From: Polaribacter sp.
GTDB lineage: Bacteria; Bacteroidota; Bacteroidia; Flavobacteriales; Flavobacteriaceae
Assembly (NCBI RefSeq): GCF_024639685.1
Contig: NZ_JAHEHX010000018.1
Span: 1 to 64,000, forward strand
DNA: 64,000 nucleotides
Direction: 5' to 3'
Shown here in pieces: positions 1-64,000 of the stretch. A model generated the notes under the pieces. That model had not been told where the DNA came from. It did not search any database and worked only from the letters and a program-made list of their open reading frames with translations. Both the position numbers and the translations under genes were made by a program. The number at the start of each line of letters is the position of its first letter. Positions within the stretch are counted from its first letter, which is position 1.

Positions 1-251
1 TGTTTCTTATTGATTATGATTTTACCGAAATTATCAAAGACAACAGTTCTATTACTCTTAAATTTACTACTATAATTATATGTCCATTTTTCTTCTCCTA
101 ATTGATTTTCAACCTTTGAAGCTCTACCATACTTTGAAAGGATTAATTCCTTTACATTATCGCTTTTAACAAACAGAGGCCTATTAATAGTTGTCGAGCA
201 GCTATATGTAGAAAAAAGAATAATAAACGAAAGTAGAATTAGATTTTTCAT
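1..251 (-). CDS. Small lipoprotein with BamE/SmpA-like domain, partial at window edge
   Basis: The reading frame opens at an ATG on the minus strand and runs off the left edge of the window, so only the first 83 residues are seen. The start is a lipoprotein signal (MKNLILLSFIILFSTYSC), with Cys18 as the predicted lipidated residue. The rest (a helix KSDNVKELILSKYG, then a conserved Trp and a strand VVFDNFGKI) resembles the small BamE/SmpA-OmlA fold found in many Bacteroidetes lipoproteins. That fold call is by eye only. The gene lies downstream of, and in the same direction as, a second lipoprotein gene, but a coding tail and its own promoter-like box (rc TATATTTA near 281-288) separate them, so it is probably transcribed alone. 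Confidence 0.6.
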   Translation of the reverse strand, partial: MKNLILLSFIILFSTYSCSTTINRPLFVKSDNVKELILSKYGRASKVENQLGEEKWTYNYSSKFKSNRTVVFDNFGKIIINKK

Positions 252-302
252 AATTAACTTGTTTTTAATCTACAATATAATAAATATAAACTTAATCTAT
301 CT

Positions 303-374
303 TGTGGTTTAGAAATAGCTGAATTAAAAGAAGAGGATATGCCTATGATTTATTATTCTGAAACAGGAGTATGA
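303..374 (+). pseudogene. Gene-tail remnant R1, copy 1
   Basis: A short plus-strand frame encodes GLEIAELKEEDMPMI and then runs to a TGA stop. No gene body precedes it; upstream is the promoter of the minus-strand lipoprotein. Three further copies of the same tail lie at 869-925, 35415-35468 and 37766-37816. Differences between copies fall mostly at third codon positions, so the tail was once under protein-level selection. The parent gene is not recognised. Confidence 0.55.
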
Positions 375-829
375 GGAATCATTGCTGAAATTTTAAACTC
401 GCCATTCTTTTTTCTTAAGATGTAAGTAGCTGTTCTGTTTTTGGTACCCATTACCGAACTATCCTTTAAAAATCTTGTAAAATTCATTTCGATTACAACT
501 ATATTATCATCTTTTTTGTAATGCTCCCAACTATTAGTAATTGAATAACCATAATTATTTTTTTCTAAAGTGTTAAATGAATTTGTTAAAAATGACACTA
601 ATTCTTTTTTTGTTTTATATACTATGGTGGAATCACTGAGATATAGGGAAAATGGTAATTCGTATATTTCCTCTGAGATAGTTGTGAAATCTGTACCACT
701 CCAAGCGCTTACATATTTGCTGTACATTGTTGTAATTTCAGGTGGAATATTAAATGTTTTTGTTGTTGGTGAGTTTTTACAGTTATAAAACACTACACTA
801 ATTAATATATAGTAAATTAAATTTTTCAT
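353..829 (-). CDS. Lipoprotein with NTF2/SnoaL-like domain
   Basis: This 158-residue protein starts with a lipoprotein signal (MKNLIYYILISVVFYNC; Cys17 is the likely lipidated residue). The mature part begins with a helix (EITTMYSKYVSAWSGTD) and continues with alternating strands, including ITNSWEHYKKDDNIVVIEM and TATYILRKKNGEFKISAMI. This order, with 'isawsg.D' early and 'W.i..m.ht' late, is typical of DUF4440/SnoaL/NTF2-like proteins, which bind small ligands or are enzymatic. No catalytic residue can be named here. The likely location is the periplasmic face of a membrane. The 3' end overlaps R1 copy 1 antisense, and the promoter region abuts R1 copy 2. Confidence 0.6.
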   Translation of the reverse strand: MKNLIYYILISVVFYNCKNSPTTKTFNIPPEITTMYSKYVSAWSGTDFTTISEEIYELPFSLYLSDSTIVYKTKKELVSFLTNSFNTLEKNNYGYSITNSWEHYKKDDNIVVIEMNFTRFLKDSSVMGTKNRTATYILRKKNGEFKISAMIPHTPVSE

Positions 830-848
830 AATTAAATTGGTTTTACTT

Positions 849-856
849 TAAATATA
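849..856 (-). promoter_or_regulatory. Probable -7 box of the NTF2-like lipoprotein gene
   Basis: Read on the minus strand this is TATATTTA, one mismatch from the Bacteroidetes consensus TAnnTTTG, and it lies about 20 bases before the start codon. The same arrangement recurs before the lipoprotein starts at 251 (box near 281-288) and 35362 (box near 35386-35393, TATATTCG), and before the barrel gene at 37705 (near 37729-37736). No convincing -33 TTG is seen. Confidence 0.35.
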
Positions 857-868
857 AGTTTAATATAC

Positions 869-925
869 TTAAGAGGTTTAGAAATAGCTGAATTGAAGGA
901 GGAAGATATGCCTATGGTTTATTAG
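869..925 (+). pseudogene. Gene-tail remnant R1, copy 2
   Basis: Encodes LRGLEIAELKEEDMPMVY followed by TAG, with no gene body. Homology with copy 4 (37766-37816) continues about 100 bases past the stop and into the terminator of the neighbouring type IX-secreted protein gene. Tail, spacer and terminator therefore form one duplicated block. Confidence 0.6.
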
Positions 926-1013
926 TTATATTTCATAATCTCAGCCTATCATACAACTCAACAATATTCATTCTACGTTAACCACTTACATAATAATTGT
1001 AGATTAATAAAGC

Positions 1014-1044
1014 ATAAAAAAACCCAAACATTGCTGAATGGGTT
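1014..1044 (-). terminator. Rho-independent terminator of the repeat-protein gene
   Basis: A 6-bp stem (AACCCA/TGGGTT) with a 12-base loop, followed on the minus strand by a run of T. The same hairpin recurs at 39839-39868, and a decayed version lies near 37907-37935, each downstream of a type IX-secreted protein gene. Confidence 0.65.
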
Positions 1045-1067
1045 GTTTATAGTAAGCAAACTAAAAT

Positions 1068-2795
1068 CTACTCTTTAATTATTTTTCCACTTTTTTTAAT
1101 GGTGCTACCATCTTTAATTTTATAAACATATATTGCAGGTGCAAGTGAACTTACATCAATATTGTCACCTGTTTGTATTTTTTTTGAGAATACTTTTTTA
1201 CCTGTGATATCAAATATTTCTATAAAAGGGTTAAGTATACTGTCTGATAAATTAACTTTTAAAAACTTAGACGTTGGGTTAGGAAATACAACATTAGTAT
1301 CTTTATTAATGCTTTCAGAAGACAATGTAGACGACTTAGTATAATACCAATACGAATGGTATTTTTCATCTGTAAGTGTATTCCATTGATTAAAATTAGT
1401 ATCATAAATAGATAATAAGCCTTCTCTTATGCGCTTTGTGTCAGTATCTAAAATAATAGAATACTCTTTCTTTATAGATGGCTTATATACCCCTAAGCCT
1501 GCATACCAATTAGAGTATACTACTTCTTGTAAATTATATTCTTCATCATAAGAACTTTCTTTCTTATAATCAAGAATTAATGAATCAGTTTGTTCATCAT
1601 AAGAATTTCTTATTAAGAGGGTTTGATTGCCGTTTTCATTATAAGTATACTCAGATGTCCAAGTATAAATTTTAGGGTCATAAAAAATAGGATTAACATT
1701 CTGAACTCTCAAAGCGAGTCTACCATCTTGATAATAACTACCAACCTCATACATAAAAACAGTTTGACCATTTTCAATATCATACATTGAAGTAGCTCTT
1801 CCTTCATAGCCGTCTATATATCTATAGCCTATTTTACTTTGTAATATTTTCTCATTGTCACAAATATTTATAGCATATCCTTCTTCACTAATTACTCTCA
1901 TTTGGTCATCAAAGCCATATTCATAATTAATTGTTGGAACAAAAACACCAAAACCACTATTATAATCAAATTCTGTTTTACCTATTTGAGTATTGTTCTC
2001 ATCATAGGCATATTCATATTTAGCAATAGGAATAAAAGCAGCTGAATCAGCATCCCAATTATAACTTATAGAAAGAGTTTGTCTACCGTTTTCATCATAG
2101 GCATATTCATTTTTAAAATTAGGGATAAAAGCAGCTGAATCAGCATCCCAATTATAACTTATATAAAGAGTTTGTCTACCGTTTTCATTATAGGTATATT
2201 CATTTTTATAACTAGGGATAAAAGCAGCTGAATCAGCATCCCAATTATAACTTATAGAAAGAGTTTGTCTACCGTTTTCATTATAGGTATATTCATTTTT
2301 ATAACTAGGGATAAAAGCAGCTGAATCAGCATCCCAATTATAACTTATATAAAGAGTTTGTCTACCGTTTTCATTATAGGTATATTCATTTTTATAACTA
2401 GGGATAAAAGCAGCTGAATCAGCATCCCAATTATAATATAATAAAAGAGTCGTATTGCCGTTTTCATCATAACTTCTTTTAGTTTTTCCTGAAATACCTT
2501 CATTATTAAAATCAACAGTTGACAAACTGTCTAACCTTATAGTATTTTCGCTATTTGCTTTTGAGTATAGAGTAGTATTTTTACTTTGCTTAGGATTAAA
2601 AAAATCAGCATCTCGCATACTATCTTCAAATTCACTTATCGGAATAAGTTTTTCAATAGAATCTTTTTGATGTAAAAAATCAGATGATTTATTTAAATGA
2701 TTTTCACTTTTTTGGTTAAAAGTAGTTTGCTTCGTAATTTGACTGTAAGATGATAATGTTATTATCAATAATAAAAGAGTAGTTGTTTTTTTCAT
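1068..2795 (-). CDS. Type IX-secreted protein with near-identical 31-residue tandem repeats
   Basis: 575 residues. A Sec signal peptide (MKKTTTLLLLIITLSSYSQ) is followed by a linker. Near residues 115-270 come about four and a half copies of a 31-residue unit starting YNWDADSAAFIP and ending in NENGRQTL, then more divergent units of the same kind. The last ~80 residues (from about NVVFPNPTSKFLKVN) are a typical type A sorting domain of the type IX secretion system, which takes proteins across the outer membrane for anchoring or release. The repeats recall YD/RHS-like 'N.nGn.t' units. Probably an exposed surface protein. It has its own promoter and terminator, so it is monocistronic. Ligand unknown. 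Confidence 0.8.
   Translation of the reverse strand: MKKTTTLLLLIITLSSYSQITKQTTFNQKSENHLNKSSDFLHQKDSIEKLIPISEFEDSMRDADFFNPKQSKNTTLYSKANSENTIRLDSLSTVDFNNEGISGKTKRSYDENGNTTLLLYYNWDADSAAFIPSYKNEYTYNENGRQTLYISYNWDADSAAFIPSYKNEYTYNENGRQTLSISYNWDADSAAFIPSYKNEYTYNENGRQTLYISYNWDADSAAFIPNFKNEYAYDENGRQTLSISYNWDADSAAFIPIAKYEYAYDENNTQIGKTEFDYNSGFGVFVPTINYEYGFDDQMRVISEEGYAINICDNEKILQSKIGYRYIDGYEGRATSMYDIENGQTVFMYEVGSYYQDGRLALRVQNVNPIFYDPKIYTWTSEYTYNENGNQTLLIRNSYDEQTDSLILDYKKESSYDEEYNLQEVVYSNWYAGLGVYKPSIKKEYSIILDTDTKRIREGLLSIYDTNFNQWNTLTDEKYHSYWYYTKSSTLSSESINKDTNVVFPNPTSKFLKVNLSDSILNPFIEIFDITGKKVFSKKIQTGDNIDVSSLAPAIYVYKIKDGSTIKKSGKIIKE
2029..2440 (-). repeat. 93-bp in-frame tandem repeat array
   Basis: Units start at about 2029, 2122, 2215, 2308 and 2401, exactly 93 bases apart, and are nearly identical in DNA. 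Because 93 is a multiple of three, unit gain or loss keeps the frame. The near identity points to recent expansion or ongoing homogenisation. Confidence 0.9.
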
Positions 2796-2812
2796 AATAA
2801 TCTAATTTCAAT

Positions 2813-2820
2813 CAAATATA
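2813..2820 (-). promoter_or_regulatory. -7 box of the type IX repeat-protein gene
   Basis: On the minus strand this reads TATATTTG, a perfect match to the Bacteroidetes TAnnTTTG consensus, 17 bases before the start codon. The upstream element falls within gene-tail remnant R2. The identical box lies at 41668-41675 before another type IX gene. Confidence 0.55.
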
Positions 2821-2832
2821 ATAAAAAAACTA

Positions 2833-2890
2833 TTAGCCTTTGAAAACACTAACATAGGTATCAGTAACTTCTTCTTTACCATTTAAAGTA
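2833..2890 (-). pseudogene. Gene-tail remnant R2, copy a
   Basis: Minus-strand codons for [17 protein letters not shown] followed by TAA, without a gene body upstream. Related tails lie at 39735-39800 and 41688-41740, each just before a type IX-secreted protein gene. Differences against copy b are mainly synonymous (ACT/ACA, ACC/ACT, TTC/TTT, GGC/GGA). The tail overlaps the promoter region of the downstream gene, which may explain why it was kept. Confidence 0.55.
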
Positions 2891-2999
2891 TATATAATTA
2901 ATAGGGATTAACCATTTTACTAATTTATAAACCCTTACTGTTGTTAGGTTTAGAAGAGGTGTTTTTTCCTTAAAAATCAATTACCCATTTTACTAATAT

Positions 3000-3719
3000 T
3001 TAAGCCACCTTCATTTTGTTTGCATTATACTCCTTTTGCTTTCTTTGTTTTACTGTCCCAGAGTTGTCTTTAATACTTCTATAAATTTCATTTAGTTCTG
3101 GATAGTTGTTTAAATAGTTCTTTATAGTTGACAAAGACAAATTAGAAGCATTCTTCAAAATAGTTTTATTTATCTTTTTTTGATTTAAATCATAGTCGAT
3201 TAATATTGTTCTTATCAACTCATAATTTACTTCTGAAATCCCTTTATTGATAACACCGTTAAGATGAGTTCTATAAATCTCTTTTCTATTTTCAAAATCT
3301 CCTTTCTCCCAAATAAAGTATGGGTTTTTTAAATATCTTATTGAAGCATTAGGCTCAACATCTGTTACACCTTTTAATTCTACTGCGTTGTCTATCATAT
3401 ACTCGTAACCTTGATTAGAAATCATACCTCCTTTGGATATATTACGCATCCGTTTTGCAGCATCAGTTAACATATCTTTTACTGTATCTTTTGAAAACTG
3501 TTTATGAGCAGCAGCTATCTGGTTTAAGAGCCATTCAGTCTTATTAATTACTGTATGACTTTCCCAAGTAGATTTATTAGAAATAAACCATTTAAAGATA
3601 GGTATGTCTCTTCCTAAATCTATCATTATAAACTCATATCTATTTTCCAATAATAACTGTTTGTGCTTTCTTATTAAACTTGATTCTGTTTCTACAAAAA
3701 AACTATCTTCTATATTCAT
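3000..3719 (-). CDS. Unrecognised 239-residue protein with C-terminal HTH-like segment
   Basis: Not recognised. The protein is soluble, with no signal peptide or membrane segment, and mixed alpha/beta in its first 110 residues (for example RYEFIMIDLGRDIPIFKWFI). A helical, lysine-rich C-terminus contains a plausible helix-turn-helix near residues 180-215 (KINKTILKNASNLSLSTIKNYL). A 21-bp perfect palindrome lies 18 bases before its start codon, and a zinc-ribbon/HTH gene diverges from the same spacer. This suggests a DNA-binding or replication-type protein that controls its own expression. The setting among gene fragments fits a mobile-element origin. Function cannot be assigned. Confidence 0.55.
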   Translation of the reverse strand: MNIEDSFFVETESSLIRKHKQLLLENRYEFIMIDLGRDIPIFKWFISNKSTWESHTVINKTEWLLNQIAAAHKQFSKDTVKDMLTDAAKRMRNISKGGMISNQGYEYMIDNAVELKGVTDVEPNASIRYLKNPYFIWEKGDFENRKEIYRTHLNGVINKGISEVNYELIRTILIDYDLNQKKINKTILKNASNLSLSTIKNYLNNYPELNEIYRSIKDNSGTVKQRKQKEYNANKMKVA

Positions 3720-3737
3720 AATTATGATGAATTAAAT

Positions 3738-3758
3738 AGTCAATCACTATGATTGACT
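3738..3758. promoter_or_regulatory. 21-bp perfect palindrome, candidate operator
   Basis: Arms AGTCAATCA and TGATTGACT around a 3-base centre, placed between two divergent genes and 18 bases before the minus-strand start codon. Size, symmetry and position fit a dimeric repressor site; no match to a known operator is claimed. Confidence 0.5.
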
Positions 3759-3887
3759 TCTATAGAGATAATCTCAAAACAGAAAATTGTTTTTATATCA
3801 ATGAAATACTGAACTTAGTTAAAGTCAATATTCGTAAGGGTTATACTTAAAAATATAAACATTACATTTATATACTTATTTACACCT

Positions 3888-4340
3888 ATGCATAACTCAA
3901 AAGAATTAAAAAAGTCATTTAGTAGTATTCAAAAATGCTACCTTCCTTTATTAAATTATGAAGTAAAAACTTGCGTTAAGTGTGGTAATGAGGAGTTTTA
4001 TGCTACTATTAAAAACTTTGAAAAATCTTGTAAGAAATGTAAAACCAGATATAAGACTACATATAAAACATTGTTTCATAATGTACGGTTTGGTTTATTA
4101 AAAGCCTTTCATATTTACATTGACGTTGCTTACGAAAAACCTAAACCAAAGGCATCTGAATTAGCAAGAAGATATGACTTAACATATAAGACTGCTTATA
4201 ACTTTAAACAAAAGGTAACAATGGATAATTTATCTATTAATTTAGATGTTTACTTAAGAACAAATAAGCTATATGATGAAGAAAAATTGTTGAAATACTT
4301 TGAAAAAATCAAAAAGAGTTATCATTTTTTAAGTATCTAA
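3888..4340 (+). CDS. Zinc-ribbon plus HTH protein resembling the N-terminus of ISXO2/IS1595 transposases
   Basis: 150 residues. Two CxxC pairs (CVKCGNEEFYA near residue 28 and CKKCKTRYKT near 48) form a zinc ribbon. They are followed by 'LFHNVRFGLLKAFHIYIDV' and a helix-turn-helix (ASELARRYDLTYKTAYNFKQKV). This order closely follows the zinc-ribbon and HTH front end of ISXO2-like transposases. The DDE catalytic domain that should follow is absent: the protein ends about 40 residues after the HTH. It may be a truncated transposase or a domesticated DNA-binding protein. The intact frame, the divergent partner gene and the shared palindrome favour a functioning DNA binder, but this is inference. 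Confidence 0.6.
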   Translation: MHNSKELKKSFSSIQKCYLPLLNYEVKTCVKCGNEEFYATIKNFEKSCKKCKTRYKTTYKTLFHNVRFGLLKAFHIYIDVAYEKPKPKASELARRYDLTYKTAYNFKQKVTMDNLSINLDVYLRTNKLYDEEKLLKYFEKIKKSYHFLSI

Positions 4341-4468
4341 ACAATACATCTTCTTTTAATTCTAGTTATTCTAATCTTTATTAAAAAAAAATTCTAAAGT
4401 AATTCTAAACAAAAAATTGTATTTTTAGAGAAATGTAAGTTAGACAAAACACAAAAAATCAATAGATT

Positions 4469-5356
4469 ATGGATTTATTAAATAAAATTTATAAAATTTT
4501 CCTATCTGACTTCGCAAAAAATCGATTCGAAAAAACAACACTTTACCTTGCTTTATTTAGTTTTTTTATCCACTTAATTTTAATTTATTTATCAAAATTT
4601 AATTTAATAAATTTATTATCAAATTCTGAATTATTTAAAAATCCGATATCTGCAATTTATACTCCATTCTCTTTTATACTTATTTATGAAGTTTACTTAT
4701 TAATCTTCCACTTACCAAGGTCCTTTACTACATACATAACTAAGCAGTATGAAATTATAACACTTATAATTATTCGAAAATTATTTAAAGATTTATCTGT
4801 TCTTGAACTATCATCAGATTGGTTTCAAATAAAAGGAGATCTACAATTTACTTATGATATCCTAGCATCAGTTATTCTTTTTTACTTGATTTATCATTTT
4901 CAAAAACAAGGAATGCAAAAATCAACTCATTCAAAAAATGATAAAATAAAAATTGAAAGATTCATTTTTAGAAAGAAAGTAATCGCACTTACTTTAGTTC
5001 CCATTTTTGTTTTAATGGCTTTGTTTACATTTTTTAATTGGGTTTCTGATATCTATTCATCTTCTAATAGCATTAATAGTTTTGAAACAATCAATAATTT
5101 ATTTTTTGATGACTTTTTTACCGCACTAATATTAGTAGATGTAGTTCTTTTACTAATCTCATTCTTTTACACTGATAATTTTGAGAAAATAATTAGAAAT
5201 TCTGGTTTTATTGTTTCAACAATATTAATAAGAATGTCTTTTGGAGTAAACGGATTAATTAGCACAATTTTAATTTTGGTATCTGTCTTTTTTGGATTAG
5301 CTATATTATTAATACATAATAATTACAAAAAAAATATAACTAAGGAAATTGTATAA
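4469..5356 (+). CDS. Polytopic membrane protein of unknown function
   Basis: 295 residues with about six to seven hydrophobic helices (near residues 25-45, 60-80, 87-105, 128-143, 170-190, 212-230 and 245-282) and short charged loops. There is no signal peptide and no recognisable transporter motif. A short 'IIIRKLFKDL' stretch recalls a voltage-sensor helix only weakly. Inner-membrane location is certain; role unknown. The gene stands alone. It is followed directly by a short remnant resembling the tail of an ion-channel gene and then by the GyrI-like gene. Confidence 0.6.
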   Translation: MDLLNKIYKIFLSDFAKNRFEKTTLYLALFSFFIHLILIYLSKFNLINLLSNSELFKNPISAIYTPFSFILIYEVYLLIFHLPRSFTTYITKQYEIITLIIIRKLFKDLSVLELSSDWFQIKGDLQFTYDILASVILFYLIYHFQKQGMQKSTHSKNDKIKIERFIFRKKVIALTLVPIFVLMALFTFFNWVSDIYSSSNSINSFETINNLFFDDFFTALILVDVVLLLISFFYTDNFEKIIRNSGFIVSTILIRMSFGVNGLISTILILVSVFFGLAILLIHNNYKKNITKEIV

Positions 5357-5416
5357 CTAATAAGTGCTTCGCTTGTAAAGATTTTAAATGAAGATAAAAT
5401 TAAACGAAATCATTAA
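5357..5416 (+). pseudogene. Gene-tail remnant R4, left copy (ion-channel-like tail)
   Basis: A body-less frame LISASLVKILNEDKIKRNH ends in TAA two bases before the preferred start of the GyrI-like gene. It aligns codon by codon with the longer channel tail at 43476-43604 (IIIASFVEVLNEDKSKN). The match is only about 15 codons, so it could be chance, but both copies are followed by cargo genes and then by the same ~635 bp repeat. Confidence 0.4.
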
Positions 5417-5417
5417 A

Positions 5418-5900
5418 ATGCAACCAAGAATAGAAATACTTCCAGAAAAGAAATTAGTCGGTAAATCAATAAAAATGTCTTTGGCAAACAATAAAACTAA
5501 TGAACTCTGGAGCAGTTTTATGCCTAAAAAAAGAGAAATAAAAAATACAATTGGTTCAGATTTATATTCAATACAAATTTATGACAAATTGCTAAATTTC
5601 AAAGATTTTAATCCTCAAACTGAATTTTTAAAGTGTGCAATGATTGAGACTTCTGACTTTGATAATATCCCAGAGAATATGGAAACACGTATTTTGAAAG
5701 GCGGACTTTACGCAGTTTTTATTCATAAAGGGCAGTTAACAAATTTTCATAAAACAACACAATACATTTTTGAGCAATGGTTACCAAGTTCTAATTTCAA
5801 ATTAGACAAAAGAGAACATTTTGAACTTTTAGGAAAAAAATATAATCCAACTGATGAAAACTCTGAAGAAGAAGTTTGGATACCAATAAAACAGCACTGA
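5418..5900 (+). CDS. GyrI-like small-molecule-binding domain protein
   Basis: 160 residues from the preferred start MQPRIEILPEKKLVGK, which is where members of this family begin. An in-frame ATG at 5388 would add ten residues, but these are read out of frame through a gene-tail remnant. The pattern 'rIe.l.ekkLvG...kMslannkt.eLW..FMpr..eI', then 'GgLYAVFIHKG' and 'FEQWLPSSNF.LD.REHFE.L', is characteristic of the stand-alone GyrI-like (AraC-type effector-binding) domain. These bind amphipathic or toxic small molecules; some hydrolyse them. Cytoplasmic. It is part of the cargo between the R4 tail and the left direct repeat. Confidence 0.8.
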   Translation: MQPRIEILPEKKLVGKSIKMSLANNKTNELWSSFMPKKREIKNTIGSDLYSIQIYDKLLNFKDFNPQTEFLKCAMIETSDFDNIPENMETRILKGGLYAVFIHKGQLTNFHKTTQYIFEQWLPSSNFKLDKREHFELLGKKYNPTDENSEEEVWIPIKQH

Positions 5901-5997
5901 AAGACAAGCACATAACAAAACGTTTAATCTCTTAATCTAGTTCGGCTATTTATAAAGCTTTTAATTAGTTTAAACTAACATTCGTTATCTTTGTTTT

Positions 5998-6159
5998 ATG
6001 AAAGAAAAAAACTTATCAATAGGTGCTGGATTAGGATTACTTGCTGGCATTATAATTGGAAGTATTACAGAAAATATTGGGTTATGGATAGCACTAGGAC
6101 TATCTATTAGAGCTGATATAGGAGGTGTTTTTGACCAAGAAAAACCAAATAATAATTAG
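5998..6159 (+). CDS. Small glycine-rich membrane protein
   Basis: A 53-residue frame from ATG to TAG: a short charged start (MKEKNLSIG), then two hydrophobic glycine-zipper-like helices (GAGLGLLAGIIIGSI and LWIALGLSI) and a polar tail. Small two-helix proteins of this sort are common next to accessory genes in Bacteroidetes, and no function is known to me. Its stop codon is the first base triplet of the ~635 bp direct repeat. Confidence 0.55.
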   Translation: MKEKNLSIGAGLGLLAGIIIGSITENIGLWIALGLSIRADIGGVFDQEKPNNN

Positions 6160-6288
6160 TTATCAAAGCAATCGTTAGAAAAATTATTTACACATTACAT
6201 TTCTTATCTATGGAAGGTTTATATCTAGACATAAAGATAAGCTACAATAAATTTATTAGAGTTCGTTTTTGGTAAACTATTTTATACT

Positions 6289-6501
6289 ATGAATCATTTA
6301 GAGTTTTTTATTAATAGAGTAAATGTGAATGATGTACCTAATCTAAACAAAGAGCAATTTAAGTTTATACTCAAAGCAATAAATCTCGAAGGACAAATTC
6401 AAGCATTAGATACTGTAGATAATAAAATAATGGTGTCAGAACAAAGACAAAAACTACTGAAAGAATTTAATAGGTTAACAAAAAGGAGAAAACAGAGTTA
6501 A
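6289..6501 (+). CDS. Small conserved ORF in left direct repeat (frameshifted at 3' end)
   Basis: 70 residues starting MNHLEFFINRVNVNDVP, rich in charged residues, with a basic end (KEFNRLTKRRK). Not recognised. Compared with the copy at 45781-46017, most differences in the coding part are synonymous (GCA/GCT twice, CTG/CTA, AGG/AGA), showing selection on the protein. One C is missing near the end (aaaacagag versus aaaaccaga), so this copy loses the last eleven residues (ELIYKDLHF and neighbours) of the 78-residue right copy. Its fixed position in the repeat next to a tRNA gene would fit a small element-borne DNA-binding protein; this is inference. Confidence 0.55.
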   Translation: MNHLEFFINRVNVNDVPNLNKEQFKFILKAINLEGQIQALDTVDNKIMVSEQRQKLLKEFNRLTKRRKQS

Positions 6502-6754
6502 TTTATAAAGATTTACATTTCTAAGGTATTTAGTTTAATGAGATGAAGCACATCAATGAATTTGTAGAAATAGAATACTAAGTATTCTTTTTACTTGTTT
6601 TACGTCTAAAAGTCGAATGTCTGCCAAATGTCTGCCAAATTTTTATAAAAAAAAGATAATAAGTAAAAATATTACCTTAGTTTTACTATGTCTGTAAGTG
6701 ACTTTAAAAGGTATGGAAATTGTTGTTAACCTTATAAAAATTAAGTTTTACCCA

Positions 6755-6784
6755 ACAAAAAAGCTTCACATTTCTGTGAAGCTT
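6755..6784 (-). terminator. Hairpin terminator, left repeat copy
   Basis: Perfect 10-bp stem (AAGCTTCACA/TGTGAAGCTT) with a 4-base loop and a T run on the minus strand. In the right repeat the identical hairpin ends the tRNA-Arg transcript. Here there is no tRNA upstream of it, so it is a displaced copy. Confidence 0.7.
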
Positions 6785-6960
6785 TAAGTGAACTCAACAA
6801 TCAGAAGTTCTAACTTTTTTGAGGATATAGAAAATATATTAATGCAAAATAATAACTTAAAAAAAACCTCCAACCAAATAAAGGTTGAAGGTTCTACTGT
6901 GAGCTCAAAAATCAAAAGTTCAAACTATTTTAAGGATATAAAAAATATATTAATGCTATA
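6785..6960. repeat. Two tandem ~65-bp spacer units, each next to a terminator hairpin
   Basis: 6789-6845 and 6898-6957 are related (shared blocks: agttc.aac, aggata.a.aaaatatattaatgc). Each is preceded by a hairpin whose T run faces the minus strand (6755-6784; 6859-6893). The minus-strand order is spacer then terminator, the same order as tRNA-Arg then terminator at 46248-46355. The spacers may be decayed tRNA 3' ends, but the similarity is weak. Nothing else is seen between 6502 and 7069. Confidence 0.35.
6859..6893 (-). terminator. Second hairpin terminator left of mscL
   Basis: An 11-bp stem with one mismatch (AACCTCCAACC/GGTTGAAGGTT), an internal loop of seven bases, and a run of eight T on the minus strand. 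Confidence 0.5.
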
Positions 6961-7069
6961 TATATAACAATAGCTATGAATTGATAATAAATACAAAGTA
7001 TATCATAGTAGAAAAAACTAAGTTAAACAAAATATATAATGTATTACTAGTTTTTTGTATTTTTAGAAT

Positions 7070-7534
7070 ATGAAAATATTTGAAGAATTTAAAGAGTTTG
7101 CAGTTAAAGGAAATATGTTTGATATGGCTATTGGAATTATAATAGGAGCTTCATTTAACTCTGTTATTGATGTTTTGGTTAAAAAAATATTTTTACCTCC
7201 ACTATCCTTGTTATCTAATGGAATTAATTTAGAAAGTAAAAAAATTATTTTAAGAGAAGCTTACAAAAATAATCTAGGAGAAACAACAATAGAAGAAGTG
7301 GCAATAAGCTATGGTGTTTTAATTGAAACTTTATTAGATTTTTTAATTGTTGGTTTTACTATTTTTTTTGTCACAAAAATCATTAATAAAATAAATAAAA
7401 AAGCAGAAGATCCAGAGGATAATTCTATTAAAACACCAAAAAACATTGAATTATTAATAAATATTAATAAACTATTTGAAGAGCAAAATGAACTTTTACG
7501 ATCGAAAACCAAAAAAAATATATCAAAGAATTAA
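7070..7534 (+). CDS. mscL: Large-conductance mechanosensitive channel MscL
   Basis: 154 residues. The N-terminal amphipathic helix and first membrane helix (FKEFAVKGNMFDMAIGIIIGASFNSVIDVLV) carry the conserved gate-lining pattern 'F..F...GN..dlAvgiiiGa.F..iv..lv', and a second hydrophobic helix (GVLIETLLDFLIVGFTIFFV) precedes the charged C-terminal bundle. MscL is a homopentameric inner-membrane pore that opens under membrane tension to release solutes on osmotic downshock. The length is normal for the family. The downstream nuclease gene begins one base after the stop, so the two may share a transcript. Confidence 0.92.
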   Translation: MKIFEEFKEFAVKGNMFDMAIGIIIGASFNSVIDVLVKKIFLPPLSLLSNGINLESKKIILREAYKNNLGETTIEEVAISYGVLIETLLDFLIVGFTIFFVTKIINKINKKAEDPEDNSIKTPKNIELLININKLFEEQNELLRSKTKKNISKN

Positions 7535-7535
7535 T

Positions 7536-8123
7536 ATGAAATATAAATTACTAATTATATTAATATATTTAATAAAGTTTAATACTCAAGCACAATTAAG
7601 AGAATCAGTAATTATAAAAAATGATATTTTTAAAGTCAACTATAGTGAAGTGTTGGAACAGCCAGTTTGGTTAGAGTATAAAGTTTTATGCCCTAATGGA
7701 AAAGCTGATAGAAGTGGTTTAAATTTTTATGAAGTAAAAGGCATACACACTTCGGATGATGATGATTACTCTAAAAATATTTGGGATAAAGGACATCTTG
7801 CTCCAGCAGCAGCTTTTAATTGTAATAAAGAAACTTTAAGGAAAACATTTTCATACTTAAATTCTGCTCTACAGCATAAATCTTTAAATAGAGGTGTTTG
7901 GAATAAACTAGAAGAGTTTGAAAGAAATCTTGCACTCTTCTATGAAGTGAGAGTCCGAATTGAAGTTTTATTTGAGGGGGACTGTAAGGTTCTCCCCTCA
8001 GGCGCAACGGTTCCTTCAAGTTTCATAAAAATAATTAAATGGGGTAATAGAGAAGAGAAATTCTTATTTCCAAACTCAGACACCAAAAAAACTAAATGGC
8101 AAGATTATCATGTGCTGAAATAA
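7536..8123 (+). CDS. Exported DNA/RNA non-specific endonuclease
   Basis: 195 residues from the ATG that begins a clear signal peptide (MKYKLLIILIYLIKFNTQAQ). A longer in-frame start at 7476 would overlap mscL and bury this signal, so it is rejected. The core 'YSKNIWDKGHLAPAAAFN' is the catalytic motif of the NucA/Endonuclease_NS family, where DRGH carries the general-base His; here Arg is replaced by Lys (DKGH). The later block 'YLNSALQHKSLNRGVWNKLEEFER' supplies the family's metal-binding Asn and conserved GxWxxLE. Likely a periplasmic or secreted nuclease that degrades DNA and RNA for nutrient use or defence. The Lys variant occurs in some divergent family members, so activity is plausible but not certain. 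Confidence 0.85.
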   Translation: MKYKLLIILIYLIKFNTQAQLRESVIIKNDIFKVNYSEVLEQPVWLEYKVLCPNGKADRSGLNFYEVKGIHTSDDDDYSKNIWDKGHLAPAAAFNCNKETLRKTFSYLNSALQHKSLNRGVWNKLEEFERNLALFYEVRVRIEVLFEGDCKVLPSGATVPSSFIKIIKWGNREEKFLFPNSDTKKTKWQDYHVLK

Positions 8124-8232
8124 ATAAGTTTAAAAAATTATTTATGTGTTAAATAATAATTTTTTAAAATATATAGTTTATTTTAAAGTAGTTAAAAGAT
8201 TAACAGACCATAATTCAAATATTACTTCTAAT

Positions 8233-8262
8233 AACACTTATAGAAACATAAGTGTTTTTTTT
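8233..8262 (+). terminator. Terminator after the nuclease gene
   Basis: A 9-bp perfect stem (AACACTTAT/ATAAGTGTT) with a 6-base loop, followed by eight T on the plus strand, about 110 bases after the nuclease stop codon. Confidence 0.75.
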
Positions 8263-8749
8263 ATATCTCATTTATACATTCAACATTAGTTTTTTTTTTA
8301 CTTCATTCTCAAAACTTCCTAAAAACATTTTCTTGAATAATTATAAAATATCGAAGGAAAGACTCAGCAGGGCTATTATCTATAATTCAATTGTATTTGA
8401 TTTTTTTAAGAATATTAATGATTATGTAGATGATGTTAGAAACTTAAAAAACAACAAATTAAAAATAATAGCTGGTAGTGAATTTGAAGTAGATGTAGAA
8501 GAATTCAAGAATGCCAGTAGAATTAATACTTCACATGCATTACTTGTATATTCATATAACTATGAAACATCACTATATAATAGAGCTATTAAGCTTTACA
8601 AAGAAAATATAGAATATAAATTTGGAGATACTTTCAAAAATTTATCATCTGAAGAAATGATAAAACAAGATCTTGACAGTTTTCTCGAATTAGGTTTAAT
8701 TGATGAAAAAAACAAAAAGAAAGTTTTAAAAGATCTTAAATTTATGTAA
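8252..8749 (+). CDS. Hypothetical protein, start uncertain, possibly 5'-truncated
   Basis: The open frame runs from a GTG at 8252, but that codon lies inside the T run of a terminator, so it is unlikely to be the true start. A TTG at 8333 (LNNYKISKERLSRAI) is a better candidate. The protein-like part (about 140 residues) is soluble, helical and acidic, with 'FDFFKNINDYVDDVRNLKNNKL', 'EFEVDVEEFKNASRIN' and a C-terminal helix 'DLDSFLELGLIDEKNKKKVL'. Not recognised. The lack of a normal start and the low-complexity leader suggest the remains of a longer gene. Confidence 0.4.
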   Translation: MFFLYLIYTFNISFFFTSFSKLPKNIFLNNYKISKERLSRAIIYNSIVFDFFKNINDYVDDVRNLKNNKLKIIAGSEFEVDVEEFKNASRINTSHALLVYSYNYETSLYNRAIKLYKENIEYKFGDTFKNLSSEEMIKQDLDSFLELGLIDEKNKKKVLKDLKFM

Positions 8750-8809
8750 AATTTAAAATTAATCTATGATATTTAATCGTTTTAAAATATCCTTTTGATT
8801 AAAATTTAT

Positions 8810-9568
8810 TTAAATTGAATACTCAATTCCTAGTGTAAATGAAGTATCTGTTGTCAACACATCAATATAGGGCGTAGAATGAAATCTATATGTAGAATCT
8901 ATGAATAAATCAACTTTTTTTAATGAATAATATATTCTCGGTTGAAGAAACAAACGATAATCTTTTGTATTCGAAGTATTAATTTGATAATAAACTGATA
9001 GATTTAAAAAAAAGTCCTTAGTAAAGGCATATTTACCAAAAGCACTTAAACTATAACGCCAATTGTAAATTTGCAACTGCTGGTTTTCAGATTCATCATA
9101 CAATTCATCCTCAAAAAAAATTCCTGCGCTTAAATCAAAATATGAATCTGATTTTGAGAATAAATGATGCCTATAACCTCCTCCACTTATGTAACGGTGT
9201 TTCATTCTAATAGATTTTATATTTTGTCCTTGAGCAAAAGCAAAAACAGAATTTTTACCAATACTGTAATTATATCTTAATTGACCTGTAAAATCTGACG
9301 CAAGGATTTCATTACTTTCATTAATATAGTCATAGTTAAAAAGTAATCTAAATTGATTTTTTCCTATTTTTTTTGAAAATTGGTGTGCGGTAGAAAATTG
9401 TATTAACTCAATATTTCCAAAATTAAAATCCCCTTGAAAACTTAAATTATATGACAAGTCGTCTTTTAAATCAGACATCATATTTTCTGTGTTAATAATT
9501 GTTTGAGATTTTAAATTTATAGACGCCAACAAAAAAATAATATGAAGGATAACAATATTGTTTTTCAT
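8810..9568 (-). CDS. DUF481-like outer-membrane beta-barrel protein
   Basis: 252 residues. A signal peptide (MKNNIVILHIIFLLASINLKSQ) precedes alternating amphipathic strands with aromatic ends. The pattern 'DLSYNLSFQGDFNFGNIELIQFSTAHQFSKK', then 'LFNYDYINESN', 'YISGGGYRHHLF' and a final aromatic strand, resembles DUF481 (salt-induced outer membrane protein) barrels. Function of the family is unknown; outer-membrane location is likely. It is transcribed away from the large ATPase operon, with an 89-base divergent promoter region, so it could be linked to that operon by shared control. Confidence 0.7.
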   Translation of the reverse strand: MKNNIVILHIIFLLASINLKSQTIINTENMMSDLKDDLSYNLSFQGDFNFGNIELIQFSTAHQFSKKIGKNQFRLLFNYDYINESNEILASDFTGQLRYNYSIGKNSVFAFAQGQNIKSIRMKHRYISGGGYRHHLFSKSDSYFDLSAGIFFEDELYDESENQQLQIYNWRYSLSAFGKYAFTKDFFLNLSVYYQINTSNTKDYRLFLQPRIYYSLKKVDLFIDSTYRFHSTPYIDVLTTDTSFTLGIEYSI

Positions 9569-9657
9569 TTTTAGTGGTTTTAATTATTTTTTTAAATAAC
9601 AAAAATATTAAAAATATTTAACAGGTTTTTATTATATTGGCTTATTGATTTTTTTTC

Positions 9658-12600
9658 TTGAAACAAAAACTTAAATATTTAACATTATTTCTTTTTCTTA
9701 CACCTTCTATATTATTTTCTCAAATAGAAGAAGTTGAAAAATTGTACAAAAAAGCAACTGTTGCTTGTTTTTTTAGTGCTAGTAAATTAAATTCTTACTA
9801 CGATTTAAAATATGCTGAGACGATTTTAGATTCCACAAAAATTGCTTTATCTAGACTTGAAAAGACTCACCCTAAGTACAATATAATACTTTCAAATATT
9901 AATTCATTAGAGAGCGAACTTAAAACTTCTAAAGAAATAGCAGAAGATAATTTAAATTATATTTACCCCTCTTTTGCAGTTCTTGCAGGACACAGAAATG
10001 ATTATAATTTTATTGATGATACTGAAGAGTTATTATTAGAAGACTTGCTTCAGAACTTTTTAGATCAAGCAGATCCAATATATAAAGGAAATTTATCTAC
10101 CACATCACATTTCATAATCTTTGAAGTTGAACCTTTTTCATTTGGACACATTGGAGTTCTCTTGGATTATATTTCTGTAAATACATCCCATTATGCGATA
10201 AGGCCACATGAAGTTAAACAGATATTAGGAGAAGAAGGATATAATAGATATACAAAAAACACTTTATCTAGTAAAGATTATTTAAAAATATTAAGTTATT
10301 ATGGTATAGATGATCTTTTATCAATTTCTTTTTCCGATAATGGCTCTTTTAATAATATTTTTTATAAAGGAATTAAACTTGATGTTATTAATAGTTCTAA
10401 TCCAAATAAAGTTTTTTACAAATACACTGAAAAATTTAAGCTTGATAAATCAGATGCTTTTTGGACCTCGTTGAAATTAGTTTTATTCATTCTTCTTATT
10501 GTCATATTAATTTACTTCACTTTGTTCTCTGGTTACTTAAAATATGAAGCCTCTGAAAAAGTTTTAAAAACCTCGAAAAAAAACCTTTTAAGAGAAATAT
10601 TTTCTATTGATCATTATATTTTGTTATGGTCTGCAACTATTGCAATTTATATTTTTAGTCATTTATCACAAAATATTAGGCCTGATATTAATGCATTCAA
10701 AGGAGATTTTTTCTCTTTCTTGTGGCCTATAATACAGGTATTAACTCCTATGTTAATGGTTTTTATTATTGGATTTTTCGTTCGGTATAAATTTTCGAAA
10801 AGCACAACTACTTCTCCTGATAGTTTGTCAAGATTAATTTTTATTTCTCTATCATTTCCATATATATATTTAGAATACTATAATTCGTTAAGTAAAACAA
10901 TAAATGCAGATTTTTATATCTATATTGAGTATATTCTATTTTTATCTCTTTTAGTTTTACCTTCAATTACTCTAGGTAAATACATTTCAGATTTGTTGAA
11001 AAAAAATTACCAAAAAACATCACTTATAATTGTTGAGTTTCTAAACTTTATTCTTTTGATTTTGGTTCAATATTTTATGTTGGTTGGTAACTTCAATTAT
11101 AGTCTAATCATACTTATAGTATCTAATGTAATTTCTTCTTACTATTTTTGGTTCAGAAAAAATGAGGATAATTTAAAATTAATAACAGAAAATAAAATCG
11201 TTGATTTTAATATTATTCCTAATTTCATTTACAATGGTACAAATGTAAATTCAGTAATTAATGATATAGATGAATTTATAAATGATTTAGACAAAAATGT
11301 TCTAATAATTTCTGGTAAACGCGGAACTGGAAAAACGAGGCTTATTGAATATTACTTTGAACAAAAAGAAAATAAACTAGAATTATTCAAAGGTTCATTT
11401 GATGAAAAAAACACAAATCACAAATCAGAATTTAGTGTTTTTAAAAATATTTTTATTAATTCTAACCTTAGTATTTCTAGTGATTTCTTTAACAGAAATA
11501 CTGCGGCTATCCATGGAATTGAGGCTGCGCTGAAAACTGGATTAAAAGTAGCCCAGGTTGATGTTTCCGAGGTTTTTGACATAGATAAAAATTCTACTAA
11601 CCTAATGGATTTAAGTTCAGATTTATTAGAAGAGCTGGCAAAATTTGCAGAAGAAACTAATAAGAAACAGATCGTAGTTTTCGAAGATTATCACTGTGTG
11701 GAAAATGATATTAATAACAAAGATTTTATTAATGCTTTAATAAAAAATCATTCTAAAAGAACTTTTTTTCAAAAAAACATCAAGTTTATATTTAGTTACG
11801 AGTCAGAATATAATACTGAGGGACAATCATTTAACACCTATCTTAAAGAATTAATCAGACTTACTTCTCATAGCGAGAGCGAAATTATTATTGATAACCC
11901 AGTATCATTTATTTCAGAATACTGCTCAAAAACTGACCAATTAATAATTGATGAGAGGCTAACTCCATTCTTAATGAAAAATTTAGCTAATGATAATTTC
12001 AGTCCTCTAGCACTTGAAGTTTACATCAAAGAATTAATGAACGAAAAATATGTTGTTATTAATGATAATTTAATTAAAATAATAAAAAACCCTGGAGATT
12101 TTGTTTTAAAAAGTGAATTATTTTACAAAAAAGATAAAGATTTATATTGTACACTCAAATCTAACGAAAAAAACCTGTTATTTTCTGCAGCTAAATATGG
12201 AAAAAAATTTAATGCGGAGATTTTAAGTCATATTTGGAATATTGACCTAATTCATGTTATAGATATTTTAGAGCAAATTGAAGATATTGGATTAATTGAA
12301 GATGAAAAAGACACAGATAATATTTTTGAATTTAAAAATATACATTTCTACAATTGGCTAAAATTAAATTATAAGAAAACTCAAAAAAATAACGAAGAAC
12401 AAAAACAAAAGGAAATAGAGATAGATAAAAGAATTATTAATTACATATTTACAAAAGATGATTTAAATAATTTTTCAAAAAATGAAGTTTATACATTCAT
12501 TAGACTGTTAGATAAATTAGGAAATAAGATAAAGGATTATAAAAGTAAATTAATTAAGCTCAGGTTTTTTGTTGCTAAACAAGTATTCAAATCACCCGAA

Positions 12601-14073
12601 GAACAAAATGGGGAAGGTGTAATATTTTTAAAAGAAATTTTTAAAAATATTCTTCCAATTCATAAATTTTATATTGTTGATATTATTGAAATAATTAAAA
12701 ATTGTGTAATTCAAAATGGAAATTTAGAAATTTTAATTGATGATGAAAAAGATCGAACGTTATTAGAAATAATATTTGACTATATACTGGTTAATGGAAC
12801 TAATCAAGAAAAATCAGAATTTAATTTAATAAATCTAAAGAATTTATGGTCTTTACAATTATATAAATCTGAAAAAGGTCAATTAGACTTTTTTAATAAA
12901 TCTTTTAAGTTTGAAGAATATATAGATAAGGATAAAGTAAGAGCTAATTTTTATAAATTACTTATTGAAACTCGAGGAAAGATGACGGTTCCACAATATG
13001 ACAAATTAATCAATTCCGCATTTATTGATAAAGACTTTCAATTGGTTGGAGAAATATTGAGAGATAGAATTTTAAGAGGAAATCTCAGTCTAAAAGAAAA
13101 AAAATCTAACTTAGACTTTTGTTTATCAATTGAAACAGGTCAGAAAATAAAAAAACACGAAATTCAATCAAGCAATTTAGAAGATTTTGATGTAAAAAAT
13201 AAAATTAAAAATATTTTATCTTCAAAATTAGATTCAACTAAAGCAATTAACTTATCTTATATTTTAAGTAGATATTTAGAGTTTTACACTAAAAAGAAAA
13301 ATTATAGAACAGTTCTTTCTTTTTCAAAGTATGCTAAGAGTATTGCGGTTGATTATGGAGATCGAATTGGAATTTACAACGCGCAAAAATTTGCTGGATT
13401 CTCACAATATTGTTTAGGTAATTATGACGCTTCACTACTCATTTATGAAGAATATTTTTATGAAATGCTAGCAAACGAAAAATATGTAAATAAATATTTT
13501 AGAGATGCCTTGGAGGGTATTTTATATAACTGTAGGGCACTTAATGATTATACGATATTTGAAAAAATTGATAAATTTTTGAGAAAAGAAATAAAATTTT
13601 TACCATATTCTCTTGTATATGCAAATCCGGAAAGAAGTTTATTTAGCTCTAAAGAGCAAATTATTAATTTACTTCCAAAATCTGAAAATAAATATAGAAA
13701 TAAAGAATCTTTTAAATATTTTAATTTGACTAAAAACATATTAGAATGTTTTATTGCAGCTGATAAAGATTTTGACAAAGCAGAATCATTCGATCTAAAA
13801 CAAATTTTTTTATTACTGTTTAATAAAAAAATTGATGTTGAGTTAATTTCAAAATCAATTTCGAAAAAAATCAAATCTATAGAACCCGAGGTTGACTTTG
13901 GAAAAAGTAAACTATTTAAAGATTTTATTAATTATGGAAGTGAGCTAAAATTGATTGAAGATGAATATTTCAAGGAACAAATCTTTTATTACAGTAAGTT
14001 AATAGTAAGTTCAGACGGAAATATTCATCCAAATGAACAGTTATTATTGTTGAAGCTAAAAGAATTTATTTAA
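9658..14073 (+). CDS. Giant membrane-anchored P-loop ATPase (STAND-like) with TerB-like C-terminus
   Basis: 1471 residues from a TTG start. A signal peptide (MKQKLKYLTLFLFLTPSILFSQ) leads an extracytoplasmic domain (to about 265). Six to eight hydrophobic helices follow (about 268-290, 318-336, 355-377, 392-405, 420-440, 454-500), then a cytoplasmic P-loop domain with Walker A 'SGKRGTGKTRL' near 550 and Walker B 'KQIVVFEDYH' near 670. After it come a winged-helix-like segment and long alpha-helical repeats. The final 'SKLIVSSDGNIHPNEQLLLLKLKEFI' matches the metal-binding start of TerB-like domains. The layout (outside sensor, membrane, signalling ATPase, helical scaffold) resembles STAND sensors used in conflict systems. 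First gene of a nine-gene operon; the next starts nine bases later. No known family covers the full length to my knowledge. Confidence 0.7.
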   Translation: MKQKLKYLTLFLFLTPSILFSQIEEVEKLYKKATVACFFSASKLNSYYDLKYAETILDSTKIALSRLEKTHPKYNIILSNINSLESELKTSKEIAEDNLNYIYPSFAVLAGHRNDYNFIDDTEELLLEDLLQNFLDQADPIYKGNLSTTSHFIIFEVEPFSFGHIGVLLDYISVNTSHYAIRPHEVKQILGEEGYNRYTKNTLSSKDYLKILSYYGIDDLLSISFSDNGSFNNIFYKGIKLDVINSSNPNKVFYKYTEKFKLDKSDAFWTSLKLVLFILLIVILIYFTLFSGYLKYEASEKVLKTSKKNLLREIFSIDHYILLWSATIAIYIFSHLSQNIRPDINAFKGDFFSFLWPIIQVLTPMLMVFIIGFFVRYKFSKSTTTSPDSLSRLIFISLSFPYIYLEYYNSLSKTINADFYIYIEYILFLSLLVLPSITLGKYISDLLKKNYQKTSLIIVEFLNFILLILVQYFMLVGNFNYSLIILIVSNVISSYYFWFRKNEDNLKLITENKIVDFNIIPNFIYNGTNVNSVINDIDEFINDLDKNVLIISGKRGTGKTRLIEYYFEQKENKLELFKGSFDEKNTNHKSEFSVFKNIFINSNLSISSDFFNRNTAAIHGIEAALKTGLKVAQVDVSEVFDIDKNSTNLMDLSSDLLEELAKFAEETNKKQIVVFEDYHCVENDINNKDFINALIKNHSKRTFFQKNIKFIFSYESEYNTEGQSFNTYLKELIRLTSHSESEIIIDNPVSFISEYCSKTDQLIIDERLTPFLMKNLANDNFSPLALEVYIKELMNEKYVVINDNLIKIIKNPGDFVLKSELFYKKDKDLYCTLKSNEKNLLFSAAKYGKKFNAEILSHIWNIDLIHVIDILEQIEDIGLIEDEKDTDNIFEFKNIHFYNWLKLNYKKTQKNNEEQKQKEIEIDKRIINYIFTKDDLNNFSKNEVYTFIRLLDKLGNKIKDYKSKLIKLRFFVAKQVFKSPEEQNGEGVIFLKEIFKNILPIHKFYIVDIIEIIKNCVIQNGNLEILIDDEKDRTLLEIIFDYILVNGTNQEKSEFNLINLKNLWSLQLYKSEKGQLDFFNKSFKFEEYIDKDKVRANFYKLLIETRGKMTVPQYDKLINSAFIDKDFQLVGEILRDRILRGNLSLKEKKSNLDFCLSIETGQKIKKHEIQSSNLEDFDVKNKIKNILSSKLDSTKAINLSYILSRYLEFYTKKKNYRTVLSFSKYAKSIAVDYGDRIGIYNAQKFAGFSQYCLGNYDASLLIYEEYFYEMLANEKYVNKYFRDALEGILYNCRALNDYTIFEKIDKFLRKEIKFLPYSLVYANPERSLFSSKEQIINLLPKSENKYRNKESFKYFNLTKNILECFIAADKDFDKAESFDLKQIFLLLFNKKIDVELISKSISKKIKSIEPEVDFGKSKLFKDFINYGSELKLIEDEYFKEQIFYYSKLIVSSDGNIHPNEQLLLLKLKEFI

Positions 14074-14082
14074 GAGAAAAAA

Positions 14083-14556
14083 ATGAAAATTATAAACTAT
14101 ATTTTTTTAGATGATTACTTCAAAATTAATTTTGAATCTGTTAAAAGTTTTAAAATTATCATTGGATATAAACAGTCTTCTTTTTTTTTAAAAACTACAA
14201 GTAAACCGTCTATTTTTATTAAGGCTACAAAATCTCTTACTAAAATTTTAGTAATTAATATAAAATGGCTTAATGTACAAAAAACATTTTTTAATTTAAA
14301 TCCTGAAAATTTAAAACAAAACAATTTTCCATCCAAAGATTTAAGTTTCGAAAATAGATTAAACTCAAAAGGAATAGAAAATAGAACTGAAGAATTACTA
14401 GATTATAATAACGATTTTCAAGAAATTAAATTAAATCGTCCTTTAATTAAATTTAAAATACTTTCTAAACCTAATAACTTTATTAATTACACTATTGATA
14501 AAAAACACGTTACAAAAATAATTAAATACAAACGACCAATCCTAAAGACAAAATAA
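14083..14556 (+). CDS. Unrecognised 157-residue cytoplasmic protein in the ATPase operon
   Basis: Basic, beta-rich protein without signal or membrane segment. The first 70 residues alternate strands (FKINFESVKSFKIIIGYKQSSFFLKTT); the rest is lysine- and asparagine-rich and probably extended. No family recognised. It lies nine bases after the ATPase and two bases before the DUF4407 gene, so it is clearly co-translated and probably a subunit or adaptor of the same complex. The strand-rich N-terminal half is similar in character to the N-terminal domains of the three downstream membrane proteins, but I cannot show homology by eye. Confidence 0.6.
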   Translation: MKIINYIFLDDYFKINFESVKSFKIIIGYKQSSFFLKTTSKPSIFIKATKSLTKILVINIKWLNVQKTFFNLNPENLKQNNFPSKDLSFENRLNSKGIENRTEELLDYNNDFQEIKLNRPLIKFKILSKPNNFINYTIDKKHVTKIIKYKRPILKTK

Positions 14557-14558
14557 TC

Positions 14559-15938
14559 ATGGAAAAAGAACTGAATACTAATCAAATTCAAGGTGAGCCA
14601 AAAGAAACTGAAATACAAAACTATAATTTAGATTTAAATGACTATTTAAAAGATACTAAAGTCTCATTATTTACCAAATTTCTTTGGTGGTGTTGCGGTG
14701 CTGATAAAAAAATTCTTATTAAAGCAACAAATTATGATCGGGTAAAGTATGCTGGGATTGGTGCAATTGTTCTTGTTACAGGTATTTTAGCAGCTGTTTC
14801 TGGTGGATTTGCATTTAGCACAATTTTTGCTACAAAAGAAATGGCTGTAGATAAAATTAATACAGGAGAAGATGGAATGTTTTCAATTCTTGAAAGTATT
14901 GATATCTCCTCTATCGCAGTTGTAATATTTGCTATTTTTTGGGGTTTAATGATATTCAACATTGACAGATTTATAATTTCATCTACGGGTAAAGGAGACG
15001 GAACAGATAAAATTACAAGGGGAGAATTGGGCCGTGCATTTCCTAGATTATTAATTGCTATAATTCTTGGTATAACAATATCAAAACCTTTGGAACTTAA
15101 AATATTTGAATCAGAAATAAATGCTGAACTTGAACAGAAACAAAGAGATTATCAGGCAGAATTAGATGAAAAAACAACAGCTAAGTTTGATAAATTAAAA
15201 AAAGAGCTTGATGAAAAAAGAATGCCTTTAAGAGAAAAAAGAAATGATTTGAATAAGACCTTAGAAGAAAGAAGATTGGAAATTTTAAATCTTGAAGAAG
15301 AACTTCAATACGAAATTCAAGGAAGAGTTAAAGGTAGAAAAGGGAGTGGAAGAGGTGGATATGGACCAGCAGCAAAAAAAATTGAACAAACTTTAGCAAA
15401 AAGAACTTCTGAACTCGAAAATCTGAAACTAAATTATGCGGTTTTGCAAAAAGAATTAGGGGATGAAATAAAAGGTATAAAACTCCAAATCACAGAACTT
15501 GATGGTGAACAGAAAACTGAACGAATTAATAATAAAAAACTGGCAAAAGGCCTTGACGGCTTACTTCAAAGAATAAAAATTGGGGATGAGGTAGCAGGTA
15601 TAATAGGTTATTTTCTAATGGCTCTATTACTTTCAATTGAAACTGGTCCCTTGTTTTTTAAAATGATGATGAATAAAGGTCCATACGATTATATGGAAGA
15701 AAACCTAAAAAATAAGATTAAAGCTTTTAATGGAATAGTTATTGAATACGATTTCTATCCAGATGGTAAAAATGGTAAAAAAATAAAAAAAATAAATTTT
15801 TTAGAAGTTAAAGCAGAAGAAGATATAGCCAAAACTAGAGTTGCTGGACAAACTGAAATAAATAATTCAATTATTGAAAGTTACAAGACTTCAGAAATAA
15901 AAAATATTAAAAATAACCCTGAAGATTACATATCTTAA
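14559..15938 (+). CDS. DUF4407 family membrane protein with long extracytoplasmic coiled coil
   Basis: 459 residues. The signature 'LFTKFLWWCCGADKKILIKATNYDRVKYAGIGAIVL' marks the DUF4407 family. Membrane helices lie near residues 65-90, 115-140, 165-180 and 345-365. Between the third and fourth runs a charged coiled coil of about 150 residues (EKQRDYQAELDEKTTAKFDK... to ...QLDGEQ-like repeats), interrupted by a glycine-rich 'GRKGSGRGGYGPAAKK'. The C-terminus is cytoplasmic. The family's function is unknown; these proteins often sit in operons with conflict or stress proteins. The paralogue next door has the same topology, suggesting a hetero-oligomeric envelope assembly. Confidence 0.85.
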   Translation: MEKELNTNQIQGEPKETEIQNYNLDLNDYLKDTKVSLFTKFLWWCCGADKKILIKATNYDRVKYAGIGAIVLVTGILAAVSGGFAFSTIFATKEMAVDKINTGEDGMFSILESIDISSIAVVIFAIFWGLMIFNIDRFIISSTGKGDGTDKITRGELGRAFPRLLIAIILGITISKPLELKIFESEINAELEQKQRDYQAELDEKTTAKFDKLKKELDEKRMPLREKRNDLNKTLEERRLEILNLEEELQYEIQGRVKGRKGSGRGGYGPAAKKIEQTLAKRTSELENLKLNYAVLQKELGDEIKGIKLQITELDGEQKTERINNKKLAKGLDGLLQRIKIGDEVAGIIGYFLMALLLSIETGPLFFKMMMNKGPYDYMEENLKNKIKAFNGIVIEYDFYPDGKNGKKIKKINFLEVKAEEDIAKTRVAGQTEINNSIIESYKTSEIKNIKNNPEDYIS

Positions 15939-15941
15939 TAC

Positions 15942-17009
15942 ATGCAAAAATTTAATTTCTTTATACTTAAATATATATTGGGAATAGACCCTTATGTTTT
16001 AAAACAAGAAAAAGAAAATAATTGGGCAATATTTTTTTCAATATTCACTATCACTTACCTAGGTATTTTCTTTTTCACATTAATGAAGTCCATAGAAGCT
16101 ATTTTGTATGAGTTACAATATATTTTTATTTTTCTAATTAGCATTATTGCATTCTTACCCTTTTATAATGTGTTTTCATTTGCTTTAATTTCATGGAGAT
16201 CTCATAACAGCTTTTTAAGTAATGGTAAGAATAATAGGTTTTCTTACTATTTCTCTAAGACTTTAACCTTATTTATACGCTGTATTTTTTTATTCTTAAC
16301 TCTTGGATTATTTATTGGGTTGTCTTACACCTTACTAAATCAAAAGATAGTTTCTCAAGATATTGAATTATTCAAAAAAACTTTGATATTAGACTACAAA
16401 GAAAATTTAAAAGAACAAGTTGAAATTGACAAGAAAATTGAAAGTAGAGAATATTTTTACATTTCAAAAGAAATTAATAAACTTCAAGAAAAAATTAAAA
16501 ACTCAAATTCAAAATTAGATAGCTTAAGCTATCTAAGTCTAAAGAAACCTCTTGTTGAAAAAAAAGAACTGTTAAAAAAAGAAATAGAAGTTTTAGAACT
16601 ACAGTTTTTAGAAAATTCTAATAAAAAACTAAAAAAATATGAACAGGATATTCACAAAAATCCATTTTTTCTAAAATCATTAATATATCTTTCCAACAAA
16701 GATTCATTTTTAAAATATGCAGTATTAATTTTATTAATTTTTGGAACATTCATGTTTTTATTTTGGAAGAGATTTGTAAGCTCAAAATCAACTTATCATA
16801 AAATAGATAACCATCTTCATAAAAATGCAATTATTCTCACCTCTACCCCAATAATTAAAAGCACAATCGAAATTGTAAAATCAAAATTCAATTATGATTA
16901 TAAAATACAGTTTCCGATTGATGAAAATTCCACTGAAAATAAAATTAAGCCTGAAGTTGTTTTGGGTAAAGATGATTTTATAACAAAGCTTAGAAAAAAT
17001 GAGTTATAA
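15942..17009 (+). CDS. Divergent DUF4407-like membrane protein
   Basis: 355 residues, three bases after the DUF4407 gene. It opens 'FNFFILKYILGIDPYVLKQEKENNWAIFF', which parallels the 'WWCCGADKKIL...NYDRVKYAG' opening of its neighbour. It has the same topology: three helices (about 28-50, 62-85, 108-130), a coiled-coil outside segment (about 145-245, for example EINKLQEKIKNSNSKLDSL) and a last helix near 262-282, then a cytoplasmic tail. I read it as a diverged paralogue, smaller by 100 residues. The last 11 bases overlap the next gene. Confidence 0.6.
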   Translation: MQKFNFFILKYILGIDPYVLKQEKENNWAIFFSIFTITYLGIFFFTLMKSIEAILYELQYIFIFLISIIAFLPFYNVFSFALISWRSHNSFLSNGKNNRFSYYFSKTLTLFIRCIFLFLTLGLFIGLSYTLLNQKIVSQDIELFKKTLILDYKENLKEQVEIDKKIESREYFYISKEINKLQEKIKNSNSKLDSLSYLSLKKPLVEKKELLKKEIEVLELQFLENSNKKLKKYEQDIHKNPFFLKSLIYLSNKDSFLKYAVLILLIFGTFMFLFWKRFVSSKSTYHKIDNHLHKNAIILTSTPIIKSTIEIVKSKFNYDYKIQFPIDENSTENKIKPEVVLGKDDFITKLRKNEL

Positions 17010-18396
17010 AATACATGTCACATCAGGGATTTTTTCTTCAGCATTTAAAGCTAAAAAAAACTCGACTTCAGGTAATTTTGACACATTTAGTCAAAAATCT
17101 GATTATCATGATATTGAATTAACAGGTGAAAAAAAATTTAATATTTCAGAAACAGAGGTTGTTTATGAAATAAAAGAATTTAATGACTTAGTTAATAGAC
17201 CAAAAATTATTGTTGAAAACACAGTAAATGTAGAAACAAAATATCCTACAAAAAAAAGAGTATTTCCAAACCCTCAAAATAAAGAATATAAAATACTAAC
17301 TATCCTTAATCCTGTTTTTGAAAATGTAAGTTTAGATGAAAAAAATCCATTATATATTTATGGATTTTTAAAAGGAGAGTGTTTGATATATAGAAAGGTT
17401 TGGAAACCAATTAAAACAACAACTAAAAAAAATAAAAAAGAATTAAAAACAACAATTAATAAAGTCACAAAAAGTGAAATTACTACTTTAGAAGAAAAGA
17501 CATGTTTTAATAATAGAAATAAACAAAAGAATTGTTTCAACAAAGGTATTCTTTCAGGTAATAAACCTTGCTTTGACTCAAGTTATGGCAAGCAGCACGG
17601 TTTAATGACCAAGCCTTGTTTTAGAAACACCTTATATCCAAGCAAAAAAGGTTGTTATTCGAACTCTATAGGTTACTTTTCTGGGCCACAAATTACTGGA
17701 TCACCAATGCCTTGTTATTCTGGATGTTTTGGGTTTGGATGTTTTAATTCTGGATGTTTCGGGTGTTTTGGAAATAGTTGTTTTAGTTCTGGATTGGCAA
17801 GACCTTGCTTTAACTCTCCTATATTAAGAGCACTATTTAATTTATTTGGATTACTAAGTCTTTTTATGATTTTAGCTTACTTAATTTGTAATTTAGGAGG
17901 GTCTGTTGTAAGTATTCCTAAAACTGAAGAAATTAAAGAAACAGATCAAACAAATATTATAGCTCCAGATTCCTTAATGGTTAATAAAGAAAAAATTATA
18001 AACCCTATTAAGGAATCAGAAATTATTGATATGGGAAGTACCGATCGAGTATTTTTATTTGTTGGTGATTTTGAAGACGAAGATGGAGATACAGTAAACT
18101 TATATTTTAATGATGAACCTATTGCTAGTAACTTGAGACTCCAAAACAATATTAAACAATTTGAACTTACAGATGTTATTCCAAAAAATATTAATACTCT
18201 TCGAGTAGAAGCGGTGTCAAATGGAACTTTCGGCTCACCTTGCACTACGTCCTTTTATGTTAGTAAAAATTGTTTTGGTGAACAGGAGTTCTTCGAAAAA
18301 AATGAAATTTATCTCTTTGCTGGAAAAGAGGAAAACAAACGTATTGGAGAAATATATTTTTATATAAATGAACTAGATTGTGTTTATGAAAAGTAG
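16999..18396 (+). CDS. Membrane protein with Cys-Phe-rich linker and extracytoplasmic beta domain
   Basis: 465 residues. Residues 1-130 form a soluble strand-rich domain. A Thr/Lys linker is followed (about 170-275) by an unusual stretch in which 'CF', 'PCF' or 'GCF' recurs more than ten times, separated by Gly/Ser/Asn (for example PCYSGCFGFGCFNSGCFGC). A single membrane helix (about 280-305) leads to an outside domain with 'FEDEDGDTVNLYFNDEPI' and 'LRVEAVSNGTFGSPCTTSFYV', a beta-sandwich module seen in other flavobacterial proteins. The cysteines could bind metal, be lipidated or crosslinked; none is shown. The two following proteins share the N-domain/Cys/TM/outer-domain order with fewer cysteines. 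Confidence 0.6.
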   Translation: MSYKIHVTSGIFSSAFKAKKNSTSGNFDTFSQKSDYHDIELTGEKKFNISETEVVYEIKEFNDLVNRPKIIVENTVNVETKYPTKKRVFPNPQNKEYKILTILNPVFENVSLDEKNPLYIYGFLKGECLIYRKVWKPIKTTTKKNKKELKTTINKVTKSEITTLEEKTCFNNRNKQKNCFNKGILSGNKPCFDSSYGKQHGLMTKPCFRNTLYPSKKGCYSNSIGYFSGPQITGSPMPCYSGCFGFGCFNSGCFGCFGNSCFSSGLARPCFNSPILRALFNLFGLLSLFMILAYLICNLGGSVVSIPKTEEIKETDQTNIIAPDSLMVNKEKIINPIKESEIIDMGSTDRVFLFVGDFEDEDGDTVNLYFNDEPIASNLRLQNNIKQFELTDVIPKNINTLRVEAVSNGTFGSPCTTSFYVSKNCFGEQEFFEKNEIYLFAGKEENKRIGEIYFYINELDCVYEK

Positions 18397-18401
18397 AAAA
18401 G

Positions 18402-19535
18402 ATGAATTATAAATACGCAGAGGTAAATATTGAAGATATAAATTCATGGGACGATATAATTGTAAGTAGCGGAATTCATGTAATAAATAATGTTGTTAGT
18501 ATTTCAGCTAATGAATATTCAACTTTGGCTGAAAAATCTTTAGAGGAATCTGGAGAAGATAAAGTATTAAATCTAAATTTTATACCAGATTCAAGTATTA
18601 ATGGGAAGTATAAGTTAGTCCATTATTTTGCAATTTCAGAAGATGGGAAATCGAATGAAATATATCTAAAATTAATAAAACAAGAAAAAGTAAAAGATTT
18701 TTCTAAAAACAACTTAGAAGATGAAACTAATATTAACCAAGGATATAATTCAAAATTCGCCCAAAGATCACCATTTAACAGACAAACAGGTTGTATGAGG
18801 AACCCTTTGCTTTCTGGGTGTTGGAGTCTAATGTCATTACTTGGAATTTTAATATTTATAGGAGTTCTATTGTCAATTTTCAATAACGATTTTAACTGGA
18901 TTAATAATATTACTGGTAATTGTCAAAACTGTATAGAAAATGTAAATACGTTATGGAATGATGAAAGTAAAGCAATAAAACAAGATAGTTTGATATCATC
19001 AAAAAGAACACCAATTACTTATTTAGATTCTTTAAATTTAAAGCAATCGGAATTTATTGATATTAGTTTATTGTGGTTTTCAAGGAATGATTTGGATTTA
19101 ATTATGGTTGGGCCTGATGGAGAATTATTATGGAAAAATAATACTGATACAGGTTATGGAACCATGGATATTTCAATGAATGACTCTAAACTAGATTCTC
19201 TTAGAAATTACAGTAAGGGTATTTCTTTAGAGAACTCCAAAAAAACTGCCTACGAGCATTTATTCCTAGAAAAAAATACTTCTTTAAAACCTGGAACGTA
19301 TTCACTTTATGTTTTGAATTCAGACAAAAGAGAAAATTGTAATCTAAAAGATCAATATATTATAAGATATATTGAAAATAATAATATTAAACATTACAAA
19401 GGTGAGATTAGTAATTCCTTAAATAATAGGTGCCTAAATGAGCAGTTTTTCAAACAGGTATACTCCAGGAAAAGTTTAGAAAAGAACCTTAAAGATGATG
19501 TTGCTCATTTTATTTTAGATATTAAAATTAACTAA
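18402..19535 (+). CDS. Membrane protein with DUF2135-like extracytoplasmic domain
   Basis: 377 residues. An N-terminal soluble domain (1-100, MNYKYAEVNIEDINSWDDII) is followed by a short Cys linker (RQTGCMRNPLLSGCWSL), a membrane helix (about 145-165) and an outer domain. The outer domain contains 'ISLLWFSRNDLDLIMVGPDGELLW', 'GYGTMDISMND' and 'LKPGTYSLYV'. The pattern 'W....DlDL.v.gPdGe.i...n...g.g.ld...n' and 'pGtY.v.v' matches DUF2135/YfaP-type beta-sandwich domains, which pair with VWA and surface proteins. The role is probably structural or ligand-binding at the cell surface. The stop codon overlaps the start of the next gene. Confidence 0.6.
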   Translation: MNYKYAEVNIEDINSWDDIIVSSGIHVINNVVSISANEYSTLAEKSLEESGEDKVLNLNFIPDSSINGKYKLVHYFAISEDGKSNEIYLKLIKQEKVKDFSKNNLEDETNINQGYNSKFAQRSPFNRQTGCMRNPLLSGCWSLMSLLGILIFIGVLLSIFNNDFNWINNITGNCQNCIENVNTLWNDESKAIKQDSLISSKRTPITYLDSLNLKQSEFIDISLLWFSRNDLDLIMVGPDGELLWKNNTDTGYGTMDISMNDSKLDSLRNYSKGISLENSKKTAYEHLFLEKNTSLKPGTYSLYVLNSDKRENCNLKDQYIIRYIENNNIKHYKGEISNSLNNRCLNEQFFKQVYSRKSLEKNLKDDVAHFILDIKIN

Positions 19536-21280
19536 TGAAAGTTGAAAAGTTAATATATGGTAATGTTTCTGGTTGGTTCAAAAATGAATCAAGTAAAATC
19601 ATAGGAAATAACATATCATCTTATACACCTAAGTTTGAAAATATAATACTTCATAGTTTTAAAACTAAAGAAATTAAAGACAAACCACTATCTCTTTTTA
19701 AAACCGGTAAGTATGTGTGGTTAGAAGAACAAGAAGTTTTATTGAAAACCGGGGAAGAGCAATATAAAATTAAATTTAAAGAATGTGTTCTAAATAAATT
19801 CAAAATTAAAGAATCAATAACAGATGTTAACGGTCACCAATACACAAAATATGAGGCGGTATTGTTTGCTATAATTGGTTATAATACTATTCAAAAAACA
19901 ATAACCAAAAAAACTACTAAAAAAGAAATATCTAAAAATATTATTGATGCTAAAACAACAAATAATAAAATTGTTGACTCTAAAATTATTGAAGAAACAA
20001 ATCAAAAATCAGGATGTTTTTCAAATTTTAAACCTTCATCTGTTGAAAGTAATAGGCAATCAAATTATGGGTTTTATGGGAATCGTTTGTATAAAAATAA
20101 AAGAGAGCATTTAAATCAAATTTTTAAAGTTAATAAAGATTTTTTTAGCTCAAATGCTAGAAGTAATGGAGTTAAATTCAAATCTAAATTTAATAACCAA
20201 AAACAAAAATATTTTCAAAAAACAATAATGAAAAAAGATCCATTGAGATCAATTGGAAGTTCGTTTTTTAATATATTAAAATTTTTGGCTGCATTAATAT
20301 TGATTCCAACATTGATGTATTTATTAGTGGGTGAAATCAACGGTATATTTATTGTTTTTCTTGTGCTTTTTGTATTTACTCTTTATTTTTCTTTTTTTAA
20401 TAAAATATTTAGAGTAAGTTTTATTGGTATAATACTGCGATTCTTAATAAATATTATTACAATTTTAGCCCTATTTGGGATTATTAGTAATATATTGAAA
20501 TATAAAAATAATGATGATTATGACTATGAGAGAGATGATAAGAATGAAACAGAATTTATAGAAGTTGAAAAAGATTCACTACAAAATGCTGATAAACTTT
20601 TTATAAATCAACATAGATGGGTAGATTTTAAAGGAAATAAGTTTGATGAAAAATTTATTTCTAGCTTAAAACAATACAGAGAATCTAATCAGTTTTTAAA
20701 TAATCTTAGTATTAGAGAAGATTATTATTTTTGGAGTAATTTATATAAGAAAGCATCTGATTTTGAAAAAACAAAAATGGATTCTATTAGAAAAATGTTT
20801 ATTAAATTAAAACCATATAATGAAGTTAAGACTATGACTTCTATAGATCAATTAAACGCGATTTTAACGTCTATTCAAGCAATTCCTTATTATTTAGTTC
20901 ATGAAGGTAGTTGTCAACAATCAGCCTATCTGAGCGATTTCTCTAAACAATATCATCAACAAAATGAACCTTGTAAACCTAATACTAAATATGGCCTTTC
21001 TATGCCCTCTGAGTTTATGGCCAATTTTAAAGGGGATTGTGACACTAGAGCATTGTTTCTATACAGCATATTGAAAGAGCGAGGATTAGATGTGGCAGTT
21101 TTAGTTAGCGAACAATATGGACATGCTATTTTAGGTATTAATATTCCGGGTAGAGGAAAATATGTAACAAAAAATGGAAAAAAATATTTAACTTTTGAAA
21201 CTACTTCTAAAGGTTGGAAAATTGGACAATTACCACCAAATTGTTCTAATACAAGATATTGGAAAGTAGCTTTAAATTAA
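19535..21280 (+). CDS. Membrane-anchored transglutaminase-like protein
   Basis: 581 residues. N-terminal soluble domain (1-130), basic linker with 'SGCFSNF', two to three membrane helices (about 245-320), then an outer domain. There 'FKGDCDTRALFLYSIL' holds the probable nucleophile Cys502, 'QYGHAILGINIPG' the His530, and 'YLTFETTSKGW' a late acidic residue, the order of the transglutaminase/cysteine-protease-like fold. Such domains cleave peptides or crosslink/deamidate proteins. Facing outward, it could act on cell wall, the partner proteins or an invader. The start overlaps the previous stop by one base. It is the only clear enzyme among the operon's outer domains, so it is a candidate effector. 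Confidence 0.75.
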   Translation: MKVEKLIYGNVSGWFKNESSKIIGNNISSYTPKFENIILHSFKTKEIKDKPLSLFKTGKYVWLEEQEVLLKTGEEQYKIKFKECVLNKFKIKESITDVNGHQYTKYEAVLFAIIGYNTIQKTITKKTTKKEISKNIIDAKTTNNKIVDSKIIEETNQKSGCFSNFKPSSVESNRQSNYGFYGNRLYKNKREHLNQIFKVNKDFFSSNARSNGVKFKSKFNNQKQKYFQKTIMKKDPLRSIGSSFFNILKFLAALILIPTLMYLLVGEINGIFIVFLVLFVFTLYFSFFNKIFRVSFIGIILRFLINIITILALFGIISNILKYKNNDDYDYERDDKNETEFIEVEKDSLQNADKLFINQHRWVDFKGNKFDEKFISSLKQYRESNQFLNNLSIREDYYFWSNLYKKASDFEKTKMDSIRKMFIKLKPYNEVKTMTSIDQLNAILTSIQAIPYYLVHEGSCQQSAYLSDFSKQYHQQNEPCKPNTKYGLSMPSEFMANFKGDCDTRALFLYSILKERGLDVAVLVSEQYGHAILGINIPGRGKYVTKNGKKYLTFETTSKGWKIGQLPPNCSNTRYWKVALN

Positions 21281-21290
21281 ACTAAACTTT

Positions 21291-21803
21291 ATGGATCAAT
21301 TATTATTAAAAAATCTTTTATTACTCGTTATACTATTAACTGTTGGAATTATATTCAGCTTTATTGCTATAAAACTAATTATCCAAATTTTTAAACGGGG
21401 TTTAGATATAGGTGAAGCTTTAAATAACCCAGCTATTGTTGTTTTATTTAGTGCCTCTATTCTTTGCATGGGTATTTTATTTTCAAGTTTGCATGATCCA
21501 TTATATGAAATTTACAGAATTTTAGAACAATCAGAAGACGTAGTATGGCAGTCTATTAAGTACACTTTGATATTTCTAGGTGTAGCCTTTATTGTCTGGT
21601 TATTAGTAATAGGTTCTGCTATTTCAATCGTTTCAATTAGTACCAAAAGTATAAAGGAGATAGATGAAATTAATGCTGGAAATTGGAAAATTGGTTTATT
21701 TTTAGCAGCAATAATTATAACTTTAACATTACTAACAGCATCACCTTTAGCTAGTATTATGGAATCTATAATTCCTTACCCTAAATTGCCAGATTTATTT
21801 TAA
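21291..21803 (+). CDS. DUF350-like small membrane protein
   Basis: 170 residues with four to five helices. The two halves each contain a 'EaLNNPAIVVLFSASILCMGI' or 'EIDEINAGNWKIGLFLAAIIIT' type motif, which fits the duplicated 'E...gN.A.a...ag..i' helix pair of DUF350 (UPF0719). These inner-membrane proteins of unknown mechanism often sit in operons with PspA, band-7, transglutaminase-like or DUF4178 proteins, linked to membrane stress or defence. The gene follows the transglutaminase by ten bases. Family call is by eye. Confidence 0.55.
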   Translation: MDQLLLKNLLLLVILLTVGIIFSFIAIKLIIQIFKRGLDIGEALNNPAIVVLFSASILCMGILFSSLHDPLYEIYRILEQSEDVVWQSIKYTLIFLGVAFIVWLLVIGSAISIVSISTKSIKEIDEINAGNWKIGLFLAAIIITLTLLTASPLASIMESIIPYPKLPDLF

Positions 21804-21816
21804 AATATTTATTTTT

Positions 21817-22308
21817 TTGAATACACAGCACCCATTAATTTACTCTTACAAAAAATTATTAGAAGAAGGTAAAGATTTAAATTATAATAGAAAATATAAG
21901 CGTAGAATTAAATTAATAACACTGCAGATAATCTATCAAAAATACTTTAAGGATCTTTCCTTTTTAATTAATGAAAAGATTATAGTTTCAAATGAAGATA
22001 AAGATATTATCATTTTTCTTTTAAGAGTTTATTTTAAAGTATGGATTGAAATAGAGGATATAAAAATTATTATCTACAAAAAATTTCCTGAAAAATTCAA
22101 AATTATAAAAGAAGTTAATAAATACAACCATTTTTTTACACCAAGAGCATTTTTGGTCGGAGAAGTATTATTTTACAGAAATTCTGTTTATGGAACTTGC
22201 AATTTTTTAAATGGTATACCATTGGCAGAGTCTCTAGAACCAGTTGAGGGCACTTCTATTATAGCAACAACTCAGATAAATTACGAGTATATTAACCCGA
22301 TTTACTAA
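21817..22308 (+). CDS. Unrecognised 163-residue protein, last gene of the ATPase operon
   Basis: Starts from TTG 13 bases after the DUF350-like gene. Soluble and helical for the first 110 residues (SYKKLLEEGKDLNYNRKYKRR, IYQKYFKDLSFLINEK), with a beta-rich end (AFLVGEVLFYRNSVYGTCNFLNGIP). Not recognised. It is probably cytoplasmic and co-expressed with the operon. Transcription stops before the convergent gene that ends at 22407; the 98-base gap holds only a weak hairpin (CTTTATTTGTAAAG). Confidence 0.55.
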   Translation: MNTQHPLIYSYKKLLEEGKDLNYNRKYKRRIKLITLQIIYQKYFKDLSFLINEKIIVSNEDKDIIIFLLRVYFKVWIEIEDIKIIIYKKFPEKFKIIKEVNKYNHFFTPRAFLVGEVLFYRNSVYGTCNFLNGIPLAESLEPVEGTSIIATTQINYEYINPIY

Positions 22309-22406
22309 CAGACAGAACTGCTTAATAGAAGATATAATCTTTATTTGTAAAGAATAATCGTTGAACTGTTAAGTTTCTTTGATATGATTATTTCTTTTTA
22401 TTTAAT

Positions 22407-23228
22407 TTATTTTTTTTTATCCAAGTTGGAGGTTTCGATAATCACACCCTTAAATCTTGATTTAATTTCATTTTGGATAACGTTGTCATAGGAGCTTAGG
22501 CTCATTTCCTCCAAATCCATCACCACTTCTTTTTTATTTTTTAAAATAAATTTTATGGACTCCAAAGACTTTAAAGACTTACCAATTTCAAATTGAAGTT
22601 CTACCTTTTTTACGTTTTCGTTTTTTATGGAATTGAACTCATCAATTTCATTTGATGAGTTTTCATTAGTAAAACACATAGAGTTAAAAAATTCAATTTT
22701 GTCTTCATCGATCTTAATATAGTCTTTTCTATTATTAATTAAATCCTTTATATACATATATACTGTGAATATAACCCCAATAAAACAGAAAGTTAAGGTT
22801 ATGGTTAAAACTATTTCAAGAGTATTCAAAAACCAGCCTTCTTCAGTCTCTTGTTGAGAAATTTCCAATTGAGGGATTAGTGTTTCGCTGTAAAAAAATA
22901 ATGCTAAGGCAAAGACTAGAATTAAAAATTGAATTAAATATTTTAAATTGAAATGTTTTATCAATATTGTTGTTTGATTTTTCTTGTAAATGTCTATAAT
23001 ACCACCAAATCCGAAACCACAAAGAAATAAAACAAATGAAAATGCACATAAAATTTTAAAAGGATGAAAAAAAGGTGTAGAATTGTATATAGTTATATCA
23101 TCTCCTGTTACAGCATACCAAATTAAACACAACATTACAAAAGTAAACCCCAATAATGCTAATAGTGCATAGAAACATTTTTTTAGTGTTATTTTTTGCG
23201 CTGTGGTGTATTTTAAAGAACCGTTCAT
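22407..23228 (-). CDS. Membrane protein with cytoplasmic PH-like tail
   Basis: 273 residues with four helices (about 12-35, 50-75, 88-110, 130-160), then 'RKDYIKIDEDKIEFFNSM' leading into a strand-rich tail of about 100 residues (KKVELQFEIGKSLKSLESIKFILKNKKEVVMDLEEM). The 'R.DY.KI....i.f' entry into a beta domain after membrane helices is shared with the gene at 24532-25161 and looks like a bacterial PH-type or YdbS-like module. Fourth in a four-gene run led by the glutamate synthase-family gene. Function unknown. Confidence 0.55.
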   Translation of the reverse strand: MNGSLKYTTAQKITLKKCFYALLALLGFTFVMLCLIWYAVTGDDITIYNSTPFFHPFKILCAFSFVLFLCGFGFGGIIDIYKKNQTTILIKHFNLKYLIQFLILVFALALFFYSETLIPQLEISQQETEEGWFLNTLEIVLTITLTFCFIGVIFTVYMYIKDLINNRKDYIKIDEDKIEFFNSMCFTNENSSNEIDEFNSIKNENVKKVELQFEIGKSLKSLESIKFILKNKKEVVMDLEEMSLSSYDNVIQNEIKSRFKGVIIETSNLDKKK

Positions 23229-23242
23229 TTTACTAATATACT

Positions 23243-24526
23243 TTACAAATTATTATAAAATTTTCTACTCTGAACAAAAACTTCCCAAACTGCTAAACCA
23301 CTATCAGAAGGAATTGACTGGTTATAATAGAATTTTTCTCCAAACTTTTCAATGTAATAAGTTTGATACTTTTCAACAGAATACCCTTCAGGTAATTTTA
23401 CCCGATCTTTAGATGCAGCGAATTGTTGAAGAAATGCGGCTTTTTCAGTCTCTACTCTCGGGTCATTATTGTATATGGCTGATAGTGTAATTTGCATTGT
23501 AGAAAAATAGAACTGGATTAAAGTCTTTCTTTCATATGGATTAGCTTGGTTATATATTAGTTTATTAAAGTTTTCCTTATTAACTACTAAATAATTTAAT
23601 TCGTTTATTCCTGCAGATCGAAATCTAACATCATTTTCACTTAATTTAATAGCAGTTCTAATATATAGATTGGCATCATTAATCTGTGATCCATAAGAAA
23701 CTAGATCGGTCCAAAATCCTGAATTATTAGTTACATATAAAATTCCAAAATCTATAATACTAGTATTAATGTTTAGCTTTTTAATATTAGTAATTAAGTC
23801 TTCTTTGTTGGACTTTAAAATTGTTTTAAAAAGCAAAAATACTTCATCATTTATATCTTGCCTAGTTTCAAAATAATTTTTAACAAAATTCTTTCCTTTA
23901 TTATTTCTCATTACTTCAATAAAGTCTGAAAGAACATCTATTTTATAAGTTTTAACAATTTCAAAATATTTATTAAAAGAATCCTCTGATTTGTTTAAAT
24001 CGCCACCGTTTCTAAAAAGATAAGCATTTACCAAATAATCTTTTGGGGTTTTCGGGTTTTTAATAGGGTTAGAAGTCTTAATAAGCTCTGATAGGTTATC
24101 AAATTCTGTATCAAGCTTTTCATCTATATTAGTAATTTTATCATCTACTACTTCAATTTGATCACTAATATTGTCTAATTTTTCATCAATAATACTTAAA
24201 CTGTTTTGTAGATTAGAAACAAACTCTAAATTATCACCCATAAAACCATTGTCCGTATCTTTATTAAGCTGACCAAAAACTCCGAAAATGATAGCGAAAA
24301 ATAGCGATGTTAATGATACTGATTTTAAAAGTTCCTTTTTTGATTTTGGTAATAAAATCAATAAAACAATAGAAACTATGAGTACTAATATTGAAAAGTA
24401 CAGTAAATAGGTTAGTATTGGCCCAAGTGGTGATAATACATCTCCGACAAAGCCTCCGACTGTCCCCAAAATACCAGCAAATTTAGCTGCAGGTTGTAGA
24501 AGTTGCTTAAAGTTTTTTGTTTCCAT
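23243..24526 (-). CDS. Membrane-anchored coiled-coil protein
   Basis: 427 residues. Two hydrophobic segments (about 12-50 with Gly/Pro, and 72-90) precede a regular coiled coil (about 100-145: IIDEKLDNISDQIEVVDDKI). A helical C-terminal domain follows with TPR-like character (DYLVNAYLFRNGGDLNKSEDSFNKYFEI). No catalytic motif. It sits between two proteins sharing a membrane-plus-PH-like design, with gaps of 5 and 14 bases, so the three probably form one membrane complex. Not recognised. Confidence 0.55.
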   Translation of the reverse strand: METKNFKQLLQPAAKFAGILGTVGGFVGDVLSPLGPILTYLLYFSILVLIVSIVLLILLPKSKKELLKSVSLTSLFFAIIFGVFGQLNKDTDNGFMGDNLEFVSNLQNSLSIIDEKLDNISDQIEVVDDKITNIDEKLDTEFDNLSELIKTSNPIKNPKTPKDYLVNAYLFRNGGDLNKSEDSFNKYFEIVKTYKIDVLSDFIEVMRNNKGKNFVKNYFETRQDINDEVFLLFKTILKSNKEDLITNIKKLNINTSIIDFGILYVTNNSGFWTDLVSYGSQINDANLYIRTAIKLSENDVRFRSAGINELNYLVVNKENFNKLIYNQANPYERKTLIQFYFSTMQITLSAIYNNDPRVETEKAAFLQQFAASKDRVKLPEGYSVEKYQTYYIEKFGEKFYYNQSIPSDSGLAVWEVFVQSRKFYNNL

Positions 24527-24531
24527 TATTT

Positions 24532-25161
24532 TTATTTTTTCTTTTGTTTTATTATGTCGTCTAATTCAGAGATTAAGTTCAATCGATCTCTGACATTAAA
24601 ATTCATTCTTTTAAGTGGAATGAAGTGCGTTGTTTTGTCTTTTAAATTCAGGAGCACTCCATTATTTTCTGACTCGCAAGACTCAATATCAGAAAGATTA
24701 AACTCTTCACTTACTCTGTTGTCTTTATAGGACAATACACCATTATTTATTTTTACATAATCTCTACTATCTCTAATTAGTTTGTACAAGAAAATTAGGG
24801 TCGGGACCAAACTCAAAATAATCAAATAGCTCAACCCATAATAGTATTCCAATTCAGACAAGTCTTCTTTTTTTTCAATATAATCGTAAAGGTAATAGGC
24901 AACTCCAATAAATACCACTATTCCCAACAATTTGGGCCATTCTTTTGGATTATAAATCACCACCTCATTAGATTCATTTTTTGCAGAGCCCAAAAGATGA
25001 AGAAAGATAATGCTTGCCAATACTTCAATCACACCGGTTAAGGTCAGTCTCCAAAATCCAAAAATGGTCCATATTTCGTATACGAGATAAACAAATCCAA
25101 TTCCTGTAAAAATTAAAAGAACGGAAAGTATAATAGTGGTTGTGCTGTTAAGTTTTTTCAT
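24532..25161 (-). CDS. Membrane protein with cytoplasmic PH-like tail, shorter paralogue
   Basis: 209 residues with four helices (about 8-30, 40-55, 70-90, 105-125), then 'SRDYVKINNGVLSYKDNRVSEEFNLSDIES' and a strand-rich tail ending in a charged helix. It has the same architecture as the 273-residue protein two genes downstream, including the 'R.DYvKI' junction. The start lies four bases after the glutamate synthase-family gene, so translation is likely coupled. Function unknown. Confidence 0.55.
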   Translation of the reverse strand: MKKLNSTTTIILSVLLIFTGIGFVYLVYEIWTIFGFWRLTLTGVIEVLASIIFLHLLGSAKNESNEVVIYNPKEWPKLLGIVVFIGVAYYLYDYIEKKEDLSELEYYYGLSYLIILSLVPTLIFLYKLIRDSRDYVKINNGVLSYKDNRVSEEFNLSDIESCESENNGVLLNLKDKTTHFIPLKRMNFNVRDRLNLISELDDIIKQKKK

Positions 25162-25165
25162 CAGT

Positions 25166-26755
25166 TTATTTCTTTTTGTTTAATTTGTTTTTAGCTTGTC
25201 TTAGCCCTCCTAGATAATCACATTCATATAGTTTTTGCATGGACTCAAAATGCACTGATTCTTTCTTATAGTTATAAGCGTTTTCTAAAGTAATAACTTT
25301 ATTATTATCCCCACAACTAATATCAACATCAGCCATTTGCATTTGCGAAGGATGTTCATAGCCACAAGCGTGAGTCATTTGTAAAGTTTCTTTTCTCAAA
25401 GTGTTAATATAGTTTCCAAATCGAATTGCCTTTATTGATGGGTCTAGCCCCCGTTGTAGTCGGGTGTTTTGGGTAGCAATTCCTGTAGGACAGTGCCCTG
25501 TGTGACATTCTTGAGCTTGAATACACCCAATGGATAACATTGCCTCTCGGGCAATATTAATAAAGTCTACACCCATAGCAAAAGCTTTTAAAACTTCAGA
25601 CGGAAAACCAAGCTTTCCAGATCCTCCAAAAACAATATCTTGACTTAAACCACGGTTCTTGAAAATATTATATACCTCTGAAAAACCAAATACCCAAGGC
25701 AATGCTACATGATCTGCAAAAGAAGGTGGAGCAGCACCTGTTCCTCCTTCACCACCGTCAATGGTTATAAAGTCTGGACCACGGTTTTCATTTTTCATAA
25801 TATTGGCAAGTTCTTCCCAATGTTTCAAATCTCCCACCGCAGATTTTATACCAACAGGAAGACCAGATTTTTCGGCTAAATCTTCAATGAAATTAACCAT
25901 TTCAGGCACATTACTAAATGCAGTGTGGTAGTTAGGAGATAATACATCAACACCCGGCTTCACACCTCTAATAGCAGCAATTTCTTTGGTGTTTTTTTTA
26001 GCAGGCAAAACACCTCCTTTTCCTGGTTTTGCTCCTTGAGATAACTTGATTTCAATAGCTTTTACTTTACCAGGGTATTTATCTAAAACAAGAGTCTTAA
26101 AAGTATCGAAGTCAAAATAACGATTTCCATCTCCACCATCTTTTCCACATCCAAAATATCCAGTTCCAATATGAAACACAACATCAGCACCTTTCATATG
26201 ATAAGGACTTAACCCCCCTTCTCCTGTGTTGTGATAACAACCAACCATTGCAGCACCTAAATTTAAAGCCGAATGTGCATTTTTTGATAAACTACCATAA
26301 CTCATAGCAGATATGTTGACTATTGAATATGGTCTAAAAGGAAATTTTCTTTTATGCTTAAGACCAATAACTTTGGCACATGGAATAAAGTAAGGATCAT
26401 TTTTTTCAGAATTAATATGGTTATTCTCTACTTTAAAAGGAAACATTTTTGGATTAACGAAGATATGTCCAGGATGATATAAATCTTTATCTGTACCAAA
26501 ACTCTCATAATTGTTTTCTTTTTTAGAAGATGAATCTATCCAGTTTCTTTGACTTCTATTAAAAGGGAGTTCCTCTCTATTACTAGCAATTAAATACTGC
26601 CTTATAGCAGGCCCTAAAGCAATTAACAAAAATCTAAAATTCCCAAGAATTGGGAAATTTCTTTTAATTGTATTTTCTTTTTGAAAAAAATCTTTGAATG
26701 CAAAAATCAAAACAAAAAAAGTTATAATAACTATAATAAGTAAGGTATTTGTCAT
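25166..26755 (-). CDS. FMN-binding glutamate synthase family protein
   Basis: 529 residues: an N-terminal membrane helix (MTNTLLIIVIITFFVLIFAF) followed by the FMN-binding TIM barrel of the GOGAT large subunit. Visible family blocks are 'INISAMSYGSLSKNAHSALN', 'GCYHNTGEGGLSPYH', 'IEIKLSQGAKPGKGG', 'TIDGGEGGTGAAPP' and the Fe-S cysteines 'CIQAQECHTGHCPTGIATQ'. The amidotransferase and C-terminal GXGXG domains of true glutamate synthase are absent, so it cannot itself use glutamine. Stand-alone members of this family are widespread in Bacteroidetes; their substrate is unsettled. It leads the run of three membrane-protein genes and is probably inner-membrane tethered with the barrel in the cytoplasm. 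Confidence 0.88.
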   Translation of the reverse strand: MTNTLLIIVIITFFVLIFAFKDFFQKENTIKRNFPILGNFRFLLIALGPAIRQYLIASNREELPFNRSQRNWIDSSSKKENNYESFGTDKDLYHPGHIFVNPKMFPFKVENNHINSEKNDPYFIPCAKVIGLKHKRKFPFRPYSIVNISAMSYGSLSKNAHSALNLGAAMVGCYHNTGEGGLSPYHMKGADVVFHIGTGYFGCGKDGGDGNRYFDFDTFKTLVLDKYPGKVKAIEIKLSQGAKPGKGGVLPAKKNTKEIAAIRGVKPGVDVLSPNYHTAFSNVPEMVNFIEDLAEKSGLPVGIKSAVGDLKHWEELANIMKNENRGPDFITIDGGEGGTGAAPPSFADHVALPWVFGFSEVYNIFKNRGLSQDIVFGGSGKLGFPSEVLKAFAMGVDFINIAREAMLSIGCIQAQECHTGHCPTGIATQNTRLQRGLDPSIKAIRFGNYINTLRKETLQMTHACGYEHPSQMQMADVDISCGDNNKVITLENAYNYKKESVHFESMQKLYECDYLGGLRQAKNKLNKKK

Positions 26756-26797
26756 ATTTTTATTTTTGTTGGAATATAATAAAAATATTTTAAAGGT

Positions 26798-27103
26798 ATG
26801 TTAGGAATTATTTTGAAATTTATTATCCGAGTATATTGGTTAATTGTACCAAACAGAATGAAAGGGGTTTGTTTGTTTAGCGAATCTTGCTCTAGGTATG
26901 TATTTAATATATTAGATAAAGAAGGTGCGAAAAAAGGTATTAATGCTTTTAAGTATCGATTTAGAAACTGTAGACACCCTTATCTAATAAGAAAAAATAA
27001 ACTTACAAAGAAATACGAATTACATTTATCAAATGGAGACATTGTTAGACAAAATGATATAAATTCTATATTATTAGAGCAAGAAGAATATAAACATTCT
27101 TAA
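26798..27103 (+). CDS. yidD: YidD-family membrane protein insertion efficiency factor
   Basis: 101 residues. The N-terminal amphipathic helix (GIILKFIIRVYWLIVP), the cysteine block 'GVCLFSESCSRYVFNILDKEGAKKGINAF' and 'RFRNCRHPY' follow the YidD pattern 'LI..YQ..isp....CRf.PtCS.Ya.eAi...G...G..l...Ri.rC.P'. YidD is a peripheral inner-membrane protein that helps YidC/Sec insert membrane proteins. It is not next to rnpA/yidC as in many bacteria, and its Pro-to-Ser change (SESCS rather than PTCS) marks it as a divergent copy, as is usual in Bacteroidetes. Confidence 0.75.
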   Translation: MLGIILKFIIRVYWLIVPNRMKGVCLFSESCSRYVFNILDKEGAKKGINAFKYRFRNCRHPYLIRKNKLTKKYELHLSNGDIVRQNDINSILLEQEEYKHS

Positions 27104-27121
27104 AATATATTTCACAATAAA

Positions 27122-27580
27122 ATGAACAAAATTATTTATATTGATTTAGATGGAGTAATTGCAGATTTTGAAAAAGGAAAAAAAAACCATCCATTAGGAG
27201 GTATAACACCTTATATTGGTAGACCTGATAAATTACCTGGTATTTATGAGCATTTAGAGCCTATTACTGATGCTATAGCATCAGTAAATAAACTTTTGAA
27301 AAAGGATAATTTTAACGTTTTTTTTCTTTCAACTGCACCTTGGGACAATCCAGACGCATGGACACATAAAAGACTATGGATTGCAAAACACTTCGATGAG
27401 AAACTAATTCGTAAAAGATTAATTTTGTGTCATCATAAACAACTCTTAATGGGAGATTATTTAATTGATGATAGACCTTTTAATGGCGCATCTGAATTTT
27501 TAGGAAAATGGATTCATTTTGGTAATAAAAAATTTCCAGATTGGAAAAATGTTTTAAACTACTTTGATAATTTATATTGA
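27122..27580 (+). CDS. 5'(3')-deoxyribonucleotidase-like HAD phosphatase
   Basis: 152 residues. 'IIYIDLDGVIADFE' is HAD motif I with the nucleophile Asp and the +2 Asp. 'VFFLSTAPWDNPDAWTHKRLWI' is motif II of the NT5C-type subgroup, and 'YLIDDRPFNGASEF' carries the motif IV acidic pair. Members dephosphorylate (deoxy)nucleoside monophosphates. It lies 18 bases after yidD in the same direction, a loose pairing with no evident functional link. Size is slightly short of the ~180-200 residues common in the family but all catalytic motifs are present. Confidence 0.85.
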   Translation: MNKIIYIDLDGVIADFEKGKKNHPLGGITPYIGRPDKLPGIYEHLEPITDAIASVNKLLKKDNFNVFFLSTAPWDNPDAWTHKRLWIAKHFDEKLIRKRLILCHHKQLLMGDYLIDDRPFNGASEFLGKWIHFGNKKFPDWKNVLNYFDNLY

Positions 27581-27606
27581 TCAATAGTAATAAATAAAGT
27601 TTAAGC

Positions 27607-27725
27607 AGAAGATATTATATTTCGAATAGAGAAACACCCAATAAAGACTTATATAATCAAAAAGGTGAAACCATTCATTAGTAATTCCTGGAGATAAAGA
27701 AGAAAAGTATAAGATTTATGTCTAA
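27607..27725 (+). pseudogene. Frameshifted gene-tail remnant R5
   Basis: Plus-strand codons read RRYYISNRETPNKDLYNQ, then KGETIH. The sense continues after a one-base frame change as LVIPGDKEEKYKIYV with a TAA stop. No start or body precedes it. Together with the short lipoprotein frame on the other strand this is all that can be seen in 27581-28041. Confidence 0.35.
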
Positions 27726-27919
27726 ATATATAATACAAAAATACTATATATAGTAAGATAATTTTTGTTTTTATAATTAAAAATGATTTCGTTAGACTCA
27801 GTTTGAGATTTTATTACAACAGATTCGTCATAAATACTTATTTCGTTACAGCTAATTGAAATCATTGCTAAAAAAATAAAAGTCAAAGTACTATTGTAAC
27901 GTTTTTTTATAATATTCAT
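27722..27919 (-). CDS. Possible short lipoprotein
   Basis: 65 residues with a lipoprotein-type signal (MNIIKKRYNSTLTFIFLAMISISCNE; the Cys follows a typical S-I-S lipobox) and only about 40 mature residues. Its stop overlaps the end of the R5 remnant, so it may be the front part of a longer lipoprotein gene cut by a rearrangement. No promoter or homologue recognised. Confidence 0.4.
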   Translation of the reverse strand: MNIIKKRYNSTLTFIFLAMISISCNEISIYDESVVIKSQTESNEIIFNYKNKNYLTIYSIFVLYI

Positions 27920-28041
27920 ATTTTTTTAATAAAAATCTTTAGGTGTTTTAGGATAATGTATATTGAATAGAAATAATATTTTATTGTTCGTCTTCATACC
28001 AAAGTCGACTATTTATGTGTAAATTTAGTAAATAATTTTTA

Positions 28042-28860
28042 TTATATTGTTTTGATATTTAAAATTATTCCTTCATTGGTTCTAATATTTAAAACATCTA
28101 AATTGTTGAAAACAAGATATTGTCCCTTAATTCCTGTTAACATCCCATTAAAGTTTTTTTTCTTTGACATGTTTAAACTTTTTACTTTTTTAATTCTACT
28201 TTGATTAATTGGATAATCAAAAATTAATGATTTAGCTAAGGCTTCATATTTGTCGATAAAATATGGAGTTAAAAGTTCATTTAGCTTTGAATTAGATTCA
28301 ATAATATTTTTACACAAATCATAGTAATTATGCATATTGATGTTCTTACTAGAGTTTCCCTGTAACATTTTTCTCCAATTAGTTTTGTCACTCATATGCT
28401 CTTGAATAGCAACTTGTGCTACACCCGCCAAATACCTGTTGGGTACTTTCAAAATTTGGATAACCTCATCTGCTCCTTGATCTATCCAACTTGTAGGTAC
28501 TTGTTGATTTCTGGTAACACCAACCTTTACATTGCTAGAATTAGCTAAATACACAATGTGAGGCTGCAATTGTATTTTTCTCCAAATCCTATCATTACTG
28601 TCTTCGATATTCAAATGTGCTTTACTTAGCTCTGGCCGAATAACCCAATCTGCCGTTTGGGGCAATTCAAAAAAACAAGATTTACAAACTCCTTGTCTAA
28701 AAATTGGTTTATAACCCTTACAATTCAAACATTGAAAACCTACAAACTTTACTGAAACCCTTCTATTCAGAAAAAAATTCATATTAAATCCATCTAGATA
28801 ATAACGAACAGGAGTACCAGGTTCAGAACTCATTTTTTTAATAACAATAGTTTTATTCAT
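28042..28860 (-). CDS. DUF2797 family protein
   Basis: 272 residues. A zinc-ribbon-like motif 'CLNCKGYKPIFRQGVCKSCF' near residue 44 and the block 'HIVYLANSSNVKVGVTRNQQVPTSWIDQGADEVIQI' with 'AGVAQVAIQEHMSDKTNWRKML' are typical of DUF2797. The middle part (VYLANSSN.KVGVTR, then ..W...GA) is GIY-YIG-like in layout, and the catalytic-type Arg and Glu positions are conserved by eye (VTR, QEH). The start overlaps the end of the 1024-residue sensor gene by eight bases, so it is co-translated with the HEPN/NACHT operon. DUF2797 is otherwise a housekeeping-type family in Bacteroidetes, and the join may be recent. Confidence 0.75.
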   Translation of the reverse strand: MNKTIVIKKMSSEPGTPVRYYLDGFNMNFFLNRRVSVKFVGFQCLNCKGYKPIFRQGVCKSCFFELPQTADWVIRPELSKAHLNIEDSNDRIWRKIQLQPHIVYLANSSNVKVGVTRNQQVPTSWIDQGADEVIQILKVPNRYLAGVAQVAIQEHMSDKTNWRKMLQGNSSKNINMHNYYDLCKNIIESNSKLNELLTPYFIDKYEALAKSLIFDYPINQSRIKKVKSLNMSKKKNFNGMLTGIKGQYLVFNNLDVLNIRTNEGIILNIKTI

Positions 28861-31800
28861 GATTTGAAAAAATATTTTTTGTGTAAATGTTATTAATTTT
28901 TAAATTTAAATTATCCAAATGACTAAAGTCAAATCCTTTTATGAGGTTGTTATAAAGAAGAATCTCATCAATTAATTCATCAGATAAATTAAGGTCAGAG
29001 TGAAAGTGGAAATATAAAAACTTTAGGTATTTATTGAAATCCAACTCATTTGAAATAATATTTTTTATAAGCCCTCTAACAAAATCGTTAACATATAATT
29101 TGTCAATTAAACTAACTAGTATGTGGGTTAGGTTATTTTCATAAATATTTAAACCCAAATAATAATATGCCTCATGTAAATCTTCCTCTCTTAGTTTTTT
29201 TAAATCTTTAATAAATTCAGAAGGACTAAAAAGATTATTATTGTAATAGCATTGCAGAATGATTATATTATAATTAAATAGCATTTTTGAATTATAAACT
29301 TGATATAATTCCTTTTTAAAACCTAGGTCACTAATCAATTCTGTTATTGTTTTTATTGACGGTACTGACGAGTAAAATTTAATAATGCTTGCATCTAAAT
29401 TTGATATACTTAAAAGCTGTTTTGAAAATTTAGAAATTGCTTTAAATTGATTAAGGTGAGGTAAAAAATATAATAAAACCAAATTATTTTGTTTTTCAAA
29501 AATAGATTTCAACTTAAACATAAGAGAATCAAAAATCGGGCTTAACTCATTTTTTATTATTAGAGTTTTTAAATCTCCTATTTTTTGTGAAAGTGTTAGT
29601 TTTTTGAAGTATAAACTTTTGATTTCTTCAATATATTGTAATAAATATTTTTTAGGTAATGTCTCTTTTAAATCTTTGATTTCATTTTTCAAAAACAAAT
29701 TAACATCTTCCTTATTTGGTATAATATTAATCTGTTGGAGTTTTGATGATTCAGCTTCTAAATTACGAGTATGGACTAATTTGTAACTACCATAATCATC
29801 TTCTGAAACACCACAATCATCATTCCATTTTTTTTCAATTATTTGTAGAACAGATTTAATTTTTTTCTCAACTTCATTTAGTTGAAAAACCAGTTCTTCA
29901 AATCTTGGAGCAAATACAGTATTTTCAAGCGTTAAAAAAAGTAAGTTAGAAGATACTTTTAAACCTAATCCAAAATCAACTGAACTATTAATGATTCTAT
30001 GAATTGTTAATCTTAATTCGTTTAATAATTGATCTTTTAAATTATCGTTAGAAAGATTTAGCTTTTCATCAATATCTTTAAGTTGCCAACTTAATATATT
30101 ATCCTTTAAATCAGTACTTGATAAGAAATCAAAAATTAATTTAGGGTATTCTTTCTCCTTTGATGTTTTAATTTTTTCGAGGAAACCACTTTGCAGTTTA
30201 ATTATTATATTTTGTTCCTCGGATAATTTATCATCTAAACCTTTAAGCTGAGATATTGACTTTGAATTTAAAATTATATGTTCTGCAAGGCGATAATTAA
30301 GTTTTTGTTTAATTTTATTTTCATTGAAATTTGAAATGGAGGAAAAGTTGTTAATTTCTATTGCTAGAAGTTTATTTAAACTCGGAGTGTCATTCTTTTT
30401 AATAAAGTATTCAAAGCAGTATTCTAAATAATACTCAAATGAATTTCTATCCAGACTTTTCAATAAATTCTTGATAGAATTTATTTTTTTAAACTTGAGA
30501 TATTTGTCAAATAAGATTTTTAATCTATCAATCAACTTAAAATAATTAATCTTATTAGTGTTATTTAAAACATCATTAATTATTCTTAATTGATCTTTTT
30601 TATTATAATCAAAAGACTGATTTATCAAAAGGGTGGTTAACTCACTTTGATGTGTTTTAGATGTTGTAGGTTTAATTGCATTGATCAATATATTTGTTTT
30701 TCCATTGGATGCTGAAAATTCAAATAGTTCAATAAGTTTGTCTTGGAAGTATATAGGGTCATCAATTGAGGAAAAATAAGGGGAATAATTTTTTGATTTA
30801 GAATTACTTTTTAAATTATCTTTTATAAATGAAATTACATCAGAATTACCTAAACAATCAAAAGCATTTTGAATGTTTTTTGAAAAGTAGTTTTTTTCGA
30901 CTGGTGTTTCGGCATTGAAACCTTTAGGTAAATGATCTAATATTACGGAACATTCAAACCCTTTTTCCTCAAGTGTAGAAAGTAATTTCAACCAAAATAC
31001 CTCTGATCCAACGTGAATCAAATCTTCAAAAAATAATTTATATTCATCTTTTCTTATACCGTTAAAAACTGTCTCTAAATGTCCTTGAGTAATCTTATTA
31101 GCCTTAATTAAGTTAACTAACTTTAAAAGGGTTATTAAGAAATATCTTTTAAAAAATATTTCATCTTTTCTAAGTCCTATACTTAAAAAATAATTAACAA
31201 AGTCATTTAATTTGTATTCGAAAGCACTTTTTAGCTTTTCAAAAATCAGGCTTTCAACCTTTAATTTTTGCTCTAAAAAAAGTAAAAAATCATCATCATA
31301 GTTTTTTTGCACTGATATTTTTAAACCATATTCAATAGACTGAATAAAATAATTTAAAGAGTTTAAGTAGGTAAAATTCATTTCAATGAATTTTGTATCT
31401 AAACAATATGATTTTAATTCTTGATAATATTTTGGATTAAAAAAGGTGAAATCGAAAAGATAGCTTGAATAATATTTTAGTGAAAACTCAACAAATTCAT
31501 TTATATAATTTGAAGAGTTTTTTAAAATTTGCTTGCATAAAGAAATAATAGATTCTGTATTAACTTGAATTAGAGAATCATTTGTCTTTGATAATAGAAA
31601 AACTTTAATACGTTCATGATACAACTGATACTTTCCGCTTTCTGGGCTATTGAACCAACTAGAATAAGTATCAACTAAATCTTTCATCTGCTCCTCTTTC
31701 AATTCCAAAACAGAAGCAGCTAGGTTGGTAGAAACCGGCCCTTTGAAAAGTGCCCACAGTGCTAGCTGATTTAGCACTTTTTTACGCTCATTAACAGGTG

Positions 31801-31927
31801 TTTTCTGAGTAAACTCTTGTTCGTACAAGCCAATGAAACCCTCAGGTAAAGCTGCTGGATTTTCAGCATTTACCAAGCCTTTGTTTAGGCTATCATTTAC
31901 ATATCTTAAGTAAGTTGGCTCTATCAT
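28853..31927 (-). CDS. Large helical-repeat protein carrying the detached winged helix of a NACHT/STAND ATPase
   Basis: 1024 residues, soluble. The first ~110 residues (PEGFIGLYEQEFTQ, NQLALWALFKGPVSTNLAASVL, YQLYHERIKVFLLS) match the winged-helix segment that follows the NTPase core in NACHT/NB-ARC proteins, ending in the typical 'yq.yHe....fL'. The rest is entirely alpha-helical, like the superstructure sensors of STAND proteins, without recognisable TPR or ankyrin consensus. The ATPase core is the C-terminus of the upstream gene, whose stop lies four bases before this start, so one STAND protein seems split in two. The first ~110 codons are clearly richer in G+C than the remainder, suggesting a swapped sensor. 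Confidence 0.65.
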   Translation of the reverse strand: MIEPTYLRYVNDSLNKGLVNAENPAALPEGFIGLYEQEFTQKTPVNERKKVLNQLALWALFKGPVSTNLAASVLELKEEQMKDLVDTYSSWFNSPESGKYQLYHERIKVFLLSKTNDSLIQVNTESIISLCKQILKNSSNYINEFVEFSLKYYSSYLFDFTFFNPKYYQELKSYCLDTKFIEMNFTYLNSLNYFIQSIEYGLKISVQKNYDDDFLLFLEQKLKVESLIFEKLKSAFEYKLNDFVNYFLSIGLRKDEIFFKRYFLITLLKLVNLIKANKITQGHLETVFNGIRKDEYKLFFEDLIHVGSEVFWLKLLSTLEEKGFECSVILDHLPKGFNAETPVEKNYFSKNIQNAFDCLGNSDVISFIKDNLKSNSKSKNYSPYFSSIDDPIYFQDKLIELFEFSASNGKTNILINAIKPTTSKTHQSELTTLLINQSFDYNKKDQLRIINDVLNNTNKINYFKLIDRLKILFDKYLKFKKINSIKNLLKSLDRNSFEYYLEYCFEYFIKKNDTPSLNKLLAIEINNFSSISNFNENKIKQKLNYRLAEHIILNSKSISQLKGLDDKLSEEQNIIIKLQSGFLEKIKTSKEKEYPKLIFDFLSSTDLKDNILSWQLKDIDEKLNLSNDNLKDQLLNELRLTIHRIINSSVDFGLGLKVSSNLLFLTLENTVFAPRFEELVFQLNEVEKKIKSVLQIIEKKWNDDCGVSEDDYGSYKLVHTRNLEAESSKLQQINIIPNKEDVNLFLKNEIKDLKETLPKKYLLQYIEEIKSLYFKKLTLSQKIGDLKTLIIKNELSPIFDSLMFKLKSIFEKQNNLVLLYFLPHLNQFKAISKFSKQLLSISNLDASIIKFYSSVPSIKTITELISDLGFKKELYQVYNSKMLFNYNIIILQCYYNNNLFSPSEFIKDLKKLREEDLHEAYYYLGLNIYENNLTHILVSLIDKLYVNDFVRGLIKNIISNELDFNKYLKFLYFHFHSDLNLSDELIDEILLYNNLIKGFDFSHLDNLNLKINNIYTKNIFSNHE

Positions 31928-31931
31928 AAGT

Positions 31932-33431
31932 TTATTGAATGGCTCCCCTAATAATTACTTGACTCAGAAATTCTTTTGAAGGGTTAAATTTTTCAAGTGC
32001 CTTTTTTACTGATTCTTTAGTAAGGCCACATAGAGGTTGAAGAATATTAATAGATTTGTTTTTGTTGCTTTCAGGGAATCGATAAAATCCTTCTCTGTAT
32101 GTAAAGATCCACTTAATATTGGATTTACTTTCCCAGCTATTTGTAACTTCACCATTTTCATCGTAATTATAAAACCAATCCGAAATATTCAGTTGTGGAT
32201 ACGTTACGGCTGCCTCGTCTAGCCCATCCAGCATGATAGCCAAATTTCCTGTAGTATTTTTTCTTGAAGGTGTAAAGCACTCGTCTAATAAACGGTGAAA
32301 GAGCATGATTAAATCAGTATACTTACTTGGTAAACGATTTAACTTTCTTAATATATCTTCATCTTCTGTTTTCCAAAGCTGTTGTTTTTTGCCTTGTATA
32401 ATAAAGTGATACAGTGTGGCATGCAAGCTGTTCTGAATACCACTCCCACAAAAATGATGTAATACAGGTATGTTGATTTCTATTCCAGAAAGCTCTTGAA
32501 TGATATTGGCAATCAATGCCCCCTTACCCATACCTGCAGTAGAAAAAATAGGCAGTATATTTTGATCATTTTCTTTAGTTGCCCATTCTAAAATTGCTTT
32601 ATTTTCTTTATCTCTTCCAACAAAACATTCACTATAATAAGCAATTCGATTATTGTGATCAAATACCTGTCCAGCCCCACCTTTTAGAGCTTTTCGCATG
32701 GGTTCAAAAACTGGCTCATAATGTGTTATGCCATCTTGTTTTTCCAAATCCCCATAGTAGATACTGATTAATTCTGCAGTAGCTTTGTTGTTATACAAAC
32801 CTTGAAAAATATAGGGTAACCCGTCTTTATTACCCTTTTGTAAGAAAGGATGAAGAGGTATTTTATTCTCTTTTTCGACAAAGAAAAATTGATCTTTTTG
32901 TTCTTTGATTTCGGTTCCATTAAAAAGCTGACTAGTCTTGTTCACTATTTCATGTAGTATAACAATACCATCCGTAATTTTCTTAACGTCTTGATCTCTT
33001 AGAGAAATATAACCGTGAACGTATTTATTTCTAAAGGTGATGAATCGTTCCATGAGCGACTGTTGTCCTTTGGGCGGAGTAATACATGCTCTCCATGGGC
33101 TATCTTCAGGACATGTAATGGACCAAATGACTTTCCAGCTAGTATCACTAGGTAAATTTTCTCTTAAGTTATTTACGATTTGCTTCATAAGCAGTGCATC
33201 ATCTTCTGGTGTACCTTCTTCTAATTTTTTAGAAAGCTGAATCACTGCACCCAATCTTAGGATAAGCGTAGAAGCTCCTAAACCAGCCATAAATAAATTA
33301 TTGACTGCCGCTTTTTGTGTGGTCATGAGCTCAATCAATTGCTCATTGTTGATTTCCGCTAATTTCAGATAACCGTATTGCTCGTTGAATCTGCTTACGT
33401 AGTTGAATAATGGTTTAGGTAATTGACTCAT
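31932..33431 (-). CDS. HEPN-like domain fused to NACHT-like ATPase core
   Basis: 499 residues. The helical N-terminus holds 'FRNKYVHGY' (R134, H139), the RNxxxH motif of HEPN ribonuclease-type domains. The second half is a P-loop ATPase: Walker A 'FSTAGMGKGALI' near 297-307, Walker B 'NLAIMLDGLDEAA' near 396-408, and a sensor Arg in 'WIFTYREGFYRF', which together are typical of NACHT-type STAND proteins. The protein stops right after the ATPase (LSQVIIRGAIQ); the expected winged helix begins the next gene. Its start overlaps the stop of the upstream HEPN-like gene (ATGA), so the two are coupled. HEPN-NACHT proteins commonly cleave RNA upon sensing phage; that role is inferred here. Confidence 0.7.
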   Translation of the reverse strand: MSQLPKPLFNYVSRFNEQYGYLKLAEINNEQLIELMTTQKAAVNNLFMAGLGASTLILRLGAVIQLSKKLEEGTPEDDALLMKQIVNNLRENLPSDTSWKVIWSITCPEDSPWRACITPPKGQQSLMERFITFRNKYVHGYISLRDQDVKKITDGIVILHEIVNKTSQLFNGTEIKEQKDQFFFVEKENKIPLHPFLQKGNKDGLPYIFQGLYNNKATAELISIYYGDLEKQDGITHYEPVFEPMRKALKGGAGQVFDHNNRIAYYSECFVGRDKENKAILEWATKENDQNILPIFSTAGMGKGALIANIIQELSGIEINIPVLHHFCGSGIQNSLHATLYHFIIQGKKQQLWKTEDEDILRKLNRLPSKYTDLIMLFHRLLDECFTPSRKNTTGNLAIMLDGLDEAAVTYPQLNISDWFYNYDENGEVTNSWESKSNIKWIFTYREGFYRFPESNKNKSINILQPLCGLTKESVKKALEKFNPSKEFLSQVIIRGAIQ

Positions 33432-34981
33432 AGTGCTAAAGTTTGGTGTTGGTATTCTAGTTTGGCATCTCTTCTTCCTATAGAAAAATAAATTCTAGAA
33501 GCTTCGGTGATTTCTTTAGGGAAACCGTATAAATCGTCCAATACATCTTCTTCAAAAGGTATTCTACCAGCGTTTAAAAATGGATGTAAAAAAGCAAAAG
33601 CTTCGTGAACATATTCCATGGGGTATTCGTGCTCATCGGCAAACCGCCTGGCTACAACAATTTCTTTGTTGGAAATCTCTTTTAGCAAATGAGTAATGAT
33701 CTTTTTAATTAATGTATACTGCTCCAGCTCATTGTTAAATTCTTTATTAGGTCCTTTATACCTAAGGTAGTTATCCAAAAGCGGCACCCATTCTTTTTCT
33801 TTGGGTAGATAGGTTTTGCTTTCGATTGCATTGGAATCGTTGAAAAACTGATCCATCCAGGTGAAGTGAACGCCAAAAGCAATGAATAATATACTGTTTT
33901 CGTAAAAAAAATCTACTAAGTGCAATAAATGATCCGACTGAAATAGTGATAGGTGGATGTCTTTAATGATAATTACAGGTTGCTTACTGCATTTTTTTCG
34001 GAGTTCTTTTACTGCCTTAAAGTTGTCGCTACTGTATTTTGTGGTTCCGGTTTCAGTTGCAAGTGTACTTATTAGCTTACCTAATAAAAAGTTGGAGGTA
34101 AAGGTAATTCCCTCCCTATCTAGTGCTAAAAACTGAGGAACGTGAGTACCTGATTTTTTTAATTGCGCACATAGATTGGCTATTTGCTCATTTACATTTT
34201 CATTCGGTCTGTGCCAATAGGCCAATGCACCTTGAGATTTATCGTTGGCAAACTTGGCAACTTGGCTATTTACTTTCTGTTTGGTAAGGTTTTTTGCTAA
34301 CCAAGCATCTTGTTCTTTACTAAAATCATCAGAAAGTTGGTGGCGAATGGTGAGTGATAGCTGTCCAAAGGCATGCGCATTTTGCATCAGTGGCCACTCC
34401 TCATCTAAAATACCCCATCTTCCGCTGTAGACAGTGAGCTTATCTTGTTTCGAGATAAAATGAAAGCTGTCGTCTTTAAATAGTGAAAATACGTTTGCTT
34501 TGTTCAGTTGGGAAATTACTTCAGCCACATGACTGGCTTCTTTATGGTTTCTTTCAGGAGGTAATAAGAAAAAGCCGTGCATTACCTCATTTCTTAGCAG
34601 GGCTAAGTGGTGTACGTGGGAATTTAGCTGCTCTGTTTTTCCATTTTTCTCCCAAAAAAGTGGATAAAGTATTTTGGCTTCTTTGGTATCTAGTTCCTTG
34701 ATCATGTTAGCTGCCCAGCGGTAAAGTGGACCTGCATTGTAAGCATGGCTTTTGGATGTAAAAAGTTGCAATAGGAAATCGTTGTATACCGACTTTTGAT
34801 TGGGTTGGTTAAGGTAAGCTGCCATCCCAAGCGCTGCCAATTCTAAAAGGACGGCCTCACTTAGTTCAACCAGTTCATCAGCTACATACGCTTCATCTTC
34901 ATTGAGCACTTCGTAAATGGCCTCTTTAAGGGCTAATGGTAAGTTTATTTTGTATAGTTGAGCTAGTAGTTTGTTATCCAT
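33428..34981 (-). CDS. HEPN-like protein with degenerate P-loop-like C-terminal half
   Basis: 517 residues. The helical N-terminus carries 'LRNEVMHGF' (R130, H135), again the HEPN RNxxxH signature, in the same relative position as in the next gene. The second half has 'QPVIIIKDIHLSLF' like a Walker B strand and 'FIAFGVHFTWMDQFF' like the following strand, but no convincing Walker A Gly-Lys-Thr/Ser, so nucleotide hydrolysis is doubtful. It appears to be a diverged, ATPase-dead paralogue of the HEPN/NACHT protein, or its partner. First gene of the operon, with G+C visibly higher than the surroundings. It probably forms a heteromeric effector with the next protein. Confidence 0.6.
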   Translation of the reverse strand: MDNKLLAQLYKINLPLALKEAIYEVLNEDEAYVADELVELSEAVLLELAALGMAAYLNQPNQKSVYNDFLLQLFTSKSHAYNAGPLYRWAANMIKELDTKEAKILYPLFWEKNGKTEQLNSHVHHLALLRNEVMHGFFLLPPERNHKEASHVAEVISQLNKANVFSLFKDDSFHFISKQDKLTVYSGRWGILDEEWPLMQNAHAFGQLSLTIRHQLSDDFSKEQDAWLAKNLTKQKVNSQVAKFANDKSQGALAYWHRPNENVNEQIANLCAQLKKSGTHVPQFLALDREGITFTSNFLLGKLISTLATETGTTKYSSDNFKAVKELRKKCSKQPVIIIKDIHLSLFQSDHLLHLVDFFYENSILFIAFGVHFTWMDQFFNDSNAIESKTYLPKEKEWVPLLDNYLRYKGPNKEFNNELEQYTLIKKIITHLLKEISNKEIVVARRFADEHEYPMEYVHEAFAFLHPFLNAGRIPFEEDVLDDLYGFPKEITEASRIYFSIGRRDAKLEYQHQTLAL

Positions 34982-34999
34982 TTATATAAATTTAAAAAA

Positions 35000-35362
35000 T
35001 TATGCCCTTGCACTTATCCTCCTCCAGTCTTTAATATCTAATACTTCACTTAGCATATCTAATTTTTTTTCACTATGATCTTTTTCAAAAAAACAAGCTA
35101 TTTTGGCTTGGTGAAAGAGTATATTAAATAGGTATTGAGTGTATTCTGAATAGTTATATAATGCATTACAATCACCTTCTACACAATAGTAAGTATAACG
35201 CACCCCATCTTCATAGAGATACATTGTGTTTCCAGCTGGAACAGTCCCTTCTATAAGCCATTTACCCTCAATTGTATAAGCCGGTAATGGATTGTCTTCA
35301 GAATCATCATCACTACTACAAGCGAAGATTAATAAAGCAGAGAATAAGAGTAGTTTTTTCAT
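35000..35362 (-). CDS. Chimeric short lipoprotein
   Basis: 120 residues. The first half is a standard Bacteroidetes lipoprotein (MKKLLLFSALLIFACSSDDDS) leading into 'YTIEGKWLIEGTVPAGNTMYLYEDGV', the first strands of a lipocalin-like domain. The second half changes character to a helical, charged tail (EKDHSEKKLDMLSEVL, then DWRRISARA) with higher G+C, unlike lipocalin strands. I read it as a fusion made when a lipoprotein gene was joined to the 3' end of an unrelated gene. It ends 19 bases upstream of the HEPN operon, in the same direction. Function doubtful. Confidence 0.5.
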   Translation of the reverse strand: MKKLLLFSALLIFACSSDDDSEDNPLPAYTIEGKWLIEGTVPAGNTMYLYEDGVRYTYYCVEGDCNALYNYSEYTQYLFNILFHQAKIACFFEKDHSEKKLDMLSEVLDIKDWRRISARA

Positions 35363-35414
35363 TTTAATTAAATTGGTTTATACTTCGAATATAAGAATTA
35401 TAAACTTCACCTGC

Positions 35415-35468
35415 TTAAGAGGTTTAGAAATAGCTGAACTGAAAGATGAGGATATGCCTATGGTTTAG
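35415..35468 (+). pseudogene. Gene-tail remnant R1, copy 3
   Basis: Codons LRGLEIAELKDEDMPMV followed by TAG. Against copy 2 the differences are TTG/CTG, AAG/AAA, GAG/GAT and GAA/GAG: three synonymous and one conservative. It lies 52 bases before the chimeric lipoprotein start. In the rest of 35469-35637 I see no gene. Confidence 0.5.
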
Positions 35469-35637
35469 GCGTTCTTTTCATAATCTCAAATCATAATACT
35501 ATTTCTGATGTGGTATAGTACAATGTGGTGGTTTAATTGTAGGTACTTTTTTGCTTTTGAACGTTATTCGAGATGTTCCCTAATGTAGTAATCAGCATAG
35601 ATAAATTCATCCAATATCCAAATAGTTGAAACTCTTT

Positions 35638-35976
35638 TTACTTGGAAAGCTTCCGTGTTTCTTTTAGTTTCTTTCTACAATTTAATTTAAATCGTTTCGA
35701 ATTAACTGCAAGACTTAAATGTAATATAGAGTCAACAGCACGGCGATACTTTTTACGACCAATATTTCTAATTTCTTTCTTTTTTAATTTGTATAGTTTC
35801 TTATCAATTAGTTTAAATTTCTGTCTCATAACTTCCAACTCTTCACAGTCAGCATTCCTAATCTGCTCTTTTATGCTATTTGGGATGTTGTAACGCTTTG
35901 TATTAAGCCAAACTTCAGGAGACCCACCACAAGAGAATAATAAAATAGTTAATGAAAGTAAGAGTAGTTTTTTCAT
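35638..35976 (-). CDS. Small basic lipoprotein
   Basis: 112 residues with a lipoprotein signal (MKKLLLLSLTILLFSCGG) followed by a highly basic helical body (KLIDKKLYKLKKKEIRNIGRKKYRRAVD) containing two further cysteines (NADCEEL, KLNCRKK). Not recognised. It is transcribed alone between two coding tails. Confidence 0.5.
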   Translation of the reverse strand: MKKLLLLSLTILLFSCGGSPEVWLNTKRYNIPNSIKEQIRNADCEELEVMRQKFKLIDKKLYKLKKKEIRNIGRKKYRRAVDSILHLSLAVNSKRFKLNCRKKLKETRKLSK

Positions 35977-36020
35977 AACAAATAGTTTTTCTCAAATATA
36001 TAAAAATTCAAGCTTTGTAG

Positions 36021-36098
36021 TGTAGAAAGAATGGTGCAGGAGAGAATTACGAAGAACCTACACCAATACCACTAATGGATAAAAGAAAAAAGAATTAA
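36021..36098 (+). pseudogene. Gene-tail remnant R3
   Basis: A plus-strand frame reading KNGAGENYEEPTPIPLMDK and a basic end, closed by TAA, with a stop just upstream and no start codon. It is composed like the disordered end of a larger protein. Parent gene not identified; seen once only. Confidence 0.3.
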
Positions 36099-36114
36099 AT
36101 CAAAACAAAACAAA

Positions 36115-36252
36115 CTATTCTAAATCTTTCTTTATATCTTGTTGTACTTTGTCCCACAACTCTTGTTTCTTAACTTCTTGTCTATCTGTATTTTGTTCTA
36201 CTGTACTAACTCTAATATAATTTGCTGTCATAATTTTTCTGTATGTTTGCAT
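36115..36252 (-). pseudogene. Serine recombinase (resolvase) N-terminal fragment
   Basis: 45 codons, or 38 from the inner ATG at 36231. 'MTANYIRVSTVEQNTDRQE' is the start of a resolvase/invertase catalytic domain: Tyr-x-Arg-Val-Ser-Thr with the nucleophile Ser, then the '.Q....RQ' helix. A normal protein needs about 180 residues; after 20 residues this one runs into an unrelated charged tail (KKQELWDKVQQDIKKD) and stops. It is therefore the remains of a mobile-element recombinase. Confidence 0.7.
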
Positions 36253-36285
36253 TGTAATTATTCATTTAATTACGGGGTTGATTTT

Positions 36286-36327
36286 AGGGGTGTGGTTTGT
36301 AGGTAGACCGTTAGCACCCCTTTTTTA
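36286..36327 (+). terminator. GC-rich hairpin with T run
   Basis: AGGGGTG pairs with CACCCCT around a 28-base loop, followed by TTTTTT on the plus strand. No intact plus-strand gene precedes it, only R3 and an antisense recombinase fragment, so it is probably a left-over terminator of a lost gene. An internal pairing in the loop is possible. Confidence 0.45.
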
Positions 36328-36338
36328 TTCTTATCCGT

Positions 36339-36773
36339 TTAATCTCCTTTTTTGTAGTGTTCTACTAAATAAGTTTTTTCACAATAGAAATTCATATAAA
36401 ATTCACTATAAGAATTAGGTGTAGGCATTTTCATTTCAATTTGAAAGAAATTAAGTTGTTCTTCATATAAAACCTTATTAGATTTGTCGTATAATACAAG
36501 AGCTTTTTCACCAATTGTTTCACTTTCACAATCAATCTTCTGTAAAGTAACTTGTGTTTTAACCTTACCTTCATAACCATCAAATTCTTTTTCTTCTGGA
36601 AGAATTATTTTATACCAAACATAACCCTCTTTAGCTATCTTGTAATAAAGTTCTTTGCCATCTTCTTCTGTTTCAATGTACTTATAGCCATCATATTCTT
36701 TATTAAATTCTTTGTCTTGTGTATATCCAATAACTGTTATTAGAAATACTACTACTGTTATTATTTTTCTCAT
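36339..36773 (-). CDS. Exported protein of unknown function
   Basis: 144 residues: signal peptide MRKIITVVVFLITVIGYTQ, then an acidic beta-rich protein (YIETEEDGKELYYKIAKEGYVWYKIIL, KTQVTLQKIDC) with two cysteines that could form a disulfide. No family recognised. Periplasmic or outer-membrane-associated location is likely. Monocistronic by its surroundings. Confidence 0.55.
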   Translation of the reverse strand: MRKIITVVVFLITVIGYTQDKEFNKEYDGYKYIETEEDGKELYYKIAKEGYVWYKIILPEEKEFDGYEGKVKTQVTLQKIDCESETIGEKALVLYDKSNKVLYEEQLNFFQIEMKMPTPNSYSEFYMNFYCEKTYLVEHYKKGD

Positions 36774-36785
36774 CTTTATTAGTTT

Positions 36786-36917
36786 TTAATCGTAATGTTC
36801 TTCAACTCTTCCTTCTATAACCTCCCCCATAGTAATAAACTCTTCCTGAAAATCTTGAATTTTATAATTATTAATCGTTAATAAATATTCAGAGTTGTAC
36901 AACGCAACGTCAATCAT
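36786..36917 (-). CDS. Possible small protein or 3' remnant
   Basis: A minus-strand frame MIDVALYNSEYLLTINNYK, then QDFQEEFITMGEVIEGRVEEH up to TAA, 43 residues from the only ATG. The open frame continues upstream about 15 codons (TFTFEDERLRY) to a stop near 36963 without another start. Codon use looks protein-like, so it may be another body-less tail. Apart from this and a terminator, 36774-37183 shows nothing. Confidence 0.35.
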   Translation of the reverse strand: MIDVALYNSEYLLTINNYKIQDFQEEFITMGEVIEGRVEEHYD

Positions 36918-37124
36918 ATATCTTAATCTCTCATCTTCAAAAGTAAAAGTTCGCTTATAGAATTAAATATCTTCATTTACTTTTAATCATTATTGAGAGC
37001 CTATATTTCTCAAAAATAAGAAAAATAAAATTTTAGAGGTGTATTGGTTAAATAAAGGTTTCAATTTGTATTGATAAATGGAAAAATACTATAGGTAATA
37101 TTGAAGATGATAAAATTTTTAATA

Positions 37125-37155
37125 ATAAAAAAACACCTACATTTCTGTAAGTGTT
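37125..37155 (-). terminator. Terminator of the OmpW-like barrel gene
   Basis: A 9-bp stem with one mismatch (AACACCTAC/GTAAGTGTT), a 6-base loop and a minus-strand T run, 28 bases after the stop codon. Confidence 0.65.
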
Positions 37156-37183
37156 CTTTATTTAGAAAAATTAATTACTAATT

Positions 37184-37705
37184 TTAGAAGTTGTATCTTA
37201 TACCAAGAGATAATTTAAAAATACTCTCAGATACATCATCTGCAGTATAGTTTAAGTAATCTGCATTTGCAGCAACACCCCATTTTCCTCCTAAAGAAAA
37301 ATTGTAAGTAGCTCCTAAAATAAAACCAGAGTCAGCATCAGAAGTTACTTCTGTTCCATAACCCTCTACAACCGTTGAAACAAAAGCGTATTGTGGCTTT
37401 ATATCAAAAGCTCCGAAAGAAATCATAGGACCTATGCCTAAATAACCTACTCCAGCTATAATCTCATCATCATCGGAAGCCACGTGACCACTTGCGCCCC
37501 AATTTAATGTTGCACCCCAAGTTTCATTAAAGCGATAACCTGCGTTAATTAGCCCAAGCTCTAAGCCTGAGTCAACTACATCAGCTAAATCACCAGTTGG
37601 TGCTGCAACACCTGAACTAACACCAATATACCCTTTAGAGTCCTGCGCAAAAGACTGAGTAATAGATAAAGTGACAATTGTTAATAATAAAAATACTTTT
37701 TTCAT
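37184..37705 (-). CDS. Outer-membrane beta-barrel protein
   Basis: 173 residues: signal peptide MKKVFLLLTIVTLSITQSFAQ, then eight amphipathic strands rich in Gly, Tyr and aromatic ends (YIGVSSGVAAPTGDL, AGYRFNETWGATLNWGASG, KPQYAFVSTVV) and the closing 'FKLSLGIRYNF', whose final Phe is the usual BamA recognition residue. It fits the small 'OMP_b-brl' barrel family of Bacteroidetes. Ligand unknown. Its promoter region adjoins R1 copy 4. Confidence 0.75.
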   Translation of the reverse strand: MKKVFLLLTIVTLSITQSFAQDSKGYIGVSSGVAAPTGDLADVVDSGLELGLINAGYRFNETWGATLNWGASGHVASDDDEIIAGVGYLGIGPMISFGAFDIKPQYAFVSTVVEGYGTEVTSDADSGFILGATYNFSLGGKWGVAANADYLNYTADDVSESIFKLSLGIRYNF

Positions 37706-37765
37706 TTTAATTTGTTTTTATATTATTATCAATATACGAATTATTTTTCGATTATCTAAATTATT

Positions 37766-37816
37766 TTTTAGAAAATAGCTGAATTGAAGGAGGAAGATAT
37801 GCCTATGGTTTATTAG
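37766..37816 (+). pseudogene. Gene-tail remnant R1, copy 4
   Basis: Same tail as copy 2 (AELKEEDMPMVY, TAG), with one extra A before it that breaks the frame. Homology with 869-1030 continues through the spacer to the terminator of the adjacent type IX protein gene. Confidence 0.55.
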
Positions 37817-37959
37817 TTATATTTCATAATCTCAGCCTATCATACAATTCAACAATATTCATTCTACGTTAACCACTTACATAATAATTGCAGACTTAAT
37901 AAAGCATAAAAAAACCCAAACATTTCTGCAAGGGCTTATTAAATTATTTTAAGTCTGTC

Positions 37960-39690
37960 TTAATTCTTTATAAATTTTCTATTGGTTTGCCCAACACCAT
38001 CTGATATTCTAATCAGATACACACCGCTTGGCAATGCTTGTACATTGATGTTGTTTGTATTCTTTATAGAAAGCACTTCTTTGCCTAATACATTGTAAAT
38101 TGATACTGATATCGGAGTATCATTCCCTGAAATAATTAAACTATTCTCTACAGGGTTAGGATAAATAGAAATATCTGTTAAGTTTTTGTCGTCTATTGAG
38201 GCTGTAGAACAGTTTAAACCTGCATCTTCAATAGTCCACCCATAGGTGTCTATTATACTTTGTCTCGCATCTCCAGCAGTACAATACTGAAAATTAGGAT
38301 TATTAAGCGTAACACCTTGTTGTAATGTTAATGAAGACCAACCTATTAAAAGTGCATCGTAATTTTCTACAGAGAAACCTGTCACACCTTCAAATAAACT
38401 ATCCATATTAGTAACATTACTTACATCCCAAGAACCAATATCTTGATTGAAAGAGGTTGCATTATAAAACATTCTCCTCATCGTAGTTACACTACTTACA
38501 TCCCAAGAACCAATATCTTGATTAAAACTACTCGCATAACTAAACATTCTAGATATATCAATCACATTACTTACATCCCAAGCACTGATGTCTTGATTGA
38601 AAGAATTAGCGCCAGTAAACATACTTGAAATATTAGTTACACTACTTACATCCCAACCACTTATATCTTGATTAAAACTTCTAGCAAAATAAAACATAAG
38701 GTTCATTGTTTGAACATTACTAACATCCCAAGCACTAATGTCTCCGTTAAAAACTGTTTCTCTAAATGCTTCACTCATATCTGTCACATTACTAACATCC
38801 CAATCTGGCATTGCACCATACTCACTATCACTACACATACCATCTACAGGATTAGTAAATAAACAATTGTTTATGGCATTTTGAAAATTAGCATCTGTAA
38901 TGGGGGTTAATTCATTTGAGTTATGACAACCTGCAGCTTTTCCTGCATCTTCAATAGTCCACCCATAGGTGTCTATTATACTTTGTCTCGCATCTCCAGC
39001 AGTACAATACTGAAAATTAGGATTATTAAGCGTAACACCTTGTTGTAATGTTAATGAAGACCAACCTATTAAAAGTGCATCGTAATTTTCTACAGAGAAA
39101 CCTGTCACACCTTCAAATAAACTATCCATATTAGTAACATTACTTACATCCCAAGAACCAATATCTTGATTGAAAGAGGTTGCATTATAAAACATTCTCC
39201 TCATCGTAGTTACACTACTTACATCCCAAGAACCAATATCTTGATTAAAACTACTCGCATAACTAAACATTCTAGATATATCAATCACATTACTTACATC
39301 CCAAGCACTGATGTCTTGATTGAAAGAATTAGCGCCAGTAAACATACTTGAAATATTAGTTACACTACTTACATCCCAACCACTTATATCTTGATTAAAA
39401 CTTCTAGCAAAATAAAACATAAGGTTCATTGTTTGAACATTACTAACATCCCAAGCACTAATGTCTCCGTTAAAAACTGTTTCTCTAAATGCTTCACTCA
39501 TATCTGTCACATTACTAACATCCCAATCTGGCATTGCACCATACTCACTATCACTACACATACCATCTACAGGATTAGTAAATAAACAATTGTTTATGGC
39601 ATTTTGAAAATTAGCATCTGTAATAGGGGTTTGTGCTTTGATATTTGCTGTAAATCCAATAACAAATAAAGTAAATAGTATTTTTTTCAT
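37960..39690 (-). CDS. Type IX-secreted DUF285 (BspA-like) surface protein with internal duplication
   Basis: 576 residues: signal peptide ([20 protein letters not shown]), then two almost identical ~230-residue blocks, each starting '[15 protein letters not shown]' and containing the DUF285 repeat 'FNQDI.sWDVSsVT.M..MF..A.s', about six copies per block. A type A sorting domain ([14 protein letters not shown] to the end) closes the protein. DUF285 proteins are exposed leucine-rich-like adhesins. The block duplication is 723 bases in period with almost no DNA differences, so very recent. Flanked by R1 and R2 tails. Confidence 0.85.
   Translation of the reverse strand: MKKILFTLFVIGFTANIKAQTPITDANFQNAINNCLFTNPVDGMCSDSEYGAMPDWDVSNVTDMSEAFRETVFNGDISAWDVSNVQTMNLMFYFARSFNQDISGWDVSSVTNISSMFTGANSFNQDISAWDVSNVIDISRMFSYASSFNQDIGSWDVSSVTTMRRMFYNATSFNQDIGSWDVSNVTNMDSLFEGVTGFSVENYDALLIGWSSLTLQQGVTLNNPNFQYCTAGDARQSIIDTYGWTIEDAGKAAGCHNSNELTPITDANFQNAINNCLFTNPVDGMCSDSEYGAMPDWDVSNVTDMSEAFRETVFNGDISAWDVSNVQTMNLMFYFARSFNQDISGWDVSSVTNISSMFTGANSFNQDISAWDVSNVIDISRMFSYASSFNQDIGSWDVSSVTTMRRMFYNATSFNQDIGSWDVSNVTNMDSLFEGVTGFSVENYDALLIGWSSLTLQQGVTLNNPNFQYCTAGDARQSIIDTYGWTIEDAGLNCSTASIDDKNLTDISIYPNPVENSLIISGNDTPISVSIYNVLGKEVLSIKNTNNINVQALPSGVYLIRISDGVGQTNRKFIKN
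38219..39631. repeat. Recent ~690-bp direct duplication inside the DUF285 gene
   Basis: 38219-38908 and 38942-39631 are identical by eye apart from single-base changes (for example 'aatgggggtt' against 'aataggggtt'), with a 33-base linker. The period of 723 bases is a multiple of three. Very recent duplication or gene conversion; assembly collapse or expansion should be kept in mind. Confidence 0.9.
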
Positions 39691-39708
39691 AATAATCTAA
39701 ATTTTAAT

Positions 39709-39716
39709 TAAATATA
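39709..39716 (-). promoter_or_regulatory. -7 box of the duplicated DUF285 gene
   Basis: Minus-strand TATATTTA, one base off the TAnnTTTG consensus, 19 bases before the start codon. A second TATATTTA lies about ten bases upstream. The R2 copy b tail begins immediately behind. Confidence 0.4.
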
Positions 39717-39734
39717 ATTAAATATAATTAAATT

Positions 39735-39800
39735 TATATATCTCCTTTAAATACACTAACATAAGTATCTGTAACTTCTCCTTTACCATCTAAAACTTCT
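39735..39800 (-). pseudogene. Gene-tail remnant R2, copy b
   Basis: Minus-strand codons [20 protein letters not shown] followed by TAA; no gene body. Most diverged of the three R2 copies. Confidence 0.5.
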
Positions 39801-39838
39801 ATTTAAATACTTACGTAATAATTTCAAACTTTTGGGCA

Positions 39839-39868
39839 TAAAAAAACCCAAACATTGCTGAATGGGTT
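39839..39868 (-). terminator. Terminator of the LamG/DUF285 gene
   Basis: The same hairpin as at 1014-1044 (AACCCA/TGGGTT, 12-base loop, T run on the minus strand), 24 bases after the stop codon. Confidence 0.65.
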
Positions 39869-39891
39869 GTTTATAGTATTTTAAGTCTGTC

Positions 39892-41670
39892 TTAATTCTT
39901 AATAAATTTTCTATTGGTTTGCCCAACACCATCTGATATTCTAATCACATACACACCGCTTGGTAATGCTTGTACATTGATGTTATTTGTATTCTTTATA
40001 GAAAGCACTTGTTTACCTAATACATTATAAATTGATACTGATATAGGAGTATCATTCCCTGAAATAATTAAACTATTCTCTACAGGGTTAGGATAAATAG
40101 AAATATTTGTTAAGTATTGGTCATTTATACTTGCAGTTGGACAACTACCCCAAACAGGTTTATTTTCTTCTGTTAATGGTGAATTAGAACTAAAACCATC
40201 AGGCTCTGAACTTATATTAGAAACACACCAATTAGATATGTCTTGATTGAAAGATGATGCAGAATTAAACATATAACCCATATCAGTAACACTACTCACA
40301 TCCCAAGAACCAATGTCTTGATTGAAAGATGATGCAAAATTAAACATTTGATCCATATTAGTCACACTACTCACATCCCAAGCACCTATATCTTGATTAA
40401 AAACGTATGCATCCAGAAACATAGCTCTCATATTTGTCACATTACTCACATCCCAAGAACCAATGTCTTGATTGAAAGATGATGCAAAATTAAACATTTG
40501 ATCCATATTAGTCACACTACTCACATCCCAAGAACCAATGTCTTGATTGAAAGATGATACATACGCAAACATATATCTCATATCAGTCACACTACTAACA
40601 TCCCAACCTCCAATGTCTTGATTGAAATATGATGCAGAATTAAACATATAACTCATATCAGTAACACTACTAACATCCCAAGCGCTAATGTCTCCGTTAA
40701 AAACTGTTTCTTCAAATGCTTCACTCATATCTGTCACATTACTAACATCCCAATCAGGCATTGCACCATATTCACTATCACTACACATTCCGTCTTCGGG
40801 GTTCGTTGATAAACAAGTGTTTATTGCCTCTTGAAAATTAGCATCTGTAATGGGGGTTTGTGTATTAGTTTCAGAATTATATAAATTAGCTATTTCTTCT
40901 TCTGTTAATGCTTTGTCCCAAATGCCGATGTCATCTATTTTAGCATCTGCATCGTACCACCAACCATTAGCTTGATTTGATACACCTATGGAGAGCCCAG
41001 AGGTTCCCACATTGTTCATCACAATATTTGATGAAGTGTTTGCAACCAGATTATTATTAATATATAATTTTAAATTTGTACCATCGTAAGTCATTATAAC
41101 GTGGTGCCAAGTGTTTAATGTCAGAGGCGAGTTGTTAGAAGCAATTACACTATTTTCTGGAAGGCTTTGAGACTGATTTGAACCTTGAGCTAAAATAAAC
41201 CCTCGAGTTCTGTTATCGTTAAAATCTAAACCCCAAACCTGACCATTAGGATTTGAATATCCATATTGAAATCTTGTAATAATCCTAGAGTTTTTATCAT
41301 TAGGATTTGCAGGGTCGTAATATGAACGCGGATAAACCCAAGCGCTTACGGTTAGATTACTTGAATTAAATTGCGATGAGTACGGAATGTAAATTTCATT
41401 ATTTCTCTGTCCCCAACTTTTTTCCTCCAAGTCAAAATCATAGGCAGAATTTGTTTGACCCAATCTATCATTTGTCAATTCTGTACTTCCGACTACAGTT
41501 CCATTGTTTCCATTACCACTTTCATCATTAGCATTTCCATTAAAAGGATAATAAGCTACTAAACCGTCTGTTGGAAAATAAGAAGGGACTTGTGCATTGA
41601 TATTTGCTGTAAATCCAATAACAAATAAAGTAAATAGTATTTTTTTCATAATAATCTCATTTTCAATCAA
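39892..41670 (-). CDS. Type IX-secreted LamG and DUF285 surface protein
   Basis: 592 residues. After a short lead the signal peptide is [20 protein letters not shown], the same as in the neighbouring DUF285 gene; the M at residue 9 is the likelier start. Residues about 40-265 are a LamG/concanavalin-like domain ([68 protein letters not shown]), which usually binds glycans. Then come seven to eight DUF285 repeats ([15 protein letters not shown]) and a type A sorting domain nearly identical to the neighbour's. Likely a surface adhesin. The high similarity at both ends marks duplication followed by domain gain or loss. Confidence 0.85.
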
Positions 41671-41675
41671 ATATA
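41668..41675 (-). promoter_or_regulatory. -7 box of the LamG/DUF285 gene
   Basis: Minus-strand TATATTTG, exact consensus, in the same context as 2813-2820. Confidence 0.5.
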
Positions 41676-41687
41676 ATAAAAAAACTA

Positions 41688-41740
41688 TTAGCCTTTGAAA
41701 ACACTAACATAGGTATCAGTAACTTCTTCTTTACCATCTA
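41688..41740 (-). pseudogene. Gene-tail remnant R2, copy c
   Basis: Minus-strand [16 protein letters not shown] followed by TAA, nearly identical to copy a at 2833-2890, including the bases between it and the promoter. Confidence 0.55.
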
Positions 41741-41768
41741 ACAAGCGAAGCTAACAAATGATGAAAAA

Positions 41769-43184
41769 CTAAATCTTATTATAAAATTTTATTAATTTGT
41801 TTTCCATCAATTCATTGTCTGGTATGGAAACCAATTCTTCTTTAAATAGTTTATCTAAGCTGTGCTTGTCTCTAATAACAATAGGATATAATTCCCTTAC
41901 TCTTTTTTCTAATAAACTTTTTATAAGTTTTACATCTCGTTTAGTTGTTAAAATGCAATCGTGAATTATTAAAGCAAATTTATCTTTAGGTATTTTTTTA
42001 TAAACCTCAACAAATATATTAGCTTCAGCACTTTGACCAATATGACTAACTTTCTTATAATCCTCTTTGTCTTTTATGTTATTAATCCAATTAAAAACAT
42101 TTGGAAATAACTCTATGAGAGCTTTGTTACCGTCATTTCTATAATTCTTAGCATTAATGATAGTTAATATTTCTTTTTTAAGATTATAATAGTTTTGAAT
42201 CTTACTAAAGTATTCTGAGTTTTCTTTAACATACTTATAAATACCACCATTTAAAACTAAGCTAAGACACAAATCATACTCATCTTGAAATGTGTCACTC
42301 CAATTTGATTTAGTCCATTTAAGCCACTCTAAAAATATAATAGATGGTTGGGCAGAACTCATATCAACTTCCCATATATGGTTATTAGTTTTAGTCCTAA
42401 GACACTTTCTAACTTGTCTAGGCATAAAAGCAAAAGTATGATAGACTCTTCCCGATTTAGCACTAGAAGTCAAGTAATTTACATACTGTTCTAGTAATTT
42501 TTTCGGGTCATCAACATTATTTAAATTTACAAATCGTTTATAAAAATCTTCATACCTCTTTTTCTTATTTATGTAGTTTTTGTCTTTAGACAATTTTAAC
42601 GCTAATTGGTCTAAAAACATCTCAACCTCTGCATCTGTCATTCTATCAAATTCATTCTCTTTGACATAATCAAAAGGGTCAAAGTAAGCATCAACTAAAA
42701 AATCTTGTTTTTCTATAACACTTAATTTAGCTGTATTGGTAGCAATCTTTTTATACAAGGGGTTATCCAAAACCTCTCTAATTCTTTCTTCATTAATACG
42801 GTTGTATTGACGTCTAAATTTTTCTGTTTTAATATCAATATCCTCTATTCCTAACTTAACAGCTTTGTCAGTTAATCTAAATGATTTAGAAAATCTATTA
42901 GTTGAGTAAGTGTTGTTAATTTGTAATATACCCAAGCCTAACAAACAATTTTCAATATCCTTATAATTCCTATTAGTTAAATATCTTTTTAAAAAACTTG
43001 AATGTAGATTAACAAATTCCTCATAAGGTTGTTCTCGTTGAATGTTAATACAAGCAACTGAAGTAATAAACCAATTACATCTATCAAATAATAATAACTT
43101 TTTCTCCTCTGTTGATTGTCTTTTGTATTGAGAAGAGGTAGTTAGTAATTCAAAAAAACCATTAATTGTATAAAGTGTTTTCAA
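41769..43184 (-). CDS. Protein with winged helix and family A DNA polymerase-like palm
   Basis: 471 residues from a TTG start. Residues 60-112 (SSFLKRYLTNRNYKDIENCLLG, then GILQIN and SKSFRLTDKAV) resemble a replication-type winged helix. 'HIWEVDMSSAQPSIIFLEW' (Asp274) looks like polymerase motif A (DxSxxE/Q), and 'FALIIHDCILTTKRDVKLIKSLL' (His408, Asp409) like motif C (HDE) of family A polymerases, with 'SAEANIFVEVYKKI' before it as in 'Q..aAd......'. Between them 'KNYRNDGNKALIELFPNVFNWI' takes the place of the fingers. No exonuclease domain. I infer a compact polymerase or polymerase-derived Rep protein of a mobile element; the assignment is by motif order only. A 46-bp palindrome lies just before the start. 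Confidence 0.5.
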   Translation of the reverse strand: MKTLYTINGFFELLTTSSQYKRQSTEEKKLLLFDRCNWFITSVACINIQREQPYEEFVNLHSSFLKRYLTNRNYKDIENCLLGLGILQINNTYSTNRFSKSFRLTDKAVKLGIEDIDIKTEKFRRQYNRINEERIREVLDNPLYKKIATNTAKLSVIEKQDFLVDAYFDPFDYVKENEFDRMTDAEVEMFLDQLALKLSKDKNYINKKKRYEDFYKRFVNLNNVDDPKKLLEQYVNYLTSSAKSGRVYHTFAFMPRQVRKCLRTKTNNHIWEVDMSSAQPSIIFLEWLKWTKSNWSDTFQDEYDLCLSLVLNGGIYKYVKENSEYFSKIQNYYNLKKEILTIINAKNYRNDGNKALIELFPNVFNWINNIKDKEDYKKVSHIGQSAEANIFVEVYKKIPKDKFALIIHDCILTTKRDVKLIKSLLEKRVRELYPIVIRDKHSLDKLFKEELVSIPDNELMENKLIKFYNKI

Positions 43185-43200
43185 AACTGCACCACATATG

Positions 43201-43246
43201 ATAAGATAGATTACTAAGATACTAAAATCTTAGTGAGATATCTTAT
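43201..43246. promoter_or_regulatory. 46-bp nested palindrome upstream of the polymerase-like gene
   Basis: Outer arms ATAAGATA/TATCTTAT and inner arms ACTAAGAT/ATCTTAGT are both perfect and evenly spaced (4-base spacers, 6-base centre). It starts 17 bases before the start codon. Candidate operator for autoregulation or an origin-type structure. The AT-rich spacer beyond it (to about 43440) also holds a 10-base repeat (atatattgat, two copies near 43382-43405). Confidence 0.55.
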
Positions 43247-43475
43247 TTCTAATATAAATTAATACGTAAATAATATTACTTCTAATATTGAATTAATAAT
43301 ATTAATATAATTTTAATTATGGTATTACAGTTGTATTTCAATTAATTAAGAAAATAAATGGTTAATACATAATATCCTAATATATATTGATATATATTGA
43401 TATATAAGTAAAGCTAGTTTTTATTTAATTTTCATTAAATTGCTATCAACAATTAAATTGGAATTAAGATTAAAT

Positions 43476-43604
43476 AAGCACATTCATCTCTTAGTTGGTA
43501 TAGATGTTGTAGCTGTTCCTACTGGAATAATAATTGCTTCATTTGTAGAGGTTTTAAATGAAGACAAAAGCAAAAATACTACAGAAATAAGTAAAATCCT
43601 ATGA
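43476..43604 (+). pseudogene. Gene-tail remnant R4, right copy: C-terminus of a voltage-gated K+ channel-like protein
   Basis: Plus-strand codons read HLLVGIDVVAVPTGIIIASF, then VEVLNEDKSKN and a stop that overlaps the ATG of the MazG-like gene. 'G...vAvPtGIi...F.e.l' is the end of the pore-lining S6 helix of Kv-type channels. The selectivity filter and all earlier helices are missing, so this is a body-less 3' end. Confidence 0.6.
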
Positions 43605-43930
43605 GTGATATAAAGATAATAACTGATAAATTAATTGAGTTTAGAAATGAACGTGATTGGGAACAATTCCATAATCCAAAAGACTTAGCTTTAGCAATAA
43701 ATATCGAATCAAGTGAATTACTTGAAGAGTTCTTGTGGAAAAAATACGAAGATGCTAAAATTGAAAAAGTAAAAGAAGAATTAGCTGATGTTTTTGCTTA
43801 CGCTTTTTTACTTGCAGAAAAATATGACTTTAATGTAAAACAAATAGTTTTTGAAAAAATAGAAAGTAATGGGAAAAAATACCCAATTGACAAAGCAAAG
43901 GGAACAGCTAAAAAGTATAATGACCTATGA
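43601..43930 (+). CDS. MazG-like nucleotide pyrophosphohydrolase
   Basis: 109 residues. 'ERDWEQFHNPKDLALAINIESSELLEEFLW' and 'EKVKEELADVFAYAFLLAEKY' carry the paired acidic motifs (E-x-x-E and E-x-x-D) of the all-alpha MazG/dUTPase-like superfamily, which hydrolyse (d)NTPs to monophosphates and pyrophosphate with Mg2+. The length is normal for the stand-alone short form. The stop overlaps the start of the following helicase-nuclease (ATGA), so the two are translated together. The combination suggests nucleotide-pool control within a defence-type pair; this role is inferred. Confidence 0.8.
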   Translation: MSDIKIITDKLIEFRNERDWEQFHNPKDLALAINIESSELLEEFLWKKYEDAKIEKVKEELADVFAYAFLLAEKYDFNVKQIVFEKIESNGKKYPIDKAKGTAKKYNDL

Positions 43931-45651
43931 AACTATCCTTTGACTTATCAGTTGAGGTCTCTGAAAAATATGATTTTAACAAAGAATCATTAAATAAAAT
44001 AAATGATAATCCTTGGGTAAAAAGTCAATGGCCTTTAGTTTATTTTATACAAAACGATGATAAACGTGTTGCTTATGTTGGTGAATCAACCAATTTTTCG
44101 AATCGGATTAAAAATCATTTAGCAAATCCTAAAAAGAGTAATGCATTCAATAAAATATCTATTATTGGTTCTGATAAATTCAACAAATCTGCCACCCTTG
44201 ATATAGAGTCAAAATTAATCCAGTACATTTCTTCAGAAGGTACTTATGAATTACAAAATGGAAATCACGGATTAATCAATCATAATTACTACCAACAAGA
44301 TTTATATAAAAATCTGTTTATAGATATTTGGGGAAAATTGATTGAAAATAAAATTGTAAGTAAATCTTTAGAAGAAATAGAGAATTCTGAACTTTTTAAA
44401 TACTCTCCATATAAATCACTTAACGAAGACCAATACAATTCCGTTTTAGAAATTATTGAAGCTCTGACTGAAAAAAAATCCAACAAAATCTTTATTAAAG
44501 GTAGTGCAGGTACAGGAAAAACAATTCTTGCCACCTATTTAATTAAGCTACTTGGTTCTGATGTTTCTGATACTAATATAGATGATTTTAGTGATAATGA
44601 AATACAAGAAATTAACCTAATAAGAGCATATAAAATAAAATACCCAAAAGCAGAAATTGGATTTGTTGTTGCAATGAGTTCTTTACGAAAGACTTTGCAA
44701 AATGTATTTAGAAAAATACCCGAATTAAAATCATCAATGATAATTAGTCCCTCGGACACTTTCAAAAAAGAATATGATTTATTAATTGTTGATGAAGCCC
44801 ATCGATTAAGACAATATAAAAACATTGGTTGGATGGGTGTTTTTAAGAAGAATAACAGAAAACTTGGACTTGACGATACAGGGACTGAGTTAGATTGGAT
44901 AATTGCAAATAGCAAGAATCAGATATTTTTTTACGATTCAGCACAATCTGTTAAACCTTCAGATATTCCTTCATCTCATTTTGATAAATTATTAAACAAA
45001 CCTGATACGATAGAAATAAAACTAAAATCACAAATGCGTTCTAATGGAGGAAACGACTATATCACATTTGTTGATGACTTGCTAAATATTAAACGTGAGA
45101 ATAAAGATTTTTTTAGACCTGATAATTATGATGTTGTTGTTTTTGATTCGATGAAAGATATGTACGAGCAATTATCTATCAAGGAAGAAAAATATGGATT
45201 ATGTAGATTAATTGCTGGTTATTCTTGGCCTTGGGTATCTCAAAAAGATACAAGTGCGATTGATATTTCAATTGATGGTGTTAATTTACAATGGAACAAA
45301 ACTGATAAAGATTGGATAAATTCAGATGATTCTTTTGAACAAGTTGGTTGTATACATACAACACAAGGTTACGACTTAAATTACACAGGGGTTATTTTTG
45401 GAGAAGAAATTTCGTTTAACGAGGTAACCCAACAAATTGAAATTGACAAATCAAAGTATTTTGATAAAAATGGAAAAAGAGGTATTGAGGATATAGAAGA
45501 ATTAAAAGAATATATAATTAATATTTACAAAACGATAATGTATAGAGGTATAAAAGGTGTTTATATTTATGCTTGTGACAAAAATTTACGTAAATATTTT
45601 AAGAAACATATTTCTACATATGAATATGGAAACAAGTTAAGAAATAAATAG
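43927..45651 (+). CDS. GIY-YIG nuclease fused to DUF2075 (Schlafen group 3-like) helicase
   Basis: 574 residues. An N-terminal GIY-YIG-type nuclease (WPLVYFIQNDDKRVAYVGESTNFSNRIKNHL, about 34-66) is followed by a linker and a superfamily 1-type helicase: Walker A 'FIKGSAGTGKTILATYL' near 188-203, Walker B 'YDLLIVDEAHRLRQ' near 280-292, then 'KLKSQMRSNG', 'TTQGYDLNYTGVIFG' and the late 'MYRGIKGVYIYACD', all diagnostic of DUF2075. This fusion is known from bacterial conflict and restriction contexts. It probably cuts invading nucleic acid. Its last base triplet is also the first of the right direct repeat. Confidence 0.85.
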   Translation: MKLSFDLSVEVSEKYDFNKESLNKINDNPWVKSQWPLVYFIQNDDKRVAYVGESTNFSNRIKNHLANPKKSNAFNKISIIGSDKFNKSATLDIESKLIQYISSEGTYELQNGNHGLINHNYYQQDLYKNLFIDIWGKLIENKIVSKSLEEIENSELFKYSPYKSLNEDQYNSVLEIIEALTEKKSNKIFIKGSAGTGKTILATYLIKLLGSDVSDTNIDDFSDNEIQEINLIRAYKIKYPKAEIGFVVAMSSLRKTLQNVFRKIPELKSSMIISPSDTFKKEYDLLIVDEAHRLRQYKNIGWMGVFKKNNRKLGLDDTGTELDWIIANSKNQIFFYDSAQSVKPSDIPSSHFDKLLNKPDTIEIKLKSQMRSNGGNDYITFVDDLLNIKRENKDFFRPDNYDVVVFDSMKDMYEQLSIKEEKYGLCRLIAGYSWPWVSQKDTSAIDISIDGVNLQWNKTDKDWINSDDSFEQVGCIHTTQGYDLNYTGVIFGEEISFNEVTQQIEIDKSKYFDKNGKRGIEDIEELKEYIINIYKTIMYRGIKGVYIYACDKNLRKYFKKHISTYEYGNKLRNK

Positions 45652-45780
45652 TTATCAAAGCAATCGTTAGAAAAATTATTTACACATTACATTTCTTATC
45701 TATGGAGGGTTTATACCTAGACATAAAGATAGGCTTCAATAAATTTATTAGAGTTCGTTTTTGGTAAACTATTTTATACT

Positions 45781-46017
45781 ATGAATCATTTAGAGTTTTT
45801 TATTAATAGAGTAAATGTGAATGATGTACCCACTCTAAATAAAGAGCAATTTAAGTTTATACTCAAAGCTATAAATCTCGAAGGACAAATTCAAGCTTTA
45901 GATACTGTAGATAATAAAATAATGGTGTCAGAACAAAGACAAAAACTACTAAAAGAATTTAATAAGTTAACAAAAAGAAGAAAACCAGAATTAATTTATA
46001 AAGATTTACATTTCTAA
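45781..46017 (+). CDS. Small conserved ORF in right direct repeat, full-length form
   Basis: 78 residues, MNHLEFFINRVNVNDVP to YKDLHF: acidic-basic mixed, helical, basic near the end (KKLTKRRKPEL is the reading around residue 66). No family recognised. The substitution pattern against the left copy (mostly silent) supports a translated protein. The 130-base leader is conserved too and contains another short frame (MEGLYLDIKI...). Possible excision or regulatory protein of an integrating element; not shown. Confidence 0.55.
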   Translation: MNHLEFFINRVNVNDVPTLNKEQFKFILKAINLEGQIQALDTVDNKIMVSEQRQKLLKEFNKLTKRRKPELIYKDLHF

Positions 46018-46247
46018 GATATTTAGTTTAATGAGATTAAGCAATAAATGAATTTGTAGAAATGGAATACTAAGTATTTTTTTGGCTTGTTTTACCTTAA
46101 AAAATTAAATGTGTGTCAAATGTGTGTCAATTCTATGCCAAAATCATAAACTAATTTAAAATAAAATCTTAAATTTACAGAAGTGACAAGTGACTTTAAA
46201 AGGTATGGAAATTGTTGTTAACCCTTATAAAAATTAAGTTTTACCCA

Positions 46248-46277
46248 ACAAAAAAGCTTCACATTTCTGTGAAGCTT
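46248..46277 (-). terminator. Terminator of the tRNA operon
   Basis: A perfect 10-bp hairpin (AAGCTTCACA/TGTGAAGCTT) with a 4-base loop and T run, four bases after the tRNA-Arg 3' end on the minus strand. Confidence 0.85.
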
Positions 46278-46281
46278 TAAG

Positions 46282-46355
46282 TGAGCCCTGAAGGATTCGA
46301 ACCTTCGACCGCCTCCTTAGAAGGGAGGTGCTCTATCCAGCTGAGCTAAGAGCCC
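46282..46355 (-). tRNA. tRNA-Arg(UCU)
   Basis: Minus strand. The acceptor begins GGGCTCT and pairs with AGGGCTC, with two G-U pairs. The D-arm follows the usual TAGCTCAGCTGG pattern. Anticodon loop CTTCTAA in a 5-bp stem (CCTCC/GGAGG) gives anticodon UCU. T-arm GAAGG-TTCGAAT-CCTTC. CCA is not encoded. Last of three tRNAs in one transcript. Its 3' end touches the direct repeat. Confidence 0.95.
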
Positions 46356-46384
46356 GTAGTTTTTATGTTTCTACGAAAACAGTG

Positions 46385-46459
46385 TCGGGGTGGCAGGATT
46401 CGAACCTGCGACCTCCTCGTCCCAAACGAGGCGCGATGACCGGGCTACGCTACACCCCG
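46385..46459 (-). tRNA. tRNA-Pro(UGG)
   Basis: Acceptor CGGGGTG/CACCCCG; anticodon loop TTTGGGA in stem CCTCG/CGAGG gives UGG; T-arm GCAGG-TTCGAAT-CCTGC. The first base pair C-G is the expected proline identity feature of bacterial tRNA-Pro. Confidence 0.95.
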
Positions 46460-46470
46460 AGTGCAATTTG

Positions 46471-46553
46471 CGGAGAGACAGGGACTCGAACCCTGGCGAC
46501 CAAAAAGGTCGACAGATTAGCAATCTGCTGCATTACCACTCTGCCACCTCTCC
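46471..46553 (-). tRNA. tRNA-Ser(GCU)
   Basis: Long variable arm (CGACC/GGTCG stem) as in class II tRNAs; acceptor GGAGAGG/TCTCTCC with discriminator G; anticodon loop TTGCTAA in stem GCAGA/TCTGT gives GCU. Confidence 0.95.
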
Positions 46554-46652
46554 AAATAATTCAACTATTAAATAGTAGAAATAAATTGCGAGTGCAAATG
46601 TAATATTACAAATGTAATTTACCAAGGTTTTTTATCCTTTTTATTATTTTTT

Positions 46653-48716
46653 TTATTCAGGGTATTCTACACGTAAATGGTAGATATTCATTAACTTTTT
46701 CTTAATCACCTTTTTAATAATTTTTATCTCTCTAAACGTAATATCTGAATTTAAAAATTGATTGTCAGACATCTGTTTATCTATTATTTTATCTATCAAT
46801 AAGTTAATAGATTGTGCAGTTGGGTTTTGAATACTTTTAGAAGCTGCCTCTGCTGCATCACACATCATTAAAATAGCTGTTTCTTTAGAAAAAGGTATAG
46901 GGCCTTTGTATTTAAAGAGATCAATTGGTATTGTAGTATCTGGATTTTGCTCTTGCTCTTTCTTATAAAAATAATAAGTAGAACTTGTACCATGATGTGT
47001 TCTTATAAAATCTATTATACGATCAGGTAAATTATACTTTTTAGCCAACTCTACCCCCTTTATAACATGATCTATAATTATTTTACTACTATCTCGTGGT
47101 GATAAATCATTGTGTGGATTAACGCTTGTTGCTTGATTTTCTATAAAATACATGGGATTTAGCATTTTACCAATATCATGATACAAAGCCCCAGTTCTTA
47201 CCAGCATAGAATTGGCACTTATTTCATTTGCTGCAGCTTCTGCTAAATTTGCTACTTGCATAGAATGCTGAAATGTACCTGGTGCTTTTTCATTTAACTC
47301 TCTTAATAATTTAGTATTTGTATTCGATAATTCTAAAAGTGTTACATCTGATACAAGTCCAAATACTTTTTCATAAATGTAGATTAAAATAATAGATAGA
47401 AAAGACAACAGTCCATTCATGGCAAAAAGGAAAAAATAATCCCAATTTATTTGAGATATATTACCTTCTTTAATTACAGAAAAAGCAAAATAAGTTAGCA
47501 TGTAAATACCTGTAATTTGTGCTACCGAAATAAATAAATTAGCTCTTTTATATAGTTCAGATACTGAAAGTATAGTAACAATACCTGCAATTATATGCAA
47601 ATAGATAAACTCAAAACTATTAGGTACAATATAGCCTAACAACAATACGGTTAATACATGAGTGAACAACCCTAACCTTGCATCAAAAAAAGCTTTTATA
47701 ATAATGGGTAGTATACTTAAAGGTACAATATACAGGTAGTCAGAATTGAATTTAATGACCAATGTTTGTATAAAAATTATAGCAAATACATTAAAAAATA
47801 TGAAAGTAACTTTATTGTTGTTTTCATAAATTTCAAAGCGATATTTATGAAGAAAAAGTAACAACATTAACAAAGCTAAAGCTACTAATATAGTATATCC
47901 TAAAACAATCCAATTATAATTAGAATCTGTCCAAATTTTAGACTCAGATTCGCTTTTTAAAGAGTTTAGAATCGCTAGTTTTTTCCCTTCAACAATATCT
48001 CCTTTTAAAATAATAAGCTCTCCTTCAGACACCTTGCCTTTGGTATACGAGATTCTGTTAATCTCTTTATCAATAATTTTTTCCGTAAAGAGTTTATCAT
48101 AAGACACATTCGGTTTTATGACACTTGCAAGTGTATTTAGGAGTAGTTTTTTATTTAGTAAAAGAGGGGGTTCTTCTAAAGAACTATTAATTACATTTAA
48201 CACTTCTTTAGTCGTTAAAATAGTTTTAAACAATACATCTTCTACTTCATTTTCCTTTTTTAAAGCAATAATTTCATCTTCTTTAACTAAAAAATCATCT
48301 TCTACCGTTTCTAAAAAACCAAAATCATAAATTTTTTTAATTATATTTTCTCCCAAAGCTGTAAGCTCTATAAGAGCTGTTATATCTAGAGAATCATTAA
48401 ATTTTTGATTAGAAATTTTATTTCGAAAAGCAGTAGTTACTTCATTTAAAACTTTTGTATCGTATTGGTAATATAGCTTTGCATTTGATTTAATTTGTTG
48501 CTTTTCCAAACTAATTTCATCTGCTGTTTTTTGAATAGCTAAATCGAACGTAGCATACAAATTATCATATTTCCATAACTGCCCATTATTAAAATCGTAT
48601 TTAAACTGTCCTCCTTTTGGAAACAAGTAAACAATAGCAATTGTGGTAAATAAAAATAAGAGTACTTTATAAATGGTGGTATTATTTCTGTATATTTTAT
48701 TGATAAAATCACTCAT
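46653..48716 (-). CDS. 7TM-HD (HDIG) cyclic-di-nucleotide phosphodiesterase-like protein
   Basis: 687 residues from the ATG at 48716 (MSDFINKIYRNNTTIYK). A longer open frame to 48950 would overlap the divergent thiolase gene and is rejected. One N-terminal helix, an extracytoplasmic 7TMR-HDED domain (about 45-265), seven helices (about 285-470), then an HD domain with 'GTFQHSMQVANLAEAAANEI', 'GALYHDIGKMLNPMYF' and 'RTHHGTSS'. This is the PgpH-type architecture; PgpH hydrolyses c-di-AMP in Listeria. The HD residues are intact, so activity is likely. Bacteroidetes carry one such core gene. Confidence 0.85.
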   Translation of the reverse strand: MSDFINKIYRNNTTIYKVLLFLFTTIAIVYLFPKGGQFKYDFNNGQLWKYDNLYATFDLAIQKTADEISLEKQQIKSNAKLYYQYDTKVLNEVTTAFRNKISNQKFNDSLDITALIELTALGENIIKKIYDFGFLETVEDDFLVKEDEIIALKKENEVEDVLFKTILTTKEVLNVINSSLEEPPLLLNKKLLLNTLASVIKPNVSYDKLFTEKIIDKEINRISYTKGKVSEGELIILKGDIVEGKKLAILNSLKSESESKIWTDSNYNWIVLGYTILVALALLMLLLFLHKYRFEIYENNNKVTFIFFNVFAIIFIQTLVIKFNSDYLYIVPLSILPIIIKAFFDARLGLFTHVLTVLLLGYIVPNSFEFIYLHIIAGIVTILSVSELYKRANLFISVAQITGIYMLTYFAFSVIKEGNISQINWDYFFLFAMNGLLSFLSIILIYIYEKVFGLVSDVTLLELSNTNTKLLRELNEKAPGTFQHSMQVANLAEAAANEISANSMLVRTGALYHDIGKMLNPMYFIENQATSVNPHNDLSPRDSSKIIIDHVIKGVELAKKYNLPDRIIDFIRTHHGTSSTYYFYKKEQEQNPDTTIPIDLFKYKGPIPFSKETAILMMCDAAEAASKSIQNPTAQSINLLIDKIIDKQMSDNQFLNSDITFREIKIIKKVIKKKLMNIYHLRVEYPE

Positions 48717-48831
48717 AAAAACAAGACTTATATAAACAAACTTACAGTAAAAAAATGAGTGGTAAAAATTAAGGTTTCTTTTTGATTTAAAATGGTTATT
48801 TTCGTACGACCAATAAAACAAAAAAATACAT

Positions 48832-50007
48832 ATGAAAGAAGTTGTAATCGTATCTGTAGCAAGAACACCTATAGGTAGTTTTATGGGAAGTTTATCAGCA
48901 ATACCAGCTCCAAAATTAGGAGCAACAGCTATAAAAGGAGCATTAGACAAAATAAACCTAAATCCTCAGTTAGTACAAGAGGTTTTTATGGGGAATGTAG
49001 TTTCTGCTGGCTTAGGTCAGGCTCCTGCAAGACAGGCAGCCATCTATGCAGGTATTCCAGATAGCGTTCCATGTACAACCGTAAATAAAGTATGTGCCTC
49101 TGGAATGAAAGCTATTATGTTAGCAGCACAAACTATTGCTTTAGGAGATGCTGATGTTGTAGTTGCTGGGGGAATGGAAAATATGAGTGAAATACCTCAT
49201 TATCAACACGCTAGAAATGGATCTAAATTTGGGCCTATTACATTAGAGGACGGAATGCAGAAAGATGGATTAGTAGATGCATATCAAAGAGTAGCAATGG
49301 GAGTTTGTGCGGATGAATGTGCTGCTACTCACAATTTCTCTAGAGAAGATCAAGATGCATTTGCAATTCAGTCTTATAACAGATCTGCTAAAGCTTGGGC
49401 TACAGGAAAATTCAACGATGAAATTGTACCTGTTTCTATACCTCAACGAAGAGGAGAACCTATTATTTTTTCTGAAGATGAGGAATTTAAAAATGTTAAA
49501 AAAGAAAAAATACCAGCATTAAGACCTGCCTTTACAAAAGAAGGAACTGTTACCGCAGCTAATGCATCTACTATAAATGATGGTGGAGCTGCATTGGTTT
49601 TAATGTCAGCAGATAAAGCTAAGGAACTTCATCTAACTCCTATTGCTAAAATAAAAAGTTACGCAGACGCAGCTCACGAACCAAAATGGTTTACCACTGC
49701 CCCTGCAAAAGCTTTACCTAAGGCATTAGCAAAAGCAAATATATCTATTGATGATGTAGACTACTTTGAGTTAAATGAAGCGTTTTCTGTAGTTGGTTTA
49801 GCTAACATGAAATTATTAGGTATTACCGATAAAAACACAAACGTAAATGGTGGTGCTGTCTCTTTAGGACATCCTTTAGGAGTATCTGGTGCTAGAATTG
49901 TTATTGCTTTAACATCTGTATTAAAACAAAATAATGGTAACATTGGAGCTGCTGCTATTTGTAACGGTGGTGGTGGTGCTAGTGCTCTAATTTTAGAAAG
50001 CATATAA
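48832..50007 (+). CDS. Acetyl-CoA C-acetyltransferase (thiolase)
   Basis: 391 residues, normal length. 'VNKVCASGMKA' holds the acyl-accepting Cys88; 'GGAVSLGHPLGVSGAR' the catalytic His near 347; 'AAICNGGGGASALILE' the second Cys near 377 that deprotonates the nucleophile. It condenses two acetyl-CoA to acetoacetyl-CoA or cleaves 3-ketoacyl-CoA; sequence features favour the biosynthetic/acetoacetyl type (atoB/phaA-like), but direction cannot be told. Cytoplasmic tetramer in the family. The NlpC/P60 gene follows after 18 bases, so the two may be co-transcribed. Confidence 0.93.
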   Translation: MKEVVIVSVARTPIGSFMGSLSAIPAPKLGATAIKGALDKINLNPQLVQEVFMGNVVSAGLGQAPARQAAIYAGIPDSVPCTTVNKVCASGMKAIMLAAQTIALGDADVVVAGGMENMSEIPHYQHARNGSKFGPITLEDGMQKDGLVDAYQRVAMGVCADECAATHNFSREDQDAFAIQSYNRSAKAWATGKFNDEIVPVSIPQRRGEPIIFSEDEEFKNVKKEKIPALRPAFTKEGTVTAANASTINDGGAALVLMSADKAKELHLTPIAKIKSYADAAHEPKWFTTAPAKALPKALAKANISIDDVDYFELNEAFSVVGLANMKLLGITDKNTNVNGGAVSLGHPLGVSGARIVIALTSVLKQNNGNIGAAAICNGGGGASALILESI

Positions 50008-50025
50008 TCTATTAAACACACTTTT

Positions 50026-50793
50026 TTGTTCGGAATTTGTAATTTAAGTATAGTGCCTTTAAGGGCCGAACCTTCAGATCAATCAGAAATGATTAGTCAA
50101 GTATTGTTTGGTGACTATTTTACAATTATTGAAAAAAATAAATGTTGGAGTAAAATAAAAATGGCTTTCGACCATTTTGAAGGATACATAGATCACAAAC
50201 AATTTGTAGAAATTAGTGAAACGCAGTTTATTGCGCTATCAGAATCTGAGCATACATATGCAGCTGAAATTATAGCGTTTAGCAGCAATACAAACAAAGA
50301 TTTTTTTACGATTCCTTTAGGTGCTCATCTCCCGTATTATGTTAACAAACAATTTCAAATTAATTCAGAGATCTATCATTTTGAGGGTACCGTTTTAAAA
50401 GGCTGTTTACCAAAAACAGAACTCTTACAGAGAGCACATGTCTATTTAAACAGTCCATTTTTATGGGGAGGTAAAACACCTTTTGGTATAGATTGTTCTG
50501 GTTTTACTCAAATGGTCTATAAACTTTGTGGCTACAAGCTATTAAGAAACGCTAAAGAACAGGCTACTCAAGGAGAAGTGTTAAGTTTTATAGAAGAGAG
50601 TGAACCTGGAGATCTTGCGTTTTTTGATAATGAAGATGGTGAAATTATTCATGTAGGTATTATTTTAAACAACTACACAATAATACATGCACATGGTAAG
50701 GTAAGAATAGATACTTTAGACCATAGTGGTATCTATAATTCAGATCTACAAAAACATACGCACAAACTTAGAGTTATTAAAAAAATAATCTAA
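50026..50793 (+). CDS. C40 family (NlpC/P60) peptidase with SH3-like domains
   Basis: 255 residues from a TTG start (FGICNLSIVPLRAEPSDQSEM is where homologous proteins begin). Residues 1-120 are two bacterial SH3-type domains for wall binding. The NlpC/P60 domain has the nucleophile Cys157 in 'GIDCSGFTQMVYKLCG', His209 in 'EIIHVGIIL' and a third polar residue near 'IIHAHGKV'. These enzymes cut the gamma-D-Glu-diaminoacyl bond in wall peptides. No signal peptide is visible, a common state for this family in Bacteroidetes, suggesting turnover of imported muropeptides in the cytoplasm. Confidence 0.88.
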   Translation: MFGICNLSIVPLRAEPSDQSEMISQVLFGDYFTIIEKNKCWSKIKMAFDHFEGYIDHKQFVEISETQFIALSESEHTYAAEIIAFSSNTNKDFFTIPLGAHLPYYVNKQFQINSEIYHFEGTVLKGCLPKTELLQRAHVYLNSPFLWGGKTPFGIDCSGFTQMVYKLCGYKLLRNAKEQATQGEVLSFIEESEPGDLAFFDNEDGEIIHVGIILNNYTIIHAHGKVRIDTLDHSGIYNSDLQKHTHKLRVIKKII

Positions 50794-50830
50794 AAAAAAA
50801 CCGAAATCAAATTGATTTCGGTTTTTTTTT
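50792..50830. terminator. Bidirectional terminator between convergent genes
   Basis: Stem ACCGAAATCAA/TTGATTTCGGT with a one-base loop region, A run on the left and T run on the right. It serves the NlpC/P60 gene on the plus strand and the TPR gene on the minus strand. Confidence 0.85.
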
Positions 50831-50845
50831 AGATATATGAGTAAT

Positions 50846-52222
50846 TTACATTCCTCTCATTTTTTTATAGATAGGTCTTAGCACGTCTGCTTTTTCTTCC
50901 ATTCTTAAAATATCAAAAATATTCAAAAGAGACTTTACTGTATCTGGAGAACGCTTAATATTATCTGCTTTTTCTAGGAAAGGTAATGCTTTTCTGTATA
51001 ACTCTTTTTGCTTTCCTTGCAATTCGTCATACTTCTTAAAATTAGATAAGTTTTCGTTCATTTCGTTTACAATCGCTTGTTCACCAGACAAAATTGCCAC
51101 CGCTAAATTCATGTAAGCATCTCCATATTCAGGATCTAACTCAATAGCTTTTTTATAATATGAAATAGCTTCCTCTGTTTTTTCTTCATTTTGATTTACC
51201 ACTCCTAGGTTAAAGAAAAGTGTAGGGTTTTTTGGATCTAATTCTATAGCTTGCTGCATTAAAGCACCAAACTTTTCCATGTCTTCTAACTTTATGTACA
51301 ATTGCGCTTCATTTAGCAATAAGTTTAAATCTTTTGGATTCGATTTTCTTGCCTCTTTGATAGCAACAATTGCCTCTTCTGTTTTTCCTTGTGCAATTAA
51401 AATATAGCCGATGTTTTTTACAATATCTGACTTTTTAGAAGGTGTAGGTACATTTTCTGGGGTAATGTAATCTCCAGATTTTACCATTAAATCTCTTTGT
51501 GTTTTACCTCCTAAATTTTCTTGAACACCAGTTTCTTTGTTAGTAGCCATATACTGAGTAGTAATACCAGTATACCCTAACGCTAATAACTTATTATAAT
51601 ATTCTAAAGAAGTATCATAATCTTTGCTTAAAGAAGCACTTACAGCTGCGTTATATACAAAAGAAGTATCTGTTGGACTTAACTGATATGTTAGGTAGAA
51701 GTTTTTTGTTGCTACTTCTAAATAATTATGATATTGAAGAGTGGTTTTATAATTTTTATAATTCTTAAGTCCTTCAGCACTTAGTCCTAATAAATCATCA
51801 ATAGTAACGTCATTATATGTTCTATAAAATTCGTCAACTGTTGGTTTTAATTTTAAACCATTATTATAGGCAGTTATGGCTTTTTTAGAAACAAACTGAG
51901 TTAGCTCCGTTACTTTTGTTTTTGCGGCTGAACTGTACTTAGACTTTTTAGTTTTTTGTTCATAATCAAATAAACTATTGTAAGCAGCTACGGCTTTTTC
52001 CACATTTGTTTTACCATATACTTGGCCTTTGAAAAAATAATATTTGGCTTTGTATTTTGCCTCCATAGTATCTTCCATGCTCTCTATAGACTGAATTGCT
52101 GTTCTTGCAGTAGCTACATCATTCTTTTTTAATGCTTTTTCTGCAATTTTTAATTCGTCTTTTTGCGCTGACATACCCATTGTTATTAATCCTAAAGAAA
52201 GCGCTACTAATTGTTTTTTCAT
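50846..52222 (-). CDS. Periplasmic TPR protein
   Basis: 458 residues: signal peptide MKKQLVALSLGLITMGMSAQ and at least five tetratricopeptide repeats, clearest in 'PTLFFNLGVVNQNEEKTEEAISYYKKAIELDPEYGDAYMNLA'-type units near residues 330-375 and 'IGYILIAQGKTEEAIVAIKEARKSNP' near 270. It is 18 bases downstream of gyrA, in the same direction, as in other Flavobacteriaceae. A protein-binding scaffold; partner unknown. Confidence 0.85.
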   Translation of the reverse strand: MKKQLVALSLGLITMGMSAQKDELKIAEKALKKNDVATARTAIQSIESMEDTMEAKYKAKYYFFKGQVYGKTNVEKAVAAYNSLFDYEQKTKKSKYSSAAKTKVTELTQFVSKKAITAYNNGLKLKPTVDEFYRTYNDVTIDDLLGLSAEGLKNYKNYKTTLQYHNYLEVATKNFYLTYQLSPTDTSFVYNAAVSASLSKDYDTSLEYYNKLLALGYTGITTQYMATNKETGVQENLGGKTQRDLMVKSGDYITPENVPTPSKKSDIVKNIGYILIAQGKTEEAIVAIKEARKSNPKDLNLLLNEAQLYIKLEDMEKFGALMQQAIELDPKNPTLFFNLGVVNQNEEKTEEAISYYKKAIELDPEYGDAYMNLAVAILSGEQAIVNEMNENLSNFKKYDELQGKQKELYRKALPFLEKADNIKRSPDTVKSLLNIFDILRMEEKADVLRPIYKKMRGM

Positions 52223-52240
52223 TTTTATTCTAAATTTGAT

Positions 52241-54763
52241 TTATTTTTCTTCTTGGTGTTCACTTGTATTATTGTCAATATCTGTGCCATCTTTTGTTTC
52301 TTCTAAAGATTCGTCTTCAGTTTCTTCCTCATGAACCACTTTTGCAACAGCAGCAATACTGTCATCATCTTTAATATTAATTAAACGAACACCTTGTGTT
52401 GCACGTCCCATAACTCTTAAGTCTTCTACAGCCATTCTTATAACAAGACCAGATTTATTAATAATCATTAAATCGTTAGAGTCGTCTACGTTCTTAATAG
52501 CTACTAAATTACCTGTTTTCTCTGAGATATTTAGTGTTTTTACACCTTTACCACCTCTGTTTGTAATTCTATAATCTTCTAAGCTAGATCTTTTACCATA
52601 TCCTTTTTCAGAAACTACAAGAATATTACTTTCCATATCATTTACAGCAACCATTCCAATTACCTCATCATTTTCATGCTGTAGCGTAATTCCTCTAACA
52701 CCAGAAGCTGTTCTACCCATTGGTCTTGTTTTAGCTTCTTCAAATCGGATTGACTTACCAGATGCCAAAGCAAGCATTACTTGACTATCTCCAGTAGTTA
52801 ATTTTGCCTCTAAAAGTTCGTCACCTTCTTTAATCGTAATTGCGTTAATTCCGTTTGTTCTAGGACGAGAGTATTGCTCTAAAGAGGTCTTTTTAACTTG
52901 ACCTTTTTTAGTAGCCATAATTACATAATGACTATTGATGTATTCTTCGTCTTTTAAATCTTGAGTTACTAAAAAAGCTTTTACAGAATCGTCTTGTTCG
53001 ATGTTAATTAGATTCTGCATTGCTCTACCCTTAGTATTTTTACCTCCTTCAGGAATTTCATAAACACGCATCCAAAATACCTTTCCTTTCTGAGTAAAAA
53101 ACATCATGTATTGATGGTTAGTACCAACAAATAAATGTTCTAAAAAGTCTTCATTCCTAGTAGTAGCTCCTTTTTGCCCTCTACCTCCTCTATTTTGAAC
53201 CTTATATTCATCTAAATTAGTACGTTTTAAATACCCAGCATTAGAAATGGTAACTACTACTTTGGTATCTGGAATCATGTCCTCGATACGCATATCCCCT
53301 CCTGCATACTCTATGATAGATCTTCTTTCGTCTCCATATTTTTCTTTGATATGTAACAACTCATCAGTAATAATTTGATAACGTCTTGGCTCGTTTGCTA
53401 AAATATCTTTTAAATCAGCAATAGTAAGCATAATATCATCGAATTCTGCTCTTAATTTATCTTGCTCTAAACCTGTTAATTGACGCAGACGCATTTCTAC
53501 GATTGCTTTTGCCTGAATTTCTGTTAACTCAAAACGCTCAATTAAACTTGCTCTAGCTTCATCTGCATTAGAAGATGCTCTTATAATTTTAATTACTTCA
53601 TCTATGTTATCAGATGCTATAATTAAACCTTCTAAGATATGTGCTCTAGCTTCTGCTCTCTTTAATTCATATTTTGTTCTTCGAACAACTACTTCATGTC
53701 TGTGTTCTACAAAATAGTGAATAAGTTGTTTTAAATTTAATTGCTCTGGTCTACCATTTACTAATGCAATATTATTTACACTAAATGATGTTTGTAACTG
53801 AGTATATTTAAATAATTTATTTAAAACGATATTTGGAATTGCATCTCGTTTTAAAACGTAAACAATTCGCATACCATTCCTATCAGACTCATCTCTAATA
53901 TTAGCAATACCAGATATTTTCTTTTCATTCACCAAGTCAGCAGTTTTCTTAATCATATCTGCTTTATTTACTTGATATGGAATTTCAGTAACAATAATAC
54001 ACTCACGCCCTTTAACTTCTTCAATCACAGCTTTTGCACGCATTACAATACGTCCACGACCTGTATGAAAAGCATCTCTTACACCATCATAGCCATAAAT
54101 AATACCACCAGTAGGAAAATCAGGTGCAGTTACATGTTGCATTAATTCATCAATCTCAATATCTCTATTTTCTATGTAAGCAACAGTTCCATTAATAACT
54201 TCTGTTAAGTTATGTGGTGCCATATTTGTAGCCATACCTACTGCTATACCAGAAGCTCCATTTACCAATAAATTAGGTATACGAGTTGGCAATACAATTG
54301 GTTCTTGTAAAGTATCATCAAAATTTAAAGAATGATCTACAGTATCTTTTTCGATATCTGCTAACATATCTTCTGATATTTTTTGCATTCTAACCTCTGT
54401 ATAACGCATTGCAGCAGGAGAATCCCCATCAACAGAACCAAAGTTTCCTTGCCCATCTACCATCATGTAACGTACACTCCAGTCCTGTGCCATTCTTACC
54501 ATAGAATCATAAACAGAAGTATCTCCATGTGGATGATACTTACCCAAAACCTCACCTACAATTCTTGCTGACTTTTTATAAGCTCCTGTAGCTTTAATTC
54601 CTAATTCGTGCATTCCATATAACACTCTTCTATGAACAGGTTTTAAACCATCACGCACATCTGGTAGTGCTCTAGATACAATTACAGACATTGAGTAATC
54701 AATGTATGCAGACTTCATTTGTTCTTCAATGTTAATTGGAATTAACTTTTCGCCTTCTGCCAT
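52241..54763 (-). CDS. gyrA: DNA gyrase subunit A
   Basis: 840 residues. Opens '[41 protein letters not shown]'-like family sequence (first blocks seen at residues 8-47). '[10 protein letters not shown]' places the DNA-cleaving Tyr at 121. The quinolone-determining stretch '[17 protein letters not shown]' (77-93) looks wild type for the group. Six beta-pinwheel repeats follow, with the GyrA box '[10 protein letters not shown]' near 520. The acidic C-terminal tail is long ([17 protein letters not shown]). Forms A2B2 with GyrB to introduce negative supercoils. Confidence 0.97.
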
Positions 54764-54959
54764 ATATATTTTATTATTATTTAATCAAAAATTTAAAACA
54801 AGGCAAGATACTGTTTCTAATGTTTTTTACAAAGATTATAACGTTTGTAAACCTTCATAGTTATCAACATTTTTTGATAATTTTTAACAGTATTATACTT
54901 GTTTGATTTCCATTTGTTTTTTACCTTGTAGTGGTAGTCAAACTGTCAGTTTAAAAGTA

Positions 54960-54976
54960 TTGGCATCTTTTTTGTA
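54960..54976 (+). promoter_or_regulatory. Candidate sigma-54-type -24/-12 element upstream of clpC
   Basis: TTGGCA, a 6-base spacer and TTGTA lie 59 bases before the clpC start. Spacing equals the -24/-12 arrangement, with GT instead of GC at -12. The rest of the 271-base gap to gyrA holds no gene; the gyrA promoter must also be here but is not evident. Confidence 0.3.
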
Positions 54977-55034
54977 CTAATGACGAAAAAAAAGGACTAA
55001 ATTTACAACACATCAATTTTAGATAGAAAGAAAT

Positions 55035-57593
55035 ATGGACGATAATTTTTCACCAAAGGTTAGAGATGTAATCACTTTTAGTAAAGAAGAGGCCTTACGA
55101 TTAGGCCACGAATTTATTGGAACTGAGCACCTTTTACTAGGTTTAATAAGAAAAGGAGAAGGTAAGGCTATAGAGATATTAACAGCTTTTGATGTTGACT
55201 TAACTTTACTAAGAAAAAAACTAGAACAGTTAAACCCTGCCAACCCCACTTTTTTAGAAGATACAAACAAACCAAGTCTTCGATTAACGAGGCAAGCCGA
55301 AAAAGCACTTAAAACCACTTTTTTAGAGGCAAAACTGTACCAAAGTGAAGCAATAGACACCGCTCATCTTTTGCTATGTGTCTTAAGAAACGAAAATGAC
55401 CCTACAACAAAGCTTATTCAGAAGTATCATGTTAATTATGACGAAGCCAAAGCGCTTTATAAACAGTTGCATGTAGATGAACTAGACGATGATTTGCCTA
55501 CAAACCCGATTGCAGAAACATCATCAGATGATGAGTACGCGTCAGAAAAATCGAATCCATTTGAGCAGTCTCAGAAAAGTAAAACAACAAAGAAGTCAAA
55601 AACTCCTGTGTTAGATAATTTTGGAAGAGACCTTACAGATTTAGCAGAAAAAGGAAAATTAGATCCAGTTGTTGGTCGTCAAAAAGAAATAGAACGAGTA
55701 TCTCAAATTTTAAGTCGTAGAAAGAAAAATAATCCGATGCTAATTGGAGAACCTGGAGTTGGTAAATCTGCGATAGCTGAAGGTTTAGCTTTACGAATTG
55801 TAGATCGAAAAGTATCTCGTATTCTATTTGACAAACGAATTGTTTCCCTAGACTTAGCTAGCTTGGTGGCTGGTACAAAATACAGAGGGCAATTTGAAGA
55901 GCGTATTAAAGCGCTTATGAACGAATTAGAGAAAAATGATGATATTATTTTATTCATTGATGAAATTCATACGATTGTTGGTGCTGGTGGCGCTACAGGC
56001 TCTCTAGATGCCTCTAACATGCTAAAACCAGCATTAGCAAGAGGTGAAATACAATGTATTGGAGCAACTACATTAGATGAGTTTAGAACAAATATCGAAA
56101 AAGACGGAGCTTTAGAACGTCGTTTTCAAAAAGTACTCGTAGATCCAACTTCAGTAGAAGAAACAATACAAATATTACAAAATATTAAAAACAAATATGA
56201 AGAACATCATAATGTAGACTTCACAGACAATGCTATTGAAGCGTGTGTTAAGTTAACCAATAGATATATGACTGACAGGTATTTACCTGACAAAGCTATA
56301 GATGCTTTAGATGAGGCCGGATCTCGCATTCATATCACTAATATTGTGGTACCTCAACAAGTATTAGAATTAGAAATGCAACTAGAATTAATTAGGGCTA
56401 ATAAAACGAAGGCGGTTAAAGGACAAAAATATGAAGAGGCCGCAAAATTAAGAGATGATGAAAAAAATATAGAAGCGGCCTTAAATTCTGCACAAAAACA
56501 ATGGGAAGATGATTCCAAATTAAATAAAGAAATCGTTACCGAAGATAATGTTGCAGAAGTTGTTTCAATGATGACAGGTATTCCTGTAAATAGAGTTGCT
56601 GAGGCAGAAAGTCATAAGCTATACGAATTGCCTTCTTTAATTAAAGGAAAAGTTATTGGACAAGACGAAGCTGTTACTAAAGTTGTAAAAGCAATACAAA
56701 GAAATAGAGTGGGCTTAAAGGATCCTAACAAACCAATTGGATCATTTATATTCTTAGGGCAAACTGGTGTTGGTAAAACACAATTGGCCAAAGTATTGGC
56801 TCGTGAATTATTTGATTCTGATGATTCTTTAATTAGAATAGACATGAGCGAGTATATGGAAAAATTTGCTATTTCTAGATTAATTGGAGCTCCTCCTGGA
56901 TACGTTGGTTACGAAGAAGGTGGTCAATTAACAGAAAAGGTTCGCAGAAAACCATATGCAGTAATTCTATTAGATGAAATCGAAAAAGCACATCCAGATG
57001 TGTTTAATATGCTCTTACAGATACTAGATGATGGTCATATTACAGATAGCTTAGGTAGAAAAATCGATTTTAGAAATACGATCATAATTATGACATCTAA
57101 CATAGGTGCCCGTCAATTAAAAGATTTTGGTGGAGGTGTTGGTTTTGGAACAAGCTCAAAGAAAGAGCAAGCAGATGCGCATGCAAAATCTGTTATTGAA
57201 GGTGCTTTAAAAAAATCATTTGCCCCTGAGTTTTTAAATAGAATAGATGACGTAATTGTGTTTAATGCACTAGAAAGAGCAGATATTTATTCTATAATTG
57301 ATATTGAGTTAGATAAGTTGTTACTAAGAATTTCTGATTTAGGCTATACCTTAAAGCTAAGCGATAAAGCAAAAGATTATATAGCAAACAAAGGTTTTGA
57401 TAAAAAATATGGAGCAAGGCCTCTTAAAAGAGCAATACAGAAATACATTGAAGATGCCCTGGCTGAAGAAATTGTAAACTCAAAATTAAATGAAAGAGAT
57501 ACCATTGTTATGGATTTTGATGAAGAGAAGGATGAGTTGACCATAAAAATCAAAAAGAAGAAAAAGCTTCCTGAAACAAAAACAGAGCGTTAA
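55035..57593 (+). CDS. clpC: ATP-dependent Clp protease ATP-binding subunit ClpC
   Basis: 852 residues in the standard order: two Clp_N repeats (1-150), first AAA+ domain with Walker A 'GEPGVGKSA' near 238 and 'ILFIDEIHT', a middle domain with UVR motif '[16 protein letters not shown]' near 465, second AAA+ domain with 'GQTGVGKTQ' near 575 and '[13 protein letters not shown]', and the C-terminal D2-small domain ending '[22 protein letters not shown]'. Unfoldase that feeds substrates to ClpP. Single gene, ended by the hairpin at 57605-57642. Confidence 0.96.
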
Positions 57594-57604
57594 TTTAACA
57601 GTAA

Positions 57605-57642
57605 TAAAAAATCCCAAACTATAAAAATTTGGGATTTTTTTT
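57605..57642. terminator. Bidirectional terminator between clpC and the DUF3467 gene
   Basis: Perfect 10-bp stem AAATCCCAAA/TTTGGGATTT with flanking A and T runs on either side. Confidence 0.85.
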
Positions 57643-57952
57643 ATGCCTGACCAGTTGGGCCAAAATTCATAGGAATTGGTGGCTGTTCATAATCTTTAAT
57701 ATCTCCATGTTGCTGCTCAAACTTTTTAATATTATCTGCTAAAGCTTTAGACAAACGTTTGGCATGCTGAGGTGTTAAGATTATTCTAGACTTTACTTTT
57801 GCTTTGGGTACACCTGGCATAATATTAATAAAATCTACAATAAATTCTGAAATTGAATGATTTATAATAGCTAAATTAGAGTAAGTCCCCTCTGCTACTT
57901 CTTGGCCTAATTCTATATTTAATTGACCCTCTTTATTTTTATTTTCTTCCAT
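57641..57952 (-). CDS. DUF3467 family protein
   Basis: 103 residues. 'EGTYSNLAIINHSISEFIVDFINIMPGVPKAKVKSRIILTPQHAKRL' in its blocks (for example AEGTYSNLAIINHS and IILTPQHAKRLSKALADNI) is typical of DUF3467, a small alpha/beta family of unknown function found directly downstream of rpoC in Bacteroidetes. Lies 114 bases after rpoC in the same direction, probably on the rpoBC transcript. Confidence 0.9.
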   Translation of the reverse strand: MEENKNKEGQLNIELGQEVAEGTYSNLAIINHSISEFIVDFINIMPGVPKAKVKSRIILTPQHAKRLSKALADNIKKFEQQHGDIKDYEQPPIPMNFGPTGQA

Positions 57953-58066
57953 TAGTTTTAATTATTTGAATAAAAATACAAAAAATAAAAAAGTTGAATT
58001 GAATACTGTAAGGTTTTACAATAAACAATTCAACTTTAAATTTATGAAACGTATTTACGTTTTATA

Positions 58067-61000
58067 TTAGAAACTTTGTTCTATTTCATCTTTTGGTCCA
58101 ACAATTACTTTGTCATATGATCTCATTCCTGTACCTGCTGGTATTTTCTTACCTACAATTACATTCTCTTTTAATCCTTCTAAAGTATCTATTTTACCAC
58201 TAACAGCTGCCTCATTTAATACTTTTGTAGTTTCTTGGAAAGAAGCTGCAGAAATAAATGATTTAGTTTGTAATGATGCTCTTGTTATACCTTGCAAAAC
58301 TTGTTCAGCTGTCGCAGGTCTTGCATCTCTAGCTACAACTAAGTTACTGTCGTTCCTTTTTAATAAAGAATTTTCATCTCTTAATTGACGTGCAGAAATA
58401 ATTTGACCTGGTTTTAGGTTTTCAGAATCTCCAGCATCTTCAACAACTTTCATTCCGTAAATTGCATCGTTTTCTATAATAAAATCATTTTTATGAATCA
58501 GTTGGTTCTCTAAGAATAGAGTATCTCCTGAATCTATAATTTTAACTTTACGCATCATTTGGCGGACAACAACTTCAAAATGTTTGTCGTTAATTTTTAC
58601 ACCTTGTAAACGGTAAACCTCTTGAATTTCATTTACTAAGTATTCTTGTACTGCAGATGGTCCTTTAATTCTTAAAATATCAGAAGGTGTAGTTGCACCA
58701 TCAGATAATGGCATACCAGCTTTAATAAAGTCATTTTCTTGAACTAAAATCTGATTAGAAAGCTTTACTAAATACTTACTAATATCTCCAGTCTTAGACT
58801 CTACAATAATTTCTCTATTACCTCTTTTAATTTTTCCGAAAGAAACAACACCATCAATTTCTGAAACTACAGATGGATTAGAAGGATTACGTGCTTCAAA
58901 TAATTCTGTTACACGCGGTAAACCTCCTGTAATATCACCTGCTTTTCCAGATTTTCTTGGAATTTTTACTAATGTTTTTCCACTTTCAACAACATCTCCA
59001 TTATCTACCATTAAGTGTGCACCTACTGGTAAACTATAAGAACGTAATGTATTACCATCATTATCCTCAATTATTAAAGAAGCAATGATTTTTTTGTTCT
59101 TAGAATCCGTAATTACTTTTTCTTGGAAACCAGTTTGTTCATCAATTTCTACAGCATAGTTCATACCTTGCTCTAAATTGTCGAACTTCACTTTACCAGC
59201 AAATTCAGAAACAATTACACCGTTAAATGGATCCCATTGTACAATAACATCTCCTTTTTTAATTGACTTTCTATCTTTATCAAAAATGATAGAACCATAA
59301 GGTAAAATATTTGTACTCTGAGTAATATCTGTTTTCTTATCAATAATTTTAATTTCAGCAGTTCTCGATATTACGATATCTACTTCTTTACCATCATTGT
59401 CTTTACCAACTACAGTTCTTAAATCATCGATAACTACTTTACCATCAAATTTAGCAACTAGTTTATTTTCTTCAGAAATGTTTCCGGCAACTCCACCAAC
59501 GTGGAATGTACGTAATGTTAACTGTGTACCTGGCTCACCAATAGATTGTGCTGCAATTACACCAACAGCTTCCCCAATTTGCACTTTATTACGTGTAGAT
59601 AAACTTAACCCGTAACATTTTGCACATATACCTCTAGAAGATTCACAAGTTAATGCAGATCTTACTTCTACAGAATCAATACCTGATTCTTGAACAGCGT
59701 CAGCTAATTGAGAAGTAATTGATTGATTTGCTTCTAATAAAAGTTCTTCTGTAACTGGATGATATACATTATTTAAAGAAATACGGCCTTCTATTCTATC
59801 TGATAGAGATTCAACAATCTCTTCGTTTTTCTTTAATGGAGTAACTTCTAAACCTCTTAATGTACCACAATCTTCTTCATTAATAATAACGTCTTGAGAA
59901 ACATCGACTAATCTACGTGTTAAATAACCAGCATCTGCCGTTTTTAATGCGGTATCTGCTAATCCTTTACGAGCACCGTGAGTTGAGATAAAGTATTCAA
60001 GAATTGATAATCCTTCTTTAAAGTTAGAAAGAATTGGATTCTCGATAATCTCTCCACCACCAGCGGTAGATTTTTTAGGTTTTGCCATTAATCCACGCAT
60101 ACCAGTTAACTGACGAATCTGTTCTTTAGATCCACGAGCTCCAGAATCAAGCATCATATATACTGAGTTGAATCCTTGTTGGTCTTCACGTAAATTTTTC
60201 ATTGATAATTCAGTTAATCTGTTGTTGGTAGAACCCCAAACATCAATTACCTGATTATAACGCTCTTTTTGCGTTAACATACCCATATTATAGTTTCCTA
60301 CAATACCATCTACTTCTTTGTTTGCTTCATCAATCATAGATTGCTTTTCTTTAGGGATAATGATATCACCTAATGAGAAAGATAGTCCACCTTGGAATGC
60401 AAACTTATAACCCATATTCTTAATTTCATCTAAGAAAGCACCTGTTGTAGGGATATCTGTAGCTTTTAAAATACCACCGATAATTCCACGTAAGTTTTTC
60501 TTAGTTAAAACCTCATTAATATACCCAGCTGCAGCAGGAACTTTTTCATTAAATAAAACTCTACCTACTGTAGTTTTAATAATTTTAGTTACCTGTTCTC
60601 CGTTTTCATCAATATCTTGAGTTCTAACGTTTATAGATGCATTTAAGTCTACTTTTTCTTCATTAAAAGCTATCGTAACTTCTTCTGGAGAATAGAAAGT
60701 TAATCCTTCTCCTTTAATTGGCACTTCTGGAGTAGAGATTCTTTCTTTTGTCATATAATATAATCCAAGTACCATATCCTGAGAAGGTACAGTAACTGGA
60801 GCACCATTTGCAGGATTTAAGATATTATGAGAAGCTAACATTAATAGTTGTGCTTCTAAAATAGCTTCTGGTCCTAATGGTAAGTGAACAGCCATTTGAT
60901 CTCCATCAAAATCCGCATTAAATGCAGAACATGCTAATGGATGTAATTGTATTGCTTTACCCTCAATTAATTTTGGTTGAAAAGCCTGAATACCAAGTCT

Positions 61001-62341
61001 GTGTAAAGTAGGAGCCCTGTTTAATAAAACTGGATGACCTTTAATTACATTTTCTAAGATATCCCAAACAACTGGTTCTTTTCTGTCGATTATTTTCTTG
61101 GCAGATTTAACTGTTTTTACAATTCCTCTTTCAATTAATTTTCTAATTACAAAAGGCTTGTAAAGTTCAGCTGCCATATCTTTTGGCAATCCACATTCAG
61201 ACAATTTCATTTCTGGTCCAACAACAATTACAGAACGTGCAGAATAATCAACACGCTTTCCTAATAAATTCTGACGGAAACGTCCTTGTTTACCTTTTAA
61301 TGAATCTGATAAAGATTTTAAAGGTCTGTTAGATTCAGTTTTTACTGCAGATGATTTTCGTGTGTTATCAAATAATGAATCTACAGATTCTTGTAACATA
61401 CGTTTTTCATTACGTAAAATAACTTCTGGAGCTTTTATTTCAACTAATCTTTTTAAACGATTGTTCCTAATAATAACTCTTCTATATAAATCATTTAAAT
61501 CTGAAGTTGCAAAACGTCCTCCGTCTAGTGGAACTAAAGGTCTTAATTCTGGTGGTATAACCGGAATTGCCTTCATAATCATCCATTCTGGATTGTTTTC
61601 TCTATTCTTCTGAGAATCTCTAAATGCTTCAACAACATTTAAACGTTTTAATGCTTCTGTTTTTCTCTGCTTAGAAGTTTCAGTATTAGCCTTATGTCTT
61701 AGTTGAAATGATAATTCATCTAAATCAATTCTAGCTAATAAATCAATTAAACATTCAGCACCCATTTTAGCGATAAACTTGTTTGGGTCTGAATCATCTA
61801 AATATTGATTTTCTTGTGGTAACTCATCAGCAATATCTAAATATTCTTCTTCAGTTAAGAAATCCATTTTTTGTAATGGCTCTCCTTCCACATTTTTTGC
61901 TATACCTGGTTGAATTACTACGTATCTTTCGTAGTAAATAATCATATCTAACTTTTTAGATGGCAAACCTAAAAGGTATCCCATTTTGTTAGGTAATGAT
62001 CTAAAGTACCAAATATGAGCAACAGGAACTACCAAATTGATATGCCCTACTCTATCTCTACGTACTTTCTTTTCTGTTACTTCTACACCACATCTATCAC
62101 AAACAATACCTTTGTAACGTATTCTTTTGTACTTTCCACAAGCACATTCATAATCCTTTACAGGGCCAAAAATACGCTCACAAAATAAACCATCTCTTTC
62201 TGGTTTGTGTGTACGATAATTTATAGTTTCTGGCTTTAGTACTTCACCTTTAGAAACTTCTAGAATAGCTTCTGGTGATGATAAACCAATTGAAATTTTG
62301 TTAAACTTTTTTACAGTGTACTTTTCTTGTTTTCTTGCCAT
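58067..62341 (-). CDS. rpoC: RNA polymerase subunit beta'
   Basis: 1424 residues, full length. The N-terminal zinc site '[20 protein letters not shown]' lies near residue 66. The catalytic '[12 protein letters not shown]' motif with its three Mg-binding Asp is near 470. The second zinc site '[13 protein letters not shown]' is near 890, and the trigger loop '[22 protein letters not shown]' follows it. Largest subunit of the core enzyme with the active site. Downstream of rpoB in the same direction, with 78 bases between. Confidence 0.98.
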
Positions 62342-62375
62342 GTCTTTTAATAAGTATTCAGTTGGCAGTATTCAG

Positions 62376-62416
62376 TTTTCAGTAACAAAATGCTACTAAA
62401 AACTGGTTACTGAAAA
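62376..62416. repeat. Inverted repeat in the rpoB-rpoC spacer
   Basis: Perfect 11-bp arms TTTTCAGTAAC and GTTACTGAAAA around a 19-base centre, with extra direct 'TTCAGT' copies on the left (62358-62376). No T run follows, so it is not a standard terminator. It resembles dispersed 'cagttttcagt' intergenic repeats of Flavobacteria, or an RNA processing hairpin. Confidence 0.5.
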
Positions 62417-62419
62417 AAT

Positions 62420-64000
62420 TTATTCTTCTAATCTAACGTCTAATCCTAAACCTTTAAGTTCATGCATTAATACGTTAAACGATTCTGGTAATCCTGGTTC
62501 TGGCATAGCTTCACCTTTAACAATACTTTCGTATGTTTTAGCTCTACCCATAACATCATCGGATTTTACAGTTAAGATTTCTCTTAAGATACTTGATGCA
62601 CCATATGCTTCAAGTGCCCAAACTTCCATCTCTCCAAAACGCTGACCACCAAATTGTGCTTTACCACCTAATGGTTGTTGTGTAATTAAAGAATATGGTC
62701 CTATTGAACGAGCATGCATTTTATCTTCAATCATGTGCCCTAACTTAATCATATAAATGATACCAACTGTTGCTGGTTGATCGAAACGTTTTCCTGTTCC
62801 ACCATCATATAAATAAGTGTGTCCAAATCTTGGTACTTCTGCTTCATCTGTAATTCCATTAATCTGGTCTAAAGATGCACCATCAAAAATAGGAGTTGCA
62901 TATTTAGTATTTAATTTTTGACCTGCCCAACCAAGAACAGTTTCATAAATCTGACCAATGTTCATACGTGAAGGTACACCTAATGGATTCAGTACAATAT
63001 CTACTGGAGTTCCATCTTCTAAGAACGGCATATCTTCAGCTCTTACTATACGTGCAACAATACCTTTATTTCCATGACGCCCAGCCATTTTATCACCTAC
63101 TTTTAACTTACGTTTTTTAGCGATGTAAACTTTAGCTAATTTTAAAATTCCTGCTGGTAATTCATCTCCAACTGAAATTGTAAATTTCTGACGTCTTAAA
63201 GAACCTTGTAAATCGTTTACTTTAATTTTATAGTTATGAACTAATTCACCAACTAAAGAATTTAAGTCACTATCAGTTGTCCAAGAACCTGTTAAATGTA
63301 CATAGTCATCTACAGAGTTTAACATTTTAAGAGTGTACTTTTTACCTTTTGGTAAAACTTCTTCTCCTAAATCATTAAATACCCCTTGAGAAGTTTTTCC
63401 ACTAATTAAAGTGAATAATTTCTCGATTAACTCATCTTTTAAACCTTCAAATTTAGAAACGAAAGATTGCTCTAAAGTAGCTACTGCTTCTCTATCTCTA
63501 ATTCTTTTATTTTTATCTTTTACAGCTCTTCTAAACAATTTTTTATCAATTACTACACCTCTTAAAGATGGAGAAGCTTTTAATGATGCATCTTTTACAT
63601 CACCTGCTTTATCGCCAAAAATAGCACGTAATAATTTTTCTTCTGGAGTTGGATCAGATTCTCCTTTTGGTGTGATTTTACCAATTAAGATATCACCAGG
63701 ATTAACTTCTGCTCCAATTCTAATCATTCCATTTTCATCCAAATCTTTTGTAGCTTCTTCAGAAACGTTAGGAATATCGTTAGTTAACTCTTCAGTTCCT
63801 AATTTTGTATCTCTAACATCTAAAGAATACTCATCAATATGAATAGAAGTAAATATGTCTTCACGAACTACTTTTTCAGAAATTACAATTGCATCCTCAA
63901 AATTATACCCTTTCCAAGGCATAAAGGCTACTTTCATATTTCTACCTAAGGCTAGTTCTCCTTTTTGTGTTGCATACCCTTCACAAAGTACCTGACCTTC
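62420..64000 (-). CDS. rpoB: RNA polymerase subunit beta, C-terminal part (cut by window edge)
   Basis: 527 codons are present, reading in frame to the window edge from [21 protein letters not shown] onward; the first ~740 residues lie outside. Visible landmarks are '[17 protein letters not shown]', '[17 protein letters not shown]' (active-site Lys region), '[13 protein letters not shown]' and '[24 protein letters not shown]', ending 'LGLDVRLEE'. The rifampicin region lies before the window. Co-transcribed with rpoC. Confidence 0.97.

Follow-up and report, generated by a model that had tools for sequence, protein, structure and literature searches.

A predicted family A polymerase-fold protein and a conserved DNA site in integrative elements of marine Flavobacteriaceae

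The locus and its polymerase-like protein

The stretch of DNA analysed here (the window) comprises 64,000 nt of a Polaribacter contig. On its minus strand, an open reading frame at 41769-43184 encodes a 471-aa protein to which a structural model assigns a family A polymerase fold. The frame stays open slightly further upstream of the TTG codon at 43184, with no ATG there; because close relatives align from this TTG onward and most of them have ATG at that position, it is the likely start. Counted from it, Asp274 (codon 42363-42365, minus strand) and Asp409 (codon 41958-41960, minus strand) carry the numbers given in a preliminary description of the locus, and the motif A-like WEVDMSSAQPSI and motif C-like IIHDC on which that description was built are present in the order claimed.

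Searches with the window protein gave no usable match in Pfam, PHROGs, NCBIfam, PADLOC or the PDB sequences, and a PDB profile search returned one chance-level match only. For L007, a phage member of the family, the match in PHROGs to DNA polymerase I was marginal (E = 0.002). In the titles and abstract openings among the literature matches listed, a set mostly from outside subscription journals, neither the polymerase-like family nor the DNA site treated below was described.

The preliminary description had proposed structure prediction against a polymerase palm as a check, and AlphaFold2, Foldseek and VIA found the family A fold. The AlphaFold2 model, made from an input of 11 sequences, had a pLDDT of 82.9 and a pTM of 0.79, with blocks near the motifs mostly above 90. 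Foldseek against the PDB reached a best E value of 2e-5, and the best 50 of 423 rows were all family A DNA polymerases. VIA-align scored T7 DNA polymerase at Z 14.2 (272 residues aligned, rmsd 6.4) and yeast mitochondrial RNA polymerase at Z 13.2; among the fold matches listed, all were family A or single-subunit RNA polymerases and family B was absent. The top two BFVD matches were an unnamed 409-aa protein (E = 2e-14) and a putative marine phage DNA polymerase I of 403 aa (5e-14). Since the polymerase-fold matches span residues 135-456 and the remainder is the front domain, the reported lack of an exonuclease was upheld.

R246, D274, Q279, Y316, K336, P361, E387 and D409 are invariant in the alignment of 26 of 26 wider-family sequences. 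A profile comparison with 17 Bacteroidota PolA sequences was weak overall (E 0.024, probability 2%); in it, D274, the K336 region and H408-D409 fall on catalytic motifs. The motif B of the close group (12 distinct loci, the window counted) keeps K336, with Y332 replacing an arginine that most wider-family members retain, L340 in place of the motif's F and N344 in place of its Y. In the alignments, Q279 occupies the steric-gate position and C410 follows the HD of motif C (HD[CS]). We take the Klenow counterparts to be R754, F762 and Y766 for motif B, E710 for Q279 and E883 for C410. Given these departures, the protein is a putative polymerase that may use either sugar. Across seven pairs of polymerase-like genes dN/dS was 0.10-0.33 (dS exceeded 1.5 and looked saturated in two), which fits purifying selection. 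By computation, the modelled protein combines the fold of family A polymerases with the two catalytic aspartates.

The winged helix that had been placed in front of the motifs was recovered as a winged-helix-like N-terminal domain (residues 1-130; 42795-43184, minus strand; AlphaFold2 pLDDT 90.6) whose elements follow winged-helix order in the model. VIA rows for this domain begin with initiator N-domains 4pql (Z 6.8), 4pt7 (6.5) and 5kbj (6.4), presumably all of staphylococcal plasmid RepA, and archaeal Orc2 (6.5) and MarR-type proteins (about 6) tie with them; the best Foldseek E value was 0.11. The predicted likeness to plasmid initiators is a lead and not an identification.

Integrative elements at tRNA genes

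The polymerase-like gene lies 3.1 kb from a tRNA-Arg (TCT) gene (46281-46355, minus strand) that forms the island edge, and is oriented away from it, opposite to the orientation in L011-L014, L017 and L018. An element end at 45643-46284 (no strand) holds a 78-aa ORF, arm-type repeats (46110-46129) and a tRNA-proximal terminator-like hairpin, and a second copy of it lies at 6151-6791 (no strand; arm-type repeats 6618-6637). The two copies of this 641-bp block are 91% identical, and the 35 bp at their tips, with the tRNA-proximal hairpin, are equal (6757-6791 and 46250-46284). Remnants of the 3' end of an element-type tyrosine integrase were found by tblastn at 845-919 (plus strand, E = 5e-8) and 35400-35465 (plus strand, E = 2e-5). 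The contig starts at window position 1; in the left side of the island seen from there on, no 3' fragment of tRNA-Arg was found. The tRNA-Arg site is apparently empty in L106 and L107 and holds a different island in L108, and in one genome (G320) an integrase and a polymerase-like gene (L116) come after the same tRNA cluster. We read the window copy as sitting in a composite, decayed island at tRNA-Arg. As only remnants of the element-type integrase were found, this copy is probably no longer mobile alone.

Other genes in the window were noted in passing. A MazG-like gene and then a GIY-YIG plus Schlafen group 3 helicase gene lie at 43601-45651; the helicase gene has PADLOC matches to Nhi, AbiO and PDC-S14, and the two genes are a candidate defence pair. 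Positions 37960-41670 hold repeat genes with secretion tails (Pfam DUF285 for 39895-41670) and a 690-bp duplication of 99.9% identity (38219-38908 and 38942-39631).

The family was found in 12 of 395 Bacteroidota genomes, the window's own included, and in phage records of 634-735 kb; 62 IMG/VR loci were found by searching with the phage members, and pattern-based viral scans did not find close-group members. By record name, the relatives are Polaribacter, other Flavobacteriaceae or Bacteroidetes, mostly MAGs, with one (L015) labelled Euryarchaeota. L011 and L012 (Polaribacter records) and L009 come from genomes of the window's genus (G480, G506 and G507). Three of the 12 close loci (L013, L014 and L018) are near-copies of one another.

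A tyrosine integrase of the same family has an open frame in four of the 12 close loci (L009, L013, L016, L018), is broken in one (L012) and survives as remnants in three (the window, L011, L014). Two more carry another tyrosine integrase (L002/L045 by Pfam, L015 by eye), and in the last two (L010, L017) no integrase was found. A tRNA gene lies at most 260 bp downstream of the polymerase-like gene in 6/12. Att repeats flank the integrase and gene in L012 and L013, and arm-type repeats were also found. The L013 element, about 3.9 kb, runs from a tRNA-Asn 3' fragment (7618-7666) through an arm-type repeat, the integrase, cargo and a small ORF to the conserved site, the polymerase-like gene, further arm-type repeats and tRNA-Asn; L012 is similar, at tRNA-Met, with a broken integrase and about 5.3 kb in length. 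In the wider family, profiles detected a recombinase in 6 of 12 regions around the gene; in control regions taken from those genomes they did so in 1 of 11. Control places were fixed before the scan, and one of the 12 chosen turned out not to exist; one test region and two controls were shorter, and two genomes each supplied two test regions. The gene resides, by computation, in elements with an integrase, att repeats and a tRNA gene, and a DNA site is fixed at its start. A stand-alone plasmid was rejected on the strength of a search of 72,556 plasmid records, none of which matched, and no circular form was seen.

Varied arrangements occur among the more distant members. In L040 a comM-like gene (by eye) is split by a polymerase-like gene and a large serine recombinase (Pfam), and in L041 (Pfam), L042 and L043 (by likeness) polymerase-like genes adjoin a ParB-N/methylase protein and a resolvase. 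The polymerase-like protein of L050 (1438-3498, genome G320) has a C-terminal fusion to GIY-YIG and NUMOD1. Beside the polymerase-like gene of L045, five head-to-tail copies of a GIY-YIG-like gene (by eye), with a 391-bp period, occupy 7080-9003, the first copy beginning inside tRNA-Met. Small ORFs of 79-117 aa recur in L012, L013, L014, L018 and L105; those scanned from L012, L013, L018 and L105 had no good Pfam or PHROG match, and the suspicion that these ORFs might be small terminase subunits was not supported, no terminase family having matched.

A conserved DNA site at the gene start and in viral contigs

Motif searches of loci and genomes identified a conserved site, TATCATATGTGGTGCAGTTT (43184-43203, minus strand), that the preliminary description had not named. 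Its 16-mer core, TATCATATGTRNTGCA (43188-43203, minus strand), stops 3 nt before the start codon. The core TCATATGTR lies at most 200 nt upstream in 12/12 close-group loci, the window included, with three copies in L016 (one inverted), two in L015 and one in each of the remaining ten. In 116 genomes of the genus the exact 16-mer occurs five times, 5/5 at the start of a polymerase-like gene, the fifth (G418) being at a 15-codon remnant of such a gene. Allowing one mismatch gave 59 sites, and the reversed control gave 41 under that rule, so the 54 inexact sites are mostly background. The exact 20-mer occurs three times in 397 family genomes, 3/3 at the gene start (reversed control 0); among these 397, one of the four genomes carrying a close-group gene (G342) is without it. 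The alignment of L011 with L012 (94% identity) runs on from a point 3 nt ahead of the site, and directly before it the two do not align; given this boundary, exchange of modules may occur there too. Read in frame with the gene, the site gives YLIICGAVL (window 43182-43215 and L009), which resembles the viral lipoprotein start YIICGAL; by sequence, this likeness may be either coincidence or past recombination.

The site overlaps by 3 bp the edge of a 46-bp nested palindrome (43201-43246, no strand) that had been read in the sequence as part of an origin or operator. The inverted repeat is exact, with outer arms ATAAGATA, inner arms ACTAAGAT and a 6-nt loop. The nested pair arose in 0/400 dinucleotide shuffles of a 140-nt upstream stretch (18% G+C) that was picked after the repeat had been seen, and a single inverted repeat of at least 8 was common (166/400). 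The 10-mer repeat reported for the AT-rich spacer is also there, with ATATATATTG doubled at 43380-43399 (no strand, read in the window sequence). By a strict rule, the palindrome was found in 0/11 other close-group loci; a looser pattern, run on the window and L009 only, re-found the outer arms in L009, together with 7 bp of inner arm and a loop longer by 4. The palindrome as a conserved origin or operator is therefore not supported: the refuting condition set in the preliminary description, lack of conservation upstream of homologues, largely holds by the strict rule, and on this evidence the palindrome appears confined to one branch.

Site and palindrome together might be an operator only, at which the protein would repress its own promoter, with no role for the DNA in replication or packaging. 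A site copy no more than 50 nt from the start codon in 12/12 close loci would suit this, as would a palindrome just upstream whose arms are retained in L009 while the loop length differs, and winged helices are common repressor folds. The same 20-mer in viral contigs that lack the gene is left unexplained, and we think that an operator alone is possible and probably not the answer.

These viral occurrences number 57 IMG/VR stretches from 56 contigs with the exact 20-mer, against 0 for one reversed-pattern control, and 0/57 matched two polymerase, tyrosine integrase or serine recombinase profiles. In 47/57 the 20-mer codes, by pattern, for the start of a lipoprotein-type protein, and the other 10 records represent about 7 distinct ones. 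An ORF ends at most 60 nt from the 20-mer in 50/57, and 27/57 have an HNH-like ORF (by pattern) no more than 2.5 kb further on. Matches to an ORF that by eye looks ERF-like were found in 27 contigs. Six lipoprotein-type contigs were examined: the ORF before the site is lysozyme- or peptidase-like in four; in L211 it has 66 aa and follows a lysozyme-like ORF, and in L203 it is unrecognised. By eye, the site in records outside the lipoprotein type follows holin-like ORFs (L243, L251) or an HNH-like ORF (L207), lies past a terminase-like gene (L255) or by a 600-aa structural-type gene (L235/L239), or precedes a GroEL-like gene (L206/L256); L228 also lies elsewhere. Queries around the site from two viral contigs returned short partial matches only. 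The 20-mer, a candidate DNA end, sits at varied places in contigs of the 30-kb class, and near both ends in one contig (L214/L223).

On sequence grounds, a short DNA site is apparently common to the elements and to viral contigs with no shared gene. Any of several roles would account for the shared 20-mer: packaging, binding of a common factor as operator or origin, or a junction for recombination. Coincidence within one lipoprotein family would account for the 47, not easily for the rest.

Some viral sequences drew attention for other features. L237, 4.3 kb long and with a terminal repeat of 121 bp, carries the 20-mer along with lysis-type and HNH-like ORFs (by eye); this contig is either a small circle or an assembly artefact. 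By eye, L243 has degenerate direct and inverted site copies at 8000-8090, and L255 has a row of CTTAAACATAGTA-like repeats beside the site at 1990-2110.

The elements could be phage satellites: the site would be a cos/pac packaging signal that helper flavobacterial phages also have, and the polymerase-like gene would serve satellite replication. The 57 exact viral copies and their empty control, the ORF ends and HNH-like ORFs close by, the lysozyme- or peptidase-like ORFs before the site and an element size of 3.9-5.3 kb with integrase and att all point this way. We nevertheless regard it as doubtful: the 47 stretches that share one lipoprotein-type coding context may have one origin, some of the roughly seven other sequence types place the site elsewhere (L255, L235/L239, L206/L256, L228), and neither a helper nor packaging was seen, with contig positions not bearing out the site as a DNA end. 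Moreover, the small element ORFs match no terminase family and nothing in the 20-mer viral contigs, and the window site in full was found in none of 50,697 phage records, which gave partial matches only. Equally speculative is the fuller version, in which minimal satellites of 4-5 kb would pair an integrase with a new family A Rep that starts synthesis itself, the 20-bp site at the rep gene being copied from or matched to a packaging or late/early junction site of the helper phage. If the elements were satellites, they would be to family A what pipolins are to family B, and would form a class distinct from the PICI, P4, PLE and PICMI satellites.

A candidate replication protein and its known counterparts

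The preliminary description had taken the locus for a Rep protein with the origin or operator of a mobile element. From that proposal, the family A palm, the N-terminal domain of DNA-binding type and the residence in mobile elements stand; the palindrome as the conserved site does not. On balance, we lean towards the gene encoding a predicted, undescribed replication protein of tRNA-integrating mobile elements in marine Flavobacteriaceae. The integrase would excise the element as a circle, and the N-terminal winged helix would bind TATCATATGTRNTGCA, of which some relatives have more than one copy, as an operator, an origin or both. The palm domain would then extend, or itself lay down, a primer that starts copying of the circle. 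Against a replication protein we counted the orientation of the window gene away from its tRNA and the viral contigs that hold the site without the gene; the weak PolA profile match, the altered motif B and the weak, tied N-domain matches; and the negative plasmid and close-viral searches, the lack of a circular form, the background among inexact sites, and G342.

What the palm would make is a separate matter. The HD[CS] of motif C and the glutamine at the steric-gate position, which we take to point to RNA synthesis, would suit a single-subunit RNA polymerase or primase, as would a Z score for yeast mitochondrial RNA polymerase only about 1 below that for T7 DNA polymerase. An enzyme making RNA and not DNA is unlikely in our view, given that the best 50 of 423 Foldseek rows are all DNA polymerases. 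An anti-phage defence protein in a cargo island is very improbable, for all the MazG-like and Schlafen-helicase neighbours in the window (the helicase with its PADLOC matches) and the type I restriction genes near L046 (by eye), as 0/5 family members scanned matched PADLOC and recombinases recur beside the polymerase-like gene.

Self-replicating integrative elements are known mainly from family B enzymes and primases. If the protein replicates its elements, an unannotated polymerase family would add a family A route, and the fixed DNA site common to elements and viral contigs would offer a handle on the replication or packaging of such elements.

With family A DNA polymerases (Pol I, T7 gp5, Pol theta) and single-subunit RNA polymerases, the predicted protein shares the palm fold, the motif A and C aspartates and the aligned motif B lysine. 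It differs from family A polymerases in having no exonuclease, an altered motif B (in the close group), glutamine as steric gate, C or S after HD, a winged-helix-like domain at the N terminus and no Pfam DNA_pol_A match. Initiator N-domains with a winged helix (4pql, 4pt7, 5kbj) are among the top fold rows for model residues 1-111; however, the match is weak (Z 6.4-6.8) and tied with Orc and MarR-type proteins, and the remaining protein is unlike theirs.

Pipolins are integrative elements at tRNA genes with att repeats, a recombinase and their own polymerase, piPolB (PMC7385651). L012 (integrase broken) and L013 likewise have a recombinase and att repeats at a tRNA gene, together with a polymerase of their own. 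That polymerase is of the family A type, where pipolins have family B, and at 3.9 and 5.3 kb the two delimited elements are small. PICMI phage satellites, searches for which require AlpA, a DUF3987/DUF5906 primase and fis (PMC10803314), are also small marine integrative elements with an integrase and a replication gene. In contrast to them, the elements here have a polymerase-fold gene and tRNA sites, L012 and L013 not lying at fis, and the polymerase-like proteins scanned among a subset of element ORFs had no Pfam match to DUF3987/DUF5906. Tycheposons, as described second-hand in PMC10872708, have a tRNA border, a tyrosine recombinase and cargo and occur in aquatic bacteria. L012 and L013 share the tRNA border, tyrosine recombinase and cargo; the text of that paper does not use the word polymerase, whereas the elements here have a fixed gene and DNA site. 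Bearing on packaging by a helper phage, the shared 20-mer was the only finding. Iteron plasmids have repeated initiator sites by the rep gene, and the site at the start of the polymerase-like gene is present in three copies in L016, two in L015 and one in the other ten close loci.
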